Positions 1 through 64,000 of a DNA stretch of 64,000 nucleotides are shown here, piece after piece. The notes under the pieces are model-generated. The model saw only the letters and a program-made list of their open reading frames with translations, was not told the DNA's origin and ran no database searches. Within the stretch, counting starts at the first letter, position 1, and each line of letters begins with the position of its first letter. The DNA comes from an uncultured Clostridia bacterium (GTDB lineage: Bacteria; Bacillota; Clostridia; Christensenellales; Borkfalkiaceae): NCBI GenBank assembly GCA_947631005.1, contig CANRJR010000008.1, forward strand, positions 1 to 64,000, written 5' to 3'. A program made the translations under genes and the position numbers.

Positions 1-33
1 CGTAACCTCAAAATCGATTTCGTCCCCGTATGA
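1..33 (+). CDS. 3' end of an unidentified plus-strand gene (partial)
   Basis: From base 1 the frame reads ten codons (RNLKIDFVPV) and stops at TGA, 12 bases before a strong plus-strand terminator hairpin. That spacing is what the last codons of a gene look like, but eleven codons cannot identify a product. A second forward frame stays open longer but runs through the terminator, so it is less likely. Confidence 0.3.
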   Translation, partial: RNLKIDFVPV

Positions 34-45
34 CCGCGGGGGTAC

Positions 46-75
46 GGGCGTCGCGCCACGGCGACGCCCTTTTTT
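46..75 (+). terminator. Rho-independent terminator, plus strand
   Basis: A perfect 9-bp GC-rich stem (GGGCGTCGC with GCGACGCCC) around a 6-base loop is followed at once by six T residues. It ends whatever plus-strand gene enters the window from the left. Confidence 0.85.
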
Positions 76-84
76 GTCTAATAG

Positions 85-121
85 AAAACCGCCATTTATC
101 GTGAATAAAACGGCGGTTTTT
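85..121. terminator. Inverted repeat, probable bidirectional terminator
   Basis: AAAACCGCC at 85-93 pairs with GGCGGTTTT at 112-120. The loop itself can pair further (ATTTAT with ATAAA). T runs follow the stem on both strands, so it could stop transcription from either side. It is the second hairpin after the plus-strand gene end. Confidence 0.6.
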
Positions 122-178
122 GAATATTTATTGAGAAAATTCTTGGATGTGAGAAGTAGAATCTACTAGAACATAGTA

Positions 179-230
179 CAAAAAAACCAATCTCAACGTT
201 ATATCTTGAAATGATATACGTTAAAATTGG
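179..230 (-). terminator. Terminator of the long minus-strand run (peptidase, P-II, DUF1538)
   Basis: On the minus strand a long imperfect stem starts CCAAT and ends ATTGG, with ACGTAT pairing to ATAACGT inside and a 9-base loop. Seven T residues follow. It lies about 70 bases past the peptidase stop codon, beyond the tRNA-Leu remnant, and is the natural end of the run. Confidence 0.65.
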
Positions 231-263
231 CTATATATTGTGTTGAATGCGGAGTTTTGAAAA

Positions 264-300
264 TTAAAACCTGCGCGTCTGCCAATTTCGCCACGTCCGC
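264..300 (-). pseudogene. 5' half of a tRNA-Leu, truncated at the anticodon arm
   Basis: On the minus strand, bases 300 to 275 give a 7-nt acceptor 5' strand (GCGGACG), TG, and a typical class II D arm (GCGAAATTGGCAGACGC). The next bases enter an anticodon stem (GCAGG) and a T-rich loop. After about base 264 the sequence no longer fits a tRNA: no matching 3' anticodon strand, variable arm, TTCGA T-loop or acceptor 3' strand was found. The fragment begins on the base right after the TAA stop of the peptidase gene, so it sits in that transcript's 3' UTR. It is a relic, not a working tRNA. Confidence 0.7.
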
Positions 301-984
301 TTATAAAATTGTCTTTTTGACATGCACGCCGTCGGATGCGTCCAACGCGTACACCTTACCCCCGCCCGAGATGCTGCGCACCGCTTCGCCGTCTGCCATT
401 TCGAGGGCGGCGTTGTTTTCAACGCCCCAAGCGCAGAACTTATTATACAACAAGATCCGATCGAAGTCAAGCATTCTTTCGTTATAATGCGGAGAAATTT
501 TCCCTTGCAGCCAGCCGAGCCCGCGATACATGCGAAATTCGCCCGCGACGACGGAATCCGAGTACATATCCTCGAACCAACAGATCGCCCCCGCCGACAG
601 TCCCGCCACGATCTTACCGCTCCGCACGGCGTTTTCGATGAGCGGCAACAGACCGCACCGCTCCCACTGTTCGATCATGAAAACGGTGTCTCCCCCGCCG
701 ACATAGAGAAAATCCGCTTTTTCGAACTTCCCCTCCATTTTGACGGGGTCGACCTCCCGTCCGACCGTGAGGGCGACGTCCGTTTTGATGTCGAACATGC
801 CCGTGTACACCTTGTGAAAGGTGTTGTAATAGGGCATGCAGTCGTGACTTGCGGTGGGCAGAAAGAGCCCGCATGCGCGGCGCGAGCCCGCTGCCTTTTT
901 GGCTTCTTGAGCGATATAGCGGTCAATTTCAAGCGTTTCGCCGTTTTTAAGTTCGCCGCCGCCGATGAGGATATACCGCGTCAT
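301..984 (-). CDS. Peptidase S51 family protein (dipeptidase E-like)
   Basis: A 227-residue serine peptidase of the S51 family, which includes dipeptidase E (cuts N-terminal Asp dipeptides) and cyanophycinase. The nucleophile elbow GLSAGA puts Ser at about residue 130. A glycine-rich VGGGDT stretch at 95-100 and an SPHYN motif with His at about 166 match the family. Length fits dipeptidase E (about 230). No signal peptide, so cytoplasmic. Its start overlaps the stop of the upstream P-II-like gene by 4 nt (ATGA), so the two are probably co-translated. Substrate cannot be read from the sequence. Confidence 0.85.
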   Translation of the reverse strand: MTRYILIGGGELKNGETLEIDRYIAQEAKKAAGSRRACGLFLPTASHDCMPYYNTFHKVYTGMFDIKTDVALTVGREVDPVKMEGKFEKADFLYVGGGDTVFMIEQWERCGLLPLIENAVRSGKIVAGLSAGAICWFEDMYSDSVVAGEFRMYRGLGWLQGKISPHYNERMLDFDRILLYNKFCAWGVENNAALEMADGEAVRSISGGGKVYALDASDGVHVKKTIL

Positions 985-1877
985 TGGGCTTCTCCACGGG
1001 TCTCCCCGCCCGTCGGTTTTTCTCCCTCGTCCGTGCCGACGCCCGACGTGCGGTCGACGGGAAGCGAGAAGATGACGCCGCCAGCCTCGGTTTTGACGCC
1101 GACCTGTTCGGAAATGGCGTTCATAATGGCGAGCGTCCCCTCTTTTTTGGTCAAGATGAGCAAGATCTCCTGTTCCGCGACGAGCGAAATTCCGATGAAC
1201 TGTTCGGCTTTTGCGTTGTCCATGGTCCGCGCGCGGATGATCGTACCGCCCGCCGCGCCCGCACTGCGCGCCGCCTCCATCGCTTGGTCGACAAAGTTTG
1301 CGGCGACTGCCGCCACGATGAGGTCGTATTTTCTGTCTGCGCCTTTCATGATATTTTTCTCCTCCGTCGTTTTATTGGTCGCCGCCGAGACGATTCCCCT
1401 CGCCACGATCTGCGAGATCCCCGTAAGCGGGATGGTGAACGAGATCCCCCTGCCGACGAGATAGAGCGACATCTTCTTGCGCAATTCGCGCAGGATGGCG
1501 AGCTCGTCGCTCTCGGGGATGATGGATATGAGCACGGCTTTTTCCGTTTCGCCGATCCCGAGGAAATCGAGGACAGCCGAGCGCGCCGTACCCGTTCCCG
1601 CGAACGCATAGGAAAGCGCGACCGAACATTCGTCGAGCACCTCTTTGAGACGGCTCTCGTCGCGTCGGTTCACGACGCTGAACAGCAGTTTGGCGCGGGC
1701 GGGAACGGTGGGTTTCGCGCCGAGCCGCGCGACCATGCCGCCCACCGCTTTGATTTTTTGACCGACGTTCCCCTTTTTCTCCGCGTCCTGCGGTTTTTTC
1801 TCCTGTTTGCGCGGATCTTCCGCTTTTGTCTCCGCAACTTTCGCTTGCGCCGTCTGTTGTTTCTCTTCGGTCATCAA
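981..1877 (-). CDS. Tandem P-II-like domain protein partnered with DUF1538
   Basis: A 298-residue soluble protein. Residues 1-50 are a charged Lys/Glu/Gln-rich tail. Two ferredoxin-like P-II/GlnB-type repeats follow, roughly 58-150 and 175-275. Each opens with a strand of the type KLLFSVV or DLIVAAV and has the glycine-rich turn GAGGTII or its degenerate counterpart. P-II proteins sense nucleotides and small metabolites and gate transporters or enzymes. Here the partner is the DUF1538 membrane protein just upstream (overlap 1874-1877), so regulation of that transporter-like protein is the likely job. That is an inference from gene order. Confidence 0.7.
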   Translation of the reverse strand: MMTEEKQQTAQAKVAETKAEDPRKQEKKPQDAEKKGNVGQKIKAVGGMVARLGAKPTVPARAKLLFSVVNRRDESRLKEVLDECSVALSYAFAGTGTARSAVLDFLGIGETEKAVLISIIPESDELAILRELRKKMSLYLVGRGISFTIPLTGISQIVARGIVSAATNKTTEEKNIMKGADRKYDLIVAAVAANFVDQAMEAARSAGAAGGTIIRARTMDNAKAEQFIGISLVAEQEILLILTKKEGTLAIMNAISEQVGVKTEAGGVIFSLPVDRTSGVGTDEGEKPTGGETRGEAQ

Positions 1878-3403
1878 TCCACCTCGTATGTTAAGATCTT
1901 TTCCTCGACGGTGAGGAAAGTGCGCTTGATCTTGCCCGTCTTTCTCTTATAGAGAATGCCGAGGACTTGAATGGAGATGAGCGGCGTGAGCGCGACGAAC
2001 GCGACGCACCCGAACGCCTGCGTCATGATCCCCGCGGGGTCGAGCACGTTGCACGCGCCGATGGCGAGCGGAAGCACGAACGACGAGACCATCGCGCCGC
2101 TTGCAACGCCGCCCGAGTCGAAGGCGATGCCCGTAAAGAGCGGCGGCGTAAAGAACGTGAGCCCGAGCGCGAGCACATACCCCGGGACGAGGATATACAT
2201 GATGTTGATCCCCGTAAGAATGCGAAGCATGGCGAGCCCGAGCGAGATGCAGACGCCCGCGCAAAGTCCCTTTTTCATCGAGCGCGCGCTGATCGCGCCC
2301 GCCGACATGCGTTCGACCTGTTTGTTGAGGACATGCACTGCGGGTTCGGCGGCGACGACGAAATAGCCGATGAGCATGCCAACGGGAATAAGCAGCCACC
2401 CGCCCCACAGCTTTGCGAGCGCGCTCCCGATCTCCCTGCCGACGGGCATAAACCCGACGTTCGCACCCGTCAAAAAGAGGACGAGCCCGACAAAGGTGTA
2501 CAAAAACCCGATGGCGATGCGAAGCAGTTGCTTCTTATGGAACGAGCGGCTGACGAGCTGAAAGAGCAGGAAAAAGACGAGAATGGGGCTGATCGCGATG
2601 AGCACTTCGAGCGAATAATCGCCGAAGCCGTGCGCATAGCGGAAGAGAACGTCGCGCGTCGTATCGGCAGTCTCCAACGCTTGGACGGGGTATTCGAGGT
2701 CGCCCACACCGAAGATGATGCCGAGGATGAGCACGGCGATGATCGGTCCGACGCTCGACAGCGCGACGAGCCCGAACGAGTCGTCCTGCCCGCCCTTGCC
2801 CGTCCGAAGCGACGCGACGCCGACGCCGAGCGAAATGATGAACGGAACGGTCATGGGACCCGTCGTCACCCCGCCCGCGTCGAAGGACACCGCCCAAAAG
2901 GAGGGCGAGACGAAGATGCTCAACACAAACGCCGCCGCATAGAACGCGATGAGCAAAATGGAAAGCCGTATATGGAATACGATCCGCAACATCGCGATCA
3001 CGAGGAAAACGCCCACGCCCGCCGCGACGGTGAGAATGAGCAAATAATTTTTGAGGAACGTTTTTTCGGCGATGGCGGGAACTTGCCTTGCGAGGATCTG
3101 CAAGTCGGGTTCGGCGACCGTGACGATGATGCCGATGATAAAGGAAATGAGCGCGATGAACCACACCTTGCGGGTGCGCGTCATGGCAGAGCCGATCTTT
3201 TCGCCGATGACGAGCATCGACATATCCGCCCCCTGCGTAAAGCACCCCATGCCCACGATGAGCAAAAACACGCCGATCGCAAACAGCGTAAACGTGCCCG
3301 TATCGAGCGGCGCGACCGTGAAGCAGAGTGCGAGAATGATAATCGCGATGGGTAAGATCGACGAAAGCGATTCGAAGATCTTATCGCGTAGCGTCTTTGT
3401 CAT
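1874..3403 (-). CDS. DUF1538 family integral membrane protein
   Basis: A 509-residue polytopic membrane protein made of two homologous halves. Each half contains a membrane segment ending in an FDSGGVASG or FDAGGVTTG turn (around residues 187 and 430), the hallmark of DUF1538. About twelve hydrophobic segments are visible. The family is transporter-like with unknown substrate. It is translationally coupled to a P-II-like gene downstream and lies 21 bases after rpiB. The internal duplication with inverted-type GGV motifs suggests a pseudo-symmetric carrier. Confidence 0.8.
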   Translation of the reverse strand: MTKTLRDKIFESLSSILPIAIIILALCFTVAPLDTGTFTLFAIGVFLLIVGMGCFTQGADMSMLVIGEKIGSAMTRTRKVWFIALISFIIGIIVTVAEPDLQILARQVPAIAEKTFLKNYLLILTVAAGVGVFLVIAMLRIVFHIRLSILLIAFYAAAFVLSIFVSPSFWAVSFDAGGVTTGPMTVPFIISLGVGVASLRTGKGGQDDSFGLVALSSVGPIIAVLILGIIFGVGDLEYPVQALETADTTRDVLFRYAHGFGDYSLEVLIAISPILVFFLLFQLVSRSFHKKQLLRIAIGFLYTFVGLVLFLTGANVGFMPVGREIGSALAKLWGGWLLIPVGMLIGYFVVAAEPAVHVLNKQVERMSAGAISARSMKKGLCAGVCISLGLAMLRILTGINIMYILVPGYVLALGLTFFTPPLFTGIAFDSGGVASGAMVSSFVLPLAIGACNVLDPAGIMTQAFGCVAFVALTPLISIQVLGILYKRKTGKIKRTFLTVEEKILTYEVD

Positions 3404-3424
3404 GCCGTAAATCTCCCGTTGGGA

Positions 3425-3877
3425 TCACTTCATATATTTCCGTTCGATTGCAGTGATCTTGTCGATGCGTCTTTGGTGCTTCTCCTCCCCCGAAAAGGGC
3501 GTTTCGAGAAAGACCCGCACGATTTCGAGCGCGAGATTGACGCCGACGAACGCGCCGCCGAGCGCGAGCATGTTGGCGTCGTTGTGCAGACGGGTCATTT
3601 TCGCCGAGAGCGGTTCGGAACAGAGCGCGCAACGCACCCCCGGAACTTTGTTCGCCGCGATCGAGATGCCGATCCCCGTCGTGCAGACGACGATCCCCCG
3701 CTCGCATTCCCCTCTTGCGACGGCTTCCGCCGCCGCCAGCCCGAAATCGGGATAGTCGCAGGAATTTTCCGACGTCGTTCCGAAGTCGCAAACGGTATGT
3801 CCCGCCTGTTCGAGCGATTGCGCCACCCTCGTTTTGAGGGCAAGCCCGCCGTGATCGCATGCAATGGCAATTTTCAT
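3425..3877 (-). CDS. rpiB: Ribose-5-phosphate isomerase B
   Basis: A 150-residue cytoplasmic enzyme that interconverts ribose-5-phosphate and ribulose-5-phosphate in the pentose phosphate pathway. The N-terminus MKIAIACDHGG, the catalytic Cys in VVCTTGIG (about residue 65), and the phosphate-binding RLHNDANML with His at about 98 are all RpiB signatures. The start at 3877 follows an AGGTGTGA-type ribosome site. It sits 14 bases after ywlE, keeping the ywlC-ywlE-rpiB order seen in Bacillus. Confidence 0.95.
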   Translation of the reverse strand: MKIAIACDHGGLALKTRVAQSLEQAGHTVCDFGTTSENSCDYPDFGLAAAEAVARGECERGIVVCTTGIGISIAANKVPGVRCALCSEPLSAKMTRLHNDANMLALGGAFVGVNLALEIVRVFLETPFSGEEKHQRRIDKITAIERKYMK

Positions 3878-3891
3878 ATTCACACCTCTTT

Positions 3892-4347
3892 TTATGATTC
3901 TTCGGTTATGGGAGGGCACACTGCCCGTATGATCCGCGGCAGACACTCGCGGATGTTGCGGAGGGTCGTGCGGTACACGTCGATCCCGCTGCCGTACGGA
4001 TCGGGGATCTCTTTCCCGCAAATTTCGGGAAAACTCGTAACGTTGGGATAGGCGCGCAACGCCTCCGCGTGTTTGCTCGTGAGACAGACGACGGCATAGG
4101 CTTCCGAGATCATCGCTTCGGTCAGCTCCCGCGCCTTGAAATCTTCCGCGTACGCGATCTTCGCCTCGCGGAGTGCCTGTTTGCTCTCCTCCGTCATGGG
4201 AGATCCCGCCCGCGCGTTCAATCCCGCCGAGGAGACGCGATACCAGCGTATCCTGCGCCGTTTCAGCTCGTGCCGCATCGCCGCCTCCGCCATGGGCGAA
4301 CGGCAGGTGTTGCCCGTGCAAACGAATATAATCTGTCTATGCTTCAT
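3892..4347 (-). CDS. ywlE: Low-molecular-weight phosphatase, probable protein-arginine phosphatase
   Basis: A 151-residue phosphatase with P-loop CTGNTCRSP (Cys10 to Pro18) and the general-acid motif DPYGSG (Asp116). In this fold, Thr at the fifth P-loop position (Thr14 here) gives Bacillus YwlE its preference for phospho-arginine, whereas tyrosine phosphatases carry a bulky residue there. Together with its place between ywlC and rpiB, this points to YwlE, which reverses McsB arginine phosphorylation. No mcsB is in the window. The start overlaps the end of ywlC by 11 nt. Confidence 0.85.
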   Translation of the reverse strand: MKHRQIIFVCTGNTCRSPMAEAAMRHELKRRRIRWYRVSSAGLNARAGSPMTEESKQALREAKIAYAEDFKARELTEAMISEAYAVVCLTSKHAEALRAYPNVTSFPEICGKEIPDPYGSGIDVYRTTLRNIRECLPRIIRAVCPPITEES

Positions 4348-5335
4348 CCGTATTCCTCCCGAACGCGCGTGAAAAACGGTTCAACACGCCCTCCATAACG
4401 CCGCCGCGCGCCTTGGGTTCGACCGCGACGATGAGCGTTGCCGTGTCCTCCCCCTCGCGCAAAAGCGCGTACAGCCGCCGCGCCATTTCCTCTCCGTCGC
4501 CGCCGACGTCGAGCACGCGTCGGGGAGCGAACATTGCCGCAAGTCCGCTCTCGCAGAGGACGACGGGCGAGCCGCCCCCCTCTTGTTCGCGGTCGTATAA
4601 AGCGATCGCCTCGGCGGCGTCCGATACGCACGCCGTACGGCAACGGGGCGCGTAATGGCGGTGCGCCATCCCGGGGCTCTTCGGTGCTTCCCCCGCTTTC
4701 CTGTGATAAACTTCGCACGCGCCCGCGACGGACGCGATCATCTCCCGCGTGACGAGCCCCGCGCGCAGGATCATGGGGATCTCGCCCGTGCAGTCGAGTA
4801 CGGTGCTCTCGATCCCCCCCGACGACGCGCCGCCGTCGAGAATGAGCGGGATCTTCCCGCAAAAATCGCGGTAGACGTGTTGCGCGGTGACGGGCGAAAC
4901 GTGCCCCGAAAGATTGGCACTCGGCGCGGCGATCGGGATATCGACGGCGCGCAAAAACGCCTGTGCGGTCGGCGAGGCGGGTACGCGGACGGCGAGCGTT
5001 TTCAGCCCGCACGAAACGTATTTGCTCACCTTTCCGTTCGAGGGATATACCATGGTAAGCGGTCCGGGGAGAAACGCCTTGCGCAATTTTTCCGCATAGG
5101 GCGGCTCGCCGTCGATGAGCGTTTTAAGGTCGAACTCCGCATGAATGTGCGCGATGAGCGGATTGTCGGAGGGACGGCCTTTGAGCGCGAAGATCCGCTT
5201 GACCGCCTCGTCCGAACGCGCGTCCGCGCCCAAACCGTACACCGTTTCGGTATGAAAGGCAACCACATCGCCGCCGAAAATATACTGTTTTGCCAAAGAC
5301 AAGCCGTCTTGCGCCGTTACGATCTTGGTTTGCAT
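4337..5335 (-). CDS. ywlC: L-threonylcarbamoyladenylate synthase (YrdC-Sua5 type)
   Basis: A 332-residue enzyme making threonylcarbamoyl-AMP for the t6A37 modification of ANN-decoding tRNAs. The YrdC domain spans about 1-200 with the KGRPSDNPL motif and SANLSG. The smaller Sua5 domain follows an SPGMAHRHYAP hinge and fills about 225-332. The start at 5335 (MQTKIV) is preferred because it overlaps the dnaB stop only slightly. A start 27 bases further up would extend into dnaB with unmatched residues. Confidence 0.92.
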   Translation of the reverse strand: MQTKIVTAQDGLSLAKQYIFGGDVVAFHTETVYGLGADARSDEAVKRIFALKGRPSDNPLIAHIHAEFDLKTLIDGEPPYAEKLRKAFLPGPLTMVYPSNGKVSKYVSCGLKTLAVRVPASPTAQAFLRAVDIPIAAPSANLSGHVSPVTAQHVYRDFCGKIPLILDGGASSGGIESTVLDCTGEIPMILRAGLVTREMIASVAGACEVYHRKAGEAPKSPGMAHRHYAPRCRTACVSDAAEAIALYDREQEGGGSPVVLCESGLAAMFAPRRVLDVGGDGEEMARRLYALLREGEDTATLIVAVEPKARGGVMEGVLNRFSRAFGRNTDEA

Positions 5336-5336
5336 A

Positions 5337-6770
5337 TCAATCGAAAGGCGGGTCGTCGTCATCGTCCTGCGGCGGGAATACCTCTTCCGCAGAGGGGATC
5401 TCGGCGGGCTTGGCGTTCGGCTCTTCGAACGGTCTGTCCTGATCGTCCACGTCGATGAAGCGGGTGGTCTCGCCGAGGAAGCGAAGCTGGATGCGCCCGA
5501 GCGCGCCGTTTCTGTGCTTGGCGATCACGAGCTCCGCCGCCCCCTTTACAATGTTGCCGCGGGCGATCTCGTCGGGCGTGGCAGTGACGTCGGGACGGTT
5601 GATGAACATGACGATATCGGCGTCCTGCTCGATCGCGCCCGATTCGCGCAGGTCGGAAAGCTGGGGCTCTTTGGTCTGGATGCGGCGCAGCTGCGACAGC
5701 GCGATGACGGGGACGTTGAGCTCTTTCGCCATGATTTTGAGGTCGCGCGTGATGGAAGCGATCTCCTGCTGACGGTTGTAGTCGTTGCCGCCCTGTTTCT
5801 CCCCGCCCATGAGCTGGATATAGTCGATCATCACGAGGTCGAGCCCGTTCGCCGCCGCGAGACGGCGGCATTTGGAGAGGATCTCCGCGGGCGTGACGCG
5901 GGAGGAATCGTCGATATAGATGTTGCTTTTGCGCAATTTTTCGCTCGCGAGCACGAGATTCTTCCATTCCTTATGGACGAGCTTGCCCGAGAGCGCGCGT
6001 TCCATGCTCACCCCCGCATGTGCGCATAAAAGGCGTTGAACGATCTGCACGCGCGGCATTTCGAGGGAGAACACCGCCGCCGTTTTCCCCTTTCCGAGAC
6101 AGGCGTGTTCTACGATGTTCATCGCAAGCGACGTTTTCCCCATACCGGGGCGCGCCGCGATGACGATGAGGTCGGATTTTTGCAGCCCGTTGGTGATGCG
6201 GTCGAGGTGCTTGAATCCCGTTTCGACGCCGCGGTACGCGTTGGGGTCGGATTGGATATCCTCGAATTTACGGAGAACTTCCTGAATGGCCGCGCCGTCG
6301 CCGAGCCCCGAGAGATTCGTCCCGTCCTCCTGTTTGGAGATGTCGTACACCTGTTTTTCCGCGTACGAAATGGCGTCCCGCTCGTCCAGCCCTTTCATGC
6401 TGTTTTCGATGATGGACTTGGAGGCGCGGATGAGCGCGCGGTTGACCGAATCGCGCCGCACGATGGCAAAGTACTGTTTGTAGTTCGCCGCCGAGGGCGT
6501 GGTGTTCGCGAGGTCGGTGATCGCCTGCAACCCGCCCGCCCGTTCGAGCGTGCCGTCCCGCTCGAGCTGGTCGGTGAGCGTTACGACGTCGACCGTCTTG
6601 CGCGCGCCGAAGATCTGCTTCATGGCGGCGAGGATGAGGCGGTGCGATTCTTGGTAGAAGTCCTCCTCGCGGAGGGTTTCCACAAGTTCCGACTGCACGG
6701 TCTCGTCGAGGACGAGACAGCCGAGAAGCGCGGTTTCCGCTTCGAGGCTGTGCGGCATTTGGTTATTCAT
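5337..6770 (-). CDS. dnaB: Replicative DNA helicase
   Basis: A 477-residue hexameric 5'-3' helicase of the replication fork. The N-terminal DnaG-interacting domain (about 1-120) begins with the usual PHSLEAE motif. The RecA-like motor has Walker A ARPGMGKTS (about 206-214), the MIDYIQLM Walker B, and the SQLRR and SDLRESGAIEQDAD motifs. The acidic tail is typical. No intein is present. It follows pepF by 15 bases and precedes ywlC. Confidence 0.97.
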   Translation of the reverse strand: MNNQMPHSLEAETALLGCLVLDETVQSELVETLREEDFYQESHRLILAAMKQIFGARKTVDVVTLTDQLERDGTLERAGGLQAITDLANTTPSAANYKQYFAIVRRDSVNRALIRASKSIIENSMKGLDERDAISYAEKQVYDISKQEDGTNLSGLGDGAAIQEVLRKFEDIQSDPNAYRGVETGFKHLDRITNGLQKSDLIVIAARPGMGKTSLAMNIVEHACLGKGKTAAVFSLEMPRVQIVQRLLCAHAGVSMERALSGKLVHKEWKNLVLASEKLRKSNIYIDDSSRVTPAEILSKCRRLAAANGLDLVMIDYIQLMGGEKQGGNDYNRQQEIASITRDLKIMAKELNVPVIALSQLRRIQTKEPQLSDLRESGAIEQDADIVMFINRPDVTATPDEIARGNIVKGAAELVIAKHRNGALGRIQLRFLGETTRFIDVDDQDRPFEEPNAKPAEIPSAEEVFPPQDDDDDPPFD

Positions 6771-6785
6771 CGGTAGTTCCCCTTA

Positions 6786-8552
6786 TCAGAGTTTGACAAA
6801 TTCATCGAGCGCAAGCTCAAATTCGCGCATCGCGTCCTCGAAAGGCACGTCGGTGGTGAGGTCCGCCCCCGCGATCTTCAACAACGAAACGGGATCGGTG
6901 GAATTGCCGCCTTTCAGGAACTTCTTGTAGTCGGCGACCGCGCTCTCCCCCTCGCGCAAAATACGGTTGGCGATGCAGATCGCCGAGGTGATCCCCGTCG
7001 CGTACTTGTAGACGTAGAACGAACGGTAGAAGTGCGGAATGCGCGCCCACTCGGTTGCGATCTCCTCATCGTGCGTCACCGCGTCGCCGTAGTAGCGTTT
7101 GTTGAGGTCGAGATAGATCGCGGAGAGATTGTCTTTGTTGAGCGGCTCTCCCCCCTCCGCGGCGGCGTGCGCCTTCTGTTCGAACTCGGCGAACTGCGTT
7201 TGGCGGAAGAGCGTCGTGCGGATCATGTCCATGAAATAGTTGAGCAAATATTTTTTGAGGTTGCTGTCCGTGCTCGTTTTGAGAAGATATTTGAGCAAAA
7301 GCACCTCGTTGACCGTGCTCGCCACCTCCGCGACGAAGATGGTGTAGTCTGCCTTGACCTGCGGCTGATTGCCGTTGGAATAGTAGGAATGCAAGGAATG
7401 TCCCATTTCGTGGGCGATCGTAAATACGTCGTGCGTGGTCTCCTGATAGTTGAGAAGCACGAACGGGTGCACGCCGTAAATACCGATGGAATACGCGCCG
7501 CTCCGCTTGCCCTCCGACTCCATCACGTCGATCCAGCCCTCGTCTTTGCCCCGTTTGAGGAGCGAAAGATACTCCTCGCCGAGCGGCGCGAGCCCTTGGA
7601 GCACGAGTTCGAACGCCTTTTCAAAGGGCAGACGAAGTTCGGCGTCGTCCACGAGCGAGGGATAGATGTCGTACATGTGCATTTCGTCGTAGCCGAGTGC
7701 CTCCTTGCGCACCTGCATATAGCGGTGCAGAATGGGCGTTCCCTTTCCGACCGCGCGCACCAGCCGCTCGTACACCGCCTGATCGACGTCCTCTTCGAAG
7801 AGCGCGCGTTCGAGGCAGGAGGAATATCCCCGCGCCGTGCTGTAAAAGATATCTTTCTTGACGTTGCCGTAGTAGGTCGTGGCGAGGGTGTTGATGATCT
7901 TGCCGTACGCCGAATAGTAGAGCTTAAACGCCTCAGCGCGCTTTGCGCGGTCTTTCCCGCTCATGATGAGCGAATACAGCCCGTGCGAGAGCTGCGTCCG
8001 CTTGCCCTCGTACTCGATCTCGGGGAGGTTGAGCTCGGCGTTGTCGAGCATCTCGAACACGTCGCCCGCCGCCGACAGCGGCTCTGCCGCCTGCGCAAGC
8101 AAGCGTTCCTCCTTTTCCGAGAGGGTGTACCGCTTGTGCGCCTTGATGCGGGACAGCGCGTAATCGTAATCTTTGAGACGGGGATCGGCGATAAAGCGGT
8201 CGAGCGTCTCGTCGGGCAGAGCGGTGAGCTCGGGGGTCACGAACGCCGTCTCCGCGCCGACGCGCGTGAACAGCGACATGATCTTGGCGAGATAGGAATT
8301 GTACCGCGTGACGCGCACGTCCTCGTCGTGTTTGAGGAAAGCGTAGAGATACACCCGCATCGCTTCGAGCGAAAACGCCTCGTCGGCGCGGTAAAAGGCG
8401 AGCAAGCCCTCCGCCGTGTTCAGCGTGCCTTTGAACTTCGCGAAGTCGGCTTTCTTTTCGAGCGCGGCAAACGCCGCCTCCCACGCTTCATCGCTTGCGA
8501 ACACGTCCTCGACGTGCCACTTGTACTTTTTGTCGACGTCTTTTCTTTGCAT
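6786..8552 (-). CDS. pepF: Oligoendopeptidase F (M3 metallopeptidase)
   Basis: A 588-residue cytoplasmic zinc peptidase that cuts oligopeptides of roughly 7 to 17 residues. The zinc site HEMGH is at 381-385, and the C-terminal Glu ligand region and M3 helical fold follow. Length matches PepF (about 600). No signal peptide. It begins 8 bases after the UPF0210 stop. A role in turning over signal peptides or imported peptides is plausible, since lepB lies in the same run, but this is inference. Confidence 0.95.
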   Translation of the reverse strand: MQRKDVDKKYKWHVEDVFASDEAWEAAFAALEKKADFAKFKGTLNTAEGLLAFYRADEAFSLEAMRVYLYAFLKHDEDVRVTRYNSYLAKIMSLFTRVGAETAFVTPELTALPDETLDRFIADPRLKDYDYALSRIKAHKRYTLSEKEERLLAQAAEPLSAAGDVFEMLDNAELNLPEIEYEGKRTQLSHGLYSLIMSGKDRAKRAEAFKLYYSAYGKIINTLATTYYGNVKKDIFYSTARGYSSCLERALFEEDVDQAVYERLVRAVGKGTPILHRYMQVRKEALGYDEMHMYDIYPSLVDDAELRLPFEKAFELVLQGLAPLGEEYLSLLKRGKDEGWIDVMESEGKRSGAYSIGIYGVHPFVLLNYQETTHDVFTIAHEMGHSLHSYYSNGNQPQVKADYTIFVAEVASTVNEVLLLKYLLKTSTDSNLKKYLLNYFMDMIRTTLFRQTQFAEFEQKAHAAAEGGEPLNKDNLSAIYLDLNKRYYGDAVTHDEEIATEWARIPHFYRSFYVYKYATGITSAICIANRILREGESAVADYKKFLKGGNSTDPVSLLKIAGADLTTDVPFEDAMREFELALDEFVKL

Positions 8553-8560
8553 ATTTCACC

Positions 8561-9916
8561 TCAATTTTTGAAACTATGGATGGGAGCGGGAATGAGCCCG
8601 CCGCGTCCGATAAATTTGCTTGCGTCGCCGCCGTGGACGGGCAGGACGGGCGCGCGCCCCAACAGCCCGCCGAAATTCACAACGTCACCCACCCCTTTAT
8701 TGGGAGCAGGAATGACGCGGACCGCCGTCGTTTTGGCGTTGATCATGCCGATCGCCGCTTCGTCGGCGATCATGGCGGAGATCGTCGGCGCGGGCGTGTC
8801 GCCCGGGATCGCAATCATGTCGAGCCCGACCGAACAGACGCAGGTCATGGCTTCGAGCTTGTCCAAAGAGATCTGCCCCGCCTCCGCCGCCTCGATCATG
8901 CCGATGTCCTCGGAGACGGGAATGAACGCGCCCGAGAGCCCGCCCACGCGGGAGGACGCCATAACGCCCCCCTTCTTCACCGCGTCGTTGAGCATGGCAA
9001 GCGCGGCGGTCGTCCCGTGACAGCCGACGACGGAGAGCCCAAGCTCTTCGAGAATGTGCGCCACCGAATCCCCCCGTGCGGGCGTGGGCGCGAGCGAAAG
9101 GTCGACGATGCCGAACCGCGCGCCCAGCCTGTCCGCCGCCTCCCGCGCGATGAGCTGTCCCGCCCGCGTGATCTTGAACGCGGTGCGTTTGATGATCTCC
9201 GCGCTCTCCGTAAGATCGGCATCGGGCGCGAACGAGAGCGCGTGGCGCACGACGCCCGGACCCGAAACGCCGACGTTGATCACCGTGTCCCCCTCACCGA
9301 CGCCGTGGAACGCGCCCGCCATAAAGGGATTGTCCTCCACGGCGTTGCAAAATACCACGAGTTTGGCGCAGCCAACGCCGTCGCGGTCTGCCGTGAGGGC
9401 GGCGGTCTCTTTTACGATCTCGCCCATGCGGCGCACCGCGTCGATGTTGACGCCCGAGCGCGTCGAGCCGACGTTGACCGAGGCGCAAAGGCGGGAAGTT
9501 TGGGCGAGCGTTTGGGGAATGGTATCGAGAAACGCCGCTTCGTAGTCTGCCGTCCCCTTATGCACGAGCGCGGAATAGCCGCCGAGGAAGTCGATCCCGA
9601 GCGCGGTCGCCGCGTCGTCGAGCGCGCGTCCGACGAGCCCGCTCTCCCGTGGAAACGCCGCCGTGATGAGCGATACAGGGGTCACCGAGACCCGCTTGTT
9701 GACGATGGGAATGCCGTATTCCCTGGAGAGCGCGTCGACGGTGGGAACGAGCTTTTCCGCCTTTTTCATGACGAGATCGTACACGGCGCGCGCCGTTTGT
9801 GCGGCACTTGCGCGCACGCAGGAAAGCAGAGAAAGCCCGAGCGTGACCGTACGGATGTCGAGATGCTCCTTTTCGACCATTTCGATGGTTTCGAGAACTT
9901 GGTTTTTGTTAAACAT
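8561..9916 (-). CDS. UPF0210 (DUF711) family protein
   Basis: A 451-residue protein of the UPF0210/DUF711 family, related in fold to pyruvate formate-lyase-like proteins but without a known reaction. It is glycine- and alanine-rich with runs such as VSGPGVV and [13 protein letters not shown]. The start MFNKNQV at 9916 is chosen because residues further upstream do not resemble the family. It directly follows a small ACT-domain gene with an 8-base gap, an arrangement conserved in Bacillota and Archaea, so the ACT protein may regulate it. Confidence 0.88.
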
Positions 9917-9924
9917 ACGCCCTC

Positions 9925-10194
9925 TCAAACGTTGTGCATCGCATCGAAAAGTCCTTCGTGCTGGATGCGGATATTCATTCCGATCTCCTCCCCGAGCGTC
10001 TGCAACGCCTCGGCAAGAGCCGAAAATCCGACCGTACATTGCGAGATGTCCACCATCATCATCATGGCGAACTGATCGCCGAGGATGGTCTGCGAAACGT
10101 CCTCGATGTTCACGTTATGCCGATACAGCAACCCGCTCACATGATAGACGACGCCCGTTCTGTCCGTCCCCGTCACCGTGACCACAGCGCGCAT
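9925..10194 (-). CDS. ACT domain protein (UPF0237)
   Basis: An 89-residue single ACT domain (beta-alpha-beta-beta-alpha-beta) of the UPF0237 family. The first strand [17 protein letters not shown] and the Asn-Ile-Glu-Asp-Val turn (NIEDVSQ) mark the ligand site of ACT modules, which bind amino acids or other small molecules. It pairs with the downstream UPF0210 gene. The ligand is unknown. Confidence 0.9.
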
Positions 10195-10207
10195 TCTTTC
10201 GTTCTCC

Positions 10208-10243
10208 TTTTCAAAGCAATTCGTATTTTCAAAGCAATTCGTA
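10208..10243. repeat. 18-bp perfect tandem duplication over a stop codon
   Basis: Two adjacent identical 18-bp units (10208-10225 and 10226-10243). On the minus strand each unit reads Tyr-Glu-Leu-Leu-stop plus a Lys codon in the frame of the 170-residue membrane protein. The first unit ends that gene, and the second lies after the stop. Because 18 is a multiple of three, the copy preserves the frame and the stop. Confidence 0.9.
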
Positions 10244-10741
10244 TTCGATGAGTAAATTTCCCTGCGAAATGATGCGGACGGGTCTCCCCTCGACGAACGG
10301 GGGAAAATCCTTTTCGCCGTCTACAAAGATCTGCCGCTTCAACACTTCGTCTTTTTTGACGTTCTTCATATAAAAGACCGCAACGTTCACGTCTACGCCG
10401 TCCCGCACGACCCAATCGTCGATCTCTCCAAACGGCAGGATCACATGCTCTTTGAGCCCCACGGAGATGAACTTCAACATCTTGCAGTAGGCGTTCGACC
10501 GCTTGAACTTGATCCCCATGAACGGGAAGGCAAAGAACATATAAAGGGCGGTCGAAATGCAGGTGGAAAGGATGATCCACTTCCCGTTGGGATCGCGGTA
10601 CGGAAGCCCCGTGTAGAGCACGACCATCGCGATAAAGATCCCGAGCCATACCGCGGTGACCGCGCAAAAGACCGCGAGGATCTTCCTCCGCTGGACGACG
10701 CTTTCGTAATAGTCGCTGTCGCGGTAAAGTTTGGTCGTCAT
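10229..10741 (-). CDS. Small two-helix membrane protein of unknown function
   Basis: A 170-residue protein with a short basic N-terminus, two hydrophobic segments (about 23-43 and 55-76) and a soluble C-terminal half of about 90 residues rich in beta-type hydrophobic and charged alternation. The cytosolic part looks like a small beta domain but no family is recognised. The start MTTKLYRD at 10741 gives a 4-nt overlap with the degV stop, so coupling is likely. The gene end carries an 18-bp tandem duplication including the stop codon. Confidence 0.8.
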   Translation of the reverse strand: MTTKLYRDSDYYESVVQRRKILAVFCAVTAVWLGIFIAMVVLYTGLPYRDPNGKWIILSTCISTALYMFFAFPFMGIKFKRSNAYCKMLKFISVGLKEHVILPFGEIDDWVVRDGVDVNVAVFYMKNVKKDEVLKRQIFVDGEKDFPPFVEGRPVRIISQGNLLIEYELL

Positions 10742-11589
10742 GCGTTCTCCTCTGCGATGAACAGGACGCCGAGCGTCCCCTTGCCGCAATGCCCCGTGAT
10801 GACCGAGCCCGCCACCGTCTCGCAGATCTCGGCAAAGCCGAACGTCTTTTTCACCTTGTCCACCGCGAAATCGACGAGCGCGCGCTCCGCGCTGCTGTGG
10901 GTGACGAAACAGCGCGTTTTATCGTAAACGGGATATTGCTGCGCAAGATCGTCGATATAGCACGAGATACATTTTTCCATGCTGCCGCGGTATTTCTTCC
11001 CCGCAACGAGCTGTCCGTCCTCCATTTGGATGAGCGGGTGGATTTTGAGCAAGTTCGCGCCGTACATCGTCATACGCGAGCAACGCCCGCCCTTATAGAG
11101 ATAGTCGAGGCGGTCGGGCACGAACGAGGTGTTCACATAAGGGCGCAACGCCTCTGCCCCCTTTACGATCTCCTCCGCCGTCTTTCCCTCTTTGATCCAA
11201 TCGTATGCCTTCATCACGAGAAGCCCCTGCCCCGAGGAGAGAGCCTTGCTGTCGATCGCATACACCTTTTTCCCGAACTTTTTCGCCGCCTCCGCCGCAT
11301 AGGAATGCGACGAGGAGGACTTCGAGGAGATGTTGAAGTGGATCACGGTGTTCCCCGCGTCCACGAGCGGCGCGAAAAATTCCTCGTAATCGACGGCACT
11401 CGGCGCGGCGGTCTTGGGAAGCGTACCCGTCTTTTCGACATAATCGAAGATGTCGGACGGCGTGATCGTAACGCCGTCTAAATAGGTTTCTTCCCCCAAG
11501 ATCACCGAGAGGGGCATGATCTTCACGTCCCGTTCCACCCCGTACCGCCCGAGGTCGCAAGTGCTGTCTGCCGTTAACACAATACTCAT
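10738..11589 (-). CDS. DegV family fatty-acid-binding protein
   Basis: A 283-residue DegV protein. These bind a fatty acid between two domains; some act as FakB, presenting exogenous fatty acids to the kinase FakA. The opening VLTADSTCDL and the SSKSSSSHSYA stretch (about 85-95) match the lipid-binding motif region, and SGQGLLVMKAYDW is typical. No fakA lies in the window, so a role in fatty-acid activation is inferred from the family alone. Start ATG at 11589. Confidence 0.9.
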   Translation of the reverse strand: MSIVLTADSTCDLGRYGVERDVKIMPLSVILGEETYLDGVTITPSDIFDYVEKTGTLPKTAAPSAVDYEEFFAPLVDAGNTVIHFNISSKSSSSHSYAAEAAKKFGKKVYAIDSKALSSGQGLLVMKAYDWIKEGKTAEEIVKGAEALRPYVNTSFVPDRLDYLYKGGRCSRMTMYGANLLKIHPLIQMEDGQLVAGKKYRGSMEKCISCYIDDLAQQYPVYDKTRCFVTHSSAERALVDFAVDKVKKTFGFAEICETVAGSVITGHCGKGTLGVLFIAEENA

Positions 11590-11604
11590 GATATTTCCCC
11601 TATT

Positions 11605-12225
11605 TTACCGCATCCAACCCACGAGGGCAGAGCGAAATTGTTCCCATCTTGTGATGTGTGTATGCGAGCGGATCGCCCACGCGGGGACGCGCCCCACGAT
11701 ATCGCCGTAAGAAAGCGCGCCGATCGCCCGCGAATCGAGGCTTACCGAGCGGTTGTCGCCGAGCACGAAGATCTCCCCGTCCCCGAGCGTGACCTCGGGA
11801 AAATTGTCGAATACGTTCATGCCCTTGGTATAATCCTCGTTGAGGGCGGTATATTCCCCCCCGTCGATTTTGAGATACACCACGCCGTGCTCGCATTTCA
11901 CGCTGTCGCCCCCCATGGCGACGATCCGCTTTACGATCTTGTCCCCTTTACGGTGCGCCTTTTCCTCGAACACTTCGTTTTCGGAGACGTCGATGATCAC
12001 AACGTCCCCCCGTCCCGCCGTAAATTCCCGCTCGGCATAGACGAAATCCCCGTCGCGGAGGGTATCTTCCATGGACGTGCCGACAATCTCCACGACGTAA
12101 TAGGTATTCGCGATGGCGATGTCCGCGCAGAGGAACAGGCAGAGCGCGCAAAGCACCGCGCAGAGCACCGCCAAGATCCCGCGCCCGCTCTCCTTGCGGC
12201 GGTTGAGCATTTCGGGCCGATTCAT
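11605..12225 (-). CDS. lepB: Signal peptidase I
   Basis: A 206-residue type I signal peptidase that removes signal peptides from exported proteins. One N-terminal membrane helix (about 16-38) is followed by the outer catalytic domain. The catalytic dyad is visible: Ser51 in GTSMEDTL and Lys99 in KIVKRIVAMGGD. The GDNRSVSLDSR box (box E) is near 162-172. Size fits the short Gram-positive type. The start at 12225 overlaps the upstream DUF951 stop (ATGA). Confidence 0.95.
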   Translation of the reverse strand: MNRPEMLNRRKESGRGILAVLCAVLCALCLFLCADIAIANTYYVVEIVGTSMEDTLRDGDFVYAEREFTAGRGDVVIIDVSENEVFEEKAHRKGDKIVKRIVAMGGDSVKCEHGVVYLKIDGGEYTALNEDYTKGMNVFDNFPEVTLGDGEIFVLGDNRSVSLDSRAIGALSYGDIVGRVPAWAIRSHTHITRWEQFRSALVGWMR

Positions 12226-12401
12226 TTCCCCTCCGAAAGATTCCGTCTGACGCGCCGCGCCAGCTCGTCGTACAAAAGGACGACCGTCCTGCCGCAACCG
12301 AGGCATTTGAGTTTACAGTCCCCGCCCGTGCGCACGATCTCCCAACGCCGCTCGCCGCACGGATGCGGCTTCTTCATTTCGACGATATCGCCCGTTTTCA
12401 T
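12222..12401 (-). CDS. DUF951 family small cysteine-containing protein
   Basis: A 59-residue protein. It begins MKTGDIVEMKKPHPCGE and has CLGCG at 33-37, the conserved arrangement of DUF951: a small beta-barrel-like protein with cysteines that could bind a metal. The family's function is not known. It is fully contained between the hydrolase-like gene (stop base 12403) and lepB, overlapping the latter by 4 nt. Such small genes are easily missed. Confidence 0.85.
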   Translation of the reverse strand: MKTGDIVEMKKPHPCGERRWEIVRTGGDCKLKCLGCGRTVVLLYDELARRVRRNLSEGK

Positions 12402-12402
12402 G

Positions 12403-14082
12403 TCAGATCCAAAGGACGTTATTGATCAGAACTTCTTCGTCGCTCGTAAACACGACGGAGACGACTTCGGAAAAGTCGGGAAGAGACGCCCCCGTTTCGG
12501 CTTTGAAATCGTCGGCGTCGAGCACGATGCTCTTCCACTTGCCGCCGCCCTCCACGAACGTTTCGGCGTAGAAGCCGATCCGCTCCTCGTCGTCGGTATA
12601 AAACGCGACGCGCAGGCGCACGTCGGTCTTGGCGTACGCGTCGAAGTGGAACGAGACCCCCTCGGGCGGTTCGTAGCGCGGTTCGCCCACGCGGTAGGAG
12701 ATGATCCCAGACGGCGCGGTGACCCCCTTGATCCCGCCGTAGCCCGAAAGAAGCTGCACGTCGGACGCAACGCCGTCGATAAAGCAGTCGGCGATCGACT
12801 TGGTGCGGCGGCGGAAGGAGGAAAATCCGTTCCGCTCGTCTTGCGAGGAATAGATCACGCGGCTGTGCGGCTTGATGTTGCGGTATTGCTTGGTCACATT
12901 GACTTCGAGAATCTTGGACGTGACAGAGAAGTTGTTGGAATAGTTGACGAACGCGTACACGAGTGCCCTGCTGCTGTTGGCATACAAGCCGAGCGGGACA
13001 GACCCGACGTTCCCGTCGAGGTCCTCGTCTTTTCCGAATACGCGCGTCCAATCGCGCGCCTTGAACGCCGTGAGGTTCTCCGAATAGAAAATGCCGTATT
13101 CCTTGATCTCCCCCGCCGCGTCGAACGTGCCGTTTATGATGAGGTTGCCGTCCTCGTCCTCCCCCGCCGTCACCGAAATGGGTTTGGGCAGAAAGACCGA
13201 CCGATCGCGCAAATACTTGTCGAGGAAGAGCATGAGGTCGGTCATGGAGTGCGTCCCGATCAGCCCGTTCCCGTGCGAGGAGAAGAGAATGGCTTTCTCC
13301 ACTTCGGGATTGATCTGGCGGAACGTATCGTAAACTCTGTCGTAATTGTACTTTTTATCGTTGATGGCGGAAAGCAACAACACGGGACACTTCACAAAGG
13401 GCGCGTAGCTCTGCGAGTCGATCCCCGCAATAAAGCGATGCCGCTCGTCGTCGAAGATCTGCTTGCCGCTCGCCTCCGAAAATTTGTCGATGCCGCGATA
13501 GGCGAGCCAGCCCGCCGCGCAGACCGAGATCATGCAGGAAAGCGGCGCATAGGGCGCGATCTTAAAGAGCACCTCTCCCCCCGTGCGCAGACCGAGCGCG
13601 CCGAAGAGGGAGACCTCCTTTTGCGTATTCAGAAACTTCGCCGCATACCGCGCGACGCACGCCCATTCGTACCAGCAGGTCTCTTTCGCCGTGCGCTCGC
13701 AACGGTCGAGCGCGGTCTCCGCGTTGCGGTACGTCGCATATTCCACGTCGGCGGGATACACGGTCGTAAGTCCCTCCCCGCCGCCGCAGTAGTCGACGCA
13801 GAGGACGCCGTAGCCGTTCTCCGTGAACATGCGCACGAGCTTCTCGTCGAAGCGGAATCCCGCCTCGAACAAGATCATGACCGCGGGAAATTCGTCCTCC
13901 CCCGCGGGAAAGACGTAGCGGGCGTAAATTTTCACGCGCCCCTGTTGGGTTTTCCGTCCGTAAAAGTACAGGTCGCGGCATACGACCCCGTCCGAGACCG
14001 TTTCCGAAACGATCTCCGTGCCGAGCGGAAGTTTTTCGTCGAAATCCCTCCAAAGGGTAACGGGCGTTAAAATGTTCGGCAA
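12403..14082 (-). CDS. Alpha/beta-hydrolase-like protein with a degenerate nucleophile elbow
   Basis: A 559-residue protein. Residues about 30-300 read as an alpha/beta hydrolase (strand VMILFEAGF, helix, strand GVLCVDYCGGGEG). Residues 320-559 look like two beta-sandwich modules, the last one resembling a carbohydrate-binding jelly roll. The acid and base positions look kept (Asp242 in SAINDKK, His270 in SSHGNG), but the elbow reads GLRTGG, with Arg166 where the catalytic Ser should be. No signal peptide. It may be a pseudoenzyme or use another nucleophile. It is 9 bases from sbcC. Confidence 0.7.
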   Translation of the reverse strand: MPNILTPVTLWRDFDEKLPLGTEIVSETVSDGVVCRDLYFYGRKTQQGRVKIYARYVFPAGEDEFPAVMILFEAGFRFDEKLVRMFTENGYGVLCVDYCGGGEGLTTVYPADVEYATYRNAETALDRCERTAKETCWYEWACVARYAAKFLNTQKEVSLFGALGLRTGGEVLFKIAPYAPLSCMISVCAAGWLAYRGIDKFSEASGKQIFDDERHRFIAGIDSQSYAPFVKCPVLLLSAINDKKYNYDRVYDTFRQINPEVEKAILFSSHGNGLIGTHSMTDLMLFLDKYLRDRSVFLPKPISVTAGEDEDGNLIINGTFDAAGEIKEYGIFYSENLTAFKARDWTRVFGKDEDLDGNVGSVPLGLYANSSRALVYAFVNYSNNFSVTSKILEVNVTKQYRNIKPHSRVIYSSQDERNGFSSFRRRTKSIADCFIDGVASDVQLLSGYGGIKGVTAPSGIISYRVGEPRYEPPEGVSFHFDAYAKTDVRLRVAFYTDDEERIGFYAETFVEGGGKWKSIVLDADDFKAETGASLPDFSEVVSVVFTSDEEVLINNVLWI

Positions 14083-14091
14083 TTTGCCACC

Positions 14092-16662
14092 TCACTCCGA
14101 TATGATTTGCGAACCGTGCCTCTCGGTCGCCTTCTTCACCGTAAGTTTGCGGTCGATCCTGTGTTTGAGTTCCTCGACGTGCGAGATGATCCCGATCGAG
14201 AAATTCTCGCTCCGCAGTTTTTCCAGACTGTCCATCACCACGTCGACGAGCCGTTCGTCGAGCGTGCCGAATCCCTCGTCGAGGAAGAAAAATTCGATGG
14301 GACGCATCGAACGGCGGCAGATCTCCGCACCGAGCGCGAGCGCAAGCGAGAGCGATACGAGAAAGGTCTCTCCCCCCGAAAGGGTATATACGCCGCGCTC
14401 CGCGCCGCCGTTGAAGTTGTCTCCCGCGAAAAACCCGCCGCGGTAGGTGAGAAAATATCGCCCGTCCGTCAACGTCAACAATCTCTCGCTCGCGTGCGAG
14501 GCGATGGTCTGCAAGTATTCCTCGGCGACGAACTCCATAAAGCGGTTTCCCTCGATGAGCGACTGCAACCGGTCGTAGAGCGCGCACCGCGCCTCGTTTT
14601 GGGCATACAGCCGTTCGAGCCGCTCCTTTTCTTCGAGCGCGCGCACGTTGCGCCCGTACTCGTCGCGCAGAAGCGCGAGCTGCGCCGCGTGCGCCTCCTT
14701 TTCCGCTTGCAGGCGCGCGCGTTCGGCTTTCGCCGCCTCCACCGCCTCCCGCGTCGCCGCGCCGAAGTCGAGCTTCTTCAATTCCTCCCGCCGCGCCGTT
14801 TTTGCCGCGAGTTCGGTTTCGTATGCGCGGACGCGGCGTTTCGCCTCCTCGGCGTCGCCGTATTTGAGACAGAGCGCGCCCGCCTCCTCCGCGGAAGAGA
14901 ACATTCCCGCCCGCAAAGCCTCTTTGAGCCGAGACATGCCCGCCTCGTACGCCGCGCGCGCCGCCGACGCCGCTTCGCGCACCGCCGCACTTTTTGCGAG
15001 CGCGTCCGCATGCGCCGCCTGCGCCGCCTTGCGCGCCTCTTCCCGCCGCTTCTTTCCGCTCTCCGCTTCCCGCAGACGGCGTTCGATCTCGGCAAGGGGC
15101 AGGGCGGGAAACTCTTGGGCGCACGCTCTCCCCTCCTCTTTCAGCCGCTGAACGGTCTCGGACAGGTGTTGAAGCCGCTGGCAATGCACCGCGTATTTGC
15201 CGCGCGCCGTCTCCAACGAAACGAGCGCGTCCGAAACGCGCTTGCGCTCGGCTTCCCGCGCGTCGTACGCGGCGCGCACGGCGGCGCGGTCGAGCTTCTC
15301 CCCTTGGGACAGCGCAACATATTTTTCGCGCAAAGGACGGGCGTCCTCCGCGATCTCGGGATATTTGGTTTCGAGCGCGTACAGCTCGGACGCGAACGCG
15401 GCGTATTCCTCGCGGAACAGCGCGGCTTTGCCCCGCTCTGTGGCATAGGAGAGGAAATCTCCCTCGCCGAGCGCGTCCCGTTCGGCTTCGAGCGCGGCGC
15501 GCCGCGCCTCGTAATCGAATCCGCGGAAGCACTCCGCTTCGGCATGAAGCGCGCGCTCCGCTTTGCCCAGCTCCTCCGCAATGCGCGCCTTGCGCGCCTG
15601 CGCCTCCGCGGCGGCGACCGCCTTGCCCTTTTCTTCGGCAAGCGCGCGGATCTCCTTGTCGCACGCCGATTCGTCGAACGCGGCAAGTTCGCGCTCCTTT
15701 TCTTCTGCGGCGCGCAGTTTCTCCCCCACGCCCGCGGCGATCCTTTCGGCTTCGTTTGCCTTATTTTGCAAGCGTTCGGCTTCGCGCGCCGCCGCCGTCG
15801 CCGTCTCCGCATAGGCGAGGCGGGACAGTTCTTTGGACAGCGCGTCCATTTCTCCCCGCCGCGCCGCAAGCTCGGCGAGCCGCGTCTCCAACGCGCGCGC
15901 TTCCTCTCCCTTTTCGAAGAGGGCGGAAAGCGTCTGTTCACGGGCGAGGGCTTCGGTGAGCGCGGCGGTTTCCCGTCTGCCGCGCTCCTCCGCTTGCGCG
16001 ATCTGTTCGGCGAGGGCGGCGTTTTTCCCGCCGTCGATTTCGGAGTACGGTTCGAGCCGCGCCTGCAACACGCGGCGTTCCTCCCGATGTTCCGCGCAGT
16101 GGCGGTTGACCCGTTTGGTGAGCCCGACGCCGTACGCTTCGAGGTCGAAAAGACGGGAGACGAGCTTCAAGCGGTCGGCGCGCTGCGCCTTGACGAACTG
16201 CGCGAACTCCCCCTGCGGCAGGGCGATGCACTTTTCGAAATCTTTCTGTTCGAGCCCGATGAGCCGTTCGAGGAAGGCGTTGCTCTCGCGCACGCCGTCC
16301 GTAACGGTGATCTCGCCCTCTTCCGTTTTTTCGAACACGCGGACGCTCTGCGCCGCGTTTTTGCGCTTGATCTCCCGCTCCACGCGGAAGATCCGCCGCT
16401 TCCCTCCGAATACGATCTCGAACTCGTAACGGACGTATGCCTTGTCTTTTTTATAGTTGATGAGGTCGGCGACGCTCCCCGACCGCGCGCGGGCGACGTT
16501 CCCGTAGAGGGCAAAGCCGATGCAGTCGAGAATGGTGCTCTTGCCCGAGCCCGTGTCCCCGAAGATGCCGAAAACGCCGAATTCGAGCAGTTTTGTAAAG
16601 TCGATTGTTGCGGGTTCGGAAAAGGAATTGATCCCGCACAGTTCCAAAAAGCGCGGCTTCAT
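14092..16662 (-). CDS. sbcC: Exonuclease subunit SbcC (Rad50-like ATPase)
   Basis: An 856-residue SMC-like ATPase that pairs with SbcD to cut hairpins and DNA ends. Walker A GDTGSGKST is at about 35-43. A long coiled coil very rich in Ala, Glu and Arg fills about 170-700. The ABC signature LSGGETFLVSLSLALAL and Walker B FFFLDEGFGTLD close the protein. It is somewhat shorter than typical SbcC (about 1000), mainly in the coil, and no clear CxxC zinc hook was seen. Start at 16662 overlaps sbcD by 4 nt. Confidence 0.93.
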   Translation of the reverse strand: MKPRFLELCGINSFSEPATIDFTKLLEFGVFGIFGDTGSGKSTILDCIGFALYGNVARARSGSVADLINYKKDKAYVRYEFEIVFGGKRRIFRVEREIKRKNAAQSVRVFEKTEEGEITVTDGVRESNAFLERLIGLEQKDFEKCIALPQGEFAQFVKAQRADRLKLVSRLFDLEAYGVGLTKRVNRHCAEHREERRVLQARLEPYSEIDGGKNAALAEQIAQAEERGRRETAALTEALAREQTLSALFEKGEEARALETRLAELAARRGEMDALSKELSRLAYAETATAAAREAERLQNKANEAERIAAGVGEKLRAAEEKERELAAFDESACDKEIRALAEEKGKAVAAAEAQARKARIAEELGKAERALHAEAECFRGFDYEARRAALEAERDALGEGDFLSYATERGKAALFREEYAAFASELYALETKYPEIAEDARPLREKYVALSQGEKLDRAAVRAAYDAREAERKRVSDALVSLETARGKYAVHCQRLQHLSETVQRLKEEGRACAQEFPALPLAEIERRLREAESGKKRREEARKAAQAAHADALAKSAAVREAASAARAAYEAGMSRLKEALRAGMFSSAEEAGALCLKYGDAEEAKRRVRAYETELAAKTARREELKKLDFGAATREAVEAAKAERARLQAEKEAHAAQLALLRDEYGRNVRALEEKERLERLYAQNEARCALYDRLQSLIEGNRFMEFVAEEYLQTIASHASERLLTLTDGRYFLTYRGGFFAGDNFNGGAERGVYTLSGGETFLVSLSLALALGAEICRRSMRPIEFFFLDEGFGTLDERLVDVVMDSLEKLRSENFSIGIISHVEELKHRIDRKLTVKKATERHGSQIISE

Positions 16663-17804
16663 TCTTCCTCCTCCAAAAGGCGCAGAAAGGTCTGCGTGAG
16701 CTCGGGCGCGGGGTCGCACCCGTAAACAGAGCGATAGTACGCCGCGAACAGCTCGTCCCGTTTGAGTTCGTTGCGCGAGACGACGGGCGCATGCGCCGCG
16801 TCGACGCGGACGATGAGAGAGACCAAGCCCTCGTTCGCGCTCCGCAAAAATTCGGTCTCCGCCGTCGTGAGCGGCGCGGTAAGGTGCAGGGTAAGTTCGA
16901 TAAAACAGTCGGGATAGTTCCCGATGAGCCGCGCTCCGTCCTCCGCGCTCCGCGCTTCCAGACGGACGAGCCGCTTGCCCGACGTGAGCGGGATCTCCCG
17001 CTCCACGCGCACGTCGTTCCCCTCCGTACGCAACAACACGACGCTCTTTTCGGTATTCGCTTCGTCGAAGGCGTATTGCAGGATCGACCCGCTGTAACGG
17101 ATGTTCCCGCACGCCTGCTTGCGGTGCAGGTGACCGAGCGCGACATAGCCCGTTGCGGGAAAGACCGACGCGGGTACGGCGCGCGCCCCGCCGAGGTCGA
17201 TGTCCCGTTCGCTGTCGCTCGCCTTCCCGCCCGCCAGAAAGAGGTGGGAAAGCAGAATATGCGGCATGTCGCCGCGGTACGCCTCGTCGCCGCGGGCGAT
17301 CCAGCGCGCCGCCTTTTCGGCGTAGCTCTCCTCCGATCTCTCCTCGCGAAGCCGCGCCTCGTTCGGATAGGGAAGCGCGTTTACATATACCGCTTCGCCC
17401 TTGTCCGTCCGGATGACGACGTGGAAGGCGTCCGCCTCCGTGGCGCGCACCCGACGCATTCCCCCCATCGCGGGGACGTTCGTCCCGCCGAAGAGGTAGA
17501 TCCCCTCCCCGCCCGTAAGAGGAGAAGAGGCGGCGAGCCGCACGCCGTCGTCGTGATTGCCGCTCACGACCACGACCGCCCGTCCGTTTGAGGAGAGCGA
17601 CTTCATCGCGCAGAAAAAGGCTTCCTCCGCCTCCGCCGACGGAAGATGGGTATCGAACACGTCCCCCGCGACGAGCACGAGGTCGACGCGATATTCATCG
17701 CAAATGCGGGCGATCTCGGCGATCGTCTCCCGCTGTTCGGGCAGACGTTCGCGCTCCATGAGCCGTTTCCCGAGATGCCAATCGGAAGTATGGAGAATGT
17801 TCAT
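16659..17804 (-). CDS. sbcD: Exonuclease subunit SbcD (Mre11-like nuclease)
   Basis: A 381-residue Mn-dependent nuclease partner of SbcC. The calcineurin-like phosphoesterase motifs are in order: DWHLGK (residue 8 on), GDVFDTH (about 46-52), GNHDDG (about 82-87) and later GHLHRKQ. The capping domain is C-terminal. It is the first gene of the long run to 301 and is preceded by a SigA-type promoter at 17876-17904. Confidence 0.95.
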   Translation of the reverse strand: MNILHTSDWHLGKRLMERERLPEQRETIAEIARICDEYRVDLVLVAGDVFDTHLPSAEAEEAFFCAMKSLSSNGRAVVVVSGNHDDGVRLAASSPLTGGEGIYLFGGTNVPAMGGMRRVRATEADAFHVVIRTDKGEAVYVNALPYPNEARLREERSEESYAEKAARWIARGDEAYRGDMPHILLSHLFLAGGKASDSERDIDLGGARAVPASVFPATGYVALGHLHRKQACGNIRYSGSILQYAFDEANTEKSVVLLRTEGNDVRVEREIPLTSGKRLVRLEARSAEDGARLIGNYPDCFIELTLHLTAPLTTAETEFLRSANEGLVSLIVRVDAAHAPVVSRNELKRDELFAAYYRSVYGCDPAPELTQTFLRLLEEEE

Positions 17805-17875
17805 TCCGCGTTCGGGTGGAAAATTTTTTTGCCTTGCCGAAAATACTTTCCTTTTTCGGCAGTCTATGCTATACT

Positions 17876-17904
17876 ATTATACAACGGCTCGACGGAAAAA
17901 GCAA
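17876..17904 (-). promoter_or_regulatory. SigA-type promoter of sbcDC
   Basis: On the minus strand TTGCTT (17904-17899), a 17-bp spacer and TATAAT (17881-17876). The sbcD start is about 70 bases downstream. The opposite strand of the same region has a weaker pair (TTTCCT, 17 bp, TATACT) that could serve the divergent DnaD-like gene. Confidence 0.7.
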
Positions 17905-17954
17905 GCGTTGTAACTCTTTTACGGAAAAATCCGTCGGCGATTTCGGGAGAAATT

Positions 17955-19655
17955 ATGTCATTCGCCTCCTTCTCCAAGGATTATTCGGAAAACGCGTTCA
18001 CAAGCGTGGAAAACCAGTTTGTGACGAAGTACCTGCCCGAAGCGAGCGGCGACGCCGTGCGCGTCTACCTCTACGGGCTGTATCTCTGCAACAACGGCAA
18101 AGACCTCGACGCACAAACAATGGCAAAACTTTTGCGCCTCTCCATCGAAAAGGTCGTGGAGATCTTCTCCTTTTGGGAGGAATGCGGGCTGGTGCAGGTC
18201 CTCTCGCGCGAACCGCTCCTCGTCGAATATCTCCCCGTGAGCGCGGCGGTCGGCAAGCCCAAGCCCATCCGTCCCGAAAAATACGCCGAATTTAACCGCG
18301 AGCTCTATAAGCTCCTCCAACGCGCGGGGAAAGACTTCAAGCCCTACGAACTGCAACGTATCCTCGAATTTCTCGAAAGCAACCCCATGCAACAGCAGGC
18401 GTTCTTGCTCGTTGCGGAATACTGCGCCAAAAAAGACGGCGCAAAGCTCTCGGCGGCGCACATCATCAACAAGGCACAAAAACTCGTGCGGGAACAGAAA
18501 TTCACCTACGAACAGGTGGAAGCCGACCTCGCCGACTTCAACGCGCACGAGCGGGAACTCTCCAAAATTTTCACTCTCCTCGGAATCTACCGCAAGCCGC
18601 AGGAATCCGACTACGACTTCCTCGAAAAATGGTACGCCGCGGGCATGGAGACGGGCGCGGTGTACGCCTGCGCCGAAGCCCTCAAAAAGGGCTCTCTCCC
18701 CTCTTTGGATCAGCTCGCCGCCGAACTTCTCGAAAAGGGAGTAAAGACCGAAGCGGACGCAAGAGAATACCTCGCGCGGCGGGAAGAACTCGCCTCCGTC
18801 GTGTTCCAGGTTGCGCGGCGGCTGGGCGTGAAAGTGCAGAATCCGCGCGCCTACGTCGAGGAATACGCCGAACGGTGGCTGGAACGCGGGTACGACGGCG
18901 AAAGTTTGTCGCTCGTCGCCTCGCTCTGCCTCCGTCTTTCGTACGGCTTCCCCGAAATGGACGCGCTGTTAAGCGAGATGTACCGCGACGGGATCGTCGA
19001 CCGCGACAGCGTAAAGGCGTACTGCGCCGCCCGCAATGCGGAATTCAAACTCTTGCAAAAAATTCAGGAACTGTGCGGCGTGGTGAAAAAGACACAAGCC
19101 GCGCTCGCCATGGTGGAGGCGTGGCGGCAATGGAACTTTTCGGACGAGATGATCCTCGAAGCGGCGCGCCGCAGCGCGAACGCCTCCAATCTCCTCCCCT
19201 ATATGAACAAGTTGCTCTCCGAATGGAAACGGCTCGGCGCGTTCACGCCCTCCGAGATCCCCGAACGCGAATCGCCGCAAAAGGCGTTCCTCTCCGAAAC
19301 GGCGATCGCCGCGGACGAAAAGAGCGCGCGGGAACGCTTTTACGCCGCCCGCCGCGAACAGGCGATACGGCAAGCCGAACGGGCGCAGGCAGCCGCCCGC
19401 CGCGACCCCGCCTATTCGGAAGCGGACGCCGCCGTACGCCGCGGGGAGATCGAGCTCGCCAAGGCGGAGATCTATTCCCCCGACCGCGCCGACAAGATTG
19501 CCGCCGCCCTCAAAGCCGCCAGGGAAGAGCGGGCGAAGGCACTCGGGCGGCTCGGGCTGACCGAGCGGGATCTTCTCCCCCGCTTCCGCTGTGAAAAGTG
19601 TTCGGACACGGGATTTCTGCCCGACGGGAGAGCCTGCGATTGCTACCGTCCATGA
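17955..19655 (+). CDS. DnaD-like replication protein ending in a helicase-loader zinc motif
   Basis: A 566-residue protein. The N-terminal 90 residues are a winged-helix like DnaD/DnaB primosome proteins. About 100-400 contains DnaB_2-type helical repeats. The last 100 residues switch to the N-terminus of DnaC/DnaI helicase loaders: a helical region (YSEADAAVRRGEIELAKAEI), then CEKCSDTGFLPDGRACDCY with four cysteines. It then stops; the AAA+ ATPase that normally follows is absent and a terminator comes 6 bases later. It probably acts in loading DnaB. Start ATG 17955 follows GGGAGA. Confidence 0.75.
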   Translation: MSFASFSKDYSENAFTSVENQFVTKYLPEASGDAVRVYLYGLYLCNNGKDLDAQTMAKLLRLSIEKVVEIFSFWEECGLVQVLSREPLLVEYLPVSAAVGKPKPIRPEKYAEFNRELYKLLQRAGKDFKPYELQRILEFLESNPMQQQAFLLVAEYCAKKDGAKLSAAHIINKAQKLVREQKFTYEQVEADLADFNAHERELSKIFTLLGIYRKPQESDYDFLEKWYAAGMETGAVYACAEALKKGSLPSLDQLAAELLEKGVKTEADAREYLARREELASVVFQVARRLGVKVQNPRAYVEEYAERWLERGYDGESLSLVASLCLRLSYGFPEMDALLSEMYRDGIVDRDSVKAYCAARNAEFKLLQKIQELCGVVKKTQAALAMVEAWRQWNFSDEMILEAARRSANASNLLPYMNKLLSEWKRLGAFTPSEIPERESPQKAFLSETAIAADEKSARERFYAARREQAIRQAERAQAAARRDPAYSEADAAVRRGEIELAKAEIYSPDRADKIAAALKAAREERAKALGRLGLTERDLLPRFRCEKCSDTGFLPDGRACDCYRP

Positions 19656-19660
19656 CGACA

Positions 19661-19687
19661 AAAAGCCGCGAAACGCGGCTTTTTTTC
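19661..19687. terminator. Bidirectional terminator between convergent genes
   Basis: AAAGCCGCG pairs with CGCGGCTTT around a short AAA-type loop, with T runs on both strands. It separates the DnaD-like gene from ylmC. Confidence 0.85.
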
Positions 19688-20012
19688 ATTCATATTCTCC
19701 GTAATCGCGCCGATCGCGCGGCGGGGGCGGGGGCGGTTCGGGCGTGCTCTCCCAGCGCGGTTTTTTCCCGCCCGGTTTGGGCGCGGAACGGACGTCCACC
19801 AAAATGACGTCGACGCCGATCTTGCACACCTTTTTGAGCTCGATGAACATGTCGCCCTTGCCGAGGCGAAACCCGTGCCCGCCCGGGACGACGATCCCCT
19901 GCACCCTGCCCTCGGGATAGGTGAACACGACGTCGCACACCTTGCCGAGCTGTTTTCCGTCCGTTAAATTGACGACTTCCTTTTTTCTGATGTCCTGAAA
20001 ACTTGTTTCCAC
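19686..20012 (-). CDS. ylmC: YlmC/YmxH family sporulation protein (PRC-barrel)
   Basis: A 108-residue PRC-barrel protein: the VVNLTDGKQLGKVCDVVF strand pair (about 14-31) and GRVQGIVVPG match YlmC/YmxH, which sits beside sigG in many spore formers. The C-terminal 30 residues are a low-complexity tail of prolines, arginines and acidic residues. Molecular role is unsettled. It is last in the spoIIGA-sigE-sigG block. Confidence 0.85.
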   Translation of the reverse strand: METSFQDIRKKEVVNLTDGKQLGKVCDVVFTYPEGRVQGIVVPGGHGFRLGKGDMFIELKKVCKIGVDVILVDVRSAPKPGGKKPRWESTPEPPPPPPRDRRDYGEYE

Positions 20013-20050
20013 ACCGTTATCGTATGCGGAAACCGCCGCAATGTTTCCTC

Positions 20051-20821
20051 TTACGAGATCTCTTTGCGGATGCTGCCGAGCGCGTTCTTTTCGAGACGGC
20101 TCACCTGCGCCTGCGAAATGCCGACTTCCGCGGAGATCTCCGTTTGCGTCTTGCCCTCGAAATAGCGGAGGCGCAAGATCTTTTTTTCGCGGTCGGTGAG
20201 ACGGTCGATGGCTTCCCGCAGGGCGACCCGCTCCGTCCAGATCTCGTCGCTCTGCGTTTCGTCGTAGAGCTGGTCGACGAGCTGTAACGTGTCGCCCGCC
20301 TTGTTATAGACGGGGTCGTAGAGCGACACGGGGTCGGAAATGGCGTCGAGGCAATAGGCGACCTCCCGCTCCTTTACCTGCATTTCGGCGGCGATCTTCT
20401 CGATGGTCGCCTCCTCGTCGCGCTCCTCGATCCCCTCCCGCACTTTGAGGATGCGGTACGCCGCGTCGCGGATGGAACGCGAGACGCGCAGGGAATTGCC
20501 GTCGCGAAGATATCGCTTGATCTCCCCGAGGATCATGGGGACGGCATAGGTCGAAAATTTTACGCCGAATTTGAGGTCGAAATTGTCGATCGCCTTGATG
20601 AGCCCCACGCAACCCGCCTGAAACACGTCGTCCGCGTTGGCGTTCTTCGCCCAAAACCGCTTGACGAGGGAGAGCACCAGCCGCATGTTCCCCACGATGA
20701 ATTTATCGCGCGCCGCCTTGTCTCCCTGTTTGAGTTTTGCCATGAGTTCTTCGTTTTCCTGCGCCGTGAGCTTGGGCAATCCCGCCGTGTCCACGCCGCA
20801 TATGACGACTTTATTTAGCAT
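20051..20821 (-). CDS. sigG: Late forespore sigma factor SigG
   Basis: A 256-residue sigma-70 factor that drives late forespore genes after engulfment. The N-terminal VVICGVDTAGLPKL motif is diagnostic of SigG; it holds the region bound by anti-sigma factors. Regions 2 (MRLVLSLVKRF to YAVPMILGEIKRYLRD), 3 and 4 (TQTEISAEVGISQAQVSRLEK) are complete. Strong ribosome site GGGAGGTG before ATG 20821. It follows sigE by 77 bases. Confidence 0.96.
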   Translation of the reverse strand: MLNKVVICGVDTAGLPKLTAQENEELMAKLKQGDKAARDKFIVGNMRLVLSLVKRFWAKNANADDVFQAGCVGLIKAIDNFDLKFGVKFSTYAVPMILGEIKRYLRDGNSLRVSRSIRDAAYRILKVREGIEERDEEATIEKIAAEMQVKEREVAYCLDAISDPVSLYDPVYNKAGDTLQLVDQLYDETQSDEIWTERVALREAIDRLTDREKKILRLRYFEGKTQTEISAEVGISQAQVSRLEKNALGSIRKEIS

Positions 20822-20844
20822 ACTTCACCTCCCATAGACTTGCT

Positions 20845-20887
20845 ATGTATGGGAAACGAAGTATCTGCAATCGGTATGTTTTTATAC
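20845..20887 (-). promoter_or_regulatory. Possible forespore-type promoter and small hairpin before sigG
   Basis: The 77-base gap holds CATACAT (minus strand, 20851-20845), which resembles the SigG/SigF -10 core, upstream of the sigG ribosome site. A small inverted repeat CGGTAT/ATACCG lies at 20872-20887. The -35 is not convincing, so this is a suggestion only. Confidence 0.3.
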
Positions 20888-20898
20888 CGCTTCCGCGC

Positions 20899-21609
20899 TT
20901 AAACCAACTTCGCGATCTCCTTTTTGAGCCGCTCGATGATCTTCTTTTCGAGGCGGGAGATGTAGCTTTGGGAGATGCCGAGCATGTCGGCGACGTCCTT
21001 TTGCGTCATTTCCTCCTTGCCGCCCAGCCCGAAGCGGAGATACATGATCTTCTGCTCGCGTTCGGGGAGACGCTTCAACGCCTCGCGCAACAGCTCTTTC
21101 TCCACGCTCGACTCCACGCCGCCGTACACCGTTTCGCTGTCTGTGCCGAGCACGTCGGAAAGCAGCAGTTCGTTGCCCTCGAAATCGGTGTTGAGCGGCT
21201 CGTCGAAGGAGATCTCGCTTTTGAGCTTCACCGTGCGGCGAAGATACATGAGGATCTCGTTCTCGATACAACGGGAGGCGTACGTCGCGAGCTTGATGTT
21301 CTTGTCGGGACGGAAAGAATTGATCGCCTTGATGAGCCCGATCGTCCCGATGGAGATGAGGTCGTCGGGCTCGACGCCCGTATTTTCGAATTTATGGGAT
21401 ATGTAAACGACGAGCCGCAAATTGTGTTCGATGAGCGCGGCTTTCACGCGTTCGGCGTTCTCCCCCTCGGCGAGCTGTTTGAGCATCTCCGCCTCCTCGT
21501 CGGCGGAAAGCGGCAGCGGAAGTGCCTCGCTCCCGCAAAGATAGTGTACGACGTTTTCGTTCCCCCCGATCTTTTGCAGAAATTCTTTGAGACGGACAAA
21601 CAATTCCAT
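20899..21609 (-). CDS. sigE: Mother-cell sigma factor SigE (pro-form)
   Basis: A 236-residue sigma factor for early mother-cell genes. An N-terminal pro-sequence of about 23 residues (amphipathic, [16 protein letters not shown]) precedes the [10 protein letters not shown] junction. In Bacillus SigE the equivalent YIGGSEALPP lies just after the SpoIIGA cleavage site. Region 2 ([28 protein letters not shown]) and region 4 ([19 protein letters not shown]) are intact. It follows spoIIGA by one base. Confidence 0.96.
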
Positions 21610-21610
21610 A

Positions 21611-22399
21611 TCATCCCTCCATGAGCGCGGTATGTAATATCATTTGGTATTCCCCCGAATCGACGTCCCCGACCGTCAAAAACACGTTCTCCCGCTCCGC
21701 GTTCCCCACGCGCATTTTCTCGCAGAGAAAGACGGGCGCGTCGCGCTTGCCGTTCACCGTTCCGATCTCGATGCGTCCGACCGCCGCCGCCCCTCTGCCG
21801 AAGAGGGCGAAGATCGCCGCCGCCGACACGACGCAGACGGGTTCGCCGCGGAAGCGCAGACGGTTGCCGCTGTCGGCATAGCCCCGCCATTTCACCTCCC
21901 TGTCCCCCGCCGTGAGCGTGCATTCGACGAGACAGCGTTTGAGCTTTACGGTGCGGTACGCCGCCCTGATCGCGTAAAACGCCGCGATCGCAAACGCCGC
22001 CGCGCCGCCGAGGACGAGCCCGACGGGGGCTTGTTCCACGATGTAGCCGTTGCCGTCCGCTTTTTCGATCCCGAAAAAGGAATATGCCGCCGTGAGCGCG
22101 CCGCCGAGCGCAAAGGTGAAAAAGAAAAAGGCGACCGTTGCAACGACGTATTCTTTCGGGCGTTTGGTGCGGACGGCGAGCACCACGAGCAAGATCCCCC
22201 CGAGCACCTTTACGGCGTATGCGCACCATGCGGGCAGGCGCAGGAGCGGAAAGACGACCGCCTGTCCCGCCCCCGCAAGCGAGGAAAATACGAGCGGAAA
22301 CCACCGCACCCGCGCCCCCGCGCATTTGAGCGAGAGAAAGAGCAGAACGCCGTCGATGAGAAAGTTTTCCAAGAGCGCGAGCTCGATCCAAACGACCAT
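21611..22399 (-). CDS. spoIIGA: Sporulation sigma-E processing protease SpoIIGA
   Basis: A 262-residue membrane aspartic protease that matures pro-SigE on signal from SpoIIR. About five hydrophobic segments fill 1-150; the cytosolic C-terminal half carries the ADSGNRL motif with catalytic Asp at about 176. The N-terminus aligns with Bacillus SpoIIGA from its first residue, which supports ATG 22399 although no ribosome site is seen. A TATAAT element lies only 12-17 bases upstream. Confidence 0.93.
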
Positions 22400-22410
22400 G
22401 ATTGCACAGC

Positions 22411-22416
22411 ATTATA
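22411..22416 (-). promoter_or_regulatory. -10 element close to the spoIIGA start
   Basis: TATAAT on the minus strand, 12 bases from the start codon, would place the transcript start 4-5 bases before ATG. At 17-bp spacing the -35 position is only a T run that is part of the rarA terminator. Family promoters are activated by Spo0A with poor -35 sites, but no perfect Spo0A box was seen here. Confidence 0.4.
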
Positions 22417-22432
22417 AGGGCTGAAAGGGCGT

Positions 22433-22462
22433 AAAAAAAGGCATATCCTGTCGGGATATGCC
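22433..22462 (-). terminator. Terminator after rarA
   Basis: Minus strand: 9-bp perfect stem GGCATATCC/GGATATGCC, 5-base loop, then seven T residues. It lies 20 bases past the rarA stop. Confidence 0.9.
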
Positions 22463-22481
22463 GAAATATGCGGGGCGCGGT

Positions 22482-23789
22482 TTACCGTTTTTTTCCCTTG
22501 TGGCGGCGGATCTCCTTGACCTCGGCTTCGTAGCCCTTGTCGGATGGGGTATAGTACACGCGGTCTTTGAGACTGTCGGGAAGATATTGCTGTTCGACAT
22601 AGCCGCCGTAGTTGTGCGGATAGCGGTATTTCGCGCTCTCCGCTTTCATCTCCTTGCTCCCGAACGACGTATCGCGCAAGTAGGCGGGAATGTCGTCGTC
22701 GCGGCTGTGGCGGGCGTCTGCGGTCGCTGCGTCCTTTGCGAGAACCACCGAGTTGCTCTTCTCCGCCTCGCACACATAGATGATGGCTTCGGTGAGCGGC
22801 AACATGCCCTCGGGATAGCCCATGTTCTGGAATGCGGTGAGCGCGGCTGTCGCCATGAGGAGGGCGCGCGGGTCTGCCATGCCCACGTCCTCCGCCGAAT
22901 GCGCGATGACGCGGCGGATGACGAGAAGCGGATCGCACCCGCCCTCGATGAGCCGCATGGCGTAGTAGAGCGCGGCGTTGGCGTCGCTCCCCCGCAACGA
23001 CTTGCAGAACGCGGACAAAATATCGTAATAGAGATCTTCGTTATATGAGAGTGCCTTGCGCTGGATGGACTGCTCGGCGTCCGAAAGGTGCACGCGGATC
23101 TTGCCGCTTTCGTCGCAAGGGGTGGTGAGAACGGCAAGTTCGAGCGCGTTGTACGCCGTCCGCAAATCGCCGCCCGCCATCCGCGCGATGTGGCAAAGCG
23201 CGTCGTCGTCCATCTCCACGTCGTACCCGCCAAGCCCCTTTCGCTTGTCGTGCAGGGCGCGGACAAGCGCGCCGCGGATATCTTCCTCGGTGAGCGCGCG
23301 GAACTGAAAGACGCGGCAGCGCGACACGATCGCGGGGGTCATCGAGGCGTACGGATTTTCGGTGGTCGAGCCGATGAACAAGATCGTCCCCTGCTCGATG
23401 GCGGGCAACAGCGAATCGGACTGCGTCTTGTTGAAACGGTGGCACTCGTCGAGCATGAGATAGGTCTTTTTATTGAACATCTTCAAGTCGTTCCGCGCCT
23501 GTTCGACCGCCCTCTTCACGTCGGCGACCCCCGCGCTGACCGCGTTGAGTTTGATGAAATTGCCGTTCGTCTGCGCCGCGATGATGTTGGCGAGCGTGGT
23601 CTTGCCGCACCCGGGAGGTCCCCAAAAGATGCAACTGCCGAGGCGGTCGAGCGCGATCGCGCGGCGAAGCAGCGATCCCTCGGCGACGAGATGTTCCTGC
23701 CCCACGAAATCTTTCATTGTGGAGGCGCGCATGCGCTCTGCGAGCGGCTTTGCCTTTTCTTCGTTGTCGTTAAAATCAAAAAGATCCAT
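22482..23789 (-). CDS. rarA: Replication-associated recombination protein RarA/MgsA
   Basis: A 435-residue AAA+ ATPase acting at stalled forks. Walker A GPPGCGKTT (about 57-65), Walker B MLDECHRF, sensor 1 STTENP, then the tetramerisation domain with NMGYPEG and the C-terminal IRRHKGKKR. Length and motifs match RarA/MgsA. It is divergent from spoVV and has its own terminator. Confidence 0.96.
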   Translation of the reverse strand: MDLFDFNDNEEKAKPLAERMRASTMKDFVGQEHLVAEGSLLRRAIALDRLGSCIFWGPPGCGKTTLANIIAAQTNGNFIKLNAVSAGVADVKRAVEQARNDLKMFNKKTYLMLDECHRFNKTQSDSLLPAIEQGTILFIGSTTENPYASMTPAIVSRCRVFQFRALTEEDIRGALVRALHDKRKGLGGYDVEMDDDALCHIARMAGGDLRTAYNALELAVLTTPCDESGKIRVHLSDAEQSIQRKALSYNEDLYYDILSAFCKSLRGSDANAALYYAMRLIEGGCDPLLVIRRVIAHSAEDVGMADPRALLMATAALTAFQNMGYPEGMLPLTEAIIYVCEAEKSNSVVLAKDAATADARHSRDDDIPAYLRDTSFGSKEMKAESAKYRYPHNYGGYVEQQYLPDSLKDRVYYTPSDKGYEAEVKEIRRHKGKKR

Positions 23790-23810
23790 ATTCTTACCGT
23801 ATTATGCCTA

Positions 23811-23839
23811 TCATAAGCCGCAACGCTTTCGCATAGGAT
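23811..23839 (+). promoter_or_regulatory. SigE-type promoter before spoVV
   Basis: TCATAAG (23811-23817), 14-bp spacer, CATAGGAT (23832-23839) resembles the Bacillus SigE consensus TCATATT-14-CATACAAT. Known ylbJ/spoVV genes are SigE-dependent, which fits. The AGGA inside the -10 could instead act as a ribosome site for GTG 23846. Confidence 0.5.
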
Positions 23840-23845
23840 TGTTCC

Positions 23846-24766
23846 GTGCACTCCATTCGTTGCGGAAAAATATTCTCTTGCGCCGCGGCGGCGGTCCTTG
23901 CGTGGATGATGGCACTTTTGCTCGCCTTCCCCGCCCGCTACGGGAAATGCGTCCTCGACGGGCTCACGCTCTGGGCTCTCACCGTGCTCCCCGCGACCCT
24001 GCCCTTTCTCTTCCTCGCCCCGCTCTTTACGGGGCTCAAAGCCTTTTCCGCGCTCTCCGAAAAACTTTCGCCCCTCTTTTGCAGGATCTTCCGCATTTCG
24101 GGCGCGGGCGGGTGCGCCGCCCTGCTCTCGGCGATCTCGGGCTATCCCGTGGGCGCAAAGACTGTGGGCGGGCTGTACGCCTGCGGAAAAATCGGAAAAG
24201 AGGAATCTTTCCGCGTTGCCGCGGCGGCGACCACGACGGGTCCCGCCTTTCTCGTGGGCGCGGTGGGCGGCGGCATGTTTCAAAGCGCGGCGATCGGCTG
24301 GCTGCTCTTTTTCTGTCACCTGTTCGGCGTTTGGAGCGTCTGTTTTCTCCTCGCCCGCAGAGCCGCCCCGCCTCCCCGTACCGTCCTTTCCCGAAAGACG
24401 GTTTCCGTCGGCGACGCGCTGTCGGGCGCGGTGACGTCGGCTCTCTTTGTCGGCGGCGCGATCGCCCTTTTCTATGTGTTCGGCGCGATGCTCTGCGATC
24501 TTCTTCCCCCGCTCCATCCCCTCGCCGAGGGAACGGTACGCGGCGTGCTCGAAATGACGGCGGGCTGCGCCGCGCTCTCCGCGCACGTCTCCCCGCTCTC
24601 CCTCGCGCTCTGCTGTTTTCTCGTGACGTTCGGCGGGCTGTGCGTGCTCACCCAACAAATCGCCCTGCTCGGGGAAACGGTGAAGCCGCTCCCCTTTTTG
24701 GGCGTGAAGTTCGCGCAGGCGGCGGTGGCGGGCGCGCTCTGCTTCGGGCTCGCCTTTCTGCTATAA
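23846..24766 (+). CDS. spoVV: SpoVV/YlbJ, sporulation membrane protein for dipicolinate transfer
   Basis: A 306-residue polytopic membrane protein of the nucleoside-recognition (Gate) fold. The conserved SGYPVGAKTVGGLY motif (about 96-109) and TTTGPAFLVGAVG identify YlbJ. In Bacillus this protein, SpoVV, helps move dipicolinic acid from mother cell to forespore. It complements the spoVA genes at the right end of the window. The GTG at 23846 gives an N-terminus near the family length; the next in-frame start (ATG at 23906) would lose the first membrane segment. Confidence 0.88.
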   Translation: MHSIRCGKIFSCAAAAVLAWMMALLLAFPARYGKCVLDGLTLWALTVLPATLPFLFLAPLFTGLKAFSALSEKLSPLFCRIFRISGAGGCAALLSAISGYPVGAKTVGGLYACGKIGKEESFRVAAAATTTGPAFLVGAVGGGMFQSAAIGWLLFFCHLFGVWSVCFLLARRAAPPPRTVLSRKTVSVGDALSGAVTSALFVGGAIALFYVFGAMLCDLLPPLHPLAEGTVRGVLEMTAGCAALSAHVSPLSLALCCFLVTFGGLCVLTQQIALLGETVKPLPFLGVKFAQAAVAGALCFGLAFLL

Positions 24767-24782
24767 CGCCCTGCTTTCCGCC

Positions 24783-25649
24783 TTACAAATACGCTCCGAG
24801 CAACTTGAACTGCGCGCAGTACGCCCGCGCTTCCGAGAGAGCCTTCTGCACGCGGCTGTTGGAAAGATCGCCCGCGAACTCGATGAAAAAGCGGTATTCG
24901 CCGAAGCTCTCCTTGATGGGACGGGATTCGATGCGGGTGAGGTTGAGCGAATAACTGCGGAAGATCTTCAACAGTCCCAAGAGCGACCCCGGTTTGTGCG
25001 CGCACACCGCGCAGAGGAACACCATCGCGCTCGGGACGATCTCCGCGCCGCCCCGCCGCACGAGAATGAACCGCGTGAAATTCTGCTTGTCGTCCGTGAT
25101 GTTGGACGGGGATAAGACGACCCCGTCCCCCCGCGCATGCGCCCCAACGATGCACGCCGCGCGTTTGCCGAGATAAGACAGGCAGTCGGACGCGGCGGGG
25201 ACGGCGACGAGCGACGCTTTCGGAAAGTTCGCCTGCAAATAGGCGGCGCATTCATCGAGCGCGCTTTCGTGCGCATAGACGGTTTCGATCTCCGAAACGT
25301 CCGTCCCCTCAAACATGGCGACCCTGCGGTCGATATGCAGCATATATTCTTCGGTGACGAACACGTCGGATGCGGCGAGAAGTTCGAGCACGGGCTGGAT
25401 GCCGCCCGTGATGGAATTTTCCACGGGCAGGACGGCGTAATCGGTCTCCCCCCGCCCGAGCAGATCGACCGCCTCGGCGAAACTGCGGCACAGCGTTCGC
25501 CCGTACCCCTTACACAGTTCCCCCGCGGCGTAATCGGAAAAGCCTTGTTCCGGTCCGATACAGCTCACTTTCATGCGCGGGCGGAACGCCGCCGTTTGTT
25601 GTTCGTCGCGCAGTTTTTCCGCTTCGTTTGCGTACAGCTTGTCCATCAA
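24783..25649 (-). CDS. pheA: Prephenate dehydratase
   Basis: A 288-residue enzyme making phenylpyruvate for phenylalanine synthesis. The PDT domain begins at about residue 27 (VSCIGPEQGFSDYA), contains PVENSITGG and the catalytic-Thr motif NFTRF. A C-terminal ACT domain (about 205-288) with ESRPIKESFGEYRFFIEF gives Phe feedback control. No chorismate mutase domain is fused. It overlaps the DAHP synthase gene by 4 nt, so the first and a middle step of Phe synthesis are co-expressed. Confidence 0.95.
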   Translation of the reverse strand: MMDKLYANEAEKLRDEQQTAAFRPRMKVSCIGPEQGFSDYAAGELCKGYGRTLCRSFAEAVDLLGRGETDYAVLPVENSITGGIQPVLELLAASDVFVTEEYMLHIDRRVAMFEGTDVSEIETVYAHESALDECAAYLQANFPKASLVAVPAASDCLSYLGKRAACIVGAHARGDGVVLSPSNITDDKQNFTRFILVRRGGAEIVPSAMVFLCAVCAHKPGSLLGLLKIFRSYSLNLTRIESRPIKESFGEYRFFIEFAGDLSNSRVQKALSEARAYCAQFKLLGAYL

Positions 25650-26647
25650 ACATTCTCCGCAATTTCATAGATCAGCCGCTCGGTGTCCGCCCAGCCGAGG
25701 CAGGGATCGGTCACCGACTTCCCGAATACGATATTTTCGGTCTGACATCCCTCTTCGAGAAAACTCTCGATCATGAATCCTTTCAAAAATCCGAACCCGT
25801 GCTCCCGCCGCGAGCGCAGCACCTTGCGCACGACGTCCGCCTGCAAACGGTAATTTTTGCCCGAATTGGAATGGTTGGCGTCGACGAGGACGGCTACCCC
25901 CTCCGCCGCCTCCGAAAACCGCGTCAGCGTACCGTCGTCGTAATTGGGGATATCGTTGCCGTATTCGTCGACCCGCCCGCGAAGCACGGCGTGCGCAAAA
26001 CGGTTGCCCCCCGTTTTCACCTGATAGCCGCGGTATTTGAACACCTGCGGGCTCTGCGCCGCGCGCACCGAGCCGACCAGCGCGGGAATGTTCCCGCTCA
26101 TGGGATTCTTGAATCCGACGGGCACGTCGATCCCGCTCGCCGTTAAGCGGTGCATCTGATCCTCGCTCGAACGCGCGCCGACCGCAACGTACGACAAAAG
26201 ATCGCCGAGATAGGCGTGCTCCTCGGGGTACAGCATTTCGTCGGCGGCAGATAGCCCCGATTCTTCGAGCGTCGCCAAAAGAAGCCCGCGCGCCATGCGT
26301 ATCCCGCGGACGGCGTCCTCCTTGTCGCCGAGATCGGGCTGGGAGGACATCCCCATATATCCCACGCCGCGCGAACGCGGTTTGCAGGTATAGACGCGCG
26401 GAACGAGCACGAGACGGTCTTTCACCGCCTCCTGCAACCTGCCCAAGCGGCGCGCATATTCGAGCACGGGCTCGAACGCATGGGCGGAACACGGTCCGAC
26501 CACGACGACGAGCCGCCCGTCTAATCCGCAAATCACGTCGGATACGAGCTTGTCCCGTTCGGCTTTCCGCGCGGAAAGTTGCGGCGTGAGCGCAAATTCC
26601 TCCGCGAGCGTTTCGGGCGTGGGCAGACAGACCTGCTTTTCGAACAT
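25646..26647 (-). CDS. aroF: 3-deoxy-7-phosphoheptulonate (DAHP) synthase, class I
   Basis: A 333-residue enzyme joining phosphoenolpyruvate and erythrose-4-phosphate, the first step of the shikimate pathway. VVVGPCSAH (metal-binding Cys at about 53), KPRSRGVGY, GFKNPMSG and VDANHSNSGK are the AroFGH-type motifs. It is separated from the main aro cluster (36.4-40.3 kb) but next to pheA. Feedback specificity cannot be told. Confidence 0.94.
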   Translation of the reverse strand: MFEKQVCLPTPETLAEEFALTPQLSARKAERDKLVSDVICGLDGRLVVVVGPCSAHAFEPVLEYARRLGRLQEAVKDRLVLVPRVYTCKPRSRGVGYMGMSSQPDLGDKEDAVRGIRMARGLLLATLEESGLSAADEMLYPEEHAYLGDLLSYVAVGARSSEDQMHRLTASGIDVPVGFKNPMSGNIPALVGSVRAAQSPQVFKYRGYQVKTGGNRFAHAVLRGRVDEYGNDIPNYDDGTLTRFSEAAEGVAVLVDANHSNSGKNYRLQADVVRKVLRSRREHGFGFLKGFMIESFLEEGCQTENIVFGKSVTDPCLGWADTERLIYEIAENV

Positions 26648-26648
26648 A

Positions 26649-27122
26649 TTACTTCCTTTTCCGTAAAAATTCGTACACGGCGGCGGGGACGTAGTCGCGG
26701 AACGGCTTTCCGAACGCGATACAGTTTTTAACGAGCGTGGAACTCACATGGCGATGTTCGCGCTCGGCGGGCAAATACAGCTCGACAAACGTCTTGTCGA
26801 TGTCTCTGCTCGCGTCGAGATCGGCGGTCTCGTATTCGAAATCGACGGTGTTGCGGATGCCGCGCACATAGTAGGGCGTGCCCTCGGCGCGCAAGAGGTC
26901 GACGACGACCCCGTCCCAAGCCAGAACGCGGACGCGCTCCTCGCCTCGAAAGACCGCCTCGATCATTTGCACCCGTTCCTCGGACGGGAACATACATTGC
27001 TTGCTTCGGTTGGTCGCCACGGCGATCACCACCTCGTCGAACAGTCCCAAACACTTGTCGACGGTATCTTTATGCCCGTTGGTAAACGGATCGAACGTGC
27101 CCGCAAACACGCACTTTTTCAT
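26649..27122 (-). CDS. coaD: Phosphopantetheine adenylyltransferase
   Basis: A 157-residue enzyme of coenzyme A synthesis. GTFDPFTNGH at 8-17 is the nucleotidyl-transfer motif, with the later EREHRHVSSTLVK (equivalent to the ISSTxVR motif). Length is standard. The rsmD-coaD pair (4-nt overlap) is conserved in many bacteria. Confidence 0.96.
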   Translation of the reverse strand: MKKCVFAGTFDPFTNGHKDTVDKCLGLFDEVVIAVATNRSKQCMFPSEERVQMIEAVFRGEERVRVLAWDGVVVDLLRAEGTPYYVRGIRNTVDFEYETADLDASRDIDKTFVELYLPAEREHRHVSSTLVKNCIAFGKPFRDYVPAAVYEFLRKRK

Positions 27123-27646
27123 GCTCCGCTCCTTGTCATAAAATAAATTTTCGTCCTGCCGTAGCTACGGCGTTCGCTCTCCCAACCCTCGGCGGGAAGC
27201 TCCTCCCGCTCGCTTTCGTACACGAGAACGCCGTCTTTGAGAAGCCCGCGCTCGGCGACGATGCGCATGATCTCCTCTGCATACGCCTCGCGGTAGGGCG
27301 GGTCGCAAAAAATGACGTCGAACGGCGCAGAGAGACGCGTAAGGCAGGTTCGGTAGTCGAGCCCCGTGATCTCCCCCTCCGCGCCGAGAAGGCGCAAATT
27401 CTTTTCGCAGAGCGCAAGGCTCTCCCGCGAACGGTCGTTGAAATGGACGAACGCCGCCCCGCGCGACAACGCCTCGATCCCGAGCGCGCCGCTCCCGCAG
27501 AACAAATCGAGCACGCGCGCCCCCGCAAGACGGGGCGTAAGGATCTGAAAGAGCGATTCTTTCACCCGATCGGGCGTGGGACGGATGTCGTCGCCGCGGA
27601 ATGCGGCAAGTTGCCGTCCGCGATATTTTCCCGCGATGATCCTCAC
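27119..27646 (-). CDS. rsmD: 16S rRNA (guanine966-N2)-methyltransferase
   Basis: A 175-residue SAM-dependent methyltransferase. The N-terminal MRIIAGKYRGRQL, SAM motif VLDLFCGSGALGIEALSRG and catalytic DPPY are all RsmD signatures. It overlaps both neighbours by 4 nt. Confidence 0.95.
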   Translation of the reverse strand: MRIIAGKYRGRQLAAFRGDDIRPTPDRVKESLFQILTPRLAGARVLDLFCGSGALGIEALSRGAAFVHFNDRSRESLALCEKNLRLLGAEGEITGLDYRTCLTRLSAPFDVIFCDPPYREAYAEEIMRIVAERGLLKDGVLVYESEREELPAEGWESERRSYGRTKIYFMTRSGA

Positions 27647-28389
27647 TTGTGTTTCTTCTTCGCGTTGCGCTCACGGGCGATCCTGCGCACGCGCTCCTTG
27701 GCTTCTTCGCCCGCTTCCAGCACCGCCTGTTCCCGCGCCTCTTCGCGTTCGCGGTTGCGCCGCTCGCAGTACGCGCCGACGAGATAGGCGACCGTGCTCA
27801 CAACAATGGGCAACAGCGCGAACAGAATGGAATAATACGGGCTCACGATCAGTCCCTGTCCCTCGATCTGCCCGAACCAAGTGATCGGAATGATCGCCCA
27901 GCCCGCGAACATGGCGAGCGCGTAATATGCCATGCCGCCGCCCGCCATCAAACTTCCGCGCGGGATCGCCCCCGCGATCGCCCCGAGGACGATGACGGGA
28001 AGGGCGACGTAAAAGCCGATGAGCGTCCCTTTCCAAAAGCGGAACTCCCGCTCGGGACGGTGGTCGCCCCCCGAGGAGATCCCCTCTTCGATGTTCCGTC
28101 TGTGCAGTTCGCCCGCCACGAACGAGCCGTAGTGCATTTTCCCGTAATGATAGCAGAGGTGGGCGTTGAAAAACGCGCCGCCGACAATACAGATGATCCC
28201 GAGGGTGATCTTGACGGGAGGCGACCCCGCAAGCTGGGTCACCAAACACAAGAGGCTCATGAAAAGATACATGAGATAGGGCGTTACGGAACGGCGAAAG
28301 CATTCCCATTGGATACGCCAAAAGAGCTCCCATGCGTTGGGATTGGAATAATCTTTGACTTTTTTTCGCTTCGGTGCTTCGTTGAGCAT
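27643..28389 (-). CDS. Membrane protein of unknown function
   Basis: A 248-residue protein with a basic N-terminus, four or five hydrophobic segments (about 38-53, 60-80, 125-145, 150-172 and 185-205), and a charged, Arg/Glu-rich helical C-terminal tail of about 40 residues ending KKKHK. No family is recognised. It leads the operon to rsmD, coaD, aroF and pheA, with its own promoter and a GGGAGGAG ribosome site. Confidence 0.75.
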   Translation of the reverse strand: MLNEAPKRKKVKDYSNPNAWELFWRIQWECFRRSVTPYLMYLFMSLLCLVTQLAGSPPVKITLGIICIVGGAFFNAHLCYHYGKMHYGSFVAGELHRRNIEEGISSGGDHRPEREFRFWKGTLIGFYVALPVIVLGAIAGAIPRGSLMAGGGMAYYALAMFAGWAIIPITWFGQIEGQGLIVSPYYSILFALLPIVVSTVAYLVGAYCERRNREREEAREQAVLEAGEEAKERVRRIARERNAKKKHK

Positions 28390-28423
28390 GTCTCCTCCCG
28401 AAAGGACGGTTTTCTTCTCCGTA

Positions 28424-28453
28424 ATTATACCATGCTTTTTTGCCGTCTGTCAA
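28424..28453 (-). promoter_or_regulatory. SigA promoter of the rsmD-coaD-aroF-pheA operon
   Basis: Minus strand TTGACA (28453-28448), 18-bp spacer, TATAAT (28429-28424): perfect hexamers. A leader of about 28 bases precedes ATG 28389. Confidence 0.85.
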
Positions 28454-28542
28454 GACTTCGCGGGAAAACCCTGCTTTTTTTCGCAAACAAAAGACGCGCC
28501 GAACGAAAAAGGCGCGCCGAATGCAAAAGAATGCGTCGCGCG

Positions 28543-29529
28543 TCACCCGCCCCTGTATTCTCTGACCGCGCTCTTCCCCACGCTTACGAGCGTTTCGTAC
28601 GCCGTCGTCCCGTGCGCCCGCGCGTACCGCTCCGCGTCGCAAAAAATGAGACGGCGTTCCCCCGCCCGCGCCCGTCCGAGGCGCAGACATGCGTCCATGC
28701 AGAGCGTCCCCTCGCCCAAGCCGCCCGCGCGGAAAAATCCGTCGCCGTAGCCGAAGCGCAGGGTGTAGGCGCGCGACGCGTTTTCGGGCGCGGCGTTGTA
28801 GCCGAGCCCGCCGCCCAGCACGGCGCGTTCCTCCGCAACGTACGCATATACGCGCATGGCGGGCTTTACGGGCAGCGAAAATCCCTCGGGAAGATAGCCG
28901 TAGAGCGCGATCCCCGCGCGCACGGCGTCGAAACACTCCCCCGCCAGCCCGCCGCCCGTCGCCCCGAGATGACGGACGGCATTGGGAAAGATCTCCCGCA
29001 CCCGCGCCGCGCCCTCCTCGTACCGCGCGCGTTGCGCTTCGACCGCGTTTTTGTCGGCGGGCGCATAGAGATGCGAAAAGACGCCCGTCACCTCGACGCC
29101 CGCATCCCGCGCGCATTTTGCGAGATATCCCGCCCGTTCGGGACGGACGCCGTAGCGGTTCATGCCCGTATTGACGGCGATGTGCGCCTTCCCGCCCTCC
29201 CCGCCGTAAAGGCGCAGCGAACGGAGCGACGAGAGCGCGGCGGTGAGCCCGTACGCGCGCATACGGAACGCCTCCTCGGGAAAGAGAGGAGGCGCAAGAA
29301 CGAGGATATCCGATGAAATTCCCGCAACGCGCAACGACGCGCCCTCCGAGGACGTTGCCACCGCAAAGGCAGAAACCTGCGGTTGCAGGGCGTGCGCAAC
29401 GGCTTCCGCGCCGTGTCCGTACGCGTCGTCCTTTACGACGGCGATGAGCGGTCGGCGGACGGCGGCGGAAAAGAGCGCGGCATTCGAACGGATGCGGTCG
29501 AGATTTATGACGGCGAGCGTGGAATACAT
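28543..29529 (-). CDS. alr: Alanine racemase
   Basis: A 328-residue PLP enzyme making D-alanine for peptidoglycan. The PLP lysine lies in VVKDDAYGHG (Lys33); the usual form is VVKANAYGHG. GIALYGYLP and the C-terminal beta domain with GYGDGFFR are present. It is about 40 residues shorter than most Alr. A second alr may exist elsewhere; spore formers often have two. Confidence 0.9.
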   Translation of the reverse strand: MYSTLAVINLDRIRSNAALFSAAVRRPLIAVVKDDAYGHGAEAVAHALQPQVSAFAVATSSEGASLRVAGISSDILVLAPPLFPEEAFRMRAYGLTAALSSLRSLRLYGGEGGKAHIAVNTGMNRYGVRPERAGYLAKCARDAGVEVTGVFSHLYAPADKNAVEAQRARYEEGAARVREIFPNAVRHLGATGGGLAGECFDAVRAGIALYGYLPEGFSLPVKPAMRVYAYVAEERAVLGGGLGYNAAPENASRAYTLRFGYGDGFFRAGGLGEGTLCMDACLRLGRARAGERRLIFCDAERYARAHGTTAYETLVSVGKSAVREYRGG

Positions 29530-29585
29530 ATCGTTATGGTATGCGCGCGCCGCCGAAAAGGTTCGTTAAGGGTTTCGAAAATTCG

Positions 29586-29612
29586 CCGAACGGTGCGTTA
29601 AAAAGTTCGGCG
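29586..29612. repeat. Inverted repeat between the zinc-ribbon gene and alr
   Basis: GCCGAAC and GTTCGGC (7 bp) flank a 13-base loop that holds a short A/T run. It could weaken read-through into alr, but there is no proper T tail. Confidence 0.35.
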
Positions 29613-29619
29613 CGCCCGT

Positions 29620-30318
29620 TCAGAGCTTATATACGAGCCTGTGGCAGTGTTCGCATTCCACCATATTGCCGCCCGCGAGCGTTCCCTGCTGTGCGAGCGG
29701 GAAATCCATGCCGCAGACGCAACGCCCCTCTTTGAGGGGGACGACGATGGGAAAGATCTTCTCTTTCCGCTTGTTCTCGTACACTTCGAGGATGTTCGGC
29801 TGGATCTTTTTCGCGAGGCGGCTCTGCTGTTCGGTGAGCGTTTTGAGCTCCCCCGCGTGCTCCGCTTCGATCGCCTCGTACTTTTCCTTGTATTCTTTAT
29901 ATTGCCTCTGCATGGCGATCGTCTGCCGTTTGAGCTTCTGATATTCCTCCGAAACGGCGTTGATGTCGGAGAGCAAGCGGTTCACGTCCGCACGGAGGGT
30001 GCGAACGGCGTCGAGTAAGGTCTGCGCCGATTTTCTGTAATAGGCGAGGTCGCCGCCCCCTTCGAGCATCTCTTCGAGGTCGGCATATTCCGCAATGGTG
30101 TTGTTGATCTCCTCCGCCTGTGCGGCGAGACGGTCGCGCAAGCGTTTGAGTTCGACGGCGCGGTCCTCCTGCGCGGCGAGCTTCTCGGGCGCGATCCGCA
30201 TGAATTTTTTCGCCTGCAAATATTTCTTGCTCTCCTCGGTCGAGGACAGTGCCTGACGGATCTTCCTGATCTCGGCGTCCGCCTGTTGATATTCCAACAA
30301 TTCGTTCGAAACGGGCAT
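29620..30318 (-). CDS. C4-type zinc ribbon, coiled-coil protein
   Basis: A 232-residue protein of the zf-RING_7 type family. Residues 10-185 are predicted coiled coil from their heptad-like Leu/Ala/Lys/Glu pattern. The C-terminus carries CVCG and CEHCH, four cysteines forming a zinc ribbon. The family often lies next to nif3, as here, and is thought to bind nucleic acid, but no activity is firmly known. Confidence 0.85.
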   Translation of the reverse strand: MPVSNELLEYQQADAEIRKIRQALSSTEESKKYLQAKKFMRIAPEKLAAQEDRAVELKRLRDRLAAQAEEINNTIAEYADLEEMLEGGGDLAYYRKSAQTLLDAVRTLRADVNRLLSDINAVSEEYQKLKRQTIAMQRQYKEYKEKYEAIEAEHAGELKTLTEQQSRLAKKIQPNILEVYENKRKEKIFPIVVPLKEGRCVCGMDFPLAQQGTLAGGNMVECEHCHRLVYKL

Positions 30319-30342
30319 ATATGTGTTCTCCTTGTATGGTTT

Positions 30343-31119
30343 TTACATGAATCGTTCGTCCCGCAAGCAATATACGGGACAGCTCAAACGCGCCTTCATT
30401 TGCTCGGCAAACCGCAAAAATCCGTACGCTTCGGCGGCGTAATGCGTCAACAGCACGACGTTGAGCCCGCACTCCACCGCCCCTAACAGCCTGTGGTGCG
30501 CCGCGTCGGACGTGACGACCGTATCCGCGCCGTGGGCGAGGGCGAAGCCGCACACCTCGTCCGAAAAGCCCGCGCCGCAAAAGCTCGCCACGCGGCAGAC
30601 GGGAGAATCGCCGTAGCTCAACACCCGTTGCGTGGAAAAGTTCCGCTTGATCTTCTTGACGAAATCGGCGAGTGTGCACGACTTCACGTCGTACACCCGC
30701 CCGTACGCGCCGTCCTCGACGGGCTCCATAACGGCGATCTCGCGCTCCCCGCCCAAGCCCTGCATGAGCGACGCGTCGATCCCGCCCGCCGCCGCGTCGA
30801 GATTGAGGTGCGCCGAAAGCACCGAAATGCCCGCCCGCGCGCAGGCAAGGACGTGTTTGCCGCACGTCTCGTCGAGCCGCGGTAATCCGTCGATCCAAAT
30901 GGCGGGATGGTGGGTGAAGATGACGTTGCACCCCTTGTCCCGCGCGACTTCCACGGCGCGCGCGGATAGGTCGAGCGAAAAGAGCACGCCCGTCGCCTCC
31001 TCCCCGCAGTCGACCAAAAGTCCGCTGTTGTCGTGATGACCGTAGCGGCGGCAAAACTCGTCCGACGCCGCAAACGGCGCGAGCGAATCTGCGATCTCAT
31101 AAATTTCCTTGGGCGTCAT
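30343..31119 (-). CDS. Nif3-like dinuclear metal centre protein (DUF34)
   Basis: A 258-residue protein. The metal-ligand motifs THHPAIW (about 68-74) and SAHLNLDAA are visible, with the closing VLLTHYAAEA (Glu/His) near 228. This is the short form without the PII-like insertion. Nif3/YqfO proteins form hexamers; proposed roles include GTP cyclohydrolase-like or metal-insertion activity, none settled. It overlaps trmK by 23 nt, in the conserved rpoD-trmK-nif3 order. Confidence 0.92.
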   Translation of the reverse strand: MTPKEIYEIADSLAPFAASDEFCRRYGHHDNSGLLVDCGEEATGVLFSLDLSARAVEVARDKGCNVIFTHHPAIWIDGLPRLDETCGKHVLACARAGISVLSAHLNLDAAAGGIDASLMQGLGGEREIAVMEPVEDGAYGRVYDVKSCTLADFVKKIKRNFSTQRVLSYGDSPVCRVASFCGAGFSDEVCGFALAHGADTVVTSDAAHHRLLGAVECGLNVVLLTHYAAEAYGFLRFAEQMKARLSCPVYCLRDERFM

Positions 31120-31756
31120 GGATGACCTCCTCGATCTCGGCAAGGCGTTTTTCAAGTTGCGCCCTGCTCTCTTCTTGCATATCCCCGGACAGGCGGCAGA
31201 AAAGTTTTTCCCGCTCGCCCGCCATCATTTGCAGAAAGACGGCGTTGCCGCGCAGGTTTTCCCTGCCGTAGCGCAGTTCCCGCTCCGTGTAATCGCTCCC
31301 GCCCGAAGCCGTTCCGCGCAAAATTTCGTAATACTTGCCCCGCTCGGCGAACATGAAGTCCCTGTCGAGGCGCGCGCCGCGCGCCGTAAGGAATCGGCGC
31401 ACCTTTTCCGCGTTCTTCATGGGCTGCAACACAAACCGCGCGGGCAGGGGTTTCCGCTCCAAAATAGACACGATCTCCTCGCCCCCCATGCCCGCGATGA
31501 GCACGAGGTCGCACGGCTCTTCCACGCCGTCCATACCGTCGCATACCACGGGGATACAGACCCCCTTTGCGATCTCTTGTTTTAATAGCGTTTGTGCCTT
31601 TTTGAGACTTTTCGCGCTGACGTCGGTGATGTACGCCCGCATGCAAAGTCCGTTTGAGAACATGTATTTCGTGCAGTTTCCGTGGTCGCAACCGACGTCG
31701 GCGAACACCTCCGCAGAAGAAAGCAAGCCGCAAATAACAGAGAGCCGCGCCGTCAT
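31097..31756 (-). CDS. trmK: tRNA (adenine22-N1)-methyltransferase
   Basis: A 219-residue SAM methyltransferase that makes m1A22 in tRNA of Gram-positive bacteria. The SAM motif VFADVGCDHG, the VLIAGMGGEEI motif and a C-terminal coiled-coil helix are diagnostic. Its ATG overlaps the rpoD stop (TGATG), so translation is coupled. Confidence 0.94.
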   Translation of the reverse strand: MTARLSVICGLLSSAEVFADVGCDHGNCTKYMFSNGLCMRAYITDVSAKSLKKAQTLLKQEIAKGVCIPVVCDGMDGVEEPCDLVLIAGMGGEEIVSILERKPLPARFVLQPMKNAEKVRRFLTARGARLDRDFMFAERGKYYEILRGTASGGSDYTERELRYGRENLRGNAVFLQMMAGEREKLFCRLSGDMQEESRAQLEKRLAEIEEVIHDAQGNL

Positions 31757-32811
31757 CAATTCAAAAAGTCGCGCAGTTTTTTGCTCCGCGAGGGATGGCG
31801 CAGTTTGCGAAGTGCTTTGGCTTCGATCTGGCGGATGCGCTCGCGGGTGACGTTGAACTCCCGCCCCACCTCTTCGAGGGTGCGCGGCTTGCCGTCGTCG
31901 ATGCCGTAGCGCAGGCGCAACACCTTTTCTTCGCGCGGGGTGAGCGTGTCGAGCACGCCGAGCAGTTGCTCTTTGAGCATGATAAAGGTAACGCTGTCGC
32001 CGGGCGTCTGCGTCTTGTCGTCCTCGATGAAGTCGCCGAGATGGGAATCTTCCTCCTCGCCGATGGGCGTTTCGAGGGAGACGGGATCTTGCGCGATCTT
32101 CTGGATCTCCATGACGCGCTCGACATCGATCCCCATCGCCTCGGCGATCTCCTCGGGCGAGGGCTCTCTCCCGTTCTCTTGCAGAAGCATGCGCGACACG
32201 CGGGTCAGCTTGTTGATGGTCTCCACCATGTGGACGGGAATGCGGATGGTGCGCGCCTGATCGGCAATGGCGCGCGTGATGCTCTGGCGGATCCACCACG
32301 TTGCGTACGTCGAAAATTTGAATCCCTTTTGATAGTCGAACTTCTCCACCGCCTTCATCAGCCCGAGATTGCCCTCCTGAATGAGGTCGAGGAAGAGCAT
32401 GCCCCGCCCGACATAACGCTTGGCGATGGAGACGACGAGACGCAGGTTCGCCTCCGAAAGACGACGCTTCGCCGCCTCGTCCCCCTCCTGCATCCTGCGC
32501 GCGAGCTCGATCTCCTCGTCTCCCGAAAGGAGGGGCACTCTGCCGATGTCTTTCAAATACATTTTGACGGGATCGTCCAGCCCGATGTCGGAGAGTGCCT
32601 GTTCAAAGAGCTCTTTGTCGCGCTCGTCCTCGTCGAAGATGCTCACCCCCATTTCGGGGAGAGCCTTATACACCTGCTCGATCTGCGCGGGCGAAAGATC
32701 GTATTTTTCGAGCGCGTCGCAGAGCGCGTTCGACGAAATGCTTCCTTTCATTTTGTAACCCGCCGCAAGCGTGTCGATCAGCTCGGTGAGTTGTTGATCG
32801 GTTACGTTCAT
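31756..32811 (-). CDS. rpoD: Housekeeping sigma factor RpoD (SigA)
   Basis: A 351-residue primary sigma factor. Regions: 1.1 (about 1-60), 1.2 ([16 protein letters not shown]), 2.4 ([18 protein letters not shown]), 3 and 4.2 ([32 protein letters not shown]). Size is that of SigA in Bacillota. Downstream of dnaG with a 4-nt overlap, the usual macromolecular-synthesis order. Confidence 0.97.
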
Positions 32812-34601
32812 ATTCTTCCTCCGCTTTGTTTCTTCGTTTTGTTGAGTTGCTTGGTGTATTCCGCGATCCGCATGAGGATCTCCCGCTTTTGTTCGGCGGT
32901 CTCCGCGAGCGCGTACCGCTCCTGCTCCGCCGCGATCCGCTGCGACAGCGACCGCTTTTCGAGAATGGCAAGACTATCGCAAAAATACTGCGCCGCGCGC
33001 TCCCCGTCGAGGTTGTCCCCGTAATCGAGATTGAGCACCTCGGCGAGCTCGCCGTCCGACTGCATGAGGTCGAACAGCCCGCTCGGACGGATCCGTCCCG
33101 CCTTGCGCCCCTCTTCGATGTACGCCGCGATCGTCCTGTGCTCCCCGTCCGAAAAATCCGTCTGCGACAGGTCGCAGTCCGCGGCATAGGGTTTGGAGAG
33201 CAGACACGCCGCGAGCACGAACCGCGCCGCCTTTTTTTCGGCGTCCGCCTCCTCGCGCGCCGCGGGAAGTTCGGGCGTTTCGCGCGGTTTTTGCTCGGTT
33301 TTGGCGCGATCCAAATCGCTCGTCAGCGCAGACAGGCTCACGCCCGAGAGCGAGGAGATACGTTTGAGAAGCTCCTCCCGCTCGGTCGCGCTCTCCGAAT
33401 CTTTGACGACGGCGAGTGCCTCGCGCACAAATTCCCGCTTTTCGTCGGTCTTGGAAAGGTCGTACTTCCTCTGGACGGAAAGGATGCGGAAGTCGATGAG
33501 CGGCATGGCGGCGTCGAGACATTTTTGATACCCCTCCGCGCCCTGCGTGCGGATCACGTCGTCGGGGTCGAGCCCCTCGGGAAGCGGCACGACGCGGACT
33601 TTGAGCCCCTCGTCTTTGAGGATGTCGAGCCCGCGCAGATTCGCCTTTTGCCCCGCAAAGTCGCCGTCGTAGCTGATATATACGGCGTCGCTGTACCGCT
33701 TCGCGAGCCGCGCCTGCTCCTTGGTGAGCGACGTTCCCATGCTCGCCACTACGTTGCGGAAACCCGCCTGATAGAGGGAAATCGCGTCCATATACCCCTC
33801 TACCATGATGAGGTACGGGATCGCCCCCGCCCGCTTCTCTTTCTTGACGAGATTGATGTTGAAGAGATTTTTGCTCTTGTTGAAGAGCACGGTCTCCCGC
33901 GTGTTTTTGTATTTCGCGCGGTCGCTCTTCTGCAACAGCCGACCGCCGAACGCGACCACTTCGTCGAAATGGTTGATGATGGGAATGATGAGCCTGCCGC
34001 CCTCGGCGTCGATGAGCCGCCCCTCCTCCGTGCTCGCGCACGCGCCGCTTTCGAGGCACTCCTCCTCGGTGTAGCCCTGTGCCAATAGATAGGCGGGCAG
34101 ACCGTAATAGTCGAGCGACGCGCCCAGCCCGAACTTCTTCACGACGGAGGGCGATAACCCGCGCTTGCCGATGTATTCGACGTGTTGCGAGGCGCGCCCG
34201 CCGTAAAGGTTGTTGAGATAAAAACGGGCGGCGTCCCGCATCAGCGCGGACAGCCTGTCCCGCTTTTTCTTCTTATTCGCCGCTTCTTCGGCGGCGCGGT
34301 CGTCGTAGGCGGGAACTTCGAGCCCGACGCGGGCGGCTAATATTTGCACCGCCTGCAAAAAATCGACGTTCTCGTACGCCTTGACGAACCCGATCACGTC
34401 GCCCGAAGCCGAACAACCGAAGCAGTGATAGTATTTATCCGCGGCGTTGACGGCGAACGAGGGCGTCTTTTCGTGATGGAACGGACAGCACGCCCAATAG
34501 CTGTACCCCCGCCGCTCCAATTTTATATACGATCCGATGACGTCGACGATATCGTTTTTCTCTTTCAATACGCGGATAAAATCGCCGAAATCGGACTTCA
34601 T
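32808..34601 (-). CDS. dnaG: DNA primase
   Basis: A 597-residue primase. The CHC2-type zinc motif is present ([17 protein letters not shown]), followed by the TOPRIM core ([22 protein letters not shown]). The C-terminal DnaB-binding helical domain is about 430-597. Length normal. Overlaps dgt and rpoD by 4 nt each. Confidence 0.97.
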
Positions 34602-35593
34602 ATAATGCTGCCCTCCCGCGGAACAAAGAGCCGCTTGAACACGTTGATCGCGTATTTATCCGTCATGGACGACAAATAGTCGCAAACGGCGCGGGGCGTG
34701 TCGTCGCGCGCGGTGACCGCGTATTGCGCGGGAAGCTCTTCGGGATGGCGGATGAAATATGTATATAACGCCTCGATCATCCGCTCCGCGCTCTCCTGCA
34801 CCAGCTTGTTGGCGTGCTCGTACACGCGCTCGAACATGAAGGCGCGCAACTCGTCGAGCGCGCTCTGCTTCTCCTCCGACATGCGCACAAAGGGCTTGTC
34901 CGCCGATTCGCGGTAGATGTCGTTGATCGCGGTGTTGATGCGCTCCGAAGTCCCCCGCCCGAATACCTTTAAGGCGCGCGCGGGAAGCTCGTCCTCCCGC
35001 AAAATGCCCGCGCGGATGGCGTCCTCGATGTCGTGATTGATGTAGGCGATCCTGTCGGCGAGCGAGACTGCCACCCCCTCGAGCGTGGCAGGCTTGCCCG
35101 ACTTGGAATGGTTGAGAATGCCGTCGCGCACCTCAAAGGTGAGGTTCAGCCCCTTGCCGTCCTTTTCGAGGACGTCGACGACGCGGAGGGATTGCTCGCT
35201 ATGACGGAATCCCGTGGGGCAGAGCGCGTTCAAAAAACGTTCGCCCACATGCCCGAACGGCGTGTGCCCGAGATCGTGCCCGAGCGCGATCGCCTCCGCG
35301 AGATCTTCGTTGAGACACAGACACCGCGCGATCGACCGCGCGATCTGGCTCACGTCGAGCGTATGGGTGAGACGGGACATGTAGTGGTCGCCGTCGGGCG
35401 CGAAAAAAACCTGCGTCTTATTCTTCAAACGCAGAAACGATTTCGAATAGATGATGCGGTCGCGGTCGCGCTGAAATTCGGTGCGCATCGCGCAAGGCTT
35501 CTCCTCGCGCATCCGCCCCCGCGTATTCTTCGACTGCATCGCGTACGGCGATAAAAACTCCGCTTCTTTTTTATAGGTTATTTCTTTCATCAC
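34598..35593 (-). CDS. dgt: dGTP triphosphohydrolase-like HD protein
   Basis: A 331-residue HD-domain phosphohydrolase that cleaves dNTPs (dGTPase family). HD residues appear in RLTHTLDVSQIARSIAR and GHDLGHTPFGHVGE; the DRIAYINHDIEDAIRAG segment closes the site. It precedes dnaG, as in many Clostridia. Start is GTG 35593 or the next codon ATG; a good ribosome site (GGAG) lies too far upstream (over 20 bases) to decide. Confidence 0.93.
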   Translation of the reverse strand: MMKEITYKKEAEFLSPYAMQSKNTRGRMREEKPCAMRTEFQRDRDRIIYSKSFLRLKNKTQVFFAPDGDHYMSRLTHTLDVSQIARSIARCLCLNEDLAEAIALGHDLGHTPFGHVGERFLNALCPTGFRHSEQSLRVVDVLEKDGKGLNLTFEVRDGILNHSKSGKPATLEGVAVSLADRIAYINHDIEDAIRAGILREDELPARALKVFGRGTSERINTAINDIYRESADKPFVRMSEEKQSALDELRAFMFERVYEHANKLVQESAERMIEALYTYFIRHPEELPAQYAVTARDDTPRAVCDYLSSMTDKYAINVFKRLFVPREGSII

Positions 35594-35738
35594 TCATATG
35601 TTCGCCGAAAAATGCAAAAACTCCTTTTTTTTACGAAATTTTTCGGTAAATTTTCCCCGTTTTCTATAATTATGCCAGACATAGTACTTCGCAAAACTTC
35701 AAAATCTTCGATTTCGACCCCTCATTTTGCGAAAAATG
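35594..35738. other. AT-rich intergenic region, probable dgt promoter
   Basis: This 145-base gap separates the dgt-dnaG-rpoD operon from the end of the SDR gene. On the minus strand an extended -10 (TGGCATAAT) with a weak TTGCGA-type -35 is visible near 35660-35690. No strong hairpin, ORF or RNA was seen. Confidence 0.4.
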
Positions 35739-36416
35739 TCAAATGTAAAAGCCGCCGTTCACGCCGATGTTCTGTCCCGTGATGTAGGGATGTTCGGCGA
35801 CGAACAGCACGGCGCGGGCAACTTCTTCCGCGCTTCCGAATCTTCCGAGCGGGATCTCCTCTTCCGTTGCGGCACGTTCCTCCGCGGTGAGACGGGCGTT
35901 CATCGCCGTGTCGATAACCCCGGGAGAAACGCAGTTCACCGTGATATTCGAGGGCGCGAGCTCCTTTGCGAGTGCCTTGGAAAAGGCGATGAGAGCCCCT
36001 TTCGAAGCGGAATACACGCTCTCGCAGCTGCCCCCCGTCTCCCCCCAAACCGAGGAGACGAACACGATCGCGCCGCCGCTGCCGAGCATCTTTTTGACCG
36101 CGTGCTTCACATAGAAGAACGCCCCTTTCACGTTCACGTCCATCACGCGGGAGAACTCGGCGTCGCTCACGTCCTGCACCTGCTTATAGAGGTCGACGCC
36201 CGCGTTGAGGACGAGCACGTCGAGCGAGGGCATCTCGTTGAGCACGCGCGCGGCGTCCTCCTCCGAACGGACGTCCGCGCGGACGAACGCCACGCCGTCC
36301 CCCTCTCCCGTTCCGCTCGACGAAACCGCCGTGACCGCGTATCCGTTTCGGGCAAAAAGGCGCGCGGTCGCAAGCCCGATCCCGCGCGAACCGCCCGTGA
36401 CGAGAACGCGCTTCAT
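35739..36416 (-). CDS. Short-chain dehydrogenase/reductase (FabG-like)
   Basis: A 225-residue NAD(P)-dependent SDR. Cofactor motif TGGSRGIG (7-14), LVLNAG, catalytic Ser in VSSVWG, and YSASKGA (Tyr and Lys). The PG-motif VSPGVIDTAM and NGGFYI end are FabG-like, but no other fatty-acid genes are near. It is last in the aro operon, overlapping aroK by 4 nt; the substrate is unknown. Confidence 0.88.
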   Translation of the reverse strand: MKRVLVTGGSRGIGLATARLFARNGYAVTAVSSSGTGEGDGVAFVRADVRSEEDAARVLNEMPSLDVLVLNAGVDLYKQVQDVSDAEFSRVMDVNVKGAFFYVKHAVKKMLGSGGAIVFVSSVWGETGGSCESVYSASKGALIAFSKALAKELAPSNITVNCVSPGVIDTAMNARLTAEERAATEEEIPLGRFGSAEEVARAVLFVAEHPYITGQNIGVNGGFYI

Positions 36417-36922
36417 TGCGCCCCCTCCGCCAGCGCGACGATCTCTGCCGCCACCTCGTCGAGCCCCTTGTTGTCGGTGTCGACGATATAGTCGGCGACG
36501 CTCTCGTAGATCGGCGTACGTTCGGCGAGCAACGCGCCGAGCCGTTCGGCGGTCTTTCCCGTATCTTTGAGAAGCGGGCGGCTGTCGTCGGCGCGGACGC
36601 GCTGTAACAGCGTTTCGAAGCTCGCCCGCAAGAAGAAGATCTTCCCGTTCTGTTTGAGCCGTTCGCAATTTTCGTGGATGAGCACGAGCCCGCCGCCCGT
36701 GGAGATGACGAGCTCGTCTTGTTTTGCAAGCTCCCGCACGATCTGCGCTTCGAGCGAACGGAAATGCGCCTCGCCGTAAAACTCGAAGATGTCGGAGATC
36801 TTCCCGTAGCGGTCGCCGATCATGATGTCCGTGTCGTACCATCTGCGCCGCGTCAGTTTGGCGACGTGGATGCCGACGCTCGATTTTCCCACTCCCATCA
36901 TTCCGCAAAGTATAATGTTCAT
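36413..36922 (-). CDS. aroK: Shikimate kinase
   Basis: A 169-residue kinase forming shikimate-3-phosphate. Walker A GMMGVGKSS (7-15), the DTD shikimate site (WYDTDIMI), the FR motif (HFRSLE), and GGG (ISTGGGLVL) are all present, with the ADDSRPLL lid. Overlaps both neighbours by 4 nt. Confidence 0.95.
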   Translation of the reverse strand: MNIILCGMMGVGKSSVGIHVAKLTRRRWYDTDIMIGDRYGKISDIFEFYGEAHFRSLEAQIVRELAKQDELVISTGGGLVLIHENCERLKQNGKIFFLRASFETLLQRVRADDSRPLLKDTGKTAERLGALLAERTPIYESVADYIVDTDNKGLDEVAAEIVALAEGAQ

Positions 36923-37338
36923 AACCAAAAACTCTCCAATGCCAAAAGATAGCTGTTTTTCCCGAACCCGATCACTTCCCCGCGGCAGACCTCGGAAAGG
37001 ATGGACGTGCGCCGAAACTCCTCCCGCGCGAAAATGTTGGACATGTGCACCTCGACGACGGGGACGGAGACGGCGGCGATCGCGTCGCGGATCGCATACG
37101 AATAGTGCGCGTACGCGCCCGCGTTGAGGATCACGCCGTCGTACCCCTCCGCACCGTGCAACGCCTTGCAGATCTCTCCCTCCAAATCGCTCTGCATGCA
37201 GGTTACGGTATGTCCGTGCGCCGCCGCAAACGATATGAGTTCGCGTTCGATCTCTTCGAGCGTCTCTTCGCCGTAGATCTCCCGCTCCCGCCGACCCGTC
37301 AACCCGAGGTTGACGCCGTTGATGACCAAAAAATTCAT
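36919..37338 (-). CDS. aroQ: 3-dehydroquinate dehydratase, type II
   Basis: A 139-residue dodecameric dehydratase. NGVNLGLTGRRE (with Arg of the flexible lid), LNAGAYAHYSYAIRDA, and HMSNIFAREEFRRTS are type II signatures. The usual catalytic Tyr near residue 22 is present (IYGEETLEEI). Confidence 0.95.
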   Translation of the reverse strand: MNFLVINGVNLGLTGRREREIYGEETLEEIERELISFAAAHGHTVTCMQSDLEGEICKALHGAEGYDGVILNAGAYAHYSYAIRDAIAAVSVPVVEVHMSNIFAREEFRRTSILSEVCRGEVIGFGKNSYLLALESFWL

Positions 37339-38135
37339 AGTTTCTCCTTTCGGTAGCGTTCCCAAAGCGCGATCGCCTCTTCTTGTTTCCTCTCCCGTTT
37401 GAGGAAGATGCAGTCGGAGGCGTACGCCTGATAAAAGAGCATTGCGTCGCCGCGGACGGCGGGCGCGCCGCACGCAGCCGCGATCCGCAAAAATTCGGTC
37501 TCCGCATACATGAGATCGACCGCGACCGCCCCTTGCAAGAGCTCTGCCGAAACGGGCGCGAGCCGACCCGCATAGCGGACGATAGGCGCGTCGTTCACGA
37601 CCCCCGTGCAGTTCACGACGACGTCGTACGGCTTTTCGGCGATCTCGGAAAGCGGAACAAACCCGCCGATCTCGCGGACGCGTTCGAGCCGCGCCGCGTC
37701 CTTTTCGTAGACTTCGACGTTCGCGCCGCCGTCTGAAAGCGTTTTGATGCAACTTCTGCCCGCGCCGCCCGCGCCGAGCACGAGCGCGCGTCTGCCCGCC
37801 ATATCAATGCCCGCACCGCGAAGCAACAGCCCGAATCCGAATCCGTCGGTGTTGTAGCCGACCTTTTCGCCGCACACGACGGTGTTCACCGCGCCGCACA
37901 GGCGGGCGTCCCCCTCCGTTTTGTTCAAGTGCGGAATGACGCTCTCCTTGTAGGGAATGGTGACGTTGAGCCCGTCGTAAGCCGACAATATCCTTTCGAT
38001 GCGGGCGGGAAATTCGGCGGGCGGGACGGAGAGGAGGTCGTACTCGCACGAAGCCCCCATTTCTCCCATCAAAAACGCGTGCATTTTTGGGCTCAACGAC
38101 CGAGAAACGTCCTTTCCGACGAGGGCAAGTTTCAC
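37335..38135 (-). CDS. aroE: Shikimate dehydrogenase
   Basis: A 266-residue NADP enzyme. SRSLSPKMHAF binds shikimate, NVTIPYKE carries the catalytic Lys, and VLGAGGAGRSCIKTL is the dinucleotide motif. It lies between aroB and aroQ with 4-nt overlaps. Confidence 0.95.
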   Translation of the reverse strand: MKLALVGKDVSRSLSPKMHAFLMGEMGASCEYDLLSVPPAEFPARIERILSAYDGLNVTIPYKESVIPHLNKTEGDARLCGAVNTVVCGEKVGYNTDGFGFGLLLRGAGIDMAGRRALVLGAGGAGRSCIKTLSDGGANVEVYEKDAARLERVREIGGFVPLSEIAEKPYDVVVNCTGVVNDAPIVRYAGRLAPVSAELLQGAVAVDLMYAETEFLRIAAACGAPAVRGDAMLFYQAYASDCIFLKRERKQEEAIALWERYRKEKL

Positions 38136-39163
38136 CGCAGTTCCTCCCCGATCGCTACGATCTCGCGCGCGTACTCCGCGTACGGCAAACGAAGCTCCGC
38201 CGTCTCTCCCCGCCGTACGGGGACGACGAGGGTAACGAGCCCGTCCGCATTCTTTTTATCGCGCAGGGAAAGCGGCAAGCCGCTTGAAAAATCGACGCTC
38301 CCGAGGTCGTGCCCGAGCGCGCGGAGAACCAAAGCGCGAAAGGCTTCGAGATATTCCACGTCGCACGGCATGTGCCGCTCGGCGAGCTTGGATTCGTACC
38401 AGAGCCCGACGAGCACCGCCTCCCCGTGCGAGAGCCCCGCAACGGAAAGTTCGGCGGCGTGGGCGGTCGTATGCCCGAGGTTGAGGGTGCGGCGGACGCC
38501 CTTGTCGTGGGGATCGCGCTGTACGATCTCGGCTTTGAGGCGAAGATTGGCGGGAATGAGGCGGGAAATCGCGGCAAGATCGCGTAGATCGCAGGCGCGC
38601 AACGCGTCGAAGAGCGTCCCGTCCAGCCCCGCGTGCTTCACCATTTCCCCCAGCCCGCAGATGATCTCGCGCGGGGGCAGGGTATGTAAAAACGCCGTGT
38701 CGACGACGGTATATTGCGGTTGTTTTACAACGCCGATCAAATTTTTCACGTCGCAAAAGTCGATGGCGGTCTTGCCGCCGACCGAGGCGTCCGTCTGCGC
38801 CAACAGCGTTGTGGGGATCTGCCAGAGCTCGATCCCGCGCATATAGAGAGCCGCCGCGAGCCCGCCGACGTCCCCGACGACCCCGCCGCCGAGCGCGACG
38901 AGAACGCCGTCTCTCCCGAGCGAAGCCGCCGACATCGCGCCAAGCAGCGAAAAGAGCGTCTCCTGCGTCTTATGCGCCTCCCCCGCGGGCATCGCAAAAC
39001 AGGGCAGACCGAGTTCGTCCGTCTGCGCGCGGTAATGGGAAAGCACCCCCTCGTCGGTGAATAAAAACGCGTTGCGCCCGACGAGGCGTTCCTGCAAAAA
39101 GGCAAAGGCGGGCGTGAAGAGCACCGCGCTTTGAATGTGTTCCGAAAAATGCAGCCCGATCAC
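38132..39163 (-). CDS. aroB: 3-dehydroquinate synthase
   Basis: A 343-residue Zn/NAD enzyme closing DAHP to dehydroquinate. GGGVVGDVGGLAAALYMRGI, TDASVGGKTAID, LGEMVKHA, LNLGHTTAHA (zinc His) and HGEAVLVGL are all seen. The start is GTG 39163, whose GTGA overlaps the aroC stop; no ATG fits, since the upstream frame is shadow sequence within aroC. Confidence 0.94.
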   Translation of the reverse strand: MIGLHFSEHIQSAVLFTPAFAFLQERLVGRNAFLFTDEGVLSHYRAQTDELGLPCFAMPAGEAHKTQETLFSLLGAMSAASLGRDGVLVALGGGVVGDVGGLAAALYMRGIELWQIPTTLLAQTDASVGGKTAIDFCDVKNLIGVVKQPQYTVVDTAFLHTLPPREIICGLGEMVKHAGLDGTLFDALRACDLRDLAAISRLIPANLRLKAEIVQRDPHDKGVRRTLNLGHTTAHAAELSVAGLSHGEAVLVGLWYESKLAERHMPCDVEYLEAFRALVLRALGHDLGSVDFSSGLPLSLRDKKNADGLVTLVVPVRRGETAELRLPYAEYAREIVAIGEELR

Positions 39164-40284
39164 GGAAGTTCCCCATAGCGGCGGGAAAGCTCCCGCACGG
39201 TATCGCCGCCCAAACGTTCGAGGACGACGGCGCACAGTTCGCCGCAGAGCACGCTCTCGGCGACCGTTCCGAAGGCGACGATCGCGCAAACGTCGCCCCT
39301 CTCCGCGGCGGCGGTAGCGGGCGACAGCGTGTCGGCGTCCACCGTGCGCAGTCCGCGCGCCAGCGTGGGCAACGGCTTCATGGCGAGCCGCAACACGATC
39401 TCCTCGCCGTTCGACATGCCGCCCTCGATCCCGCCCGCGCGATTGGTATTTCTGTAATATCCGCGGGCAGGGTCGTAAAAGATCTCGTCGTGCACCGCGC
39501 TCCCCCGAAGAGAGGACGACGCAAACCCGAGCCCGACTTCCACGCCCTTTGCCGCCTGTATGCTCATGAGCGCGCCGCAAAGACGCGCATTCAGCCGTTC
39601 GCCGTACGTCATGCAACTGCCGAAGCCCGCTTTTAAGCCGCGGACGCGCAGTTCCACCGTCCCGCCGAGCGTATCGCCCGCCGCCGCGCAGGCGTCGATC
39701 TCGCGCACGGCGTTCTCCTCTGCCGTCTTATCGAGCATGCCGAGCGCGCTCCCGCGCCCCGCGATCTCGTCGAAAGAATGCTGTTTTTCGTCGGACACGC
39801 TCCCGACGGAGACGGTATAAGAGGCGACCTCCACGCCGAGCGCGGACAAAACTTGGCGGCAGATCTCCCCCGCCGCGACCCGCACCGCCGTTTCGCGCGC
39901 AGAAGCGCGTTCCGCGTCGCGGGCGTCCGTAAAGCCGAATTTTTGCATGGCGGGAAGATCGGCGTGCCCCGGGCGCACGGCGGTGATCCTCTGTTTCGAC
40001 GTGTCGCACGCCTCGGGCGACATCACGTCCTCCCAATTTGCATGGTCGAGATTGGACACGGCAAGGGCGATGGGACTGCCCAGCGTGACGCCGTTCCGCA
40101 CGCCCGTGAGGATCTCCGCGCGGTCGTGCTCTACGGTCTGCCGCGCCCCCCTGCCGTAACCGCTTTGGCGGCGCGCAAGCGCGGCGTTGATCGCCGTAAG
40201 ACAAATCGGCAACCCTGCGGGAATGCCTTCGAGAATGGCGTAAAGCCCCTTTCCGTGCGATTCGCCGCCCGTCGTGATCTTCAT
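39160..40284 (-). CDS. aroC: Chorismate synthase
   Basis: A 374-residue FMN-dependent enzyme making chorismate. The N-terminal TTGGESHGKGL, GYGRGARQTVEHD and PGHADLP, SARETAVRVAAG, and DPARGYYRNTNRAGGIEGGMSNG motifs match. First gene of the aro block proper. EPSP synthase (aroA), the step just before, is not in the window. Confidence 0.96.
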   Translation of the reverse strand: MKITTGGESHGKGLYAILEGIPAGLPICLTAINAALARRQSGYGRGARQTVEHDRAEILTGVRNGVTLGSPIALAVSNLDHANWEDVMSPEACDTSKQRITAVRPGHADLPAMQKFGFTDARDAERASARETAVRVAAGEICRQVLSALGVEVASYTVSVGSVSDEKQHSFDEIAGRGSALGMLDKTAEENAVREIDACAAAGDTLGGTVELRVRGLKAGFGSCMTYGERLNARLCGALMSIQAAKGVEVGLGFASSSLRGSAVHDEIFYDPARGYYRNTNRAGGIEGGMSNGEEIVLRLAMKPLPTLARGLRTVDADTLSPATAAAERGDVCAIVAFGTVAESVLCGELCAVVLERLGGDTVRELSRRYGELP

Positions 40285-40293
40285 CCTATCCTC

Positions 40294-41259
40294 CTATCCC
40301 GCTATCATGCGGAAAGAATCGCGCCCGATGACCGCCATAATGTCGCCGAGCTCGTCGGTGCGGTAAATGTCGCCGACGCAGGAAGAGAGCCGCTCCACCG
40401 TCCCCGCGGCGGGGTGGGCATAGCGATTCCCCGCGCCGCAGGAAATGACGGCGACCTGCGCCCCGAGGTATTCGAGCCATTCCTCCGAAGAGGAGGAATC
40501 CGACCCGTGGTGGGACACCCGCAAAATGTCGATTTCGTCGAGTTCGACGCTGTTGCCGACCTCGCCGTCTTTCGCCGCCTGCATGATCTCCCGCTCCCGC
40601 GTCGCGGGAATGTCCGCGCCGAGCAAAACGCGTACGCGCTCCGTTTCGAGATAGAGCACGCAGGATGCGGCGTTTTTATCCGTCCCCGTCTCTTCGGCGG
40701 GAGAAACACATACGATCCGCACGTCACCGCCCGCGATCTCGTCGCCGCGCGTGAGCGTCAGAACGGGCGCGTCTGCGGCGCGCGCCGCTTCGGAAATTGC
40801 GAGATACCCGTCGTCCTCCGAGGAGAGGACGGGCAGGTAGACCGCCTTTGCGCCGAACGTTTGAATGAGCGTCGCCATGCCGCCGTAATGGTCGCGCTCG
40901 GCGTGCGTCGTAAGAAATACGGGCGCGGAGACATGGAGACCGCGAAGATAGCGGATGATGTGATTGGTCTCGTTGAATCCGCCGCCGCCCGCGTCTACGA
41001 CGACGCATTGTCCGCTGCTCTCGATCACGGTCGCGTCGCCCTGTCCCACCGAGAGAAAATGCAGACGGACCGTCCCCGCCTCCCGCGCCTCGATCGGAAG
41101 CGGAGGCAGCATGCGGCGGTAGGGCAGAAGCGCAAATACGGTCGCGATCGCCAAAACGGCGAACAGGATGCAGATAAACCGCACCCGTTTTACGATTTTT
41201 GTCCGACGCTCGCGCGCAAGATAGGCGGGCGTGCGGTCAACGTTTTTTGGAGCGGACAC
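40294..41259 (-). CDS. ComEC-C-type metallo-beta-lactamase protein, membrane anchored
   Basis: A 321-residue protein with one N-terminal membrane helix (about 22-42) and a metallo-beta-lactamase domain of the type found at the C-terminus of ComEC/Rec2 (FLSVGQGDATVI, VVDAGGG, SHHGSDSSSSEEWL). The metal motif is THAERDH, i.e. H-x-E-x-D-H. The ComEC competence membrane domain is missing, so it is a stand-alone hydrolase-like protein outside the membrane. The GTG 41259 start has GGAGG at proper distance and overlaps the patatin gene by 23 nt. Confidence 0.82.
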   Translation of the reverse strand: MSAPKNVDRTPAYLARERRTKIVKRVRFICILFAVLAIATVFALLPYRRMLPPLPIEAREAGTVRLHFLSVGQGDATVIESSGQCVVVDAGGGGFNETNHIIRYLRGLHVSAPVFLTTHAERDHYGGMATLIQTFGAKAVYLPVLSSEDDGYLAISEAARAADAPVLTLTRGDEIAGGDVRIVCVSPAEETGTDKNAASCVLYLETERVRVLLGADIPATREREIMQAAKDGEVGNSVELDEIDILRVSHHGSDSSSSEEWLEYLGAQVAVISCGAGNRYAHPAAGTVERLSSCVGDIYRTDELGDIMAVIGRDSFRMIAG

Positions 41260-42091
41260 GGCGGGTCGCCTCCTCGATCCCCTGTTTGATCTCCTCGATG
41301 CGCGCCTTCGCCTCGCGGTAGCCGCGCTCGAACATGGCTTCCATGGCGGGGCGGGAGACGTCGGTCGCGGCGTATTCATAGAGATCGGGACGAAGCATCA
41401 CGTCGCTTGCGTCGTACCCGCGCGACTTGCAGTCGTCGAGATAGCGCACGGGGGTGAGCGCGGTGATGGCAGAGCCGATCAGCCGCGTGAGCCGTCCCTT
41501 TTCCTCTTCGGGACGGACAAAGGCGGAAAGGTCGACCCCGACGACGTAATCCGCTCCGAGCTGTCTGCATACGTCGGCGGGAATGCTGTTAGAAAACGCG
41601 CCGTCGTAAAGAAGTCTCCCCCCCACTTCCACGCCGCGGAAAAAGGGAGGAATGGCGGCGGAGGCGATGAGCGCGCGGGCGGTTTTGCCCGTGTTCAGAA
41701 GCACGCCCTCGTTGGTGTGCCCGTCCGTCGCCCACGCCGCAAACGGCTTGGGCAGCTGTTCGATGTCCCCCTCCAAATAGGGTTCGAGCAGTTGTTCGGC
41801 AAATCCGAGGTCGGCAAACGGGCGAAAGTTTTTGGAAAATTCTCTGCGGTTGAGGCTTTCGACGATGCCGATCATGTCGGACGAGGTATATCCCTTGGCA
41901 TAGAGCGCGCCGACGATTGAGCCGATGGACGCGCCCGTTATCACGTCGAACGAGATCCCCTCCTCTTCGAACGCTTTGAGCGCGCCGAGGTGCGCCATTC
42001 CCTTTGCCCCGCCGCTCCCGAGGGCGAGCCCCAAAACGGGGTTGGGTTTCTCTCTTCGGAATATGTTTTTCAAACGGGAAAAAAGTCCCAT
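41237..42091 (-). CDS. Patatin-like phospholipase
   Basis: A 284-residue lipid acyl hydrolase. Oxyanion GSGGAKG (about 26-32), nucleophile GASIGS (Ser at about 55), and DGAF (Asp at about 164) form the Ser-Asp dyad. No signal peptide. First gene of the operon that continues to the aro genes, so its start has the promoter. Confidence 0.92.
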   Translation of the reverse strand: MGLFSRLKNIFRREKPNPVLGLALGSGGAKGMAHLGALKAFEEEGISFDVITGASIGSIVGALYAKGYTSSDMIGIVESLNRREFSKNFRPFADLGFAEQLLEPYLEGDIEQLPKPFAAWATDGHTNEGVLLNTGKTARALIASAAIPPFFRGVEVGGRLLYDGAFSNSIPADVCRQLGADYVVGVDLSAFVRPEEEKGRLTRLIGSAITALTPVRYLDDCKSRGYDASDVMLRPDLYEYAATDVSRPAMEAMFERGYREAKARIEEIKQGIEEATRRVRSKKR

Positions 42092-42124
42092 ATCTCCTCC
42101 GTAAAAGCCCGAATATCAAATCCT

Positions 42125-42153
42125 ATTTTACACTTCTTTTTCCAAAAAGTAAA
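42125..42153 (-). promoter_or_regulatory. Promoter of the patatin-aro operon
   Basis: Minus strand TTTACT (42153-42148), 17 bp, TAAAAT (42130-42125), about 34 bases before ATG 42091, which also has GGAGG. Confidence 0.7.
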
Positions 42154-42202
42154 CCGCTTTGCGCTTTTTTATGGCTTTTTAAGAAATATTCCCGACAAAA
42201 CA

Positions 42203-42231
42203 TTGATTTTTCAGAGCGAAAGGAGTATGAT
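42203..42231 (+). promoter_or_regulatory. Promoter of the YjdF-like gene
   Basis: TTGATT (42203-42208), 17 bp, TATGAT (42226-42231). The leader also contains a 14-codon frame (ATG 42227 to a TGA that overlaps the gene's ATG), but its start is inside the -10, so it is not likely translated. Confidence 0.65.
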
Positions 42232-42267
42232 AATAGAGATTCCTTATAATGCGGGACGGTATCGGGC

Positions 42268-43002
42268 ATGAAAACTTTCTTCAAACAAAAACGCAATCTC
42301 GCGGTCGTGATCCTCTTGTGCGTTCTGCTTTTGGCGCACGTTGCGGGATTGGTAATGAGCGCGTGTTTGGAACGCGCGGGCACGATCGACCATGCGGAAT
42401 GGATCCACCGCTTGCTCTACTTCTTCCTCGGGATCGTCCTCATGGGCGGGATCTTCGCCGTGGAAGCCGTGTTCCGCTTCCGCTTCCCCCTCTTTTTCGA
42501 GATCGTGATCGTCGTGTTCGCCTTTGCCTCCAACTCCCTCGCCACCATCTACGGCTTTTACGACATCGTTCCCCATTGGGACAAGGTGTTGCACTTCGTT
42601 TCGGGGGCGATCTTTGCGTCGCTGGGGCTGTGCCTCGCCCACTTCCTCTTTCGGGATCTGCAAGACGGGACGAAAAAGACGGTCGCTTTCGTGCTCTTCG
42701 CCTTTTTGGTCGCGCTCGCCGTGGGCTATCTTTGGGAACTTTATGAATTTTTGTGCGACACGGTTACGGGGTCGAACTTGCAGATGTGGGGAACGACGCT
42801 CATCGAGGACCTCGGGAACGGGACGTATCTCGTTTCGGACAAGCGCGGCGGCGCGATCCTCGACTCCATGATGGATATGTTGCTCAACGCCGCCTGCGCG
42901 CTTTTATTCTGCCTCATAATCTTCTTCGCCGCCCGCAAAAAGCCCGCCGTGTTACAGGCGTTCCGCTGTGAAAAAATCCCCAAAAAACAGAGCGTCTCTT
43001 AA
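42268..43002 (+). CDS. YjdF/DUF2238-type membrane protein
   Basis: A 244-residue polytopic membrane protein with about six helices. The PHWDKVLHFVSG motif (about 107-118) and GYLWELYEF are hallmarks of the YjdF/DUF2238 group, whose function is unknown. The C-terminus is basic. It is a single-gene unit with its own promoter and terminator. The ribosome site (GGGACGG) is weak. Confidence 0.8.
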   Translation: MKTFFKQKRNLAVVILLCVLLLAHVAGLVMSACLERAGTIDHAEWIHRLLYFFLGIVLMGGIFAVEAVFRFRFPLFFEIVIVVFAFASNSLATIYGFYDIVPHWDKVLHFVSGAIFASLGLCLAHFLFRDLQDGTKKTVAFVLFAFLVALAVGYLWELYEFLCDTVTGSNLQMWGTTLIEDLGNGTYLVSDKRGGAILDSMMDMLLNAACALLFCLIIFFAARKKPAVLQAFRCEKIPKKQSVS

Positions 43003-43027
43003 AAAAACAGAGAGACTTTCGTCTCCC
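43001..43027 (-). terminator. Terminator of the pepP-efp-dtd operon
   Basis: Minus strand: 7-bp stem GGGAGAC/GTCTCTC with GAAA tetraloop and seven T residues. It lies beside an opposite-strand terminator. Confidence 0.75.
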
Positions 43028-43029
43028 CG

Positions 43030-43054
43030 ACCGCCGCGTTTGCGGCGGTTTTTT
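43030..43054 (+). terminator. Terminator of the YjdF-like gene
   Basis: ACCGCCGC/GCGGCGGT stem with 3-4 base loop and a T6 tail, 28 bases past the stop. Confidence 0.9.
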
Positions 43055-43064
43055 GCATATATAT

Positions 43065-43898
43065 TTATATTTCGAGCTCCATGCCGTCGTACGCCGCGAT
43101 CAATCCCAGCTTCTCCGCGCGGGCGAGCGTCTCGTCCGACGGCGCGCCGTTGTGCGAAAAATGGGTGAGCACGAACTTGGTCTTTTCGTCCGCAAGTCCC
43201 GCCGAAAACAGGGCGTCTTTCACGCGGAGATCTTCGTCGAGACCCATGTGCCGCGCGGTGGGCTCGGTGATCCCGTCCAAAAAAGTACAGTCGAGGGTGA
43301 CGAGCCGCGCGACCGTGCGGTCTTGCGCGAAAAATTCGAGCGACGGGGCGGGAAGCGTGCCCGTGTCGCAAAGGTGCAATGCCCGTACGCCGTCCTTTGT
43401 CACGCTGTAAAGCAGGGGTTCGCGGGAGGTGTGCCGGGCGGGAACGGCTTGCGCGCGCCATGCGCCGAACGAAAAACTTTCAAACGGCGAAAGCGTGTGG
43501 ACGCGGATGTGCTCTCCCACCTCCTTTTTAAGCTCGCGGCGGGTCGCCTCGCGGTAGATCTCCGCGATCTCGGCGTTGCCGTATAGATCGAGCGTGGGCG
43601 AAGTCATACGCTTGGCGTACTTATATCCGCGCAGGATGAGATCGCACGGGTTGAAGTGGTCCATGTGCGAATGGGTGACGAGCAGATATTTGACCGCGGA
43701 GAGATCGGCGCGAAGATACGCCGCATGGTAGAACGCGTCGGGTGGAAAGTCGATGGAAAGTTCCCCGTCGTAGAGCGTCTGCGCGCGCGAGCGGATCATC
43801 TTCCCCCCGCGGCGGCGCGCTTCGGTGCAGAACGGACAGTTGCAAAACAGGGCGGGAATGCCTTCCGCCGCGCCCGTGCCGAGATATACGACTTTCAT
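43065..43898 (-). CDS. PhnP-like metallo-beta-lactamase hydrolase
   Basis: A 277-residue hydrolase. Metal-ligand motif THSHMDH (about 75-81), later His and Asp in HLCDTGT and TLDCTFLDG. The zinc-knuckle-like CNCPFC near the N-terminus and overall layout match PhnP-type phosphodiesterases. No phosphonate genes are near, so the substrate is unknown. Last in its operon. Confidence 0.85.
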   Translation of the reverse strand: MKVVYLGTGAAEGIPALFCNCPFCTEARRRGGKMIRSRAQTLYDGELSIDFPPDAFYHAAYLRADLSAVKYLLVTHSHMDHFNPCDLILRGYKYAKRMTSPTLDLYGNAEIAEIYREATRRELKKEVGEHIRVHTLSPFESFSFGAWRAQAVPARHTSREPLLYSVTKDGVRALHLCDTGTLPAPSLEFFAQDRTVARLVTLDCTFLDGITEPTARHMGLDEDLRVKDALFSAGLADEKTKFVLTHFSHNGAPSDETLARAEKLGLIAAYDGMELEI

Positions 43899-43907
43899 AC
43901 GCCCTCC

Positions 43908-44345
43908 TTATATTTCATAGATGATGGTAACGGGTCCTTCGTTGGTCTGCCGAATCGTCATCTCCGCGCCGAACACGCCGAGCTGCACGGGAACGCCGTA
44001 CGAGCCAAGACGGTCGGCGGCATAGGCATAGAGCTCGGCGGCGCGCTCGGGCCGCTCGGCTTCCGAAAAGCTCGGACGATTCCCCCGCTTGGCGTCGCCG
44101 TACAGCGTAAATTGGGAAACGAACAGCACTTCCCCTTTTACGTCGAGCACCGAGCGGTTCATCTTGCCGTTTTCGTCCTCGAATACGCGCAGGTGCGCCA
44201 GCTTCTCCATGCACTTGTCCGCTTGCGCTTCGCCGTCCCCCGCTTTCACGCCGAAATAAACGACAAGCCCGCTTCCGATCTCGGAGACGGGCGTATTGTC
44301 TACGGAAAGCGCAGCGTGCGAAACGCGCTGTGCGACGAACTTCAT
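43908..44345 (-). CDS. dtd: D-aminoacyl-tRNA deacylase
   Basis: A 145-residue enzyme removing D-amino acids from tRNA. The catalytic SQFTLYGD (about 77-84) and the C-terminal NEGPVTI (the GP cis motif) are visible. The start at 44345 overlaps nothing and lies one base from the efp stop. The conserved YFGVKAGD region is normal. Confidence 0.95.
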   Translation of the reverse strand: MKFVAQRVSHAALSVDNTPVSEIGSGLVVYFGVKAGDGEAQADKCMEKLAHLRVFEDENGKMNRSVLDVKGEVLFVSQFTLYGDAKRGNRPSFSEAERPERAAELYAYAADRLGSYGVPVQLGVFGAEMTIRQTNEGPVTIIYEI

Positions 44346-44346
44346 T

Positions 44347-44910
44347 TTACACTCTCGACATGTATTCGCCCGTACGGGTGTCGATGCGGATGGTGTCGCC
44401 CTCGTTGACAAACATGGGGACTTGGAAAGTCGCGCCCGTTTCGACTTTTGCCGCCTTGGTAACGTTGGTTGCGGTGTTGCCCTTTACGCCCGGTTCGGCT
44501 TCGATGACTTTGAGTTCGACGAAGTTCTCGGGTTCGACGGAGAACGCCTTGTCGTAGAGGAAGCGCACGGTCACCATGTCGTTCTCGCGGATATAGCGAA
44601 GCGCGTCCTCGACCTGATCGCGGTTGAGCGGGGTCATGTTGAATTCTTCGTCCATGAAGTAGTAGAACTCGCCGTCGTTGTACGAATAGGTCATCTTTTT
44701 GGTTTCGACCTGCGCCGTTTCGAGCTTGGTGGTAGGGTTAAAGGTCTCGTCGGAGAGGACCTGACCCGTAACGACGTTTTTGAGCGTCGTACGGACAAAC
44801 GCCGCGCCTTTCCCGGGTTTTACATGCTGGAACTCGGTAACGGTGTAAACGCCGCTCTTGTATTCGAACGTCGTGCCCTTTCTGATGTCGCCTGCCATGA
44901 TCTGTGCCAT
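44347..44910 (-). CDS. efp: Elongation factor P
   Basis: A 187-residue factor that rescues ribosomes stalled at polyproline. Domain I has [16 protein letters not shown] with the loop Lys that is often modified (about residue 33). Domains II and III (OB folds) end [18 protein letters not shown] clear candidate for the modification enzyme is absent from the window. It follows the Xaa-Pro peptidase by 29 bases, a common order. Confidence 0.97.
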
Positions 44911-44939
44911 AATTTTATCTCCTTACAATTCTTAACAAG

Positions 44940-45995
44940 TTACAAAATCAAACAATCGCGGCTCGTTTTCGTCATAAACGAGACGATGTTACCGTCTTTG
45001 AGATACACGCTGTCCTCGATGCGGACGCCCGCCTTGCCCGCGAGATACACCCCCGGTTCGTCGGAAAACACCATTCCGTTCTCCAAAACCGTATCGCTCC
45101 GCGGGGAAAGCGTGGGAAATTCGTGGATGAGCAGCCCGATCCCGTGTCCCAAAGAATGGGTAAAATACTGCGCAAGCCCGTACTTTTGCAGATAGGAACG
45201 CGCCACGGCGTCGGCTTCCCGACCCGTCATGCCCGCCTTTACGGTCTCTTTCACGAGCTCGTGCGCCTCCAAGACGCGCGCATGCAGAGCCTTGAACTCC
45301 CCGTGCTTTTTGTCGTCGCCGAAGAGGAAGGTGCGCGTGCAGTCCGAACAGTATCCCTCGTATTTACAGCCGTAGTCGATCAGAATGGGGTCGCCGAATT
45401 TCAGCGTTCTGCTCCCCGTTTCGTAATGCGGCACGCTGCCGTTTTCCCCGAACGCGACGATGGTGTCGAACGACGTCCCGCTCGCGCCGAGACTGCGCAT
45501 TCTGTATTCGAGAATGGCGGCGAGCTCCCGCTCTTTCATGCCCTCTTTGAGCTCGGGAAGAACGGAGATGAGCGCGTCCTCGGCAATGTTGCAAGCCGTT
45601 TGGATGCGCGAAAGTTCCTCCTCCGTTTTATACAGCATCGCGCTGCGGAGGGCGGGCATGGCGTCGACGGCGGTATGTCCCGCCTGTTCGAGACGGCGCA
45701 AAGCGGAAACGCTCGTTTCCGTAAACGGAACGCCGAGCACGGGATAGGGTTCGGCGAGGGCAAGTGCCTTTTCGTACCCTCCCTCTACGACCTCGATCCC
45801 GCTCCCGCGAAGCCTCTTTTCGGCGGCTTCGAAATAGCGAAGATCGCACACAAGACGGCACGCGTCCTCCGTGAGGATCGCATATCCGTCCGTCGCATAG
45901 AATCCCGTGAGATAGCGGCGCAGATAATCCGTTTCGATGAAGAGCGCGTCCGCGCCCGTATCGAGGAAGATCTTGCGCAATTTTTCCGCAATCAT
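44940..45995 (-). CDS. pepP: Xaa-Pro aminopeptidase (M24)
   Basis: A 351-residue metallopeptidase. An N-terminal creatinase domain (about 1-120), then the M24 pita-bread fold: Asp-Asp in ILIDYGCKYEGYCSDCTRTF, His in HSLGHGIGL, Glu in SDEPGVYLAGKAGVRIEDS. The start is set at ATG 45995, which is the predicted first transcribed base. Another ATG at 46001 and a TTG at 46025 would fall inside the promoter. Confidence 0.92.
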   Translation of the reverse strand: MIAEKLRKIFLDTGADALFIETDYLRRYLTGFYATDGYAILTEDACRLVCDLRYFEAAEKRLRGSGIEVVEGGYEKALALAEPYPVLGVPFTETSVSALRRLEQAGHTAVDAMPALRSAMLYKTEEELSRIQTACNIAEDALISVLPELKEGMKERELAAILEYRMRSLGASGTSFDTIVAFGENGSVPHYETGSRTLKFGDPILIDYGCKYEGYCSDCTRTFLFGDDKKHGEFKALHARVLEAHELVKETVKAGMTGREADAVARSYLQKYGLAQYFTHSLGHGIGLLIHEFPTLSPRSDTVLENGMVFSDEPGVYLAGKAGVRIEDSVYLKDGNIVSFMTKTSRDCLIL

Positions 45996-46001
45996 AGCCA
46001 T

Positions 46002-46030
46002 ATTATACCAAATGTGCGCGCGCAAGTCAA
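46002..46030 (-). promoter_or_regulatory. SigA promoter placing the start site on the pepP initiation codon
   Basis: Minus strand TTGACT (46030-46025), 17 bp, TATAAT (46007-46002). Counting -7 as 46002, +1 falls on the A of ATG 45995, so the mRNA would have no leader and no ribosome site. Confidence 0.8.
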
Positions 46031-46066
46031 TGATTTTTTCAAAAGAAATGGGCGCGGCGGCAACGT

Positions 46067-46915
46067 TTATGAAAGCGAAGCGTAAACGCGCTTCATGTAC
46101 GCCGCGTCCTCCGCCTGCGTGCCGTCCGATTCCGAAACGACGTAGGGCTCCAATTTGAGCGCGATGAGCGTTTCGGCGAGCGGCTCGAATTCGGGACCGA
46201 ACACGGTATCGGCAAACGTGAGATGTTTGATCTCCCCCTTTGCGCCGTATTGGATCTTGGAGAAATGCGCGTGGAAGTGCTTCATGCGCGAATATCCGAG
46301 GCGTTCGAGCATGATTTCGAGACGGGCGCGGTAGTCCGCCGCCGTCTTTAAGCTCCCCTGTTCGCGGGCGTTCACGTGCCCGAAATCGATACAGGGCGTA
46401 AAGATAGGGTCGATCTCGCAGAGCGCGGCGATCTCTTCCACCGTGCCGATCTGCCCGAACTTGCCCATCGTTTCGGGACAGAACATCAAGCCGCCGAGCC
46501 CGCTTTCATAGAGGCGGTCGCGCAAGATCTTCATGCGGTCGCATGTGCGCGCAAACGCCGTCTCCCGCGTATCTTTCCCCTGCGCGGCGGGATGAAACAC
46601 GCAACGCGTTCCCCCCATCGCCGCAAGCGCGCGTCCGCTTTCGAGGATGTAGCCGTACGACTTTTCCGCCATCTCCCCGTCGGGATTGGCGAGATTGACG
46701 AAATAGGGCGCGTGGACGGAGATCTCCACCCCCGCCGCGCGGAACGCCGCGTTGATCGAAGCCGCCTTCGCCTCCGACATGCGCACCCCTCTTCCGAAAG
46801 AATATTCGAAGCAATCGAGCCCACGCTCCCTTACGAATACAGCCGCGTCTTCGGTATGCTCGTAGCCCGCGGCGTAAAAGCTCTCCGAATTGCCGCTCGG
46901 ACCGAATTTTATCAT
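46067..46915 (-). CDS. AP endonuclease family 2 / endonuclease IV-like protein
   Basis: A 282-residue TIM-barrel protein with the metal ligands of endonuclease IV: VHAPYF, VFHPAA, CPETMGKFGQIGT, CIDFGHVNA, HAHFSKI and ESDG. It probably cuts abasic sites, though the xylose-isomerase-like superfamily includes other enzymes. It ends the long nrdR-to-ribF run; ATG 46915 overlaps the ribF stop and has GGGAGGGTC. Confidence 0.85.
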   Translation of the reverse strand: MIKFGPSGNSESFYAAGYEHTEDAAVFVRERGLDCFEYSFGRGVRMSEAKAASINAAFRAAGVEISVHAPYFVNLANPDGEMAEKSYGYILESGRALAAMGGTRCVFHPAAQGKDTRETAFARTCDRMKILRDRLYESGLGGLMFCPETMGKFGQIGTVEEIAALCEIDPIFTPCIDFGHVNAREQGSLKTAADYRARLEIMLERLGYSRMKHFHAHFSKIQYGAKGEIKHLTFADTVFGPEFEPLAETLIALKLEPYVVSESDGTQAEDAAYMKRVYASLS

Positions 46916-47814
46916 CTGTGACCCTCCCTTAACCGTAAAATATCCCGCCCGAGCTGTTCTTTGAGCGCGGCGGCAGAGGAAAACGTTTGGATCTCGCGGA
47001 AGAACGCCGTGGGATAGACGCGCACGGTCGCCCCATAGAGATCGCCTTCGAACCCGTCGAGATAGGCTTCGATCTTGCGTTCGGCGACGCCGAACGTCGG
47101 ACGCGCGCCGAAATTGACGATGGCGGGATAGTTTCCCTGCGGCGTTTGGCACAGCCCGCCGTACACGCCGTCGGGCGGGAGCAGCTTTTCGGTCGGCACG
47201 GCGAGATTGAGCGTGGGGAATCCGTAAGTACGCCCCACCTGCCTGCCGTGCTCCACAACGCCCTGCACGAAATACGCCCCGCCGTAAAACCCGTCGGCGT
47301 CCGAAACCAGACAGGCGTTCAGCGCGGGTAGATCCCCCCGCTTCAACAGCTCCTTACACGCGGACGCGGCGATCTTGCGGGCGCGCCCGCGCTCCCCGAC
47401 CGTCTTAACAAGATCAACGACGGCGACGGGACAGGGCGCGAGAGACCGCAACAGTTCGGTCGTCCCCGCCGCGTCCTTCCCGAAGCGGAAATCCGCCCCG
47501 CAGACGGCGCGCCGCACCGCAACCGTCGAGAACAGCGTGCGCAAAAATTCCTCCGCAGCGAGCGAACGGGTCTTTCCCGAGAGCGAAATTTCGCAGACGG
47601 CAGTGACCCCCGCCCGCGCAAAGAGGTACGCCCGCTCCTCCTTGGTGAAGAGTTGCTTTCCCTTGCCGCCGTACATCGCGGTGAGGACGACGGGCAATCC
47701 CGTTTTTTTCGCCTCGGAAATCAGCCGCCGATGCCCGAGGTGCAACCCGTCGAACCCGCCCAAAACGAGCGCGCACGGCTCGTTGTAGTTCTGTCCGAAA
47801 GAGAACGTCAGCAT
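46912..47814 (-). CDS. ribF: Bifunctional riboflavin kinase / FAD synthetase
   Basis: A 300-residue enzyme making FMN and FAD. Adenylyltransferase part: VLGGFDGLHLGHRRLI (18-33). Kinase part: GRTYGFPTLNLAVP and VNFGARPTF, EAYLDGFEGDLYG. Order truB-ribF is that of many Bacillota; it overlaps truB by 7 nt. Confidence 0.96.
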   Translation of the reverse strand: MLTFSFGQNYNEPCALVLGGFDGLHLGHRRLISEAKKTGLPVVLTAMYGGKGKQLFTKEERAYLFARAGVTAVCEISLSGKTRSLAAEEFLRTLFSTVAVRRAVCGADFRFGKDAAGTTELLRSLAPCPVAVVDLVKTVGERGRARKIAASACKELLKRGDLPALNACLVSDADGFYGGAYFVQGVVEHGRQVGRTYGFPTLNLAVPTEKLLPPDGVYGGLCQTPQGNYPAIVNFGARPTFGVAERKIEAYLDGFEGDLYGATVRVYPTAFFREIQTFSSAAALKEQLGRDILRLREGHR

Positions 47815-48641
47815 AGTTTTTTGTCGGGACGGAGAACGCCGCCCTCCACCGCGCCCGTGCCGTAAAACACGCCGCCGCGGTAAATTTTATACAGCCCGTC
47901 CGCAAGCGAAACCTGCGTGCGGACGCCCTGAAAAAACCGTTCGTCTACGTCGTCGAGACGCGGAAACGGCAAAACGCTATCTGTTTCAATGAGAAAATCT
48001 TGCCAATTCTGCGGCGTGAGCCTTTCGAGCGGGACGGCGGTCTCCTCGGTGAAGATCCCGCTTTGCGTGCGGCGCAACATCGTGGTGTAGCCCACTGTGC
48101 CGACCGCAAACGCGATATCCCGCGCGAGCGCGCGAATGTACGTCCCGCCCCCGCAGACGATCTCGAATTCGAACTCGGCGGGCGCGGTTTGGCAAAGAAT
48201 GCTGATCCCGAAAATTTCCACTTTTTTGGGAGAGAGTTCGAACGCGCGCCCCATGCGGGCAAGCTCGTAGCCCCGCTTGCCGTCCACGCATTTCGCGCTG
48301 AACTGCGGCGGGATCTGCTCGATCTCCCCCGTAAAACGCGGCAAAACGGCGCGGATCTCCTCCTCTTGCGGCAGTCTGCCCCGCTCCGCGATCTCGCTTT
48401 CGCTGTCGAGCGTGGGCGTGGTCGCGCCGAAACAAAACCGCGCGCGGTAGGTTTTCCGCTTGCCGAGGAAATAGTCGAAGAGGCGGGTGGCGTTGCCGAG
48501 CCCGACGGGCAGAACGCCCGAAGCGAGCGGATCGAGCGTGCCGAGGTGTCCGCACGGGACGTGCGCGAGCCGCTTGACGCGGTTCACAACGTACGCCGAG
48601 GTATCCCCCTTTCGTTTGTCGATGTTCAAAAATCCCGTCAT
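47808..48641 (-). CDS. truB: tRNA pseudouridine55 synthase
   Basis: A 277-residue enzyme. Catalytic Asp in GTLDPLASGVLPVGLG (about 33-48), KTYRA, and CGGGTYIRALARDIA motifs. The N-terminal FLNIDKRKGDTS is standard. Overlaps nrnA by 4 nt. Confidence 0.96.
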   Translation of the reverse strand: MTGFLNIDKRKGDTSAYVVNRVKRLAHVPCGHLGTLDPLASGVLPVGLGNATRLFDYFLGKRKTYRARFCFGATTPTLDSESEIAERGRLPQEEEIRAVLPRFTGEIEQIPPQFSAKCVDGKRGYELARMGRAFELSPKKVEIFGISILCQTAPAEFEFEIVCGGGTYIRALARDIAFAVGTVGYTTMLRRTQSGIFTEETAVPLERLTPQNWQDFLIETDSVLPFPRLDDVDERFFQGVRTQVSLADGLYKIYRGGVFYGTGAVEGGVLRPDKKLC

Positions 48642-49591
48642 AGATTTGTATAGCGATCCACAACGTCGCGGATCTTGTCGAGGATCTCCTCGAAGTCGCC
48701 GAAAAACATACAGCCCGAAGCCAAAACGTGCCCGCCGCCGCCGAATACCCGCGCGATCTCGTTGACGTTCGCCTTCCCCTTGGAACGGAAGGACGCCCTG
48801 TATTGCCGCGGCTTCGCTTCGAGCAGACAGACGCTCACCTCCACGCTGTCGACCGAGAGCGCGAAATCCACGATCCCGTCCGTTGCGTCTTCTTTCAAAC
48901 CGTACCGCGCGAGCGTCTCCTGCGTCACCGAGGCGACGGCGAGGCGGTCGCCGTTGAAAAAGCGGATGTGCGAGATCGTTTCGGCATACATCGCCGCGCG
49001 CGCCTTGCTCTGCCGCCGCATGAGCTCGTAATGGACGCGCCCCACGTCCGCGCCGCCGTCCGCACAAAGAGCCGCCGCGCGCAGGGTGTCGCCGTTCACG
49101 TCGCCGTGCGTAAAGCCCCCCGAATCGGTCACCATGCCGATCATGAGGCTGCCCGCGATGAACGCGTCCTGTAAGACCCCCATGCGGGCGATGAGTTCGG
49201 CGACGTTTTCGGCGTTGCTCGCCCGCGGGCGCACGAAATTGTACGCCGCATAGCGGGAATTGGAGACGTGGTGGTCGATGTTATACGTCCGCTTTTTGGC
49301 GCGGAAGGCGGGTTCGAGCGCGCCGAGCCGCGCGGGCTCGCTGCAATCGACGGCGATATACGCCTGCGCATCGGACGGGGTGCGGCAGATCTCCCGCATT
49401 CCCGCAAAGGCGAGGAATTTTTCGGGGATCTCCCCCTCGTTTACGACCTGCGTCCGCGCGCCGAGCATAGAAAGAGCGCGGGAGAGTGCCAATGCGCAAC
49501 CGAGCGTATCGCCGTCGGGGCGCATATGCGTAAAGATCACCGCGCTTTTGAGAGTTTTGAGTTGATCTGCGATTTCTTCGATCGTGTTCAC
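48638..49591 (-). CDS. nrnA: Bifunctional oligoribonuclease/pAp phosphatase NrnA (DHH-DHHA1)
   Basis: A 317-residue DHH phosphoesterase that finishes RNA decay and degrades pAp or c-di-AMP products. Motifs: MRPDGDTLG, IDHHVSN (DHH), and the DHHA1 GGGHVLASGC. It lies between rbfA and truB, a position shared by many Clostridia. Confidence 0.94.
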   Translation of the reverse strand: MNTIEEIADQLKTLKSAVIFTHMRPDGDTLGCALALSRALSMLGARTQVVNEGEIPEKFLAFAGMREICRTPSDAQAYIAVDCSEPARLGALEPAFRAKKRTYNIDHHVSNSRYAAYNFVRPRASNAENVAELIARMGVLQDAFIAGSLMIGMVTDSGGFTHGDVNGDTLRAAALCADGGADVGRVHYELMRRQSKARAAMYAETISHIRFFNGDRLAVASVTQETLARYGLKEDATDGIVDFALSVDSVEVSVCLLEAKPRQYRASFRSKGKANVNEIARVFGGGGHVLASGCMFFGDFEEILDKIRDVVDRYTNL

Positions 49592-49945
49592 TTATTCGTC
49601 CTTATGGAGAGAAGCGAAAATGTTGTCCATCTTCGAGCCGTATTCCATGCTTCCGTCGAGCAAAAAGGTGATCTCGGGCACGGTGCGCATGCACATGACG
49701 CGCGCCAGCTCGTGACGGACATAGCCCGCGTTCGCGCAAAGAATGCGGAACGATCCCTGCTGCGCCGCGGCGTCTTTCGTATAGATGCTGACGTACACTT
49801 TCGCCGTTTTCAGATCGGGCGCGACGTCGACTTCGGTGACGCTGATGAGCCCCGTGAGCGACGGTTCGCGCGCCTTTACGTCGTTGAGAATGGCGGAGAT
49901 CTCCTTGCGGAGCTCGCTGTCGAGCCGTTGCGTGCGCTTGCTCAT
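49592..49945 (-). CDS. rbfA: Ribosome-binding factor A
   Basis: A 117-residue small-subunit maturation factor. [36 protein letters not shown] and PEITFLLDGSMEYGSKMDNI match. ATG overlaps the infB stop. Confidence 0.95.
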   Translation of the reverse strand: MSKRTQRLDSELRKEISAILNDVKAREPSLTGLISVTEVDVAPDLKTAKVYVSIYTKDAAAQQGSFRILCANAGYVRHELARVMCMRTVPEITFLLDGSMEYGSKMDNIFASLHKDE

Positions 49946-52467
49946 ACCGCCTTGATCTCCTCGACGAGATAGCATTCGATGAAGTCGCCGATGCGGATCT
50001 CGTTGAATCCGTCGATCGCACAGCCGCATTCGAGCCCCGCCGCGATCTCCTTGACCTCGTCTTTATAGTGCTTCAACGTCTTTACGTTGCCCTCGACGAT
50101 CATGATGTCGTTGCGGTAGATGCGAAGTTTGCCGCCGCGGACGAGCCGTCCCTCGGTGACGAGACACCCCGCGACCGTGCCGACGCCCGACACCGCGAAC
50201 GTTTGGCGCACCTCGGCTTTGCCGATATACACTTCTTTATATTTGGGGGCGAGCATGCCGTTGATCGCCGCCTGCATTTCGTCGATGAGTTCGTAGATGA
50301 TCCTGTAACATCTCACGTCGACATGGCTGCGCTCGGCGAGCGTTTTCGCCTTGGAATCGGGACGGACGTTGAAGCCGATCACGAGAGCCTTTGCGGAATC
50401 GGCGAGCGACACGTCGTTTTCGCTGATCGCGCCTGCCGCGGCGTGGATGACCTTGACGCGGACTTCGTCGTTCGAAAGTTTCTCTACGGCGGCTTTCACC
50501 GCTTCGACCGAGCCCTGCACGTCGCCCTTGATGATGACGTTGAGGTCTTTGAGATTGCCCTCGGCGACCTCTTTGAACATGTCTTCGAAAGACTTCTTCC
50601 CCGGCATATCGCGAAGCAGGGATTCGCGCTGTTTGGTTTTGCGCTCTTCCTGCACCTTTTTCATGAGCGAAGCCTCCACGGCGAAGATGGTGTCGCCCGC
50701 GTTGGGAACGTCTTCGAGACCGAGGACGGACACGGCGGTGGAAGGACCTGCCTCCTTGACCGTTCTGCCCATGTCGTCGATCATGGCGCGGACGCGCCCC
50801 ATCGTCGTACCCGAAATGAGGTTGTCGCCCGTGCGGAGCGTGCCGTTCTGCACGAGGACGCTCGCCATAGGTCCTTTGCCCTTGTCGAGCTTCGCCTCGA
50901 TGACGACGCCCTTTGCCCTGCGGTCGGGATTGGCGCGAAGTTCCTGCATTTCCGCCTGCAAATAGATGCTGTCGAGAAGCTCGGGAATGCCGTCGCCCGT
51001 CTTTGCCGAAACGGGCACGACGATCACGTCGCCCCCCCATTCTTCGGGAACGAGGTCGTAATTCATGAGCCCCTGCTTCACCTTGTCGGGATTCGCCTGC
51101 GGCTTATCCATCTTGTTCATCGCCACGATGATGGGCACGTTTGCCGCCTTGGCGTGGTCGATCGCCTCCACCGTCTGGGGCATGATGCCGTCGTCCGCCG
51201 CGACGACGAGCACCACGATATCGGTCACTTTCGCGCCGCGGGCGCGCATCGCCGTGAACGCCGCGTGTCCCGGCGTGTCGATAAAGGTGATCTGTCTGCC
51301 GTCGCCCAAAGAGACGGTGTACGCGCCGATGCTCTGCGTAATGCCGCCCGCCTCCCCCGCGGTGACGTTGGTCTTACGGATGGCGTCGAGCAACGACGTT
51401 TTGCCGTGGTCGACGTGCCCCATCACGGTGACGACGGGCGCGCGGACGACCGTGTTCTCATCGTCGCCGCCGTGCTCCTCGAAGAGGGTCTCCTCCGCCG
51501 TCTTTTCGGGCTTGTATTCGAGGTCGATGCCGAGCTCCAATGCGATGAACGCGGCGTCGTCGTAATCCACGGATTCGTTGACCGTTTTCATGATGCCCTC
51601 TTTGAAGAGCCGTTTGGTGATCTCGACCGCCGAAATGCCGAGCTTCTCCGAGAGTGCCTTGATGGGGATCTCGCGGCTCGTGACGACGGCGTGGTCGATC
51701 TTTACGGTCTGCGTCTCCTTGCGCGTTTTCTTGCCGAAACGCGCCTTTCTGTACCCGCTCTCCTTATCGAAATCGCCGATATCCGCCCCCTGCTGGCGTT
51801 GCAACGCGCGCTTGTTGACGGGGCGACGCTGTTCGACGTACGTCTTTTCGAACTTCTTCGCCGACGAGAAATCTCTCCTCGGCGCGGGGATCGCGGCGGG
51901 TTGCGGCGCGACGGGACGGGGCGGGACTCTTCCGCCCTGCGGTCGGGGCGCGCCCTGCGGACGCGCGCCTTGCGGACGGGGCGTTGTGAACGTGCGTTGC
52001 CCGCCCTGCCCCTGCGGACGGGGCGGCGTGTACGAGGGACGGCCCTGCGGGCGCGGCTCGGGACGGAAGGTGCGCGGCGGCTCGGCGGGACGGGGCGGAC
52101 GGGCGTCCGTTTTGGGACGGACGGGCGCGGGCTTCTCCGCGGCGGGCTTTTCCGCGGCGGGCGTTGCGGGTTTTTCTGCAACGGGCGCGGCGGGTTCGGG
52201 GGGCGTTTCGGGTTCGGGGGGCGCGGCTTTTTTCGCCTCTTCCTCTTTTGCCTTGCGCTCTTCCGCGAGACGGCGTTCTTCTTCGAGACGCGCCGCCTCT
52301 TCCTCCGCGCGTTTCGCGGCGGCTTCCGCTTCCAATCCGTCGAGCTTTTTCATGAGCTCGGATAATTTTTTCTCCGCAAGATTGAGCGTATCGCGCAAGG
52401 CGATGGTAGCCGCGTCCTTGGCGAGCGCGCTCAACCGTTCGATGTTTGCGTATTTTTCTTCAGCCAT
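49942..52467 (-). CDS. infB: Translation initiation factor IF-2
   Basis: An 841-residue GTPase bringing fMet-tRNA to the ribosome. The first 250 residues are a linker rich in Pro, Arg, Gly and Gln with long coiled-coil and repeat stretches. G domain: GHVDHGKTS (G1), DTPGHAAF (G3), NKMDKP (G4). Domains II to IV follow. ATG 52467 is used (MAEEKYAN). Confidence 0.97.
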
Positions 52468-52477
52468 ATAACCTCCG

Positions 52478-52765
52478 TCACTGTTCCCTCGTTTCGAGAA
52501 TGGCGCGGGCGAGGTGCTCCTCCCGCACCGCGGCAAGTTTGCAGAATGCCTTCCCCGCGATCGTTTCCAGCCCGTCTACTTTGAGCAGGGGGCAACCGAA
52601 GCGGTCGCGCAGGCGTTCGATCTCTTTCATGGTATTCTCGGACGCGCTCCTGTCGGCGAGCAGGAGATAGACCGTCCCCTTGCATGCCTTTACGGCGTTT
52701 ACGCCGAGCACGGCTTTGCGGGCGCGAAGCGCGAATCCGAGATAGGTCGCCGTTTTATCCGCCAA
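52478..52765 (-). CDS. ylxQ: L7Ae-family ribosomal protein YlxQ
   Basis: A 95-residue L7Ae/L30e fold protein that binds kink-turn RNA. LGFALRARKAVLGVNAVKACKG and ENTMKEIE are typical. Its start overlaps the ylxR stop by 11 nt; the order nusA-ylxR-ylxQ-infB is standard. Confidence 0.92.
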   Translation of the reverse strand: MADKTATYLGFALRARKAVLGVNAVKACKGTVYLLLADRSASENTMKEIERLRDRFGCPLLKVDGLETIAGKAFCKLAAVREEHLARAILETREQ

Positions 52766-53018
52766 GAAATTCCTCCTCGATCCTGCGGTACACCTCGTCG
52801 CCGACGGGCGCGGAAAACGCCTTGTTGAGAAGTTTTTTCTGCCCGAGCTTCTTGACGCAGGCGGCGTCTTTGCAGACGTACGCCCCCCTGCCGTTGAGCT
52901 TCCCCGAAAAATCGAGGACGATCTCTCCCTCGGGGTTCTTTACGACGCGCATAAGCTCGTATTTCGGCTTTTCCGTGCGGCAGGCGATGCAGGTGCGCAT
53001 GGGGATCTTTTTGGTCAT
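52755..53018 (-). CDS. ylxR: YlxR family RNA-binding protein (RnpM)
   Basis: An 87-residue protein with RTCIACRTEKPKYEL (CxxC) and GRGAYVCKD motifs. YlxR, also called RnpM, binds RNase P RNA and modulates its activity in Bacillus. It abuts nusA. Confidence 0.92.
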   Translation of the reverse strand: MTKKIPMRTCIACRTEKPKYELMRVVKNPEGEIVLDFSGKLNGRGAYVCKDAACVKKLGQKKLLNKAFSAPVGDEVYRRIEEEFLGG

Positions 53019-54107
53019 TTATTCCTCCGCGGGCGGATCTTCGCTCTCCAAATTCATCTTCGCCGCCGCCGATTCGCTCTTTACGTCGATCTTCCAACCC
53101 GTGAGACGGGCGGCGAGGCGGGCGTTCTGCCCCTCCCTGCCGATGGCGAGCGAGAGCTTGTCGTCGGCGACCACCGCGACTGCGGACTTCTCGGAAAGCT
53201 GCGTCACCGAGATGACCGTTGCGGGCGAGAGTGCCTTGGCGATAAATTCGAGCGGGTTTTCGCTCCACAGCACGATGTCGATCTTCTCCCCGCCGAGTTC
53301 GGCGACGACGGCGTTCACGCGCGCGCCCTTGTTCCCGACGCATGCGCCCACGGCGTCGACGCGGGAATCCATCGAGGCGATCGCGATCTTCGTGCGATGC
53401 CCCGCCTCGCGTGAGATCGCCTTTACGACGATCGTCCCCGACTTCATCTCGGGAACTTCCTCCTCGAAGAGACGCTTCACAAGCCCGGGCGCGGAACGGG
53501 AAACGAGCACCTGCGCGTTCCTGCCGCCGTTCCTCACCCGCTTGACGTACACTTTAATGCGGTTGCCCGCCTCGTATTTTTCGCCGGGGGTTTGGTCTTG
53601 CGGAAGCATGACGCCCTCAATCTGACCCTTGCCGAGTTCGATGTACACGTTGCGCATATCCACTTTGCGGATGAGCCCGCTCATGAGCTCGCCCTCCTTA
53701 TCGGAGAACTCCGAGAGGGTGTTGTCGCGCTCGGTTTCGTGGATCTTTTGCAGAATGACCTGTTTTGCGGTCTGCGCGGCGATGCGCGAGAAGTCTTTCG
53801 GAACGAACTCTTCGGTGAGCACGTCGCCCACTTTCGCGCTCTTTTTGATCTCCTGCGCCTCGTCGAGATAGATCTCGCCGTCGCCGAGCTCCTCCTTGTC
53901 GTCCTCCACGACCGTCCGCAACAAAAAGAAGCGGATGGTGTTCTTCTCGGGATTGAGACGGACTTCCACGTTCCCCGTTTCCCCGAATACCTGCTTCTTG
54001 TAGGCGGAAGCGAGCGCATTGGAGAGTGCCTCGATGAACACTTCCTCCCCGATCCCGCGTTCGCGCTCCAAATCGGCGAGCGCGGCAAAGAAATCTTTGT
54101 TGACCAT
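53019..54107 (-). CDS. nusA: Transcription termination/antitermination protein NusA
   Basis: A 362-residue factor that binds RNA polymerase and nascent RNA. N-terminal domain (about 1-125), S1 (about 130-200), KH1 and KH2 (about 200-345), with GKGQIEGVMLPQDQ and GNKGARVNAVVAELGGEKIDIV motifs. No C-terminal acidic repeats, as usual in Bacillota. Confidence 0.96.
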   Translation of the reverse strand: MVNKDFFAALADLERERGIGEEVFIEALSNALASAYKKQVFGETGNVEVRLNPEKNTIRFFLLRTVVEDDKEELGDGEIYLDEAQEIKKSAKVGDVLTEEFVPKDFSRIAAQTAKQVILQKIHETERDNTLSEFSDKEGELMSGLIRKVDMRNVYIELGKGQIEGVMLPQDQTPGEKYEAGNRIKVYVKRVRNGGRNAQVLVSRSAPGLVKRLFEEEVPEMKSGTIVVKAISREAGHRTKIAIASMDSRVDAVGACVGNKGARVNAVVAELGGEKIDIVLWSENPLEFIAKALSPATVISVTQLSEKSAVAVVADDKLSLAIGREGQNARLAARLTGWKIDVKSESAAAKMNLESEDPPAEE

Positions 54108-54165
54108 GATATTGTCTCCCGTTAAATTTTTTCCTGTTGAAACCTCGGCTTCCGCTTCGGCTCGT

Positions 54166-54621
54166 TTACACTTCGATGCAAAGACAGACTTTCGACGTCT
54201 TGTCGAAAGGAAATTCCCTCTCCCCCGCCGCCGTTGCGACCCGCACGGTTTTGCCGTCGAATGCGAGAAGTTCGCCCTCCCATTCTTTTTTTTCCTCGTA
54301 CGGCGCGTAGAAGTGCAGTTCGATCTTCTCCCCCGTATGGCGGTCGAAATCCGCTTGCGTCTTAAAAGGACGGTCGAGCCCCGGGGACGAGCAGTTGAGC
54401 GTGTACGGCGCGCCGAACGTGGGGTCGAGCTCGTCGAGCGGATCGTCGATCGCGCGGTGGAACCGCTCGCATGCGTCGATGTCGATCCCCCCCTCGCAGT
54501 CGATGAACACGGTGAGCGAGCGCGTCCGCATGTCCCACGCGGCGTCTACGATCTCCACGCCCGTCGCCTCCGCGTACGGCTGCAAAAAAGCGACGACCTC
54601 CGCGATCGGTTTGACTTTCAT
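54166..54621 (-). CDS. rimP: Ribosome maturation factor RimP
   Basis: A 151-residue factor for 30S assembly. VEIVDAAWD, LTVFIDCEGGIDIDACERFHRAID and NCSSPGLDRPF match. First gene after a promoter and a hairpin leader; it precedes nusA by 58 bases. Confidence 0.94.
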   Translation of the reverse strand: MKVKPIAEVVAFLQPYAEATGVEIVDAAWDMRTRSLTVFIDCEGGIDIDACERFHRAIDDPLDELDPTFGAPYTLNCSSPGLDRPFKTQADFDRHTGEKIELHFYAPYEEKKEWEGELLAFDGKTVRVATAAGEREFPFDKTSKVCLCIEV

Positions 54622-54639
54622 ACTTCCTCCATAAAGAGA

Positions 54640-54663
54640 TTGAGAGCGGCGACCCGCTCTCAA
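54640..54663. repeat. 10-bp perfect hairpin in the rimP leader
   Basis: TTGAGAGCGG and CCGCTCTCAA flank a 4-base loop. On the rimP transcript it lies between the promoter and the ribosome site. There is no T tract, so it is not a plain terminator. Confidence 0.8.
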
Positions 54664-54690
54664 CCAAACTCTCATGATTTCAGCATCACG

Positions 54691-54719
54691 ATTGTAACAC
54701 ATCGCGAAAGAAAAAGCAA
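54691..54719 (-). promoter_or_regulatory. Promoter of the rimP-nusA operon
   Basis: Minus strand TTGCTT (54719-54714), 17 bp, TACAAT (54696-54691), about 70 bases before rimP. Confidence 0.65.
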
Positions 54720-54746
54720 GCGTTTCCGCGAACTTTTTGTAAAAAT

Positions 54747-56249
54747 TTACCGCGGAAGTCCGCCCGCCTGTCGCACGAGCTCGATAAAGATCTTCGCGGT
54801 GACGAACGCGTCGTCGTAGGCGCGGTGATGACGGAACGTAAACCCGAAGTGATCGGCGATCGTGTTGAGCTTATGATTGGGAAGCCGCAACATCGACTGC
54901 GCCATGAGCAGAGTATCGTACACCTTTTGCTCGAAGAGATATCCCTCCTTTTCCCCGTAGTGACGGATGAATTTGATATCGAACCCCTGCGCGTTGTGTC
55001 CGACGAGCGAACAGCCCGCCGTAAACTTATAAAAATCGGCGATGACCGCGGACACGGGCGGCGCGCCGACCAACATTTCGTCGGTGATCCCCGTGAGCGC
55101 GACGATCTCTTCGGAGAGGCGCACGGGCGACGCCACGAACGTGGAAAACTTCTCGCAGATCTTTCCGCCGCGGATCTTCACCGCCCCGATTTCGATGATG
55201 TGATCCATGCCCGCCGCTGTCGTGCCGAGCCCCGTCGTTTCGAGGTCGAATACCACGAAGTCCTCCCTCAAAAGCGCGTCGGGAAGAGAGCTCTCCCCAA
55301 AGAGATCTCCCTGAATAAGGTCGCTCTCGGGCGTGGGGAATACGGCGGTGTAATGCGCGGGGACGGGGCGGGACGGACGCGCTTCGGGGACGAAATCCGC
55401 GGGAAGCGCGCCCAAATTGAAGGCGCGGACGCGGAATGTGAGCGCGCCGTTGTAAAATTCGCTGTCCCCCGTGAGGCAGACCCCCGCGCCCGCCGAGAGC
55501 GAGCGCACCTTTTCCACCGTCGCCTTTTTCGAAAAATAGGAGGCGCGGATCGAACCCGTTCCGTCCGATACGGTCAGCGTGAAATAGGGCTTGCCGTTCT
55601 TCGTCACCCGCTCCTCGATGTGCGAGAGCGTCCCGCAGACCGTCACGCCCTGCGCCTCTTTATCGAGGTCGGCAAGGTACACGGCGCGCGTTTGCCCGTT
55701 GCCGTCGATCGCGGAAAAGTCGGCGACGGGAAAGGTGCGGGGCGCGCGGACGGGCTCGGCGGGCTCGGCTTCCTGCCGCTCGATCTCCCGCGGCTGCGCC
55801 TGTTCCCGCACGCGAAGTTCGCCCAGCCACCGTCCGCAAAAGCTGCGCGCGAGCTCTTCGCTCACGGCGTCGATCGCCTCGTCCGCACCCTCCGCGTTGT
55901 CGGCGACGAGGACGAACCGCCCGCCCCCCTCGTTGAGGGACACGCCGATCTCTTCGGGCGCAATAAAGGCGGAAAAGGCGGGAAACCGCCGCTTCAAGAT
56001 CTCCGCGACGGCGCGGCGGACGCCCTCTTCGCTCGGGGCGGATTTTACGACCTTTGCCGCCCCTTTCATGCCCGCGGGGGCATACCGCGCCGAGACCTCG
56101 TTCGCATAGGAAACGTCCTCCTGCGAATAGTTGACGTCGGTCGCGAGGTGAAAGACCGCCGTATCTCCCTCGACGACGATTTTTTTGAGGACGGCGCGCA
56201 CGAGCCCGTGCGAACGCCTGATCTCTTCCAAATACTGACGGCTCTTCAT
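54747..56249 (-). CDS. PolC-derived exonuclease protein lacking PHP and polymerase domains
   Basis: A 500-residue protein. Residues 1-150 match the PolC N-terminal domain in layout, 195-285 form an OB fold (GVTVCGTLSH, YFTLTVSDGTGSI), and 330-495 are a complete DEDDh proofreading exonuclease: Asp335 and Glu337 (DLETTG), Asp424 (HNAQGFD), His475 and Asp480 (HRAYDD). The PHP halves, palm, fingers and thumb are missing; rimP follows after 125 bases. The gene occupies the polC slot between ispG and rimP. It may proofread or process DNA in trans. Confidence 0.85.
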   Translation of the reverse strand: MKSRQYLEEIRRSHGLVRAVLKKIVVEGDTAVFHLATDVNYSQEDVSYANEVSARYAPAGMKGAAKVVKSAPSEEGVRRAVAEILKRRFPAFSAFIAPEEIGVSLNEGGGRFVLVADNAEGADEAIDAVSEELARSFCGRWLGELRVREQAQPREIERQEAEPAEPVRAPRTFPVADFSAIDGNGQTRAVYLADLDKEAQGVTVCGTLSHIEERVTKNGKPYFTLTVSDGTGSIRASYFSKKATVEKVRSLSAGAGVCLTGDSEFYNGALTFRVRAFNLGALPADFVPEARPSRPVPAHYTAVFPTPESDLIQGDLFGESSLPDALLREDFVVFDLETTGLGTTAAGMDHIIEIGAVKIRGGKICEKFSTFVASPVRLSEEIVALTGITDEMLVGAPPVSAVIADFYKFTAGCSLVGHNAQGFDIKFIRHYGEKEGYLFEQKVYDTLLMAQSMLRLPNHKLNTIADHFGFTFRHHRAYDDAFVTAKIFIELVRQAGGLPR

Positions 56250-56250
56250 G

Positions 56251-57291
56251 TCACTTCACCAATGCGTCGAGCCGCGAGAAAAACACTTCCTCGGCGCGCT
56301 CGGTTTCCACTTTTACGTTTTCCTTGCCGCGTTCCATGATGATGCAGGCGTGCTTGCCGCCCGCGATGCCGAGGTCGCAATCCCCCGCTTCGCCCGGCCC
56401 GTTCACAACGCACCCCATGACCGCGATTTTCAGTTTTTTCGCCACCCGCCCCACGCGTTCGTTGACGCGCTCCGCGAGCCCCATGCAGTCGTATTCGCAA
56501 CGTCCGCAGGTCGGGCAGGAGACCACTTCGACGTAATCTGTCTCCAATCCCACGGCGCGCAAGATCTCGTGTCCCGCCACAACTTCCTTTACGGGGTCGG
56601 CGGTGAGCGAGACGCGGATGGTGTCGCCGATCCCGTCGAGAAGAAGCGTTCCGATCCCGATGCTGCTCTTCACCGTACCGCTCCGCTCCGTCCCCGCCTC
56701 GGTGACGCCGAGGTGCAGGGGATAGCCCGTCTTACGGGCGAGCATGCGGTACGCCTCCACCGTGAGCGGCACGCTTGACGCCTTGACCGAGATCACGATG
56801 TCGCTCACGCCGTGCTTTTCCAACAGCCGCACGTTTGCAAGCGCGCTCTCGACGAGAGCCTCCGCGCTCCTGCCGTAGCGGGACAGGAAATGCGGCTCGA
56901 TGCTCCCCGTGTTCGACCCGACCCGAACGGGCACGCGGTGCGCGCGGACGCAATCCGCGACCCGCGCGATCTCGGCTTCCCCGCCGATGTTCCCGGGGTT
57001 GATGCGCAGTTTGTCCGCACCGTTTTCCACGGCGAGAACGGCGAGCCGCGCCGAGAAATGCACGTCGGCGACGACGGGGATATGCACCCGTTCCCGAATG
57101 TTCCCCACGGCGCGCGCGTCCGCTTCGTCGAGAATGGCGACGCGGGCGATGTCGCACCCCGCGGCTTCGAGACGCAGAATTTGAGCGACGCTCTTTTCGA
57201 CGTCGCTCGTTCGTTCGGTGGTCATGCTCTGCACGGCGATCTTTCCCCCGCCGAGGAGAACGCCGCCTACGTTGACTTTCTTTTCAGACAT
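56251..57291 (-). CDS. ispG: (E)-4-hydroxy-3-methylbut-2-enyl-diphosphate synthase
   Basis: A 346-residue 4Fe-4S enzyme of the MEP isoprenoid pathway. VGGVLLGGGKIAVQSMTTERT starts the TIM barrel; the cluster ligands lie in SCPTCGRCEYD with a later Glu in VVNGPGEAG. Overlaps nrdR by one base. Confidence 0.96.
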   Translation of the reverse strand: MSEKKVNVGGVLLGGGKIAVQSMTTERTSDVEKSVAQILRLEAAGCDIARVAILDEADARAVGNIRERVHIPVVADVHFSARLAVLAVENGADKLRINPGNIGGEAEIARVADCVRAHRVPVRVGSNTGSIEPHFLSRYGRSAEALVESALANVRLLEKHGVSDIVISVKASSVPLTVEAYRMLARKTGYPLHLGVTEAGTERSGTVKSSIGIGTLLLDGIGDTIRVSLTADPVKEVVAGHEILRAVGLETDYVEVVSCPTCGRCEYDCMGLAERVNERVGRVAKKLKIAVMGCVVNGPGEAGDCDLGIAGGKHACIIMERGKENVKVETERAEEVFFSRLDALVK

Positions 57292-57758
57292 TATTGCTCC
57301 GATTCTTTCTTTTCCATCATGGATTGCAGTTCCGCCATGAAAGAGGAAATATCCTTAAAGGAACGGTACACCGAGGCGTAGCGGACGTAGGCGACCTCGT
57401 CGAGCTCCTTTAACCCCTCCATGACCATTTCGCCGATGCTCTTGGAGGAGATCTCCTGTTCCATGGAATTGTACACCTTTTTCGCGATCTCGTCCACCAG
57501 CGCGTCGATCTGCTCGATGGGCACGGGACGCTTTTCGCACGCCTTGATGATGCCGCGCTTGATTTTCCCCTTGTCGAACGCCTGACGGTTGCCGTCGGAC
57601 TTGACGACGAGAATGGGCGCAACCTCGATGGTCTCGTACGTCGTGAACCGCCGCCCGCAGCCCATACACTCGCGGCGGCGGCGGATGGTGGTGTCGTCGT
57701 CCGCCGAACGCGAATCGATCACTTTGCTCTCCGTACAATTACAATAGAGACAGCGCAT
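57291..57758 (-). CDS. nrdR: Transcriptional repressor NrdR
   Basis: A 155-residue repressor of ribonucleotide reductase genes that senses ATP/dATP. Zinc ribbon MRCLYCNCTESKV to CMGCGRRFTTYE (1-46), then an ATP cone (about 50-135). The target NrdR boxes are not in the window. First gene of the operon, with AAGGAGG. Confidence 0.95.
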   Translation of the reverse strand: MRCLYCNCTESKVIDSRSADDDTTIRRRRECMGCGRRFTTYETIEVAPILVVKSDGNRQAFDKGKIKRGIIKACEKRPVPIEQIDALVDEIAKKVYNSMEQEISSKSIGEMVMEGLKELDEVAYVRYASVYRSFKDISSFMAELQSMMEKKESEQ

Positions 57759-57784
57759 TGCTTCTTCCTCCTTTGTTCTACGGT

Positions 57785-57813
57785 ATTATATCATAGTATG
57801 CCGCATTTGTAAA
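57785..57813 (-). promoter_or_regulatory. Promoter of nrdR-ispG
   Basis: Minus strand TTTACA (57813-57808), 17 bp, TATAAT (57790-57785). Confidence 0.8.
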
Positions 57814-57842
57814 GTGTTTTTTCGGATCGGATCGAAAGGGTC

Positions 57843-57871
57843 TTGACATCGCGCCCCGCGGCGAATATAAT
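57843..57871 (+). promoter_or_regulatory. Consensus SigA promoter of the flavin reductase gene
   Basis: TTGACA (57843-57848), 17 bp, TATAAT (57866-57871): a perfect match, and the gene also has GGAGG at 57881, so high expression is expected. Confidence 0.9.
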
Positions 57872-57890
57872 AATGGTTACGGAGGATCTT

Positions 57891-58802
57891 ATGAGCAGTT
57901 TTCAGGATTTAAGGATCGTTGACAATTTCTATCAAACCTCTTCCTATTTCCCCATGCCGACCGTGCTCGTCGGCACGTGCGCGGAAAACGGGCAGACCAA
58001 CCTCGGCGCGTACTCCCTCTGCTTCCCCTACTACATCGCGGGGAAAGACCGGTACGCCATGCTCCTCGAATGCCGCAACAGCTCCAACACGGCGCAGAAT
58101 ATTTTGCGCGGCAGCAAAGTTTCGCTCAATTTCATTCCCGACGACAAAAAGTATTTCCGCGAAGCCGTCCGCCTCGGCTTCCCCGGGGACACCACCGAGG
58201 AAAAGATGAAGCATTGCATCTTCACCCTCGAAAAGGGGCTCGCGGAGGGAGACCGTCCCCTCGTGGTGAAAGAGGCGTTCCAAGTGTTCGAATGCAGTTG
58301 GAACAGCGCGCTCGAAAACGCGTCCGAAGATCGGGCGGGCTGTCTCGAAGGGTACGAACCGCCCTACCGCAATTTCAACGGCATTACGAGTAAATTCGGC
58401 GCGCATTTCATCCTCAACATCGACAAAATTTTGATGAAAGAAAAATACCGCAACGCGATCGTAAACGGCGTCCGCGCGAAAGACTTCCCCGCCGTCCCCG
58501 TCGATTACGGCTACCGCGACAGCACCAACTTCTGGTGCTCCTCGTTCAAACGCCCCTATCCCGAAAAAATTCAGGCGAAAGAGGGCAACGTGCAGTCCGT
58601 CGTGTACGCCGCAAAACGTATCGACCCCGACGTGACGTTTACCGACGGCGCGTGCGCCAAACTCACCAAGATCCCCCGCGTCTTTTTGAAAGCCGCCCTC
58701 ACGCAAATGGTGAAGATCGCCAAGGAGGAGGGAATTTCCGTCATCGACGAAGCCGCCCTCGAAATCATCAACGACAAACGCCGTCAGGAAAAGAAATCGT
58801 AA
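57891..58802 (+). CDS. Flavin reductase-like FMN-binding protein
   Basis: A 303-residue protein with a flavin-reductase (DIM6/NTAB-type) split-barrel domain in the first 200 residues (PTVLVGTCAENGQTNLGAY, then a VSLNFI strand). The C-terminal 90 residues carry helices with a VKIAKEEGISVID stretch. Likely reduces or binds FMN; the electron partner is unknown. ATG 57891 is set by the ribosome site; upstream codons are promoter. Confidence 0.8.
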   Translation: MSSFQDLRIVDNFYQTSSYFPMPTVLVGTCAENGQTNLGAYSLCFPYYIAGKDRYAMLLECRNSSNTAQNILRGSKVSLNFIPDDKKYFREAVRLGFPGDTTEEKMKHCIFTLEKGLAEGDRPLVVKEAFQVFECSWNSALENASEDRAGCLEGYEPPYRNFNGITSKFGAHFILNIDKILMKEKYRNAIVNGVRAKDFPAVPVDYGYRDSTNFWCSSFKRPYPEKIQAKEGNVQSVVYAAKRIDPDVTFTDGACAKLTKIPRVFLKAALTQMVKIAKEEGISVIDEAALEIINDKRRQEKKS

Positions 58803-58815
58803 CCGTAAAAACGGC

Positions 58816-58852
58816 AAAAGCGCGACCGTGCTGTACGGCCGCGCTTTTTTTT
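58816..58852. terminator. Bidirectional terminator
   Basis: AAAAGCGCG-CCGT stem with ACGG-CGCGCTTTT, one mismatch, T runs on both sides. It lies between the convergent flavin reductase and sirtuin genes. Confidence 0.85.
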
Positions 58853-58873
58853 GTTTCTGTGAGGGTCATCTTA

Positions 58874-59704
58874 TCAAATCGCGTTGAGGACCTCGGCGAT
58901 ATCGGCATTTAGGCAAACGGACTGCCGCGCGATCTGTTCGGGACAGGCGGCTTCGCCGTCGTTGATACAGACGTAACGCGCCCGCTTGTTTTGCGCTGTG
59001 AGCCGCCAGAACGGATATTTGATGATCGCGGGCGTGTTGTACCCCACGCCGAGTTCGAGATAGAGAATGCTATCTTGCTTGTGCGCGCCGATAAACCGTT
59101 CGTACCGCTTACAAGCCGCGTTCCAGCCCTCGTCCTCGACAAACTTGTCATCCGAACGCAGGTTCACCGTCATCGGCTTTCCGCAGACGGGACAGCGCGG
59201 AATGAGTTCGCTCGGAATGCGCATCTCCCTTTGCTCATTCACCATGCGGCGGATCGCCTCCTCGTTGTCGTACGTCTGCTTATGGCAGGGCACGGAACAT
59301 TGAAAGAGCCCGTAGTCCCCCTGCGTGTAAAAGAGCCGCCCCTTGTCGAATCCCGCCTTCTGAAAGCAGTGATCGACGTTGGTGGTAATGACGAAGTAGT
59401 TTTTGTCTTTTACGAGTTCCAAAAGGGTTTGATAGACGGGCTTGGGAGGGTCTTGATAGCGGTTGACGAGGATATACCGCGACCAATACGCCCAAAACGT
59501 TTCGGGCGTATCATACGGGTAGAACCCGCCCGCATACATATCGCGGAAGCCGTATTTCTCCCCGAAATCGGAAAAATATCGCTCGAAGCGTTCGCCCGAA
59601 TAGGAAAATCCCGCCGCCGCGGAAAGCCCCGCCCCCGCGCCGATCACCAAGGCGTCGGCAGAGGCAAGAGCTTCCCGCAACCGCGCAAGGTCAAAGGACG
59701 GCAT
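58874..59704 (-). CDS. SirTM-type sirtuin (class M)
   Basis: A 276-residue Sir2-fold protein. NAD motif GAGAGLSAAAGF (22-33), TTNVDH (about 107-112), and zinc ligands Cys136, Cys140, Cys171, Cys174. Instead of the catalytic His the sequence is FYTQGDYG, with Gln128. That is the mark of SirTM sirtuins, which ADP-ribosylate lipoylated GcvH-L rather than deacylate. No macrodomain, GcvH-L or LplA is nearby; the neighbour is a cupin, overlapping by 14 nt. Confidence 0.85.
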   Translation of the reverse strand: MPSFDLARLREALASADALVIGAGAGLSAAAGFSYSGERFERYFSDFGEKYGFRDMYAGGFYPYDTPETFWAYWSRYILVNRYQDPPKPVYQTLLELVKDKNYFVITTNVDHCFQKAGFDKGRLFYTQGDYGLFQCSVPCHKQTYDNEEAIRRMVNEQREMRIPSELIPRCPVCGKPMTVNLRSDDKFVEDEGWNAACKRYERFIGAHKQDSILYLELGVGYNTPAIIKYPFWRLTAQNKRARYVCINDGEAACPEQIARQSVCLNADIAEVLNAI

Positions 59705-60044
59705 CGTCTGCCGTGTAGCCCCCGAGAGAGTTCTCTTTCACCTGAATGCAGACATATTTGACGCTCTCCGTCTCCGCGGCAAAAAATTGCCGCTTGGTCG
59801 CGGGGGACACGCGAAGCCAATCGCCCGCGTTCAGTTCCACCCTTTCGCCGTCGAGCACGGCATAGCCCCGTCCCGCGAGAATGCCGTAGATCTCCTCGTT
59901 CTGCTTGTGCGAATGCACGAACGGCACGCCCGTGCCCGCGGGAAGTACGTTGACGCTGACCTCCGCGCCCGTGAGCCCGAGCGCGTCGTGCAGTTCGACG
60001 CGCGCCCCGTCCGCCGCATTCATCTTCCGATAGTTGTTTGCCAT
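59691..60044 (-). CDS. Single-domain cupin protein
   Basis: A 117-residue cupin. Motif 1 SHKQNEEIYGILAGRG supplies two His/Glu-type ligands, and motif 2 is GDWLRVSPATKRQF. The metal and substrate are unknown. ATG 60044 has GGGAGGAAACG upstream. Divergent from the HxlR regulator and thus likely its target. Confidence 0.85.
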   Translation of the reverse strand: MANNYRKMNAADGARVELHDALGLTGAEVSVNVLPAGTGVPFVHSHKQNEEIYGILAGRGYAVLDGERVELNAGDWLRVSPATKRQFFAAETESVKYVCIQVKENSLGGYTADDAVL

Positions 60045-60135
60045 TTGCGTTTCCTCCCAAAATATTTTATGAGCCTCTCGGTTCACGTCCATAGGGTATC
60101 ACATCCGCAAAAAAATTGCCAGAATGTTACTTTTC

Positions 60136-60150
60136 TATTATCGGATAATA
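60136..60150. promoter_or_regulatory. 15-bp palindrome, candidate HxlR operator
   Basis: TATTATC-G-GATAATA is a perfect palindrome in the shared intergenic region between the cupin and hxlR genes. Confidence 0.5.
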
Positions 60151-60180
60151 AATTCGTTACAAAGTTTCTATTTTGAACTA

Positions 60181-60210
60181 TTGACAATATGCTCTCATTT
60201 ATGCTATCAT
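60181..60210 (+). promoter_or_regulatory. Promoter of the HxlR gene
   Basis: TTGACA (60181-60186), 18 bp, TATCAT (60205-60210), then AGGAGG at 60225. Confidence 0.75.
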
Positions 60211-60235
60211 AGAGGCGACTTTTCAGGAGGAGATC

Positions 60236-60568
60236 ATGCTGACCAAAGACGAACTTCCCGAATGCCCCGTCGCAACGACCGTACAACTCATCGGAAACAA
60301 GTGGAAACTGCTCATCATCCGCAATTTGATCTACGACGGAACGCAGCGTTTTACCGACTTCCTCAAAGCCATTCCCGCCATCAGCAAAAAGGTGCTGACA
60401 GACAATTTGCGCGCGCTCGAAGCGGACGGGCTCGTCATGCGGGAAGTGTTTGCCGAAGTCCCGCCGCGCGTGGAATATTCTCTTTCTCCGCTCGGAATGT
60501 CGTTAAAGCCCGTTCTCGACGCGATGATGGCGTGGGGCGAGGAATATAAAGGGAATTCGGACGGATGA
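60236..60568 (+). CDS. HxlR family transcriptional regulator
   Basis: A 110-residue winged-helix regulator. The ECPVATTVQLIGNKWKLLIIRNL opening is the HxlR signature, in parts, with Cys10 that may sense oxidants or electrophiles. It is divergent from a cupin and near SirTM, so a redox or aldehyde response is possible. Confidence 0.92.
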   Translation: MLTKDELPECPVATTVQLIGNKWKLLIIRNLIYDGTQRFTDFLKAIPAISKKVLTDNLRALEADGLVMREVFAEVPPRVEYSLSPLGMSLKPVLDAMMAWGEEYKGNSDG

Positions 60569-60654
60569 TCCCCCACGGGAGATAAGAATAAAATCAAACA
60601 GGCGCGAACGGAGCTGTATCGGTCGCGCTTAAAAAACCTCGCCTATGATATGCG

Positions 60655-60680
60655 AATGCCGCCCGTTCGGGCGGCATTTT
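60655..60680. terminator. Bidirectional terminator
   Basis: AATGCCGCCC/GGGCGGCATT stem with 4-base loop, T run, between hxlR and mntR (convergent). Confidence 0.8.
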
Positions 60681-60689
60681 CAACCGTTT

Positions 60690-61049
60690 TTATTTTCCGT
60701 AACGCTTCATAATCTCGAAGAGCTCGGGCGAGATCACATGCTCGATGCGGCATGCGTTTTCTTCGGCGAGCGCACGGTCCGCCCCCATTTTGATGAGAAG
60801 ATCGGTGATCACGCGGTGGCGGTCGTAAATATCTTTCGCCTTTTGCTCCCCCGCCTCGGTGAGCGTGATCTCGTCGGAATCGTTCAGGGAAATATACCCC
60901 TTTCGGTGCAAGAGCCCCACGGCGCGGGACACGCTCGACTTCGCATACCCCAGCTCCCCCGCGATGTCGATCGCGTGCACGGCGGTCTGCTTGTCCCGCA
61001 ACAATAAAATTGTTTCGAGATACATCTCTTCCGATTCGTGCGTTCTCAT
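60690..61049 (-). CDS. DtxR/MntR-type metal-dependent repressor
   Basis: A 119-residue repressor. N-terminal winged helix (ESEEMYLETILLL, AKSSVSRAVGLLHRKGYI) and the metal-binding dimer helix (HRVITDLLI, CRIEHVISPELFE with Cys, Glu, His). The short form lacks the SH3-like domain, like MntR. Probably Mn2+ or Fe2+ responsive. Its own promoter lies at 61072-61100. Confidence 0.92.
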   Translation of the reverse strand: MRTHESEEMYLETILLLRDKQTAVHAIDIAGELGYAKSSVSRAVGLLHRKGYISLNDSDEITLTEAGEQKAKDIYDRHRVITDLLIKMGADRALAEENACRIEHVISPELFEIMKRYGK

Positions 61050-61071
61050 AACTCCCCCTCCGTCTTGTTTT

Positions 61072-61100
61072 ATGATATCACATTTTGAGGGATTTGTAAA
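61072..61100 (-). promoter_or_regulatory. Promoter of the DtxR/MntR gene
   Basis: Minus strand TTTACA (61100-61095), 17 bp, TATCAT (61077-61072). Confidence 0.7.
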
Positions 61101-61119
61101 GATGAAAACATGAAAAACT

Positions 61120-61380
61120 TTATTTTTTGAAAATTTTTGCGAAAAATCCCCGCGTCACATACGGCGTTTCGCGCACGTCGCTCACCCCGTACCCGAGCGC
61201 GGCGACCGCCCGCCCCGCCGCTTCGCCGCTTCCCTGCGGCGCGACGAACGTCACAATTCCCTTGCGGTGAGACGCCCGCACCTGCCGCGCCTCATGAATC
61301 GCCTTGCGCACCGCGTCGCTCACATGCGCCTCGCACATGCCGCAGTGCATTCCCTCCACGCACATCGTCACAGTAACCAT
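61120..61380 (-). CDS. HMA domain protein (metallochaperone-like)
   Basis: An 86-residue heavy-metal-associated fold. GMHCGMCEAHV gives the CxxC metal site (Cys13 and Cys16). The family moves Cu(I) or other soft metals, but the ligand is flanked by Met and His so iron or manganese cannot be excluded. Its promoter contains a DtxR-type palindrome and the DtxR gene is immediately downstream. Confidence 0.88.
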   Translation of the reverse strand: MVTVTMCVEGMHCGMCEAHVSDAVRKAIHEARQVRASHRKGIVTFVAPQGSGEAAGRAVAALGYGVSDVRETPYVTRGFFAKIFKK

Positions 61381-61392
61381 ACGTCCTCCGAA

Positions 61393-61408
61393 GTTAGCCA
61401 TTGCTAAC
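61393..61408. promoter_or_regulatory. DtxR-like operator before the HMA gene
   Basis: GTTAGC-n4-GCTAAC, a 16-bp palindrome matching the core of DtxR/IdeR boxes. It sits at about +3 to +18 after the predicted start. Confidence 0.6.
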
Positions 61409-61417
61409 CATAAAATC

Positions 61418-61446
61418 ATCATACGCGCGTTTCGCGAAAAAGTCAA
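61418..61446 (-). promoter_or_regulatory. SigA promoter of the HMA gene
   Basis: Minus strand TTGACT (61446-61441), 17 bp, TATGAT (61423-61418). Confidence 0.75.
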
Positions 61447-61486
61447 GCGGATCTTGGAGATTCGCGTAATTTTCTGCCCCGAACAA

Positions 61487-61525
61487 AAAGTTATCCACAG
61501 GTTTCGGCGCGCTGTGGATAACTTT
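61487..61525. repeat. 14-bp inverted repeat made of two DnaA boxes
   Basis: TTATCCACA (61491-61499) and TGTGGATAA (61513-61521) are perfect DnaA boxes facing each other, extended to a 14-bp perfect inverted repeat with an 11-base centre. A third related box (TGTGGATAT) is at 61598-61606. Confidence 0.8.
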
Positions 61526-61557
61526 CGGCATGATATTTGCGAATTTTGTCGGTTTTT

Positions 61558-61564
61558 TGTCGAA
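61558..61564 (+). promoter_or_regulatory. Possible Spo0A box
   Basis: TGTCGAA exactly matches the Bacillus Spo0A box core; a 7-mer can occur by chance, but it lies among DnaA boxes as in Bacillus oriC. Confidence 0.3.
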
Positions 61565-61683
61565 TTTCGGCGAGAAAAAGGAGAACGGCAAAAAAATTGT
61601 GGATATCTTTATACATCTTATTCGCATATCGGCGGGCGAAGCGGGCTTCCCCGCGACTTTTCCCCCGCCCTTGTCAACAACTT

Positions 61684-61842
61684 TTACGCTATTCTACGCG
61701 CCATTTTGGCGAAATATTCCCCGTTTTCGGCGTCCCTTTCATGGTATTCTATGATCTCCATATAACCTTTTTCTTTGTTTATATCAATGTCTTGTATAAA
61801 TCTCCTATAACGCTTTTCTCCATATACTTTCGTTCCATTCCT
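61684..61842 (-). pseudogene. Possible short ORF or gene remnant behind an orphan promoter
   Basis: A minus-strand open frame of about 52 codons ends at TAA 61684. It contains MEIIEYHERDAENGEYF, then FAKMARRIA, which looks like protein, with codon use unlike the GC-rich neighbours. There is no convincing start apart from an internal ATG without a good ribosome site. It could be a decayed gene, perhaps of phage or toxin origin; that is a guess. Confidence 0.25.
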
Positions 61843-61844
61843 TT

Positions 61845-61873
61845 ATTATAGCCGATCGGAACCGTATCGTCAA
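61845..61873 (-). promoter_or_regulatory. Orphan SigA promoter
   Basis: Minus strand TTGACG (61873-61868), 17 bp, TATAAT (61850-61845). No annotated gene follows for over 400 bases (next is the HMA gene). Confidence 0.65.
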
Positions 61874-62203
61874 GAAATTCGGCTTATCCTAACATATCAC
61901 TTCTCATACTTCTTTTACGCAGTGGACAAGCGTAAGATTCGGTTCGGGGCATATCTCCTTTCCCGAAGAACGGAAACCCGCCGCCCATTTTCATTCTGTC
62001 GCATCAAACATCACGCACATGTAGATGATTACAGTAAACGATCGGGCGTACTCGTATGAGTAAACAAAGGGACTACTTCGCGGGCGTTGCCCGCTCGTGC
62101 CGCCCTTGGAACGTATCAGAAACTGCGGGCGGGGCAACATGACATTATTATAATCCCCCGCCGCTTCTCAATTTGTCATTTCGCCCACCCGCGGCTTCTA
62201 TTT

Positions 62204-62239
62204 GTAGACCGACGCTCTATCCAATTGAGCTATGGATGC
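62204..62239 (-). pseudogene. Displaced 5' half of tRNA-Arg(ACG)
   Basis: 36 bases identical to bases 1-36 of the intact tRNA-Arg at 62537-62613, ending inside the anticodon loop (CTAC). No 3' half follows. Confidence 0.9.
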
Positions 62240-62291
62240 ATATTCTTATTTGTCAGTTCGCGTTCCTTACGGGGACTACTTCGCGGGCTTT

Positions 62292-62356
62292 GTAGTAAAC
62301 GAACGGACATGTCCATACAGGACATGTCCGTTCGTTGGTGCAACCAAAGGGACTCG
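62292..62356. repeat. 65-bp direct repeat, copy 1 (hairpin plus tRNA-Arg 3' end)
   Basis: Identical in every base to 62493-62557. It contains a 17-bp perfect inverted repeat with 5-base loop (62298-62336) and the last 20 or so bases of tRNA-Arg including CCA. Each hairpin contains two copies of the palindrome GGACATGTCC. Confidence 0.95.
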
Positions 62357-62473
62357 CGCCTTTGGCGGCGCGCCCCGATGAACAGCGCACCGCGCTGTTC
62401 AGTTTGCGGCTAACTTTGTTGTGTCCCAACAATTCGCCCGCAACCCGATTGCTCCCGCAATCGTCTCCACCAT

Positions 62474-62487
62474 CGAGTCCCTTTGGA
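62474..62487 (+). repeat. Inverted 14-base fragment of tRNA-Arg
   Basis: TCGAGTCCCTTTGG in plus orientation equals part of the tRNA-Arg T arm and acceptor. Confidence 0.7.
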
Positions 62488-62492
62488 AATAC

Positions 62493-62536
62493 GTAGTAAA
62501 CGAACGGACATGTCCATACAGGACATGTCCGTTCGT

Positions 62537-62557
<21 letters not shown>
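62493..62557. repeat. 65-bp direct repeat, copy 2 (overlaps the real tRNA end)
   Basis: Second copy; the hairpin at 62499-62537 lies directly after the intact tRNA-Arg and may mark its 3' processing or transcript end. No T tract follows. Confidence 0.95.
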
Positions 62558-62613
<56 letters not shown>

Positions 62614-62656
62614 AAATGAAACTGTCGCAATTCGTCCGAAACTCGAACGCTTTGTA

Positions 62657-62685
62657 ATTATAGCGTTTTATCAAACGTTTGTCAA
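62657..62685 (-). promoter_or_regulatory. Consensus SigA promoter of tRNA-Arg
   Basis: Minus strand TTGACA (62685-62680), 17 bp, TATAAT (62662-62657): perfect hexamers, about 40 bases before the tRNA. Confidence 0.9.
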
Positions 62686-62699
62686 GGTTTTTTCATCAT

Positions 62700-62747
62700 A
62701 AAAAAGGAGATCCGAAAAAAATTTTCGAATCCCGCAAGGCGTCTCCC
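62700..62747 (-). terminator. Terminator after spoVAE
   Basis: Minus strand GGAGA/TCTCC outer stem, an inner ATTCGAAA/TTTCGGAT stem, then six T residues, 10 bases past the spoVAE stop. Confidence 0.6.
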
Positions 62748-62755
62748 CCCTCTTC

Positions 62756-63133
62756 TCAATTATACTTGGTGTGCGATTTGAAGATCAACGCCATCAAAAA
62801 CGAAAAGATCACCGCCGCCGAAACGCCCGCGCTCGCCGCCGCAAGCGGTCCTGTAAGAGCTTCGAACAAACCCTCCTGCGCGCCGCGCATCCCGCCGTTT
62901 GCAAGCAAATATCCGAATCCCGAAATGGGGACAGTCGCCCCTGCGCCCGCAAATTCCACGAGCGGCTGATACAGTCCGAGTGCCGTAAGTGCCACGCCCG
63001 ACAACATAAAGATCACGAGGATCTTCCCCGCCGTAAGGTCGGTAAAATTGATGACGATCTGCGCAATCATGCAAATAAGCCCGCCCACGGCGAACGCTTT
63101 TACGAACATGAACACGATATCGAGGTATTCCAT
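62756..63133 (-). CDS. spoVAE: Stage V sporulation protein AE
   Basis: A 125-residue membrane protein with four hydrophobic segments. VKAFAVGGLICMIAQI and PISGFGYLLANGG match SpoVAE (the short form of the SpoVAC/AE group). It is part of the dipicolinate channel in the spore inner membrane. Follows spoVAD by 31 bases. Confidence 0.92.
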   Translation of the reverse strand: MEYLDIVFMFVKAFAVGGLICMIAQIVINFTDLTAGKILVIFMLSGVALTALGLYQPLVEFAGAGATVPISGFGYLLANGGMRGAQEGLFEALTGPLAAASAGVSAAVIFSFLMALIFKSHTKYN

Positions 63134-63164
63134 ATGTAGCGGCGTTTTGCCTCACCCCGACCGC

Positions 63165-64000
63165 TCATCGCTCCAAAGTAACGGCGTGCGCGATGCAGGG
63201 GATGCTCTCCCCCTGTCCCGACGACACGGTGGACAGAAGCGCGCCCGTCGCCACGAAAAGAATTTTGTGAAATCCGCCCGACATCATTTTCGAGTACAAA
63301 TAGGAATTGAGCACGACCGCCGAACAGCCCGCACCGCTCCCGCCTTGAAATTCATCCTCAATGACCTTGTAGATGATCTCGCCGCAATCGACGTGCAAAG
63401 CGGAAATGTCGAGCCCCTTTTCCCATGTGAGATCCTTCAAGATTCGGCTTCCCAACGCACCCAAATCGCCCGTCACGATCAAATCGTAAGCGGAAAGATC
63501 CTCGTGTGTGCCCCGAAAATGCGCCAATATGGTGTCGCACGCGGCGGGGGCCATGGCGGCACCCATGTTGTTGACGTCGGTCACGCCGAAATCCACGACT
63601 TTGCCGAGGGTCGCCGAGGTGATCTTCACGCCGTCGCCCTCGGCGGCGATGAGCGACGCACCCGCCGCCGTGACCGTCCACTGCGACTGCGGCGGACGCG
63701 TACACCCCAATTCGAGCGGATAGCGGTATTGCCGCTCCGCCGAGGCGAAATGGCTGCCCGTCGCCGCGACCACCCGTTTCGCGAATCCTCCGTCGACAAA
63801 CGCCGCACCTACCGCGAGCGATTCCGCCATCGTCGAACATGCGCCGTACACGCCCAAAAAGGGAACGGAGAAGTCGCGCGCCGCGAAACTCGCCGAAATA
63901 ATTTGGTTGAGCAGGTCGCCCGAGACGATCATATCCACCTCGTCGCGGTTGAGCCCCGCGTTCTCGATCGCGCCGTCGATGACTTTCGAGAGCATTTTGC
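63165..64000 (-). CDS. spoVAD: Stage V sporulation protein AD (partial, 5' end outside the window)
   Basis: The C-terminal 278 residues of a thiolase-fold protein that binds dipicolinate. GVYGACSTMAESL, GSHFASAERQYRYP, and SGAGCSAVVLNSYLYSKM are SpoVAD motifs; full-length is about 340, so some 60 residues lie beyond base 64000. SpoVAC should be next upstream. Confidence 0.95.
   Translation of the reverse strand, partial: KMLSKVIDGAIENAGLNRDEVDMIVSGDLLNQIISASFAARDFSVPFLGVYGACSTMAESLAVGAAFVDGGFAKRVVAATGSHFASAERQYRYPLELGCTRPPQSQWTVTAAGASLIAAEGDGVKITSATLGKVVDFGVTDVNNMGAAMAPAACDTILAHFRGTHEDLSAYDLIVTGDLGALGSRILKDLTWEKGLDISALHVDCGEIIYKVIEDEFQGGSGAGCSAVVLNSYLYSKMMSGGFHKILFVATGALLSTVSSGQGESIPCIAHAVTLER

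Follow-up and report, generated by a model that had tools for sequence, protein, structure and literature searches.

Genomic context of the short polC gene

The window, i.e. the whole stretch of 64,000 nucleotides that was analysed, carries the gene order nrdR-ispG-[ORF]-rimP-nusA-ylxR-ylxQ-infB-rbfA, in which the ORF encodes a 500-residue protein composed of PolC modules (Table 1). The gene without an NCBIfam match is taken here to be ylxQ because of its position. Between the stop codon of the ORF and the rimP ORF lie 44 bp, or 125 bp if an inner ATG is used as rimP start, which leaves no room for a polymerase remnant. An earlier note on this DNA, made from the sequence alone, had placed the protein between ispG and rimP-nusA, and this slot was recovered in the loci of related genomes as well: all of the 40 loci of the short gene (L112-L151) contain at least one of ispG, rimP and nusA, 29 of them both ispG and rimP, and the seven loci collected earlier (L074-L079, L089) likewise contain ispG, rimP or nusA (both ispG and rimP in six, ispG only in one). 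Full-length PolC is encoded between ispG and rimP in four of eight loci and beside ispG only in two, with neither neighbour found in the other two. Nothing found here supports the sporulation exonuclease offered as one option in the earlier note, and among neighbours that serve translation and transcription a sporulation-specific role is very improbable.

Table 1 Features of the short polC locus in the window
Feature	Position	Strand	Basis or remark
Polymerase-less PolC, 500 aa	54747..56249	-	Whole gene; ATG start; stop at 54747-54749
PolC N-terminal domains NI+NII, residues 1-150	55800..56249	-	hhalign and AlphaFold2
OB fold, residues 186-285	55395..55694	-	PF01336; hhalign to PolC OB
Linker, residues 286-325	55275..55394	-	Site of the lost N-terminal PHP half
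Clamp-binding-like motif QGDLF, residues 313-317	55299..55313	-	Pattern conserved among orthologues
DEDDh exonuclease, residues 326-498	54756..55274	-	D335, E337, D424, H475, D480
ispG, upstream neighbour	56251..57291	-	NF001540, above cut-off
rimP, downstream neighbour	54166..54702	-	NF000928, 4e-27, below cut-off
nusA, downstream, same gene run	53019..54107	-	TIGR01953, above cut-off

Domain composition

Searches against Pfam recognized the exonuclease (PF00929, residues 332-488, 5.9e-32) and the OB fold (PF01336, residues 202-275, 1e-7) of the 500-residue protein, and the N-terminal domain went undetected by Pfam alone. In profile-profile comparisons using hhalign, each module separately matched PolC, as the earlier note had read them: residues 1-185 matched the PolC N-terminal domain (NTD) over 133 columns with P 97.0 and E 8.2e-11, the OB region matched the PolC OB fold with P 99.3 and E 5.2e-20, and the exonuclease matched that of PolC with P 100. 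Eight column-shuffled controls for the NTD match all stayed at P ≤ 0.1. An AlphaFold2 model of the NTD by itself reached a pLDDT of 95.3, with NI and NII as two alpha-beta-beta-alpha-beta, KH-II-like units. The five DEDDh residues were found where the earlier note had located them and are invariant in a nine-sequence alignment (A1).

No match to PF02811, PF07733, PF17657 or PF14579, all four of which are matched by the control PolC L081, was obtained with Pfam for the 500-residue protein. In the colinear hhalign alignment to full PolC, the OB part extends up to residue 284 and the exonuclease resumes at approximately residue 330. Hence, the earlier statement that both PHP halves and the polymerase are gone stands, whereas the exonuclease does not directly follow the OB fold, as about 40 residues lie between them. 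We read the ORF as a PolC orthologue minus both PHP halves and the entire polymerase.

Among NCBIfam models, that of PolC (NF001688, 2.4e-46) fits the exonuclease best. Regarding family cut-offs, the protein misses that of the PolC equivalog (157.9 bits vs 873) and that of the Pol III epsilon equivalog NF004316 (77.2 bits vs 196), and passes that of TIGR00573 (97.2 bits vs 71.5). Its final helix comprises residues 477-495, leaving no epsilon-like PHP-binding tail before the C-terminus at residue 500. In an exonuclease tree, the slot exonucleases cluster together (SH-aLRT 99) with one other exonuclease (G026) inside, and they sit within a 55-row cluster (SH-aLRT 98) to which all 26 PolC rows also belong, along with six small exonucleases.

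A clamp-binding-like motif in the linker

Orthologues were compared in a 66-row alignment, from which the cut-off L040 was excluded; 54 of the 66 have an intact exonuclease active site. The pattern Q..[LMIF][FL] occurs in the linker of 50 of these 54 proteins (mean 2.2 and maximum 8 in 1000 rounds of linker shuffling), and 46 of the 54 fit the strict form Q..[LMIF]F (mean 1.2, maximum 6). In terms of conservation among the 54, Q313 and F317 rank 29th and 32nd of 488 columns, respectively. Exonuclease-intact members without the motif are the f6 members G029 and G130, and three more (f6_G118, f1_G061, L043) fail the strict pattern. Full-length PolCs carry the strict clamp motif within their last 16 residues in 25 of 28 cases, a place where the short form has none. 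Upstream of the PolC exonuclease, Q..[LMIF]F was found in only four of 27 PolCs scanned (at approximately residues 10, 53, 65 and 285), and within the 100 residues preceding the exonuclease in none of the 27. Because the PolC motif is C-terminal and none occurs near the exonuclease, the linker motif looks newly placed at the site of the removed PHP half. Judged by its sequence and by comparison with the published clamp-motif consensus QL[S/D]LF (given in passages of PMC3919608), QGDLF presumably binds the sliding clamp.

Replicative polymerases and distribution of the short form

As C-family polymerase of the genome of the window, a PF07733 profile search retrieved a single 1202-residue DnaE, a DnaE1 exceeding the NF005298 cut-off (1390 vs 1260 bits); the same search gave a match in 10 of 14 control genomes, including Bacillus subtilis. 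A PolC polymerase signal elsewhere in this 75-contig draft was not found with PF07733, so that the whole-genome search for polC and dnaE suggested in the earlier note ended with no full-length PolC and one DnaE1. The DnaE-encoding stretch also carries whiA (assigned by NCBIfam), murB and pfkA (both by eye), and whiA or pfkA accompanies dnaE in 18 of 20 loci from PolC-bearing and PolC-less genomes, the other two being short contigs. The only other PF00929 protein found in this genome, a DEDDh-type protein of 325 residues (L004:1471-2448), scores 46 bits compared to 115 bits for the slot protein; it is encoded downstream of a gene that, by eye, resembles serine-tRNA ligase.

The distribution was surveyed in 151 genomes of the order, which we take to be GTDB Christensenellales, nearly all of them at least 90% complete, with the same set used for exonuclease-profile and PF07733 searches and all order-wide counts tallied by reading tables. 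Comparing the slot in related genomes in this way, the short form was found in 93 of the 151 genomes, representing 15 families, with a profile match spanning the NTD and a frame of 489-714 residues; 89 of these were among the matches listed and the remaining four, all from family f16, came from a further search. For the remaining 58 genomes, from 12 families, the matches listed include no short form, although a very weak one could escape. A PolC-type exonuclease within a frame of 1239-1650 residues was among the matches listed for 44 of the 58, and the rest had weaker matches than those listed, shorter frames or, in five genomes (G067, G111, G119, G131, G155), no match at 1e-12. Three of the latter, G119, G131 and G155 of family f11, have two to three PF07733 matches and are candidates for PolC without exonuclease.

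Among the 93 short-form genomes, 88 have one PF07733 match, G060 and G130 none, and G080, G094 and G095 two. At least two matches occur in 57 of the 58 genomes without the short form and one in G058, where it should be considered that one PolC often yields two PF07733 pieces, so that two matches do not always represent two polymerases. In agreement, the genome of the window and 40 relatives mostly show one polymerase where the short form is present and two where PolC is full-length. Exceptions are G007, G013 and G022 (75-83% complete), which have no PF07733 match, G006 and G024 with an extra weak match, G035 with PolC but no DnaE, and G030 (51% complete) with many matches. The weak extra matches of G024 (G024:C13:34181-34945) and of several G030 contigs lie in frames of roughly 390-1100 residues and are perhaps DnaE2-like polymerases.

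A wider search at 1e-66, a threshold under which diverged copies like the f16 ones go unseen, covered 196 class and 199 phylum genomes: all NTD-spanning matches listed belong to the order, and the non-NTD matches listed are exonucleases within frames of 1350-1477 residues. Within the class outside the order, at least two PF07733 matches were obtained for 180 of 186 genomes, a single one for five and none for the last. Two genomes of this group with one PF07733 match, G208 and G277, gave no match to the short-PolC profile at 1e-5, and a complete, independent loss of PolC is possible there. G255, which likewise gave one PF07733 match, contains a PolC-like exonuclease match interrupted by three stop codons (L248, G255:C1:45561-46094), either a broken polC or a case of frame trouble. 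The protein retrieved 20 named loci, of which one, at 62% identity, is from Candidatus Gallimonas merdigallinarum; the others are from Clostridia or Clostridiales metagenome bins.

An assembly error, a frameshift or a decaying pseudogene of a normal polC could be considered given the draft state of the genome in 75 contigs. The short, NTD-spanning frame is, however, common to all 93 genomes from 15 families, rimP follows within 125 bp, dN/dS is well below 1 (see below) and there is no second PolC polymerase signal, which together make this explanation practically negligible; sequence error, named in the earlier note as what might undo its reading, is ruled out by the orthologues.

One branch (SH-aLRT 100) of a tree of 55 DnaE proteins divides 37 PolC-less from 18 PolC-bearing rows. 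Four of 59 rows, all shorter than 1050 residues (f4_G027, f16_G145, f16_G109, f22_G123), were left out, and the root position of this order-only tree is assumed, PolC being the rule outside the order. Such a single separating branch indicates one loss and not repeated decay: the short form goes back to one ancient truncation, inherited from a common ancestor by a large clostridial clade with DnaE1 as its only replicase. DnaE1 of the PolC-less clade also has an insertion after the palm, often of at least eight residues (residues ~477-500 of L002:3597-7205), in a region which is presumably the thumb, as well as three near-diagnostic substitutions; PolC-bearing relatives are without the insertion.

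Of 59 DnaE rows, two are cut off in the PHP region; the other 57, in which this region is complete, all keep the HHDHEHCDH site of the PHP domain, whether PolC is present or absent, so DnaE1 may proofread alone or share proofreading. Based on these intact PHP ligands, the slot protein could instead be an exonuclease for repair or 3'-end trimming, with the PHP site of DnaE1 doing the proofreading. DinG and other DEDDh nucleases do share the exonuclease fold of the 500-residue protein, and, according to passages of PMC12926913, just one candidate proofreader, either PHP or DnaQ, is present in most bacteria that rely on DnaE1 alone. The clamp-like motif, the retained PolC NTD and OB fold and the replacement of PolC family by family within the order, however, point to the replication fork, and we regard a repair or trimming enzyme as unlikely.

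Loss of the active site and selection

The active site has been lost in 12 of the 66 aligned orthologues, belonging to three lineages: all four members of f16, six of seven in f19 (all but G167), and genus g68, i.e. two of nine members of f28. These proteins lack all five catalytic residues, apart from f19_G134, which retains D335. Members added later and lying outside these counts are G039, G109, G133 and G095 of f16 (dead) as well as G060 and G130 (intact). On the DnaE tree, where five of the 37 PolC-less rows are unlabelled, exonuclease loss corresponds to three changes and the linker motif to five, the motif being lost twice with the exonuclease intact. The strict motif pattern failed in all 12 dead proteins, several of which keep the Q and part of the pattern. 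In the three independent pairs that 32 rows provided, too few for significance, motif and exonuclease changed together in an average of 2.7 pairs and in opposite directions in none (sign test, median p 0.25). Clamp tag and nuclease thus tend to be lost together, and NTD and OB fold are kept for a reason of their own.

The dead genes are still located in the slot. For close orthologues of the gene in the window, dN/dS was 0.096, 0.139 and 0.262 in three pairs, and for whole dead genes it was 0.106 (G157/G043), 0.328 (G139/G127) and 0.098 (G081/G145), the latter being rough ratios at a dS of 1.4-3.0, near saturation; two further dead-gene pairs were saturated. Of the 60 most conserved columns among the 54 intact orthologues, 45 belong to the exonuclease. 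The earlier argument that intact catalytic residues speak for selection consequently holds for the protein in the window and fails as a family-wide rule, since the 12 dead members are constrained as well. Dead and yet conserved, these proteins indicate a role beyond DNA cleavage, and the loss of exonuclease and motif in three lineages shows that this activity is dispensable there.

Four genomes whose slot exonuclease is dead, three of f16 and one of f19 (G081, G122, G145, G039), contain stand-alone exonucleases of about 190-200 residues (L227, L228, L230, L243), all with a stretch resembling (K/R)G(Q/R)xLxxFPxD(Y/F)TV immediately ahead of motif I.

The protein might also be mainly a replisome adaptor, whose NTD and OB fold hold DnaE1, the clamp loader or single-stranded DNA, with the nuclease being secondary. 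This is suggested by the exonuclease-dead forms that stay in the slot in three lineages under constraint (three pairs with finite dS) and by the relationship of the PolC N-terminal domains to domain V of tau, for which passages of PMC3919608 and PMC12926913 give a proposed clamp-loader role. A pure adaptor would, however, have no need for the active site retained in most orthologues, nor for an exonuclease that dominates the conserved columns, and the ratios of the dead lineages are rough, so that we consider an adaptor a minor contender, if a somewhat stronger one than a repair enzyme.

Comparison with known systems

Compared to full PolC of the B. subtilis kind, NTD, OB fold, DEDDh exonuclease and genomic slot are orthologous, whereas PHP, palm, fingers, thumb and HhH are absent from the short form and the clamp-like motif, C-terminal in PolC, is located in the linker between OB fold and exonuclease. 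At the sequence level, the short form resembles Escherichia coli DnaQ, the Pol III epsilon subunit, in being a stand-alone DEDDh exonuclease beside a sole DnaE1 and in having a clamp-binding-like motif. In epsilon, the clamp-binding motif follows the exonuclease, whereas it precedes it here; moreover, the short form has the PolC-derived NTD and OB fold and lacks the PHP-binding C-terminal tail of epsilon. The noncanonical mycobacterial DnaQ, which works beside an active DnaE1 PHP proofreader without stable DnaE1 binding (passages of PMC12926913), is similar by description only and is not described as PolC-derived. Some Clostridia and Negativicutes are reported to have a PolC that lacks an integral exonuclease (passages of PMC3919608); this is the mirror image, with the polymerase kept and the exonuclease lost, and shares with the short form the loss of PolC domains in Clostridia. 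Noncanonical PolX proteins are polymerase-family members without polymerase activity that keep an exonuclease (passages of PMC12926913), yet they belong to family X, use a PHP exonuclease and are non-replicative, whereas the short form derives from PolC. That some Clostridia have lost PolC is already known: a single DnaE1 is noted for some of them in passages of PMC3919608, which also call the joint working of PolC and DnaE1 unknown. A retained polymerase-less PolC was not described in the titles, abstracts and passages searched, a body of text that holds no supplements and few of the subscription papers.

Proposed function and implications

PolC descent, the slot, the sole DnaE1 found, a single change on the tree, the clamp-like motif and selection are all computed support for our preferred reading: the protein is probably a PolC-derived, clamp-tethered trans-proofreader of DnaE1 which has a second, non-catalytic role. 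Against this weigh the intact PHP site of DnaE1, the loss of exonuclease and motif in three lineages, the exonuclease-intact members without the motif, and G208 and G277, where one PF07733 match goes with no such protein. The stand-alone proofreading factor for a DnaE-type polymerase suggested in the earlier note finds support here as a selected, PolC-derived exonuclease (slot, sole DnaE1, motif, dN/dS), and it is proofreading in trans that we infer. In such a mechanism, NTD and OB fold would anchor the protein to the replisome, with DnaE1 or the clamp loader as partner. The sliding clamp would be held by the linker motif, and the DEDDh domain would clear mismatched 3' ends left by DnaE1, so that this stand-alone protein would do the proofreading work of epsilon. 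The PolC of B. subtilis joins DnaE at the primer end and proofreads it in trans within a template-DnaE-PolC complex (passages of PMC5627055), and this task of PolC may have been retained. If the ancestral PolC proofread in trans, DnaE1 could have taken over all synthesis and PolC could have shrunk to its docking and editing parts. Editing is possibly shared with the PHP domain of DnaE1, as reported for mycobacterial DnaQ (passages of PMC12926913), and could be forgone in some lineages; the three dead lineages would have abandoned proofreading and retained the docking part.

With about an even chance, this arrangement amounts to a fourth bacterial replicase layout, in which DnaE1 synthesizes alone and a fork-bound, clamp-tethered, polymerase-less PolC with its own docking domains proofreads in trans. 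Three lineages would have gone further and turned it into a replisome part without catalysis, which would give the N-terminal domains of PolC a function separable from both polymerase and exonuclease. The passages of the 2026 survey that list three polymerase combinations (PMC12926913) do not include a polymerase-less PolC among them. These gut bacteria would offer no target for PolC-directed inhibitors. More generally, the clade shows which PolC parts outlast the polymerase, namely NTD, OB fold, exonuclease and a clamp-like tag, so that small proteins suffice to test directly both trans-proofreading and what the N-terminal domains of PolC do.
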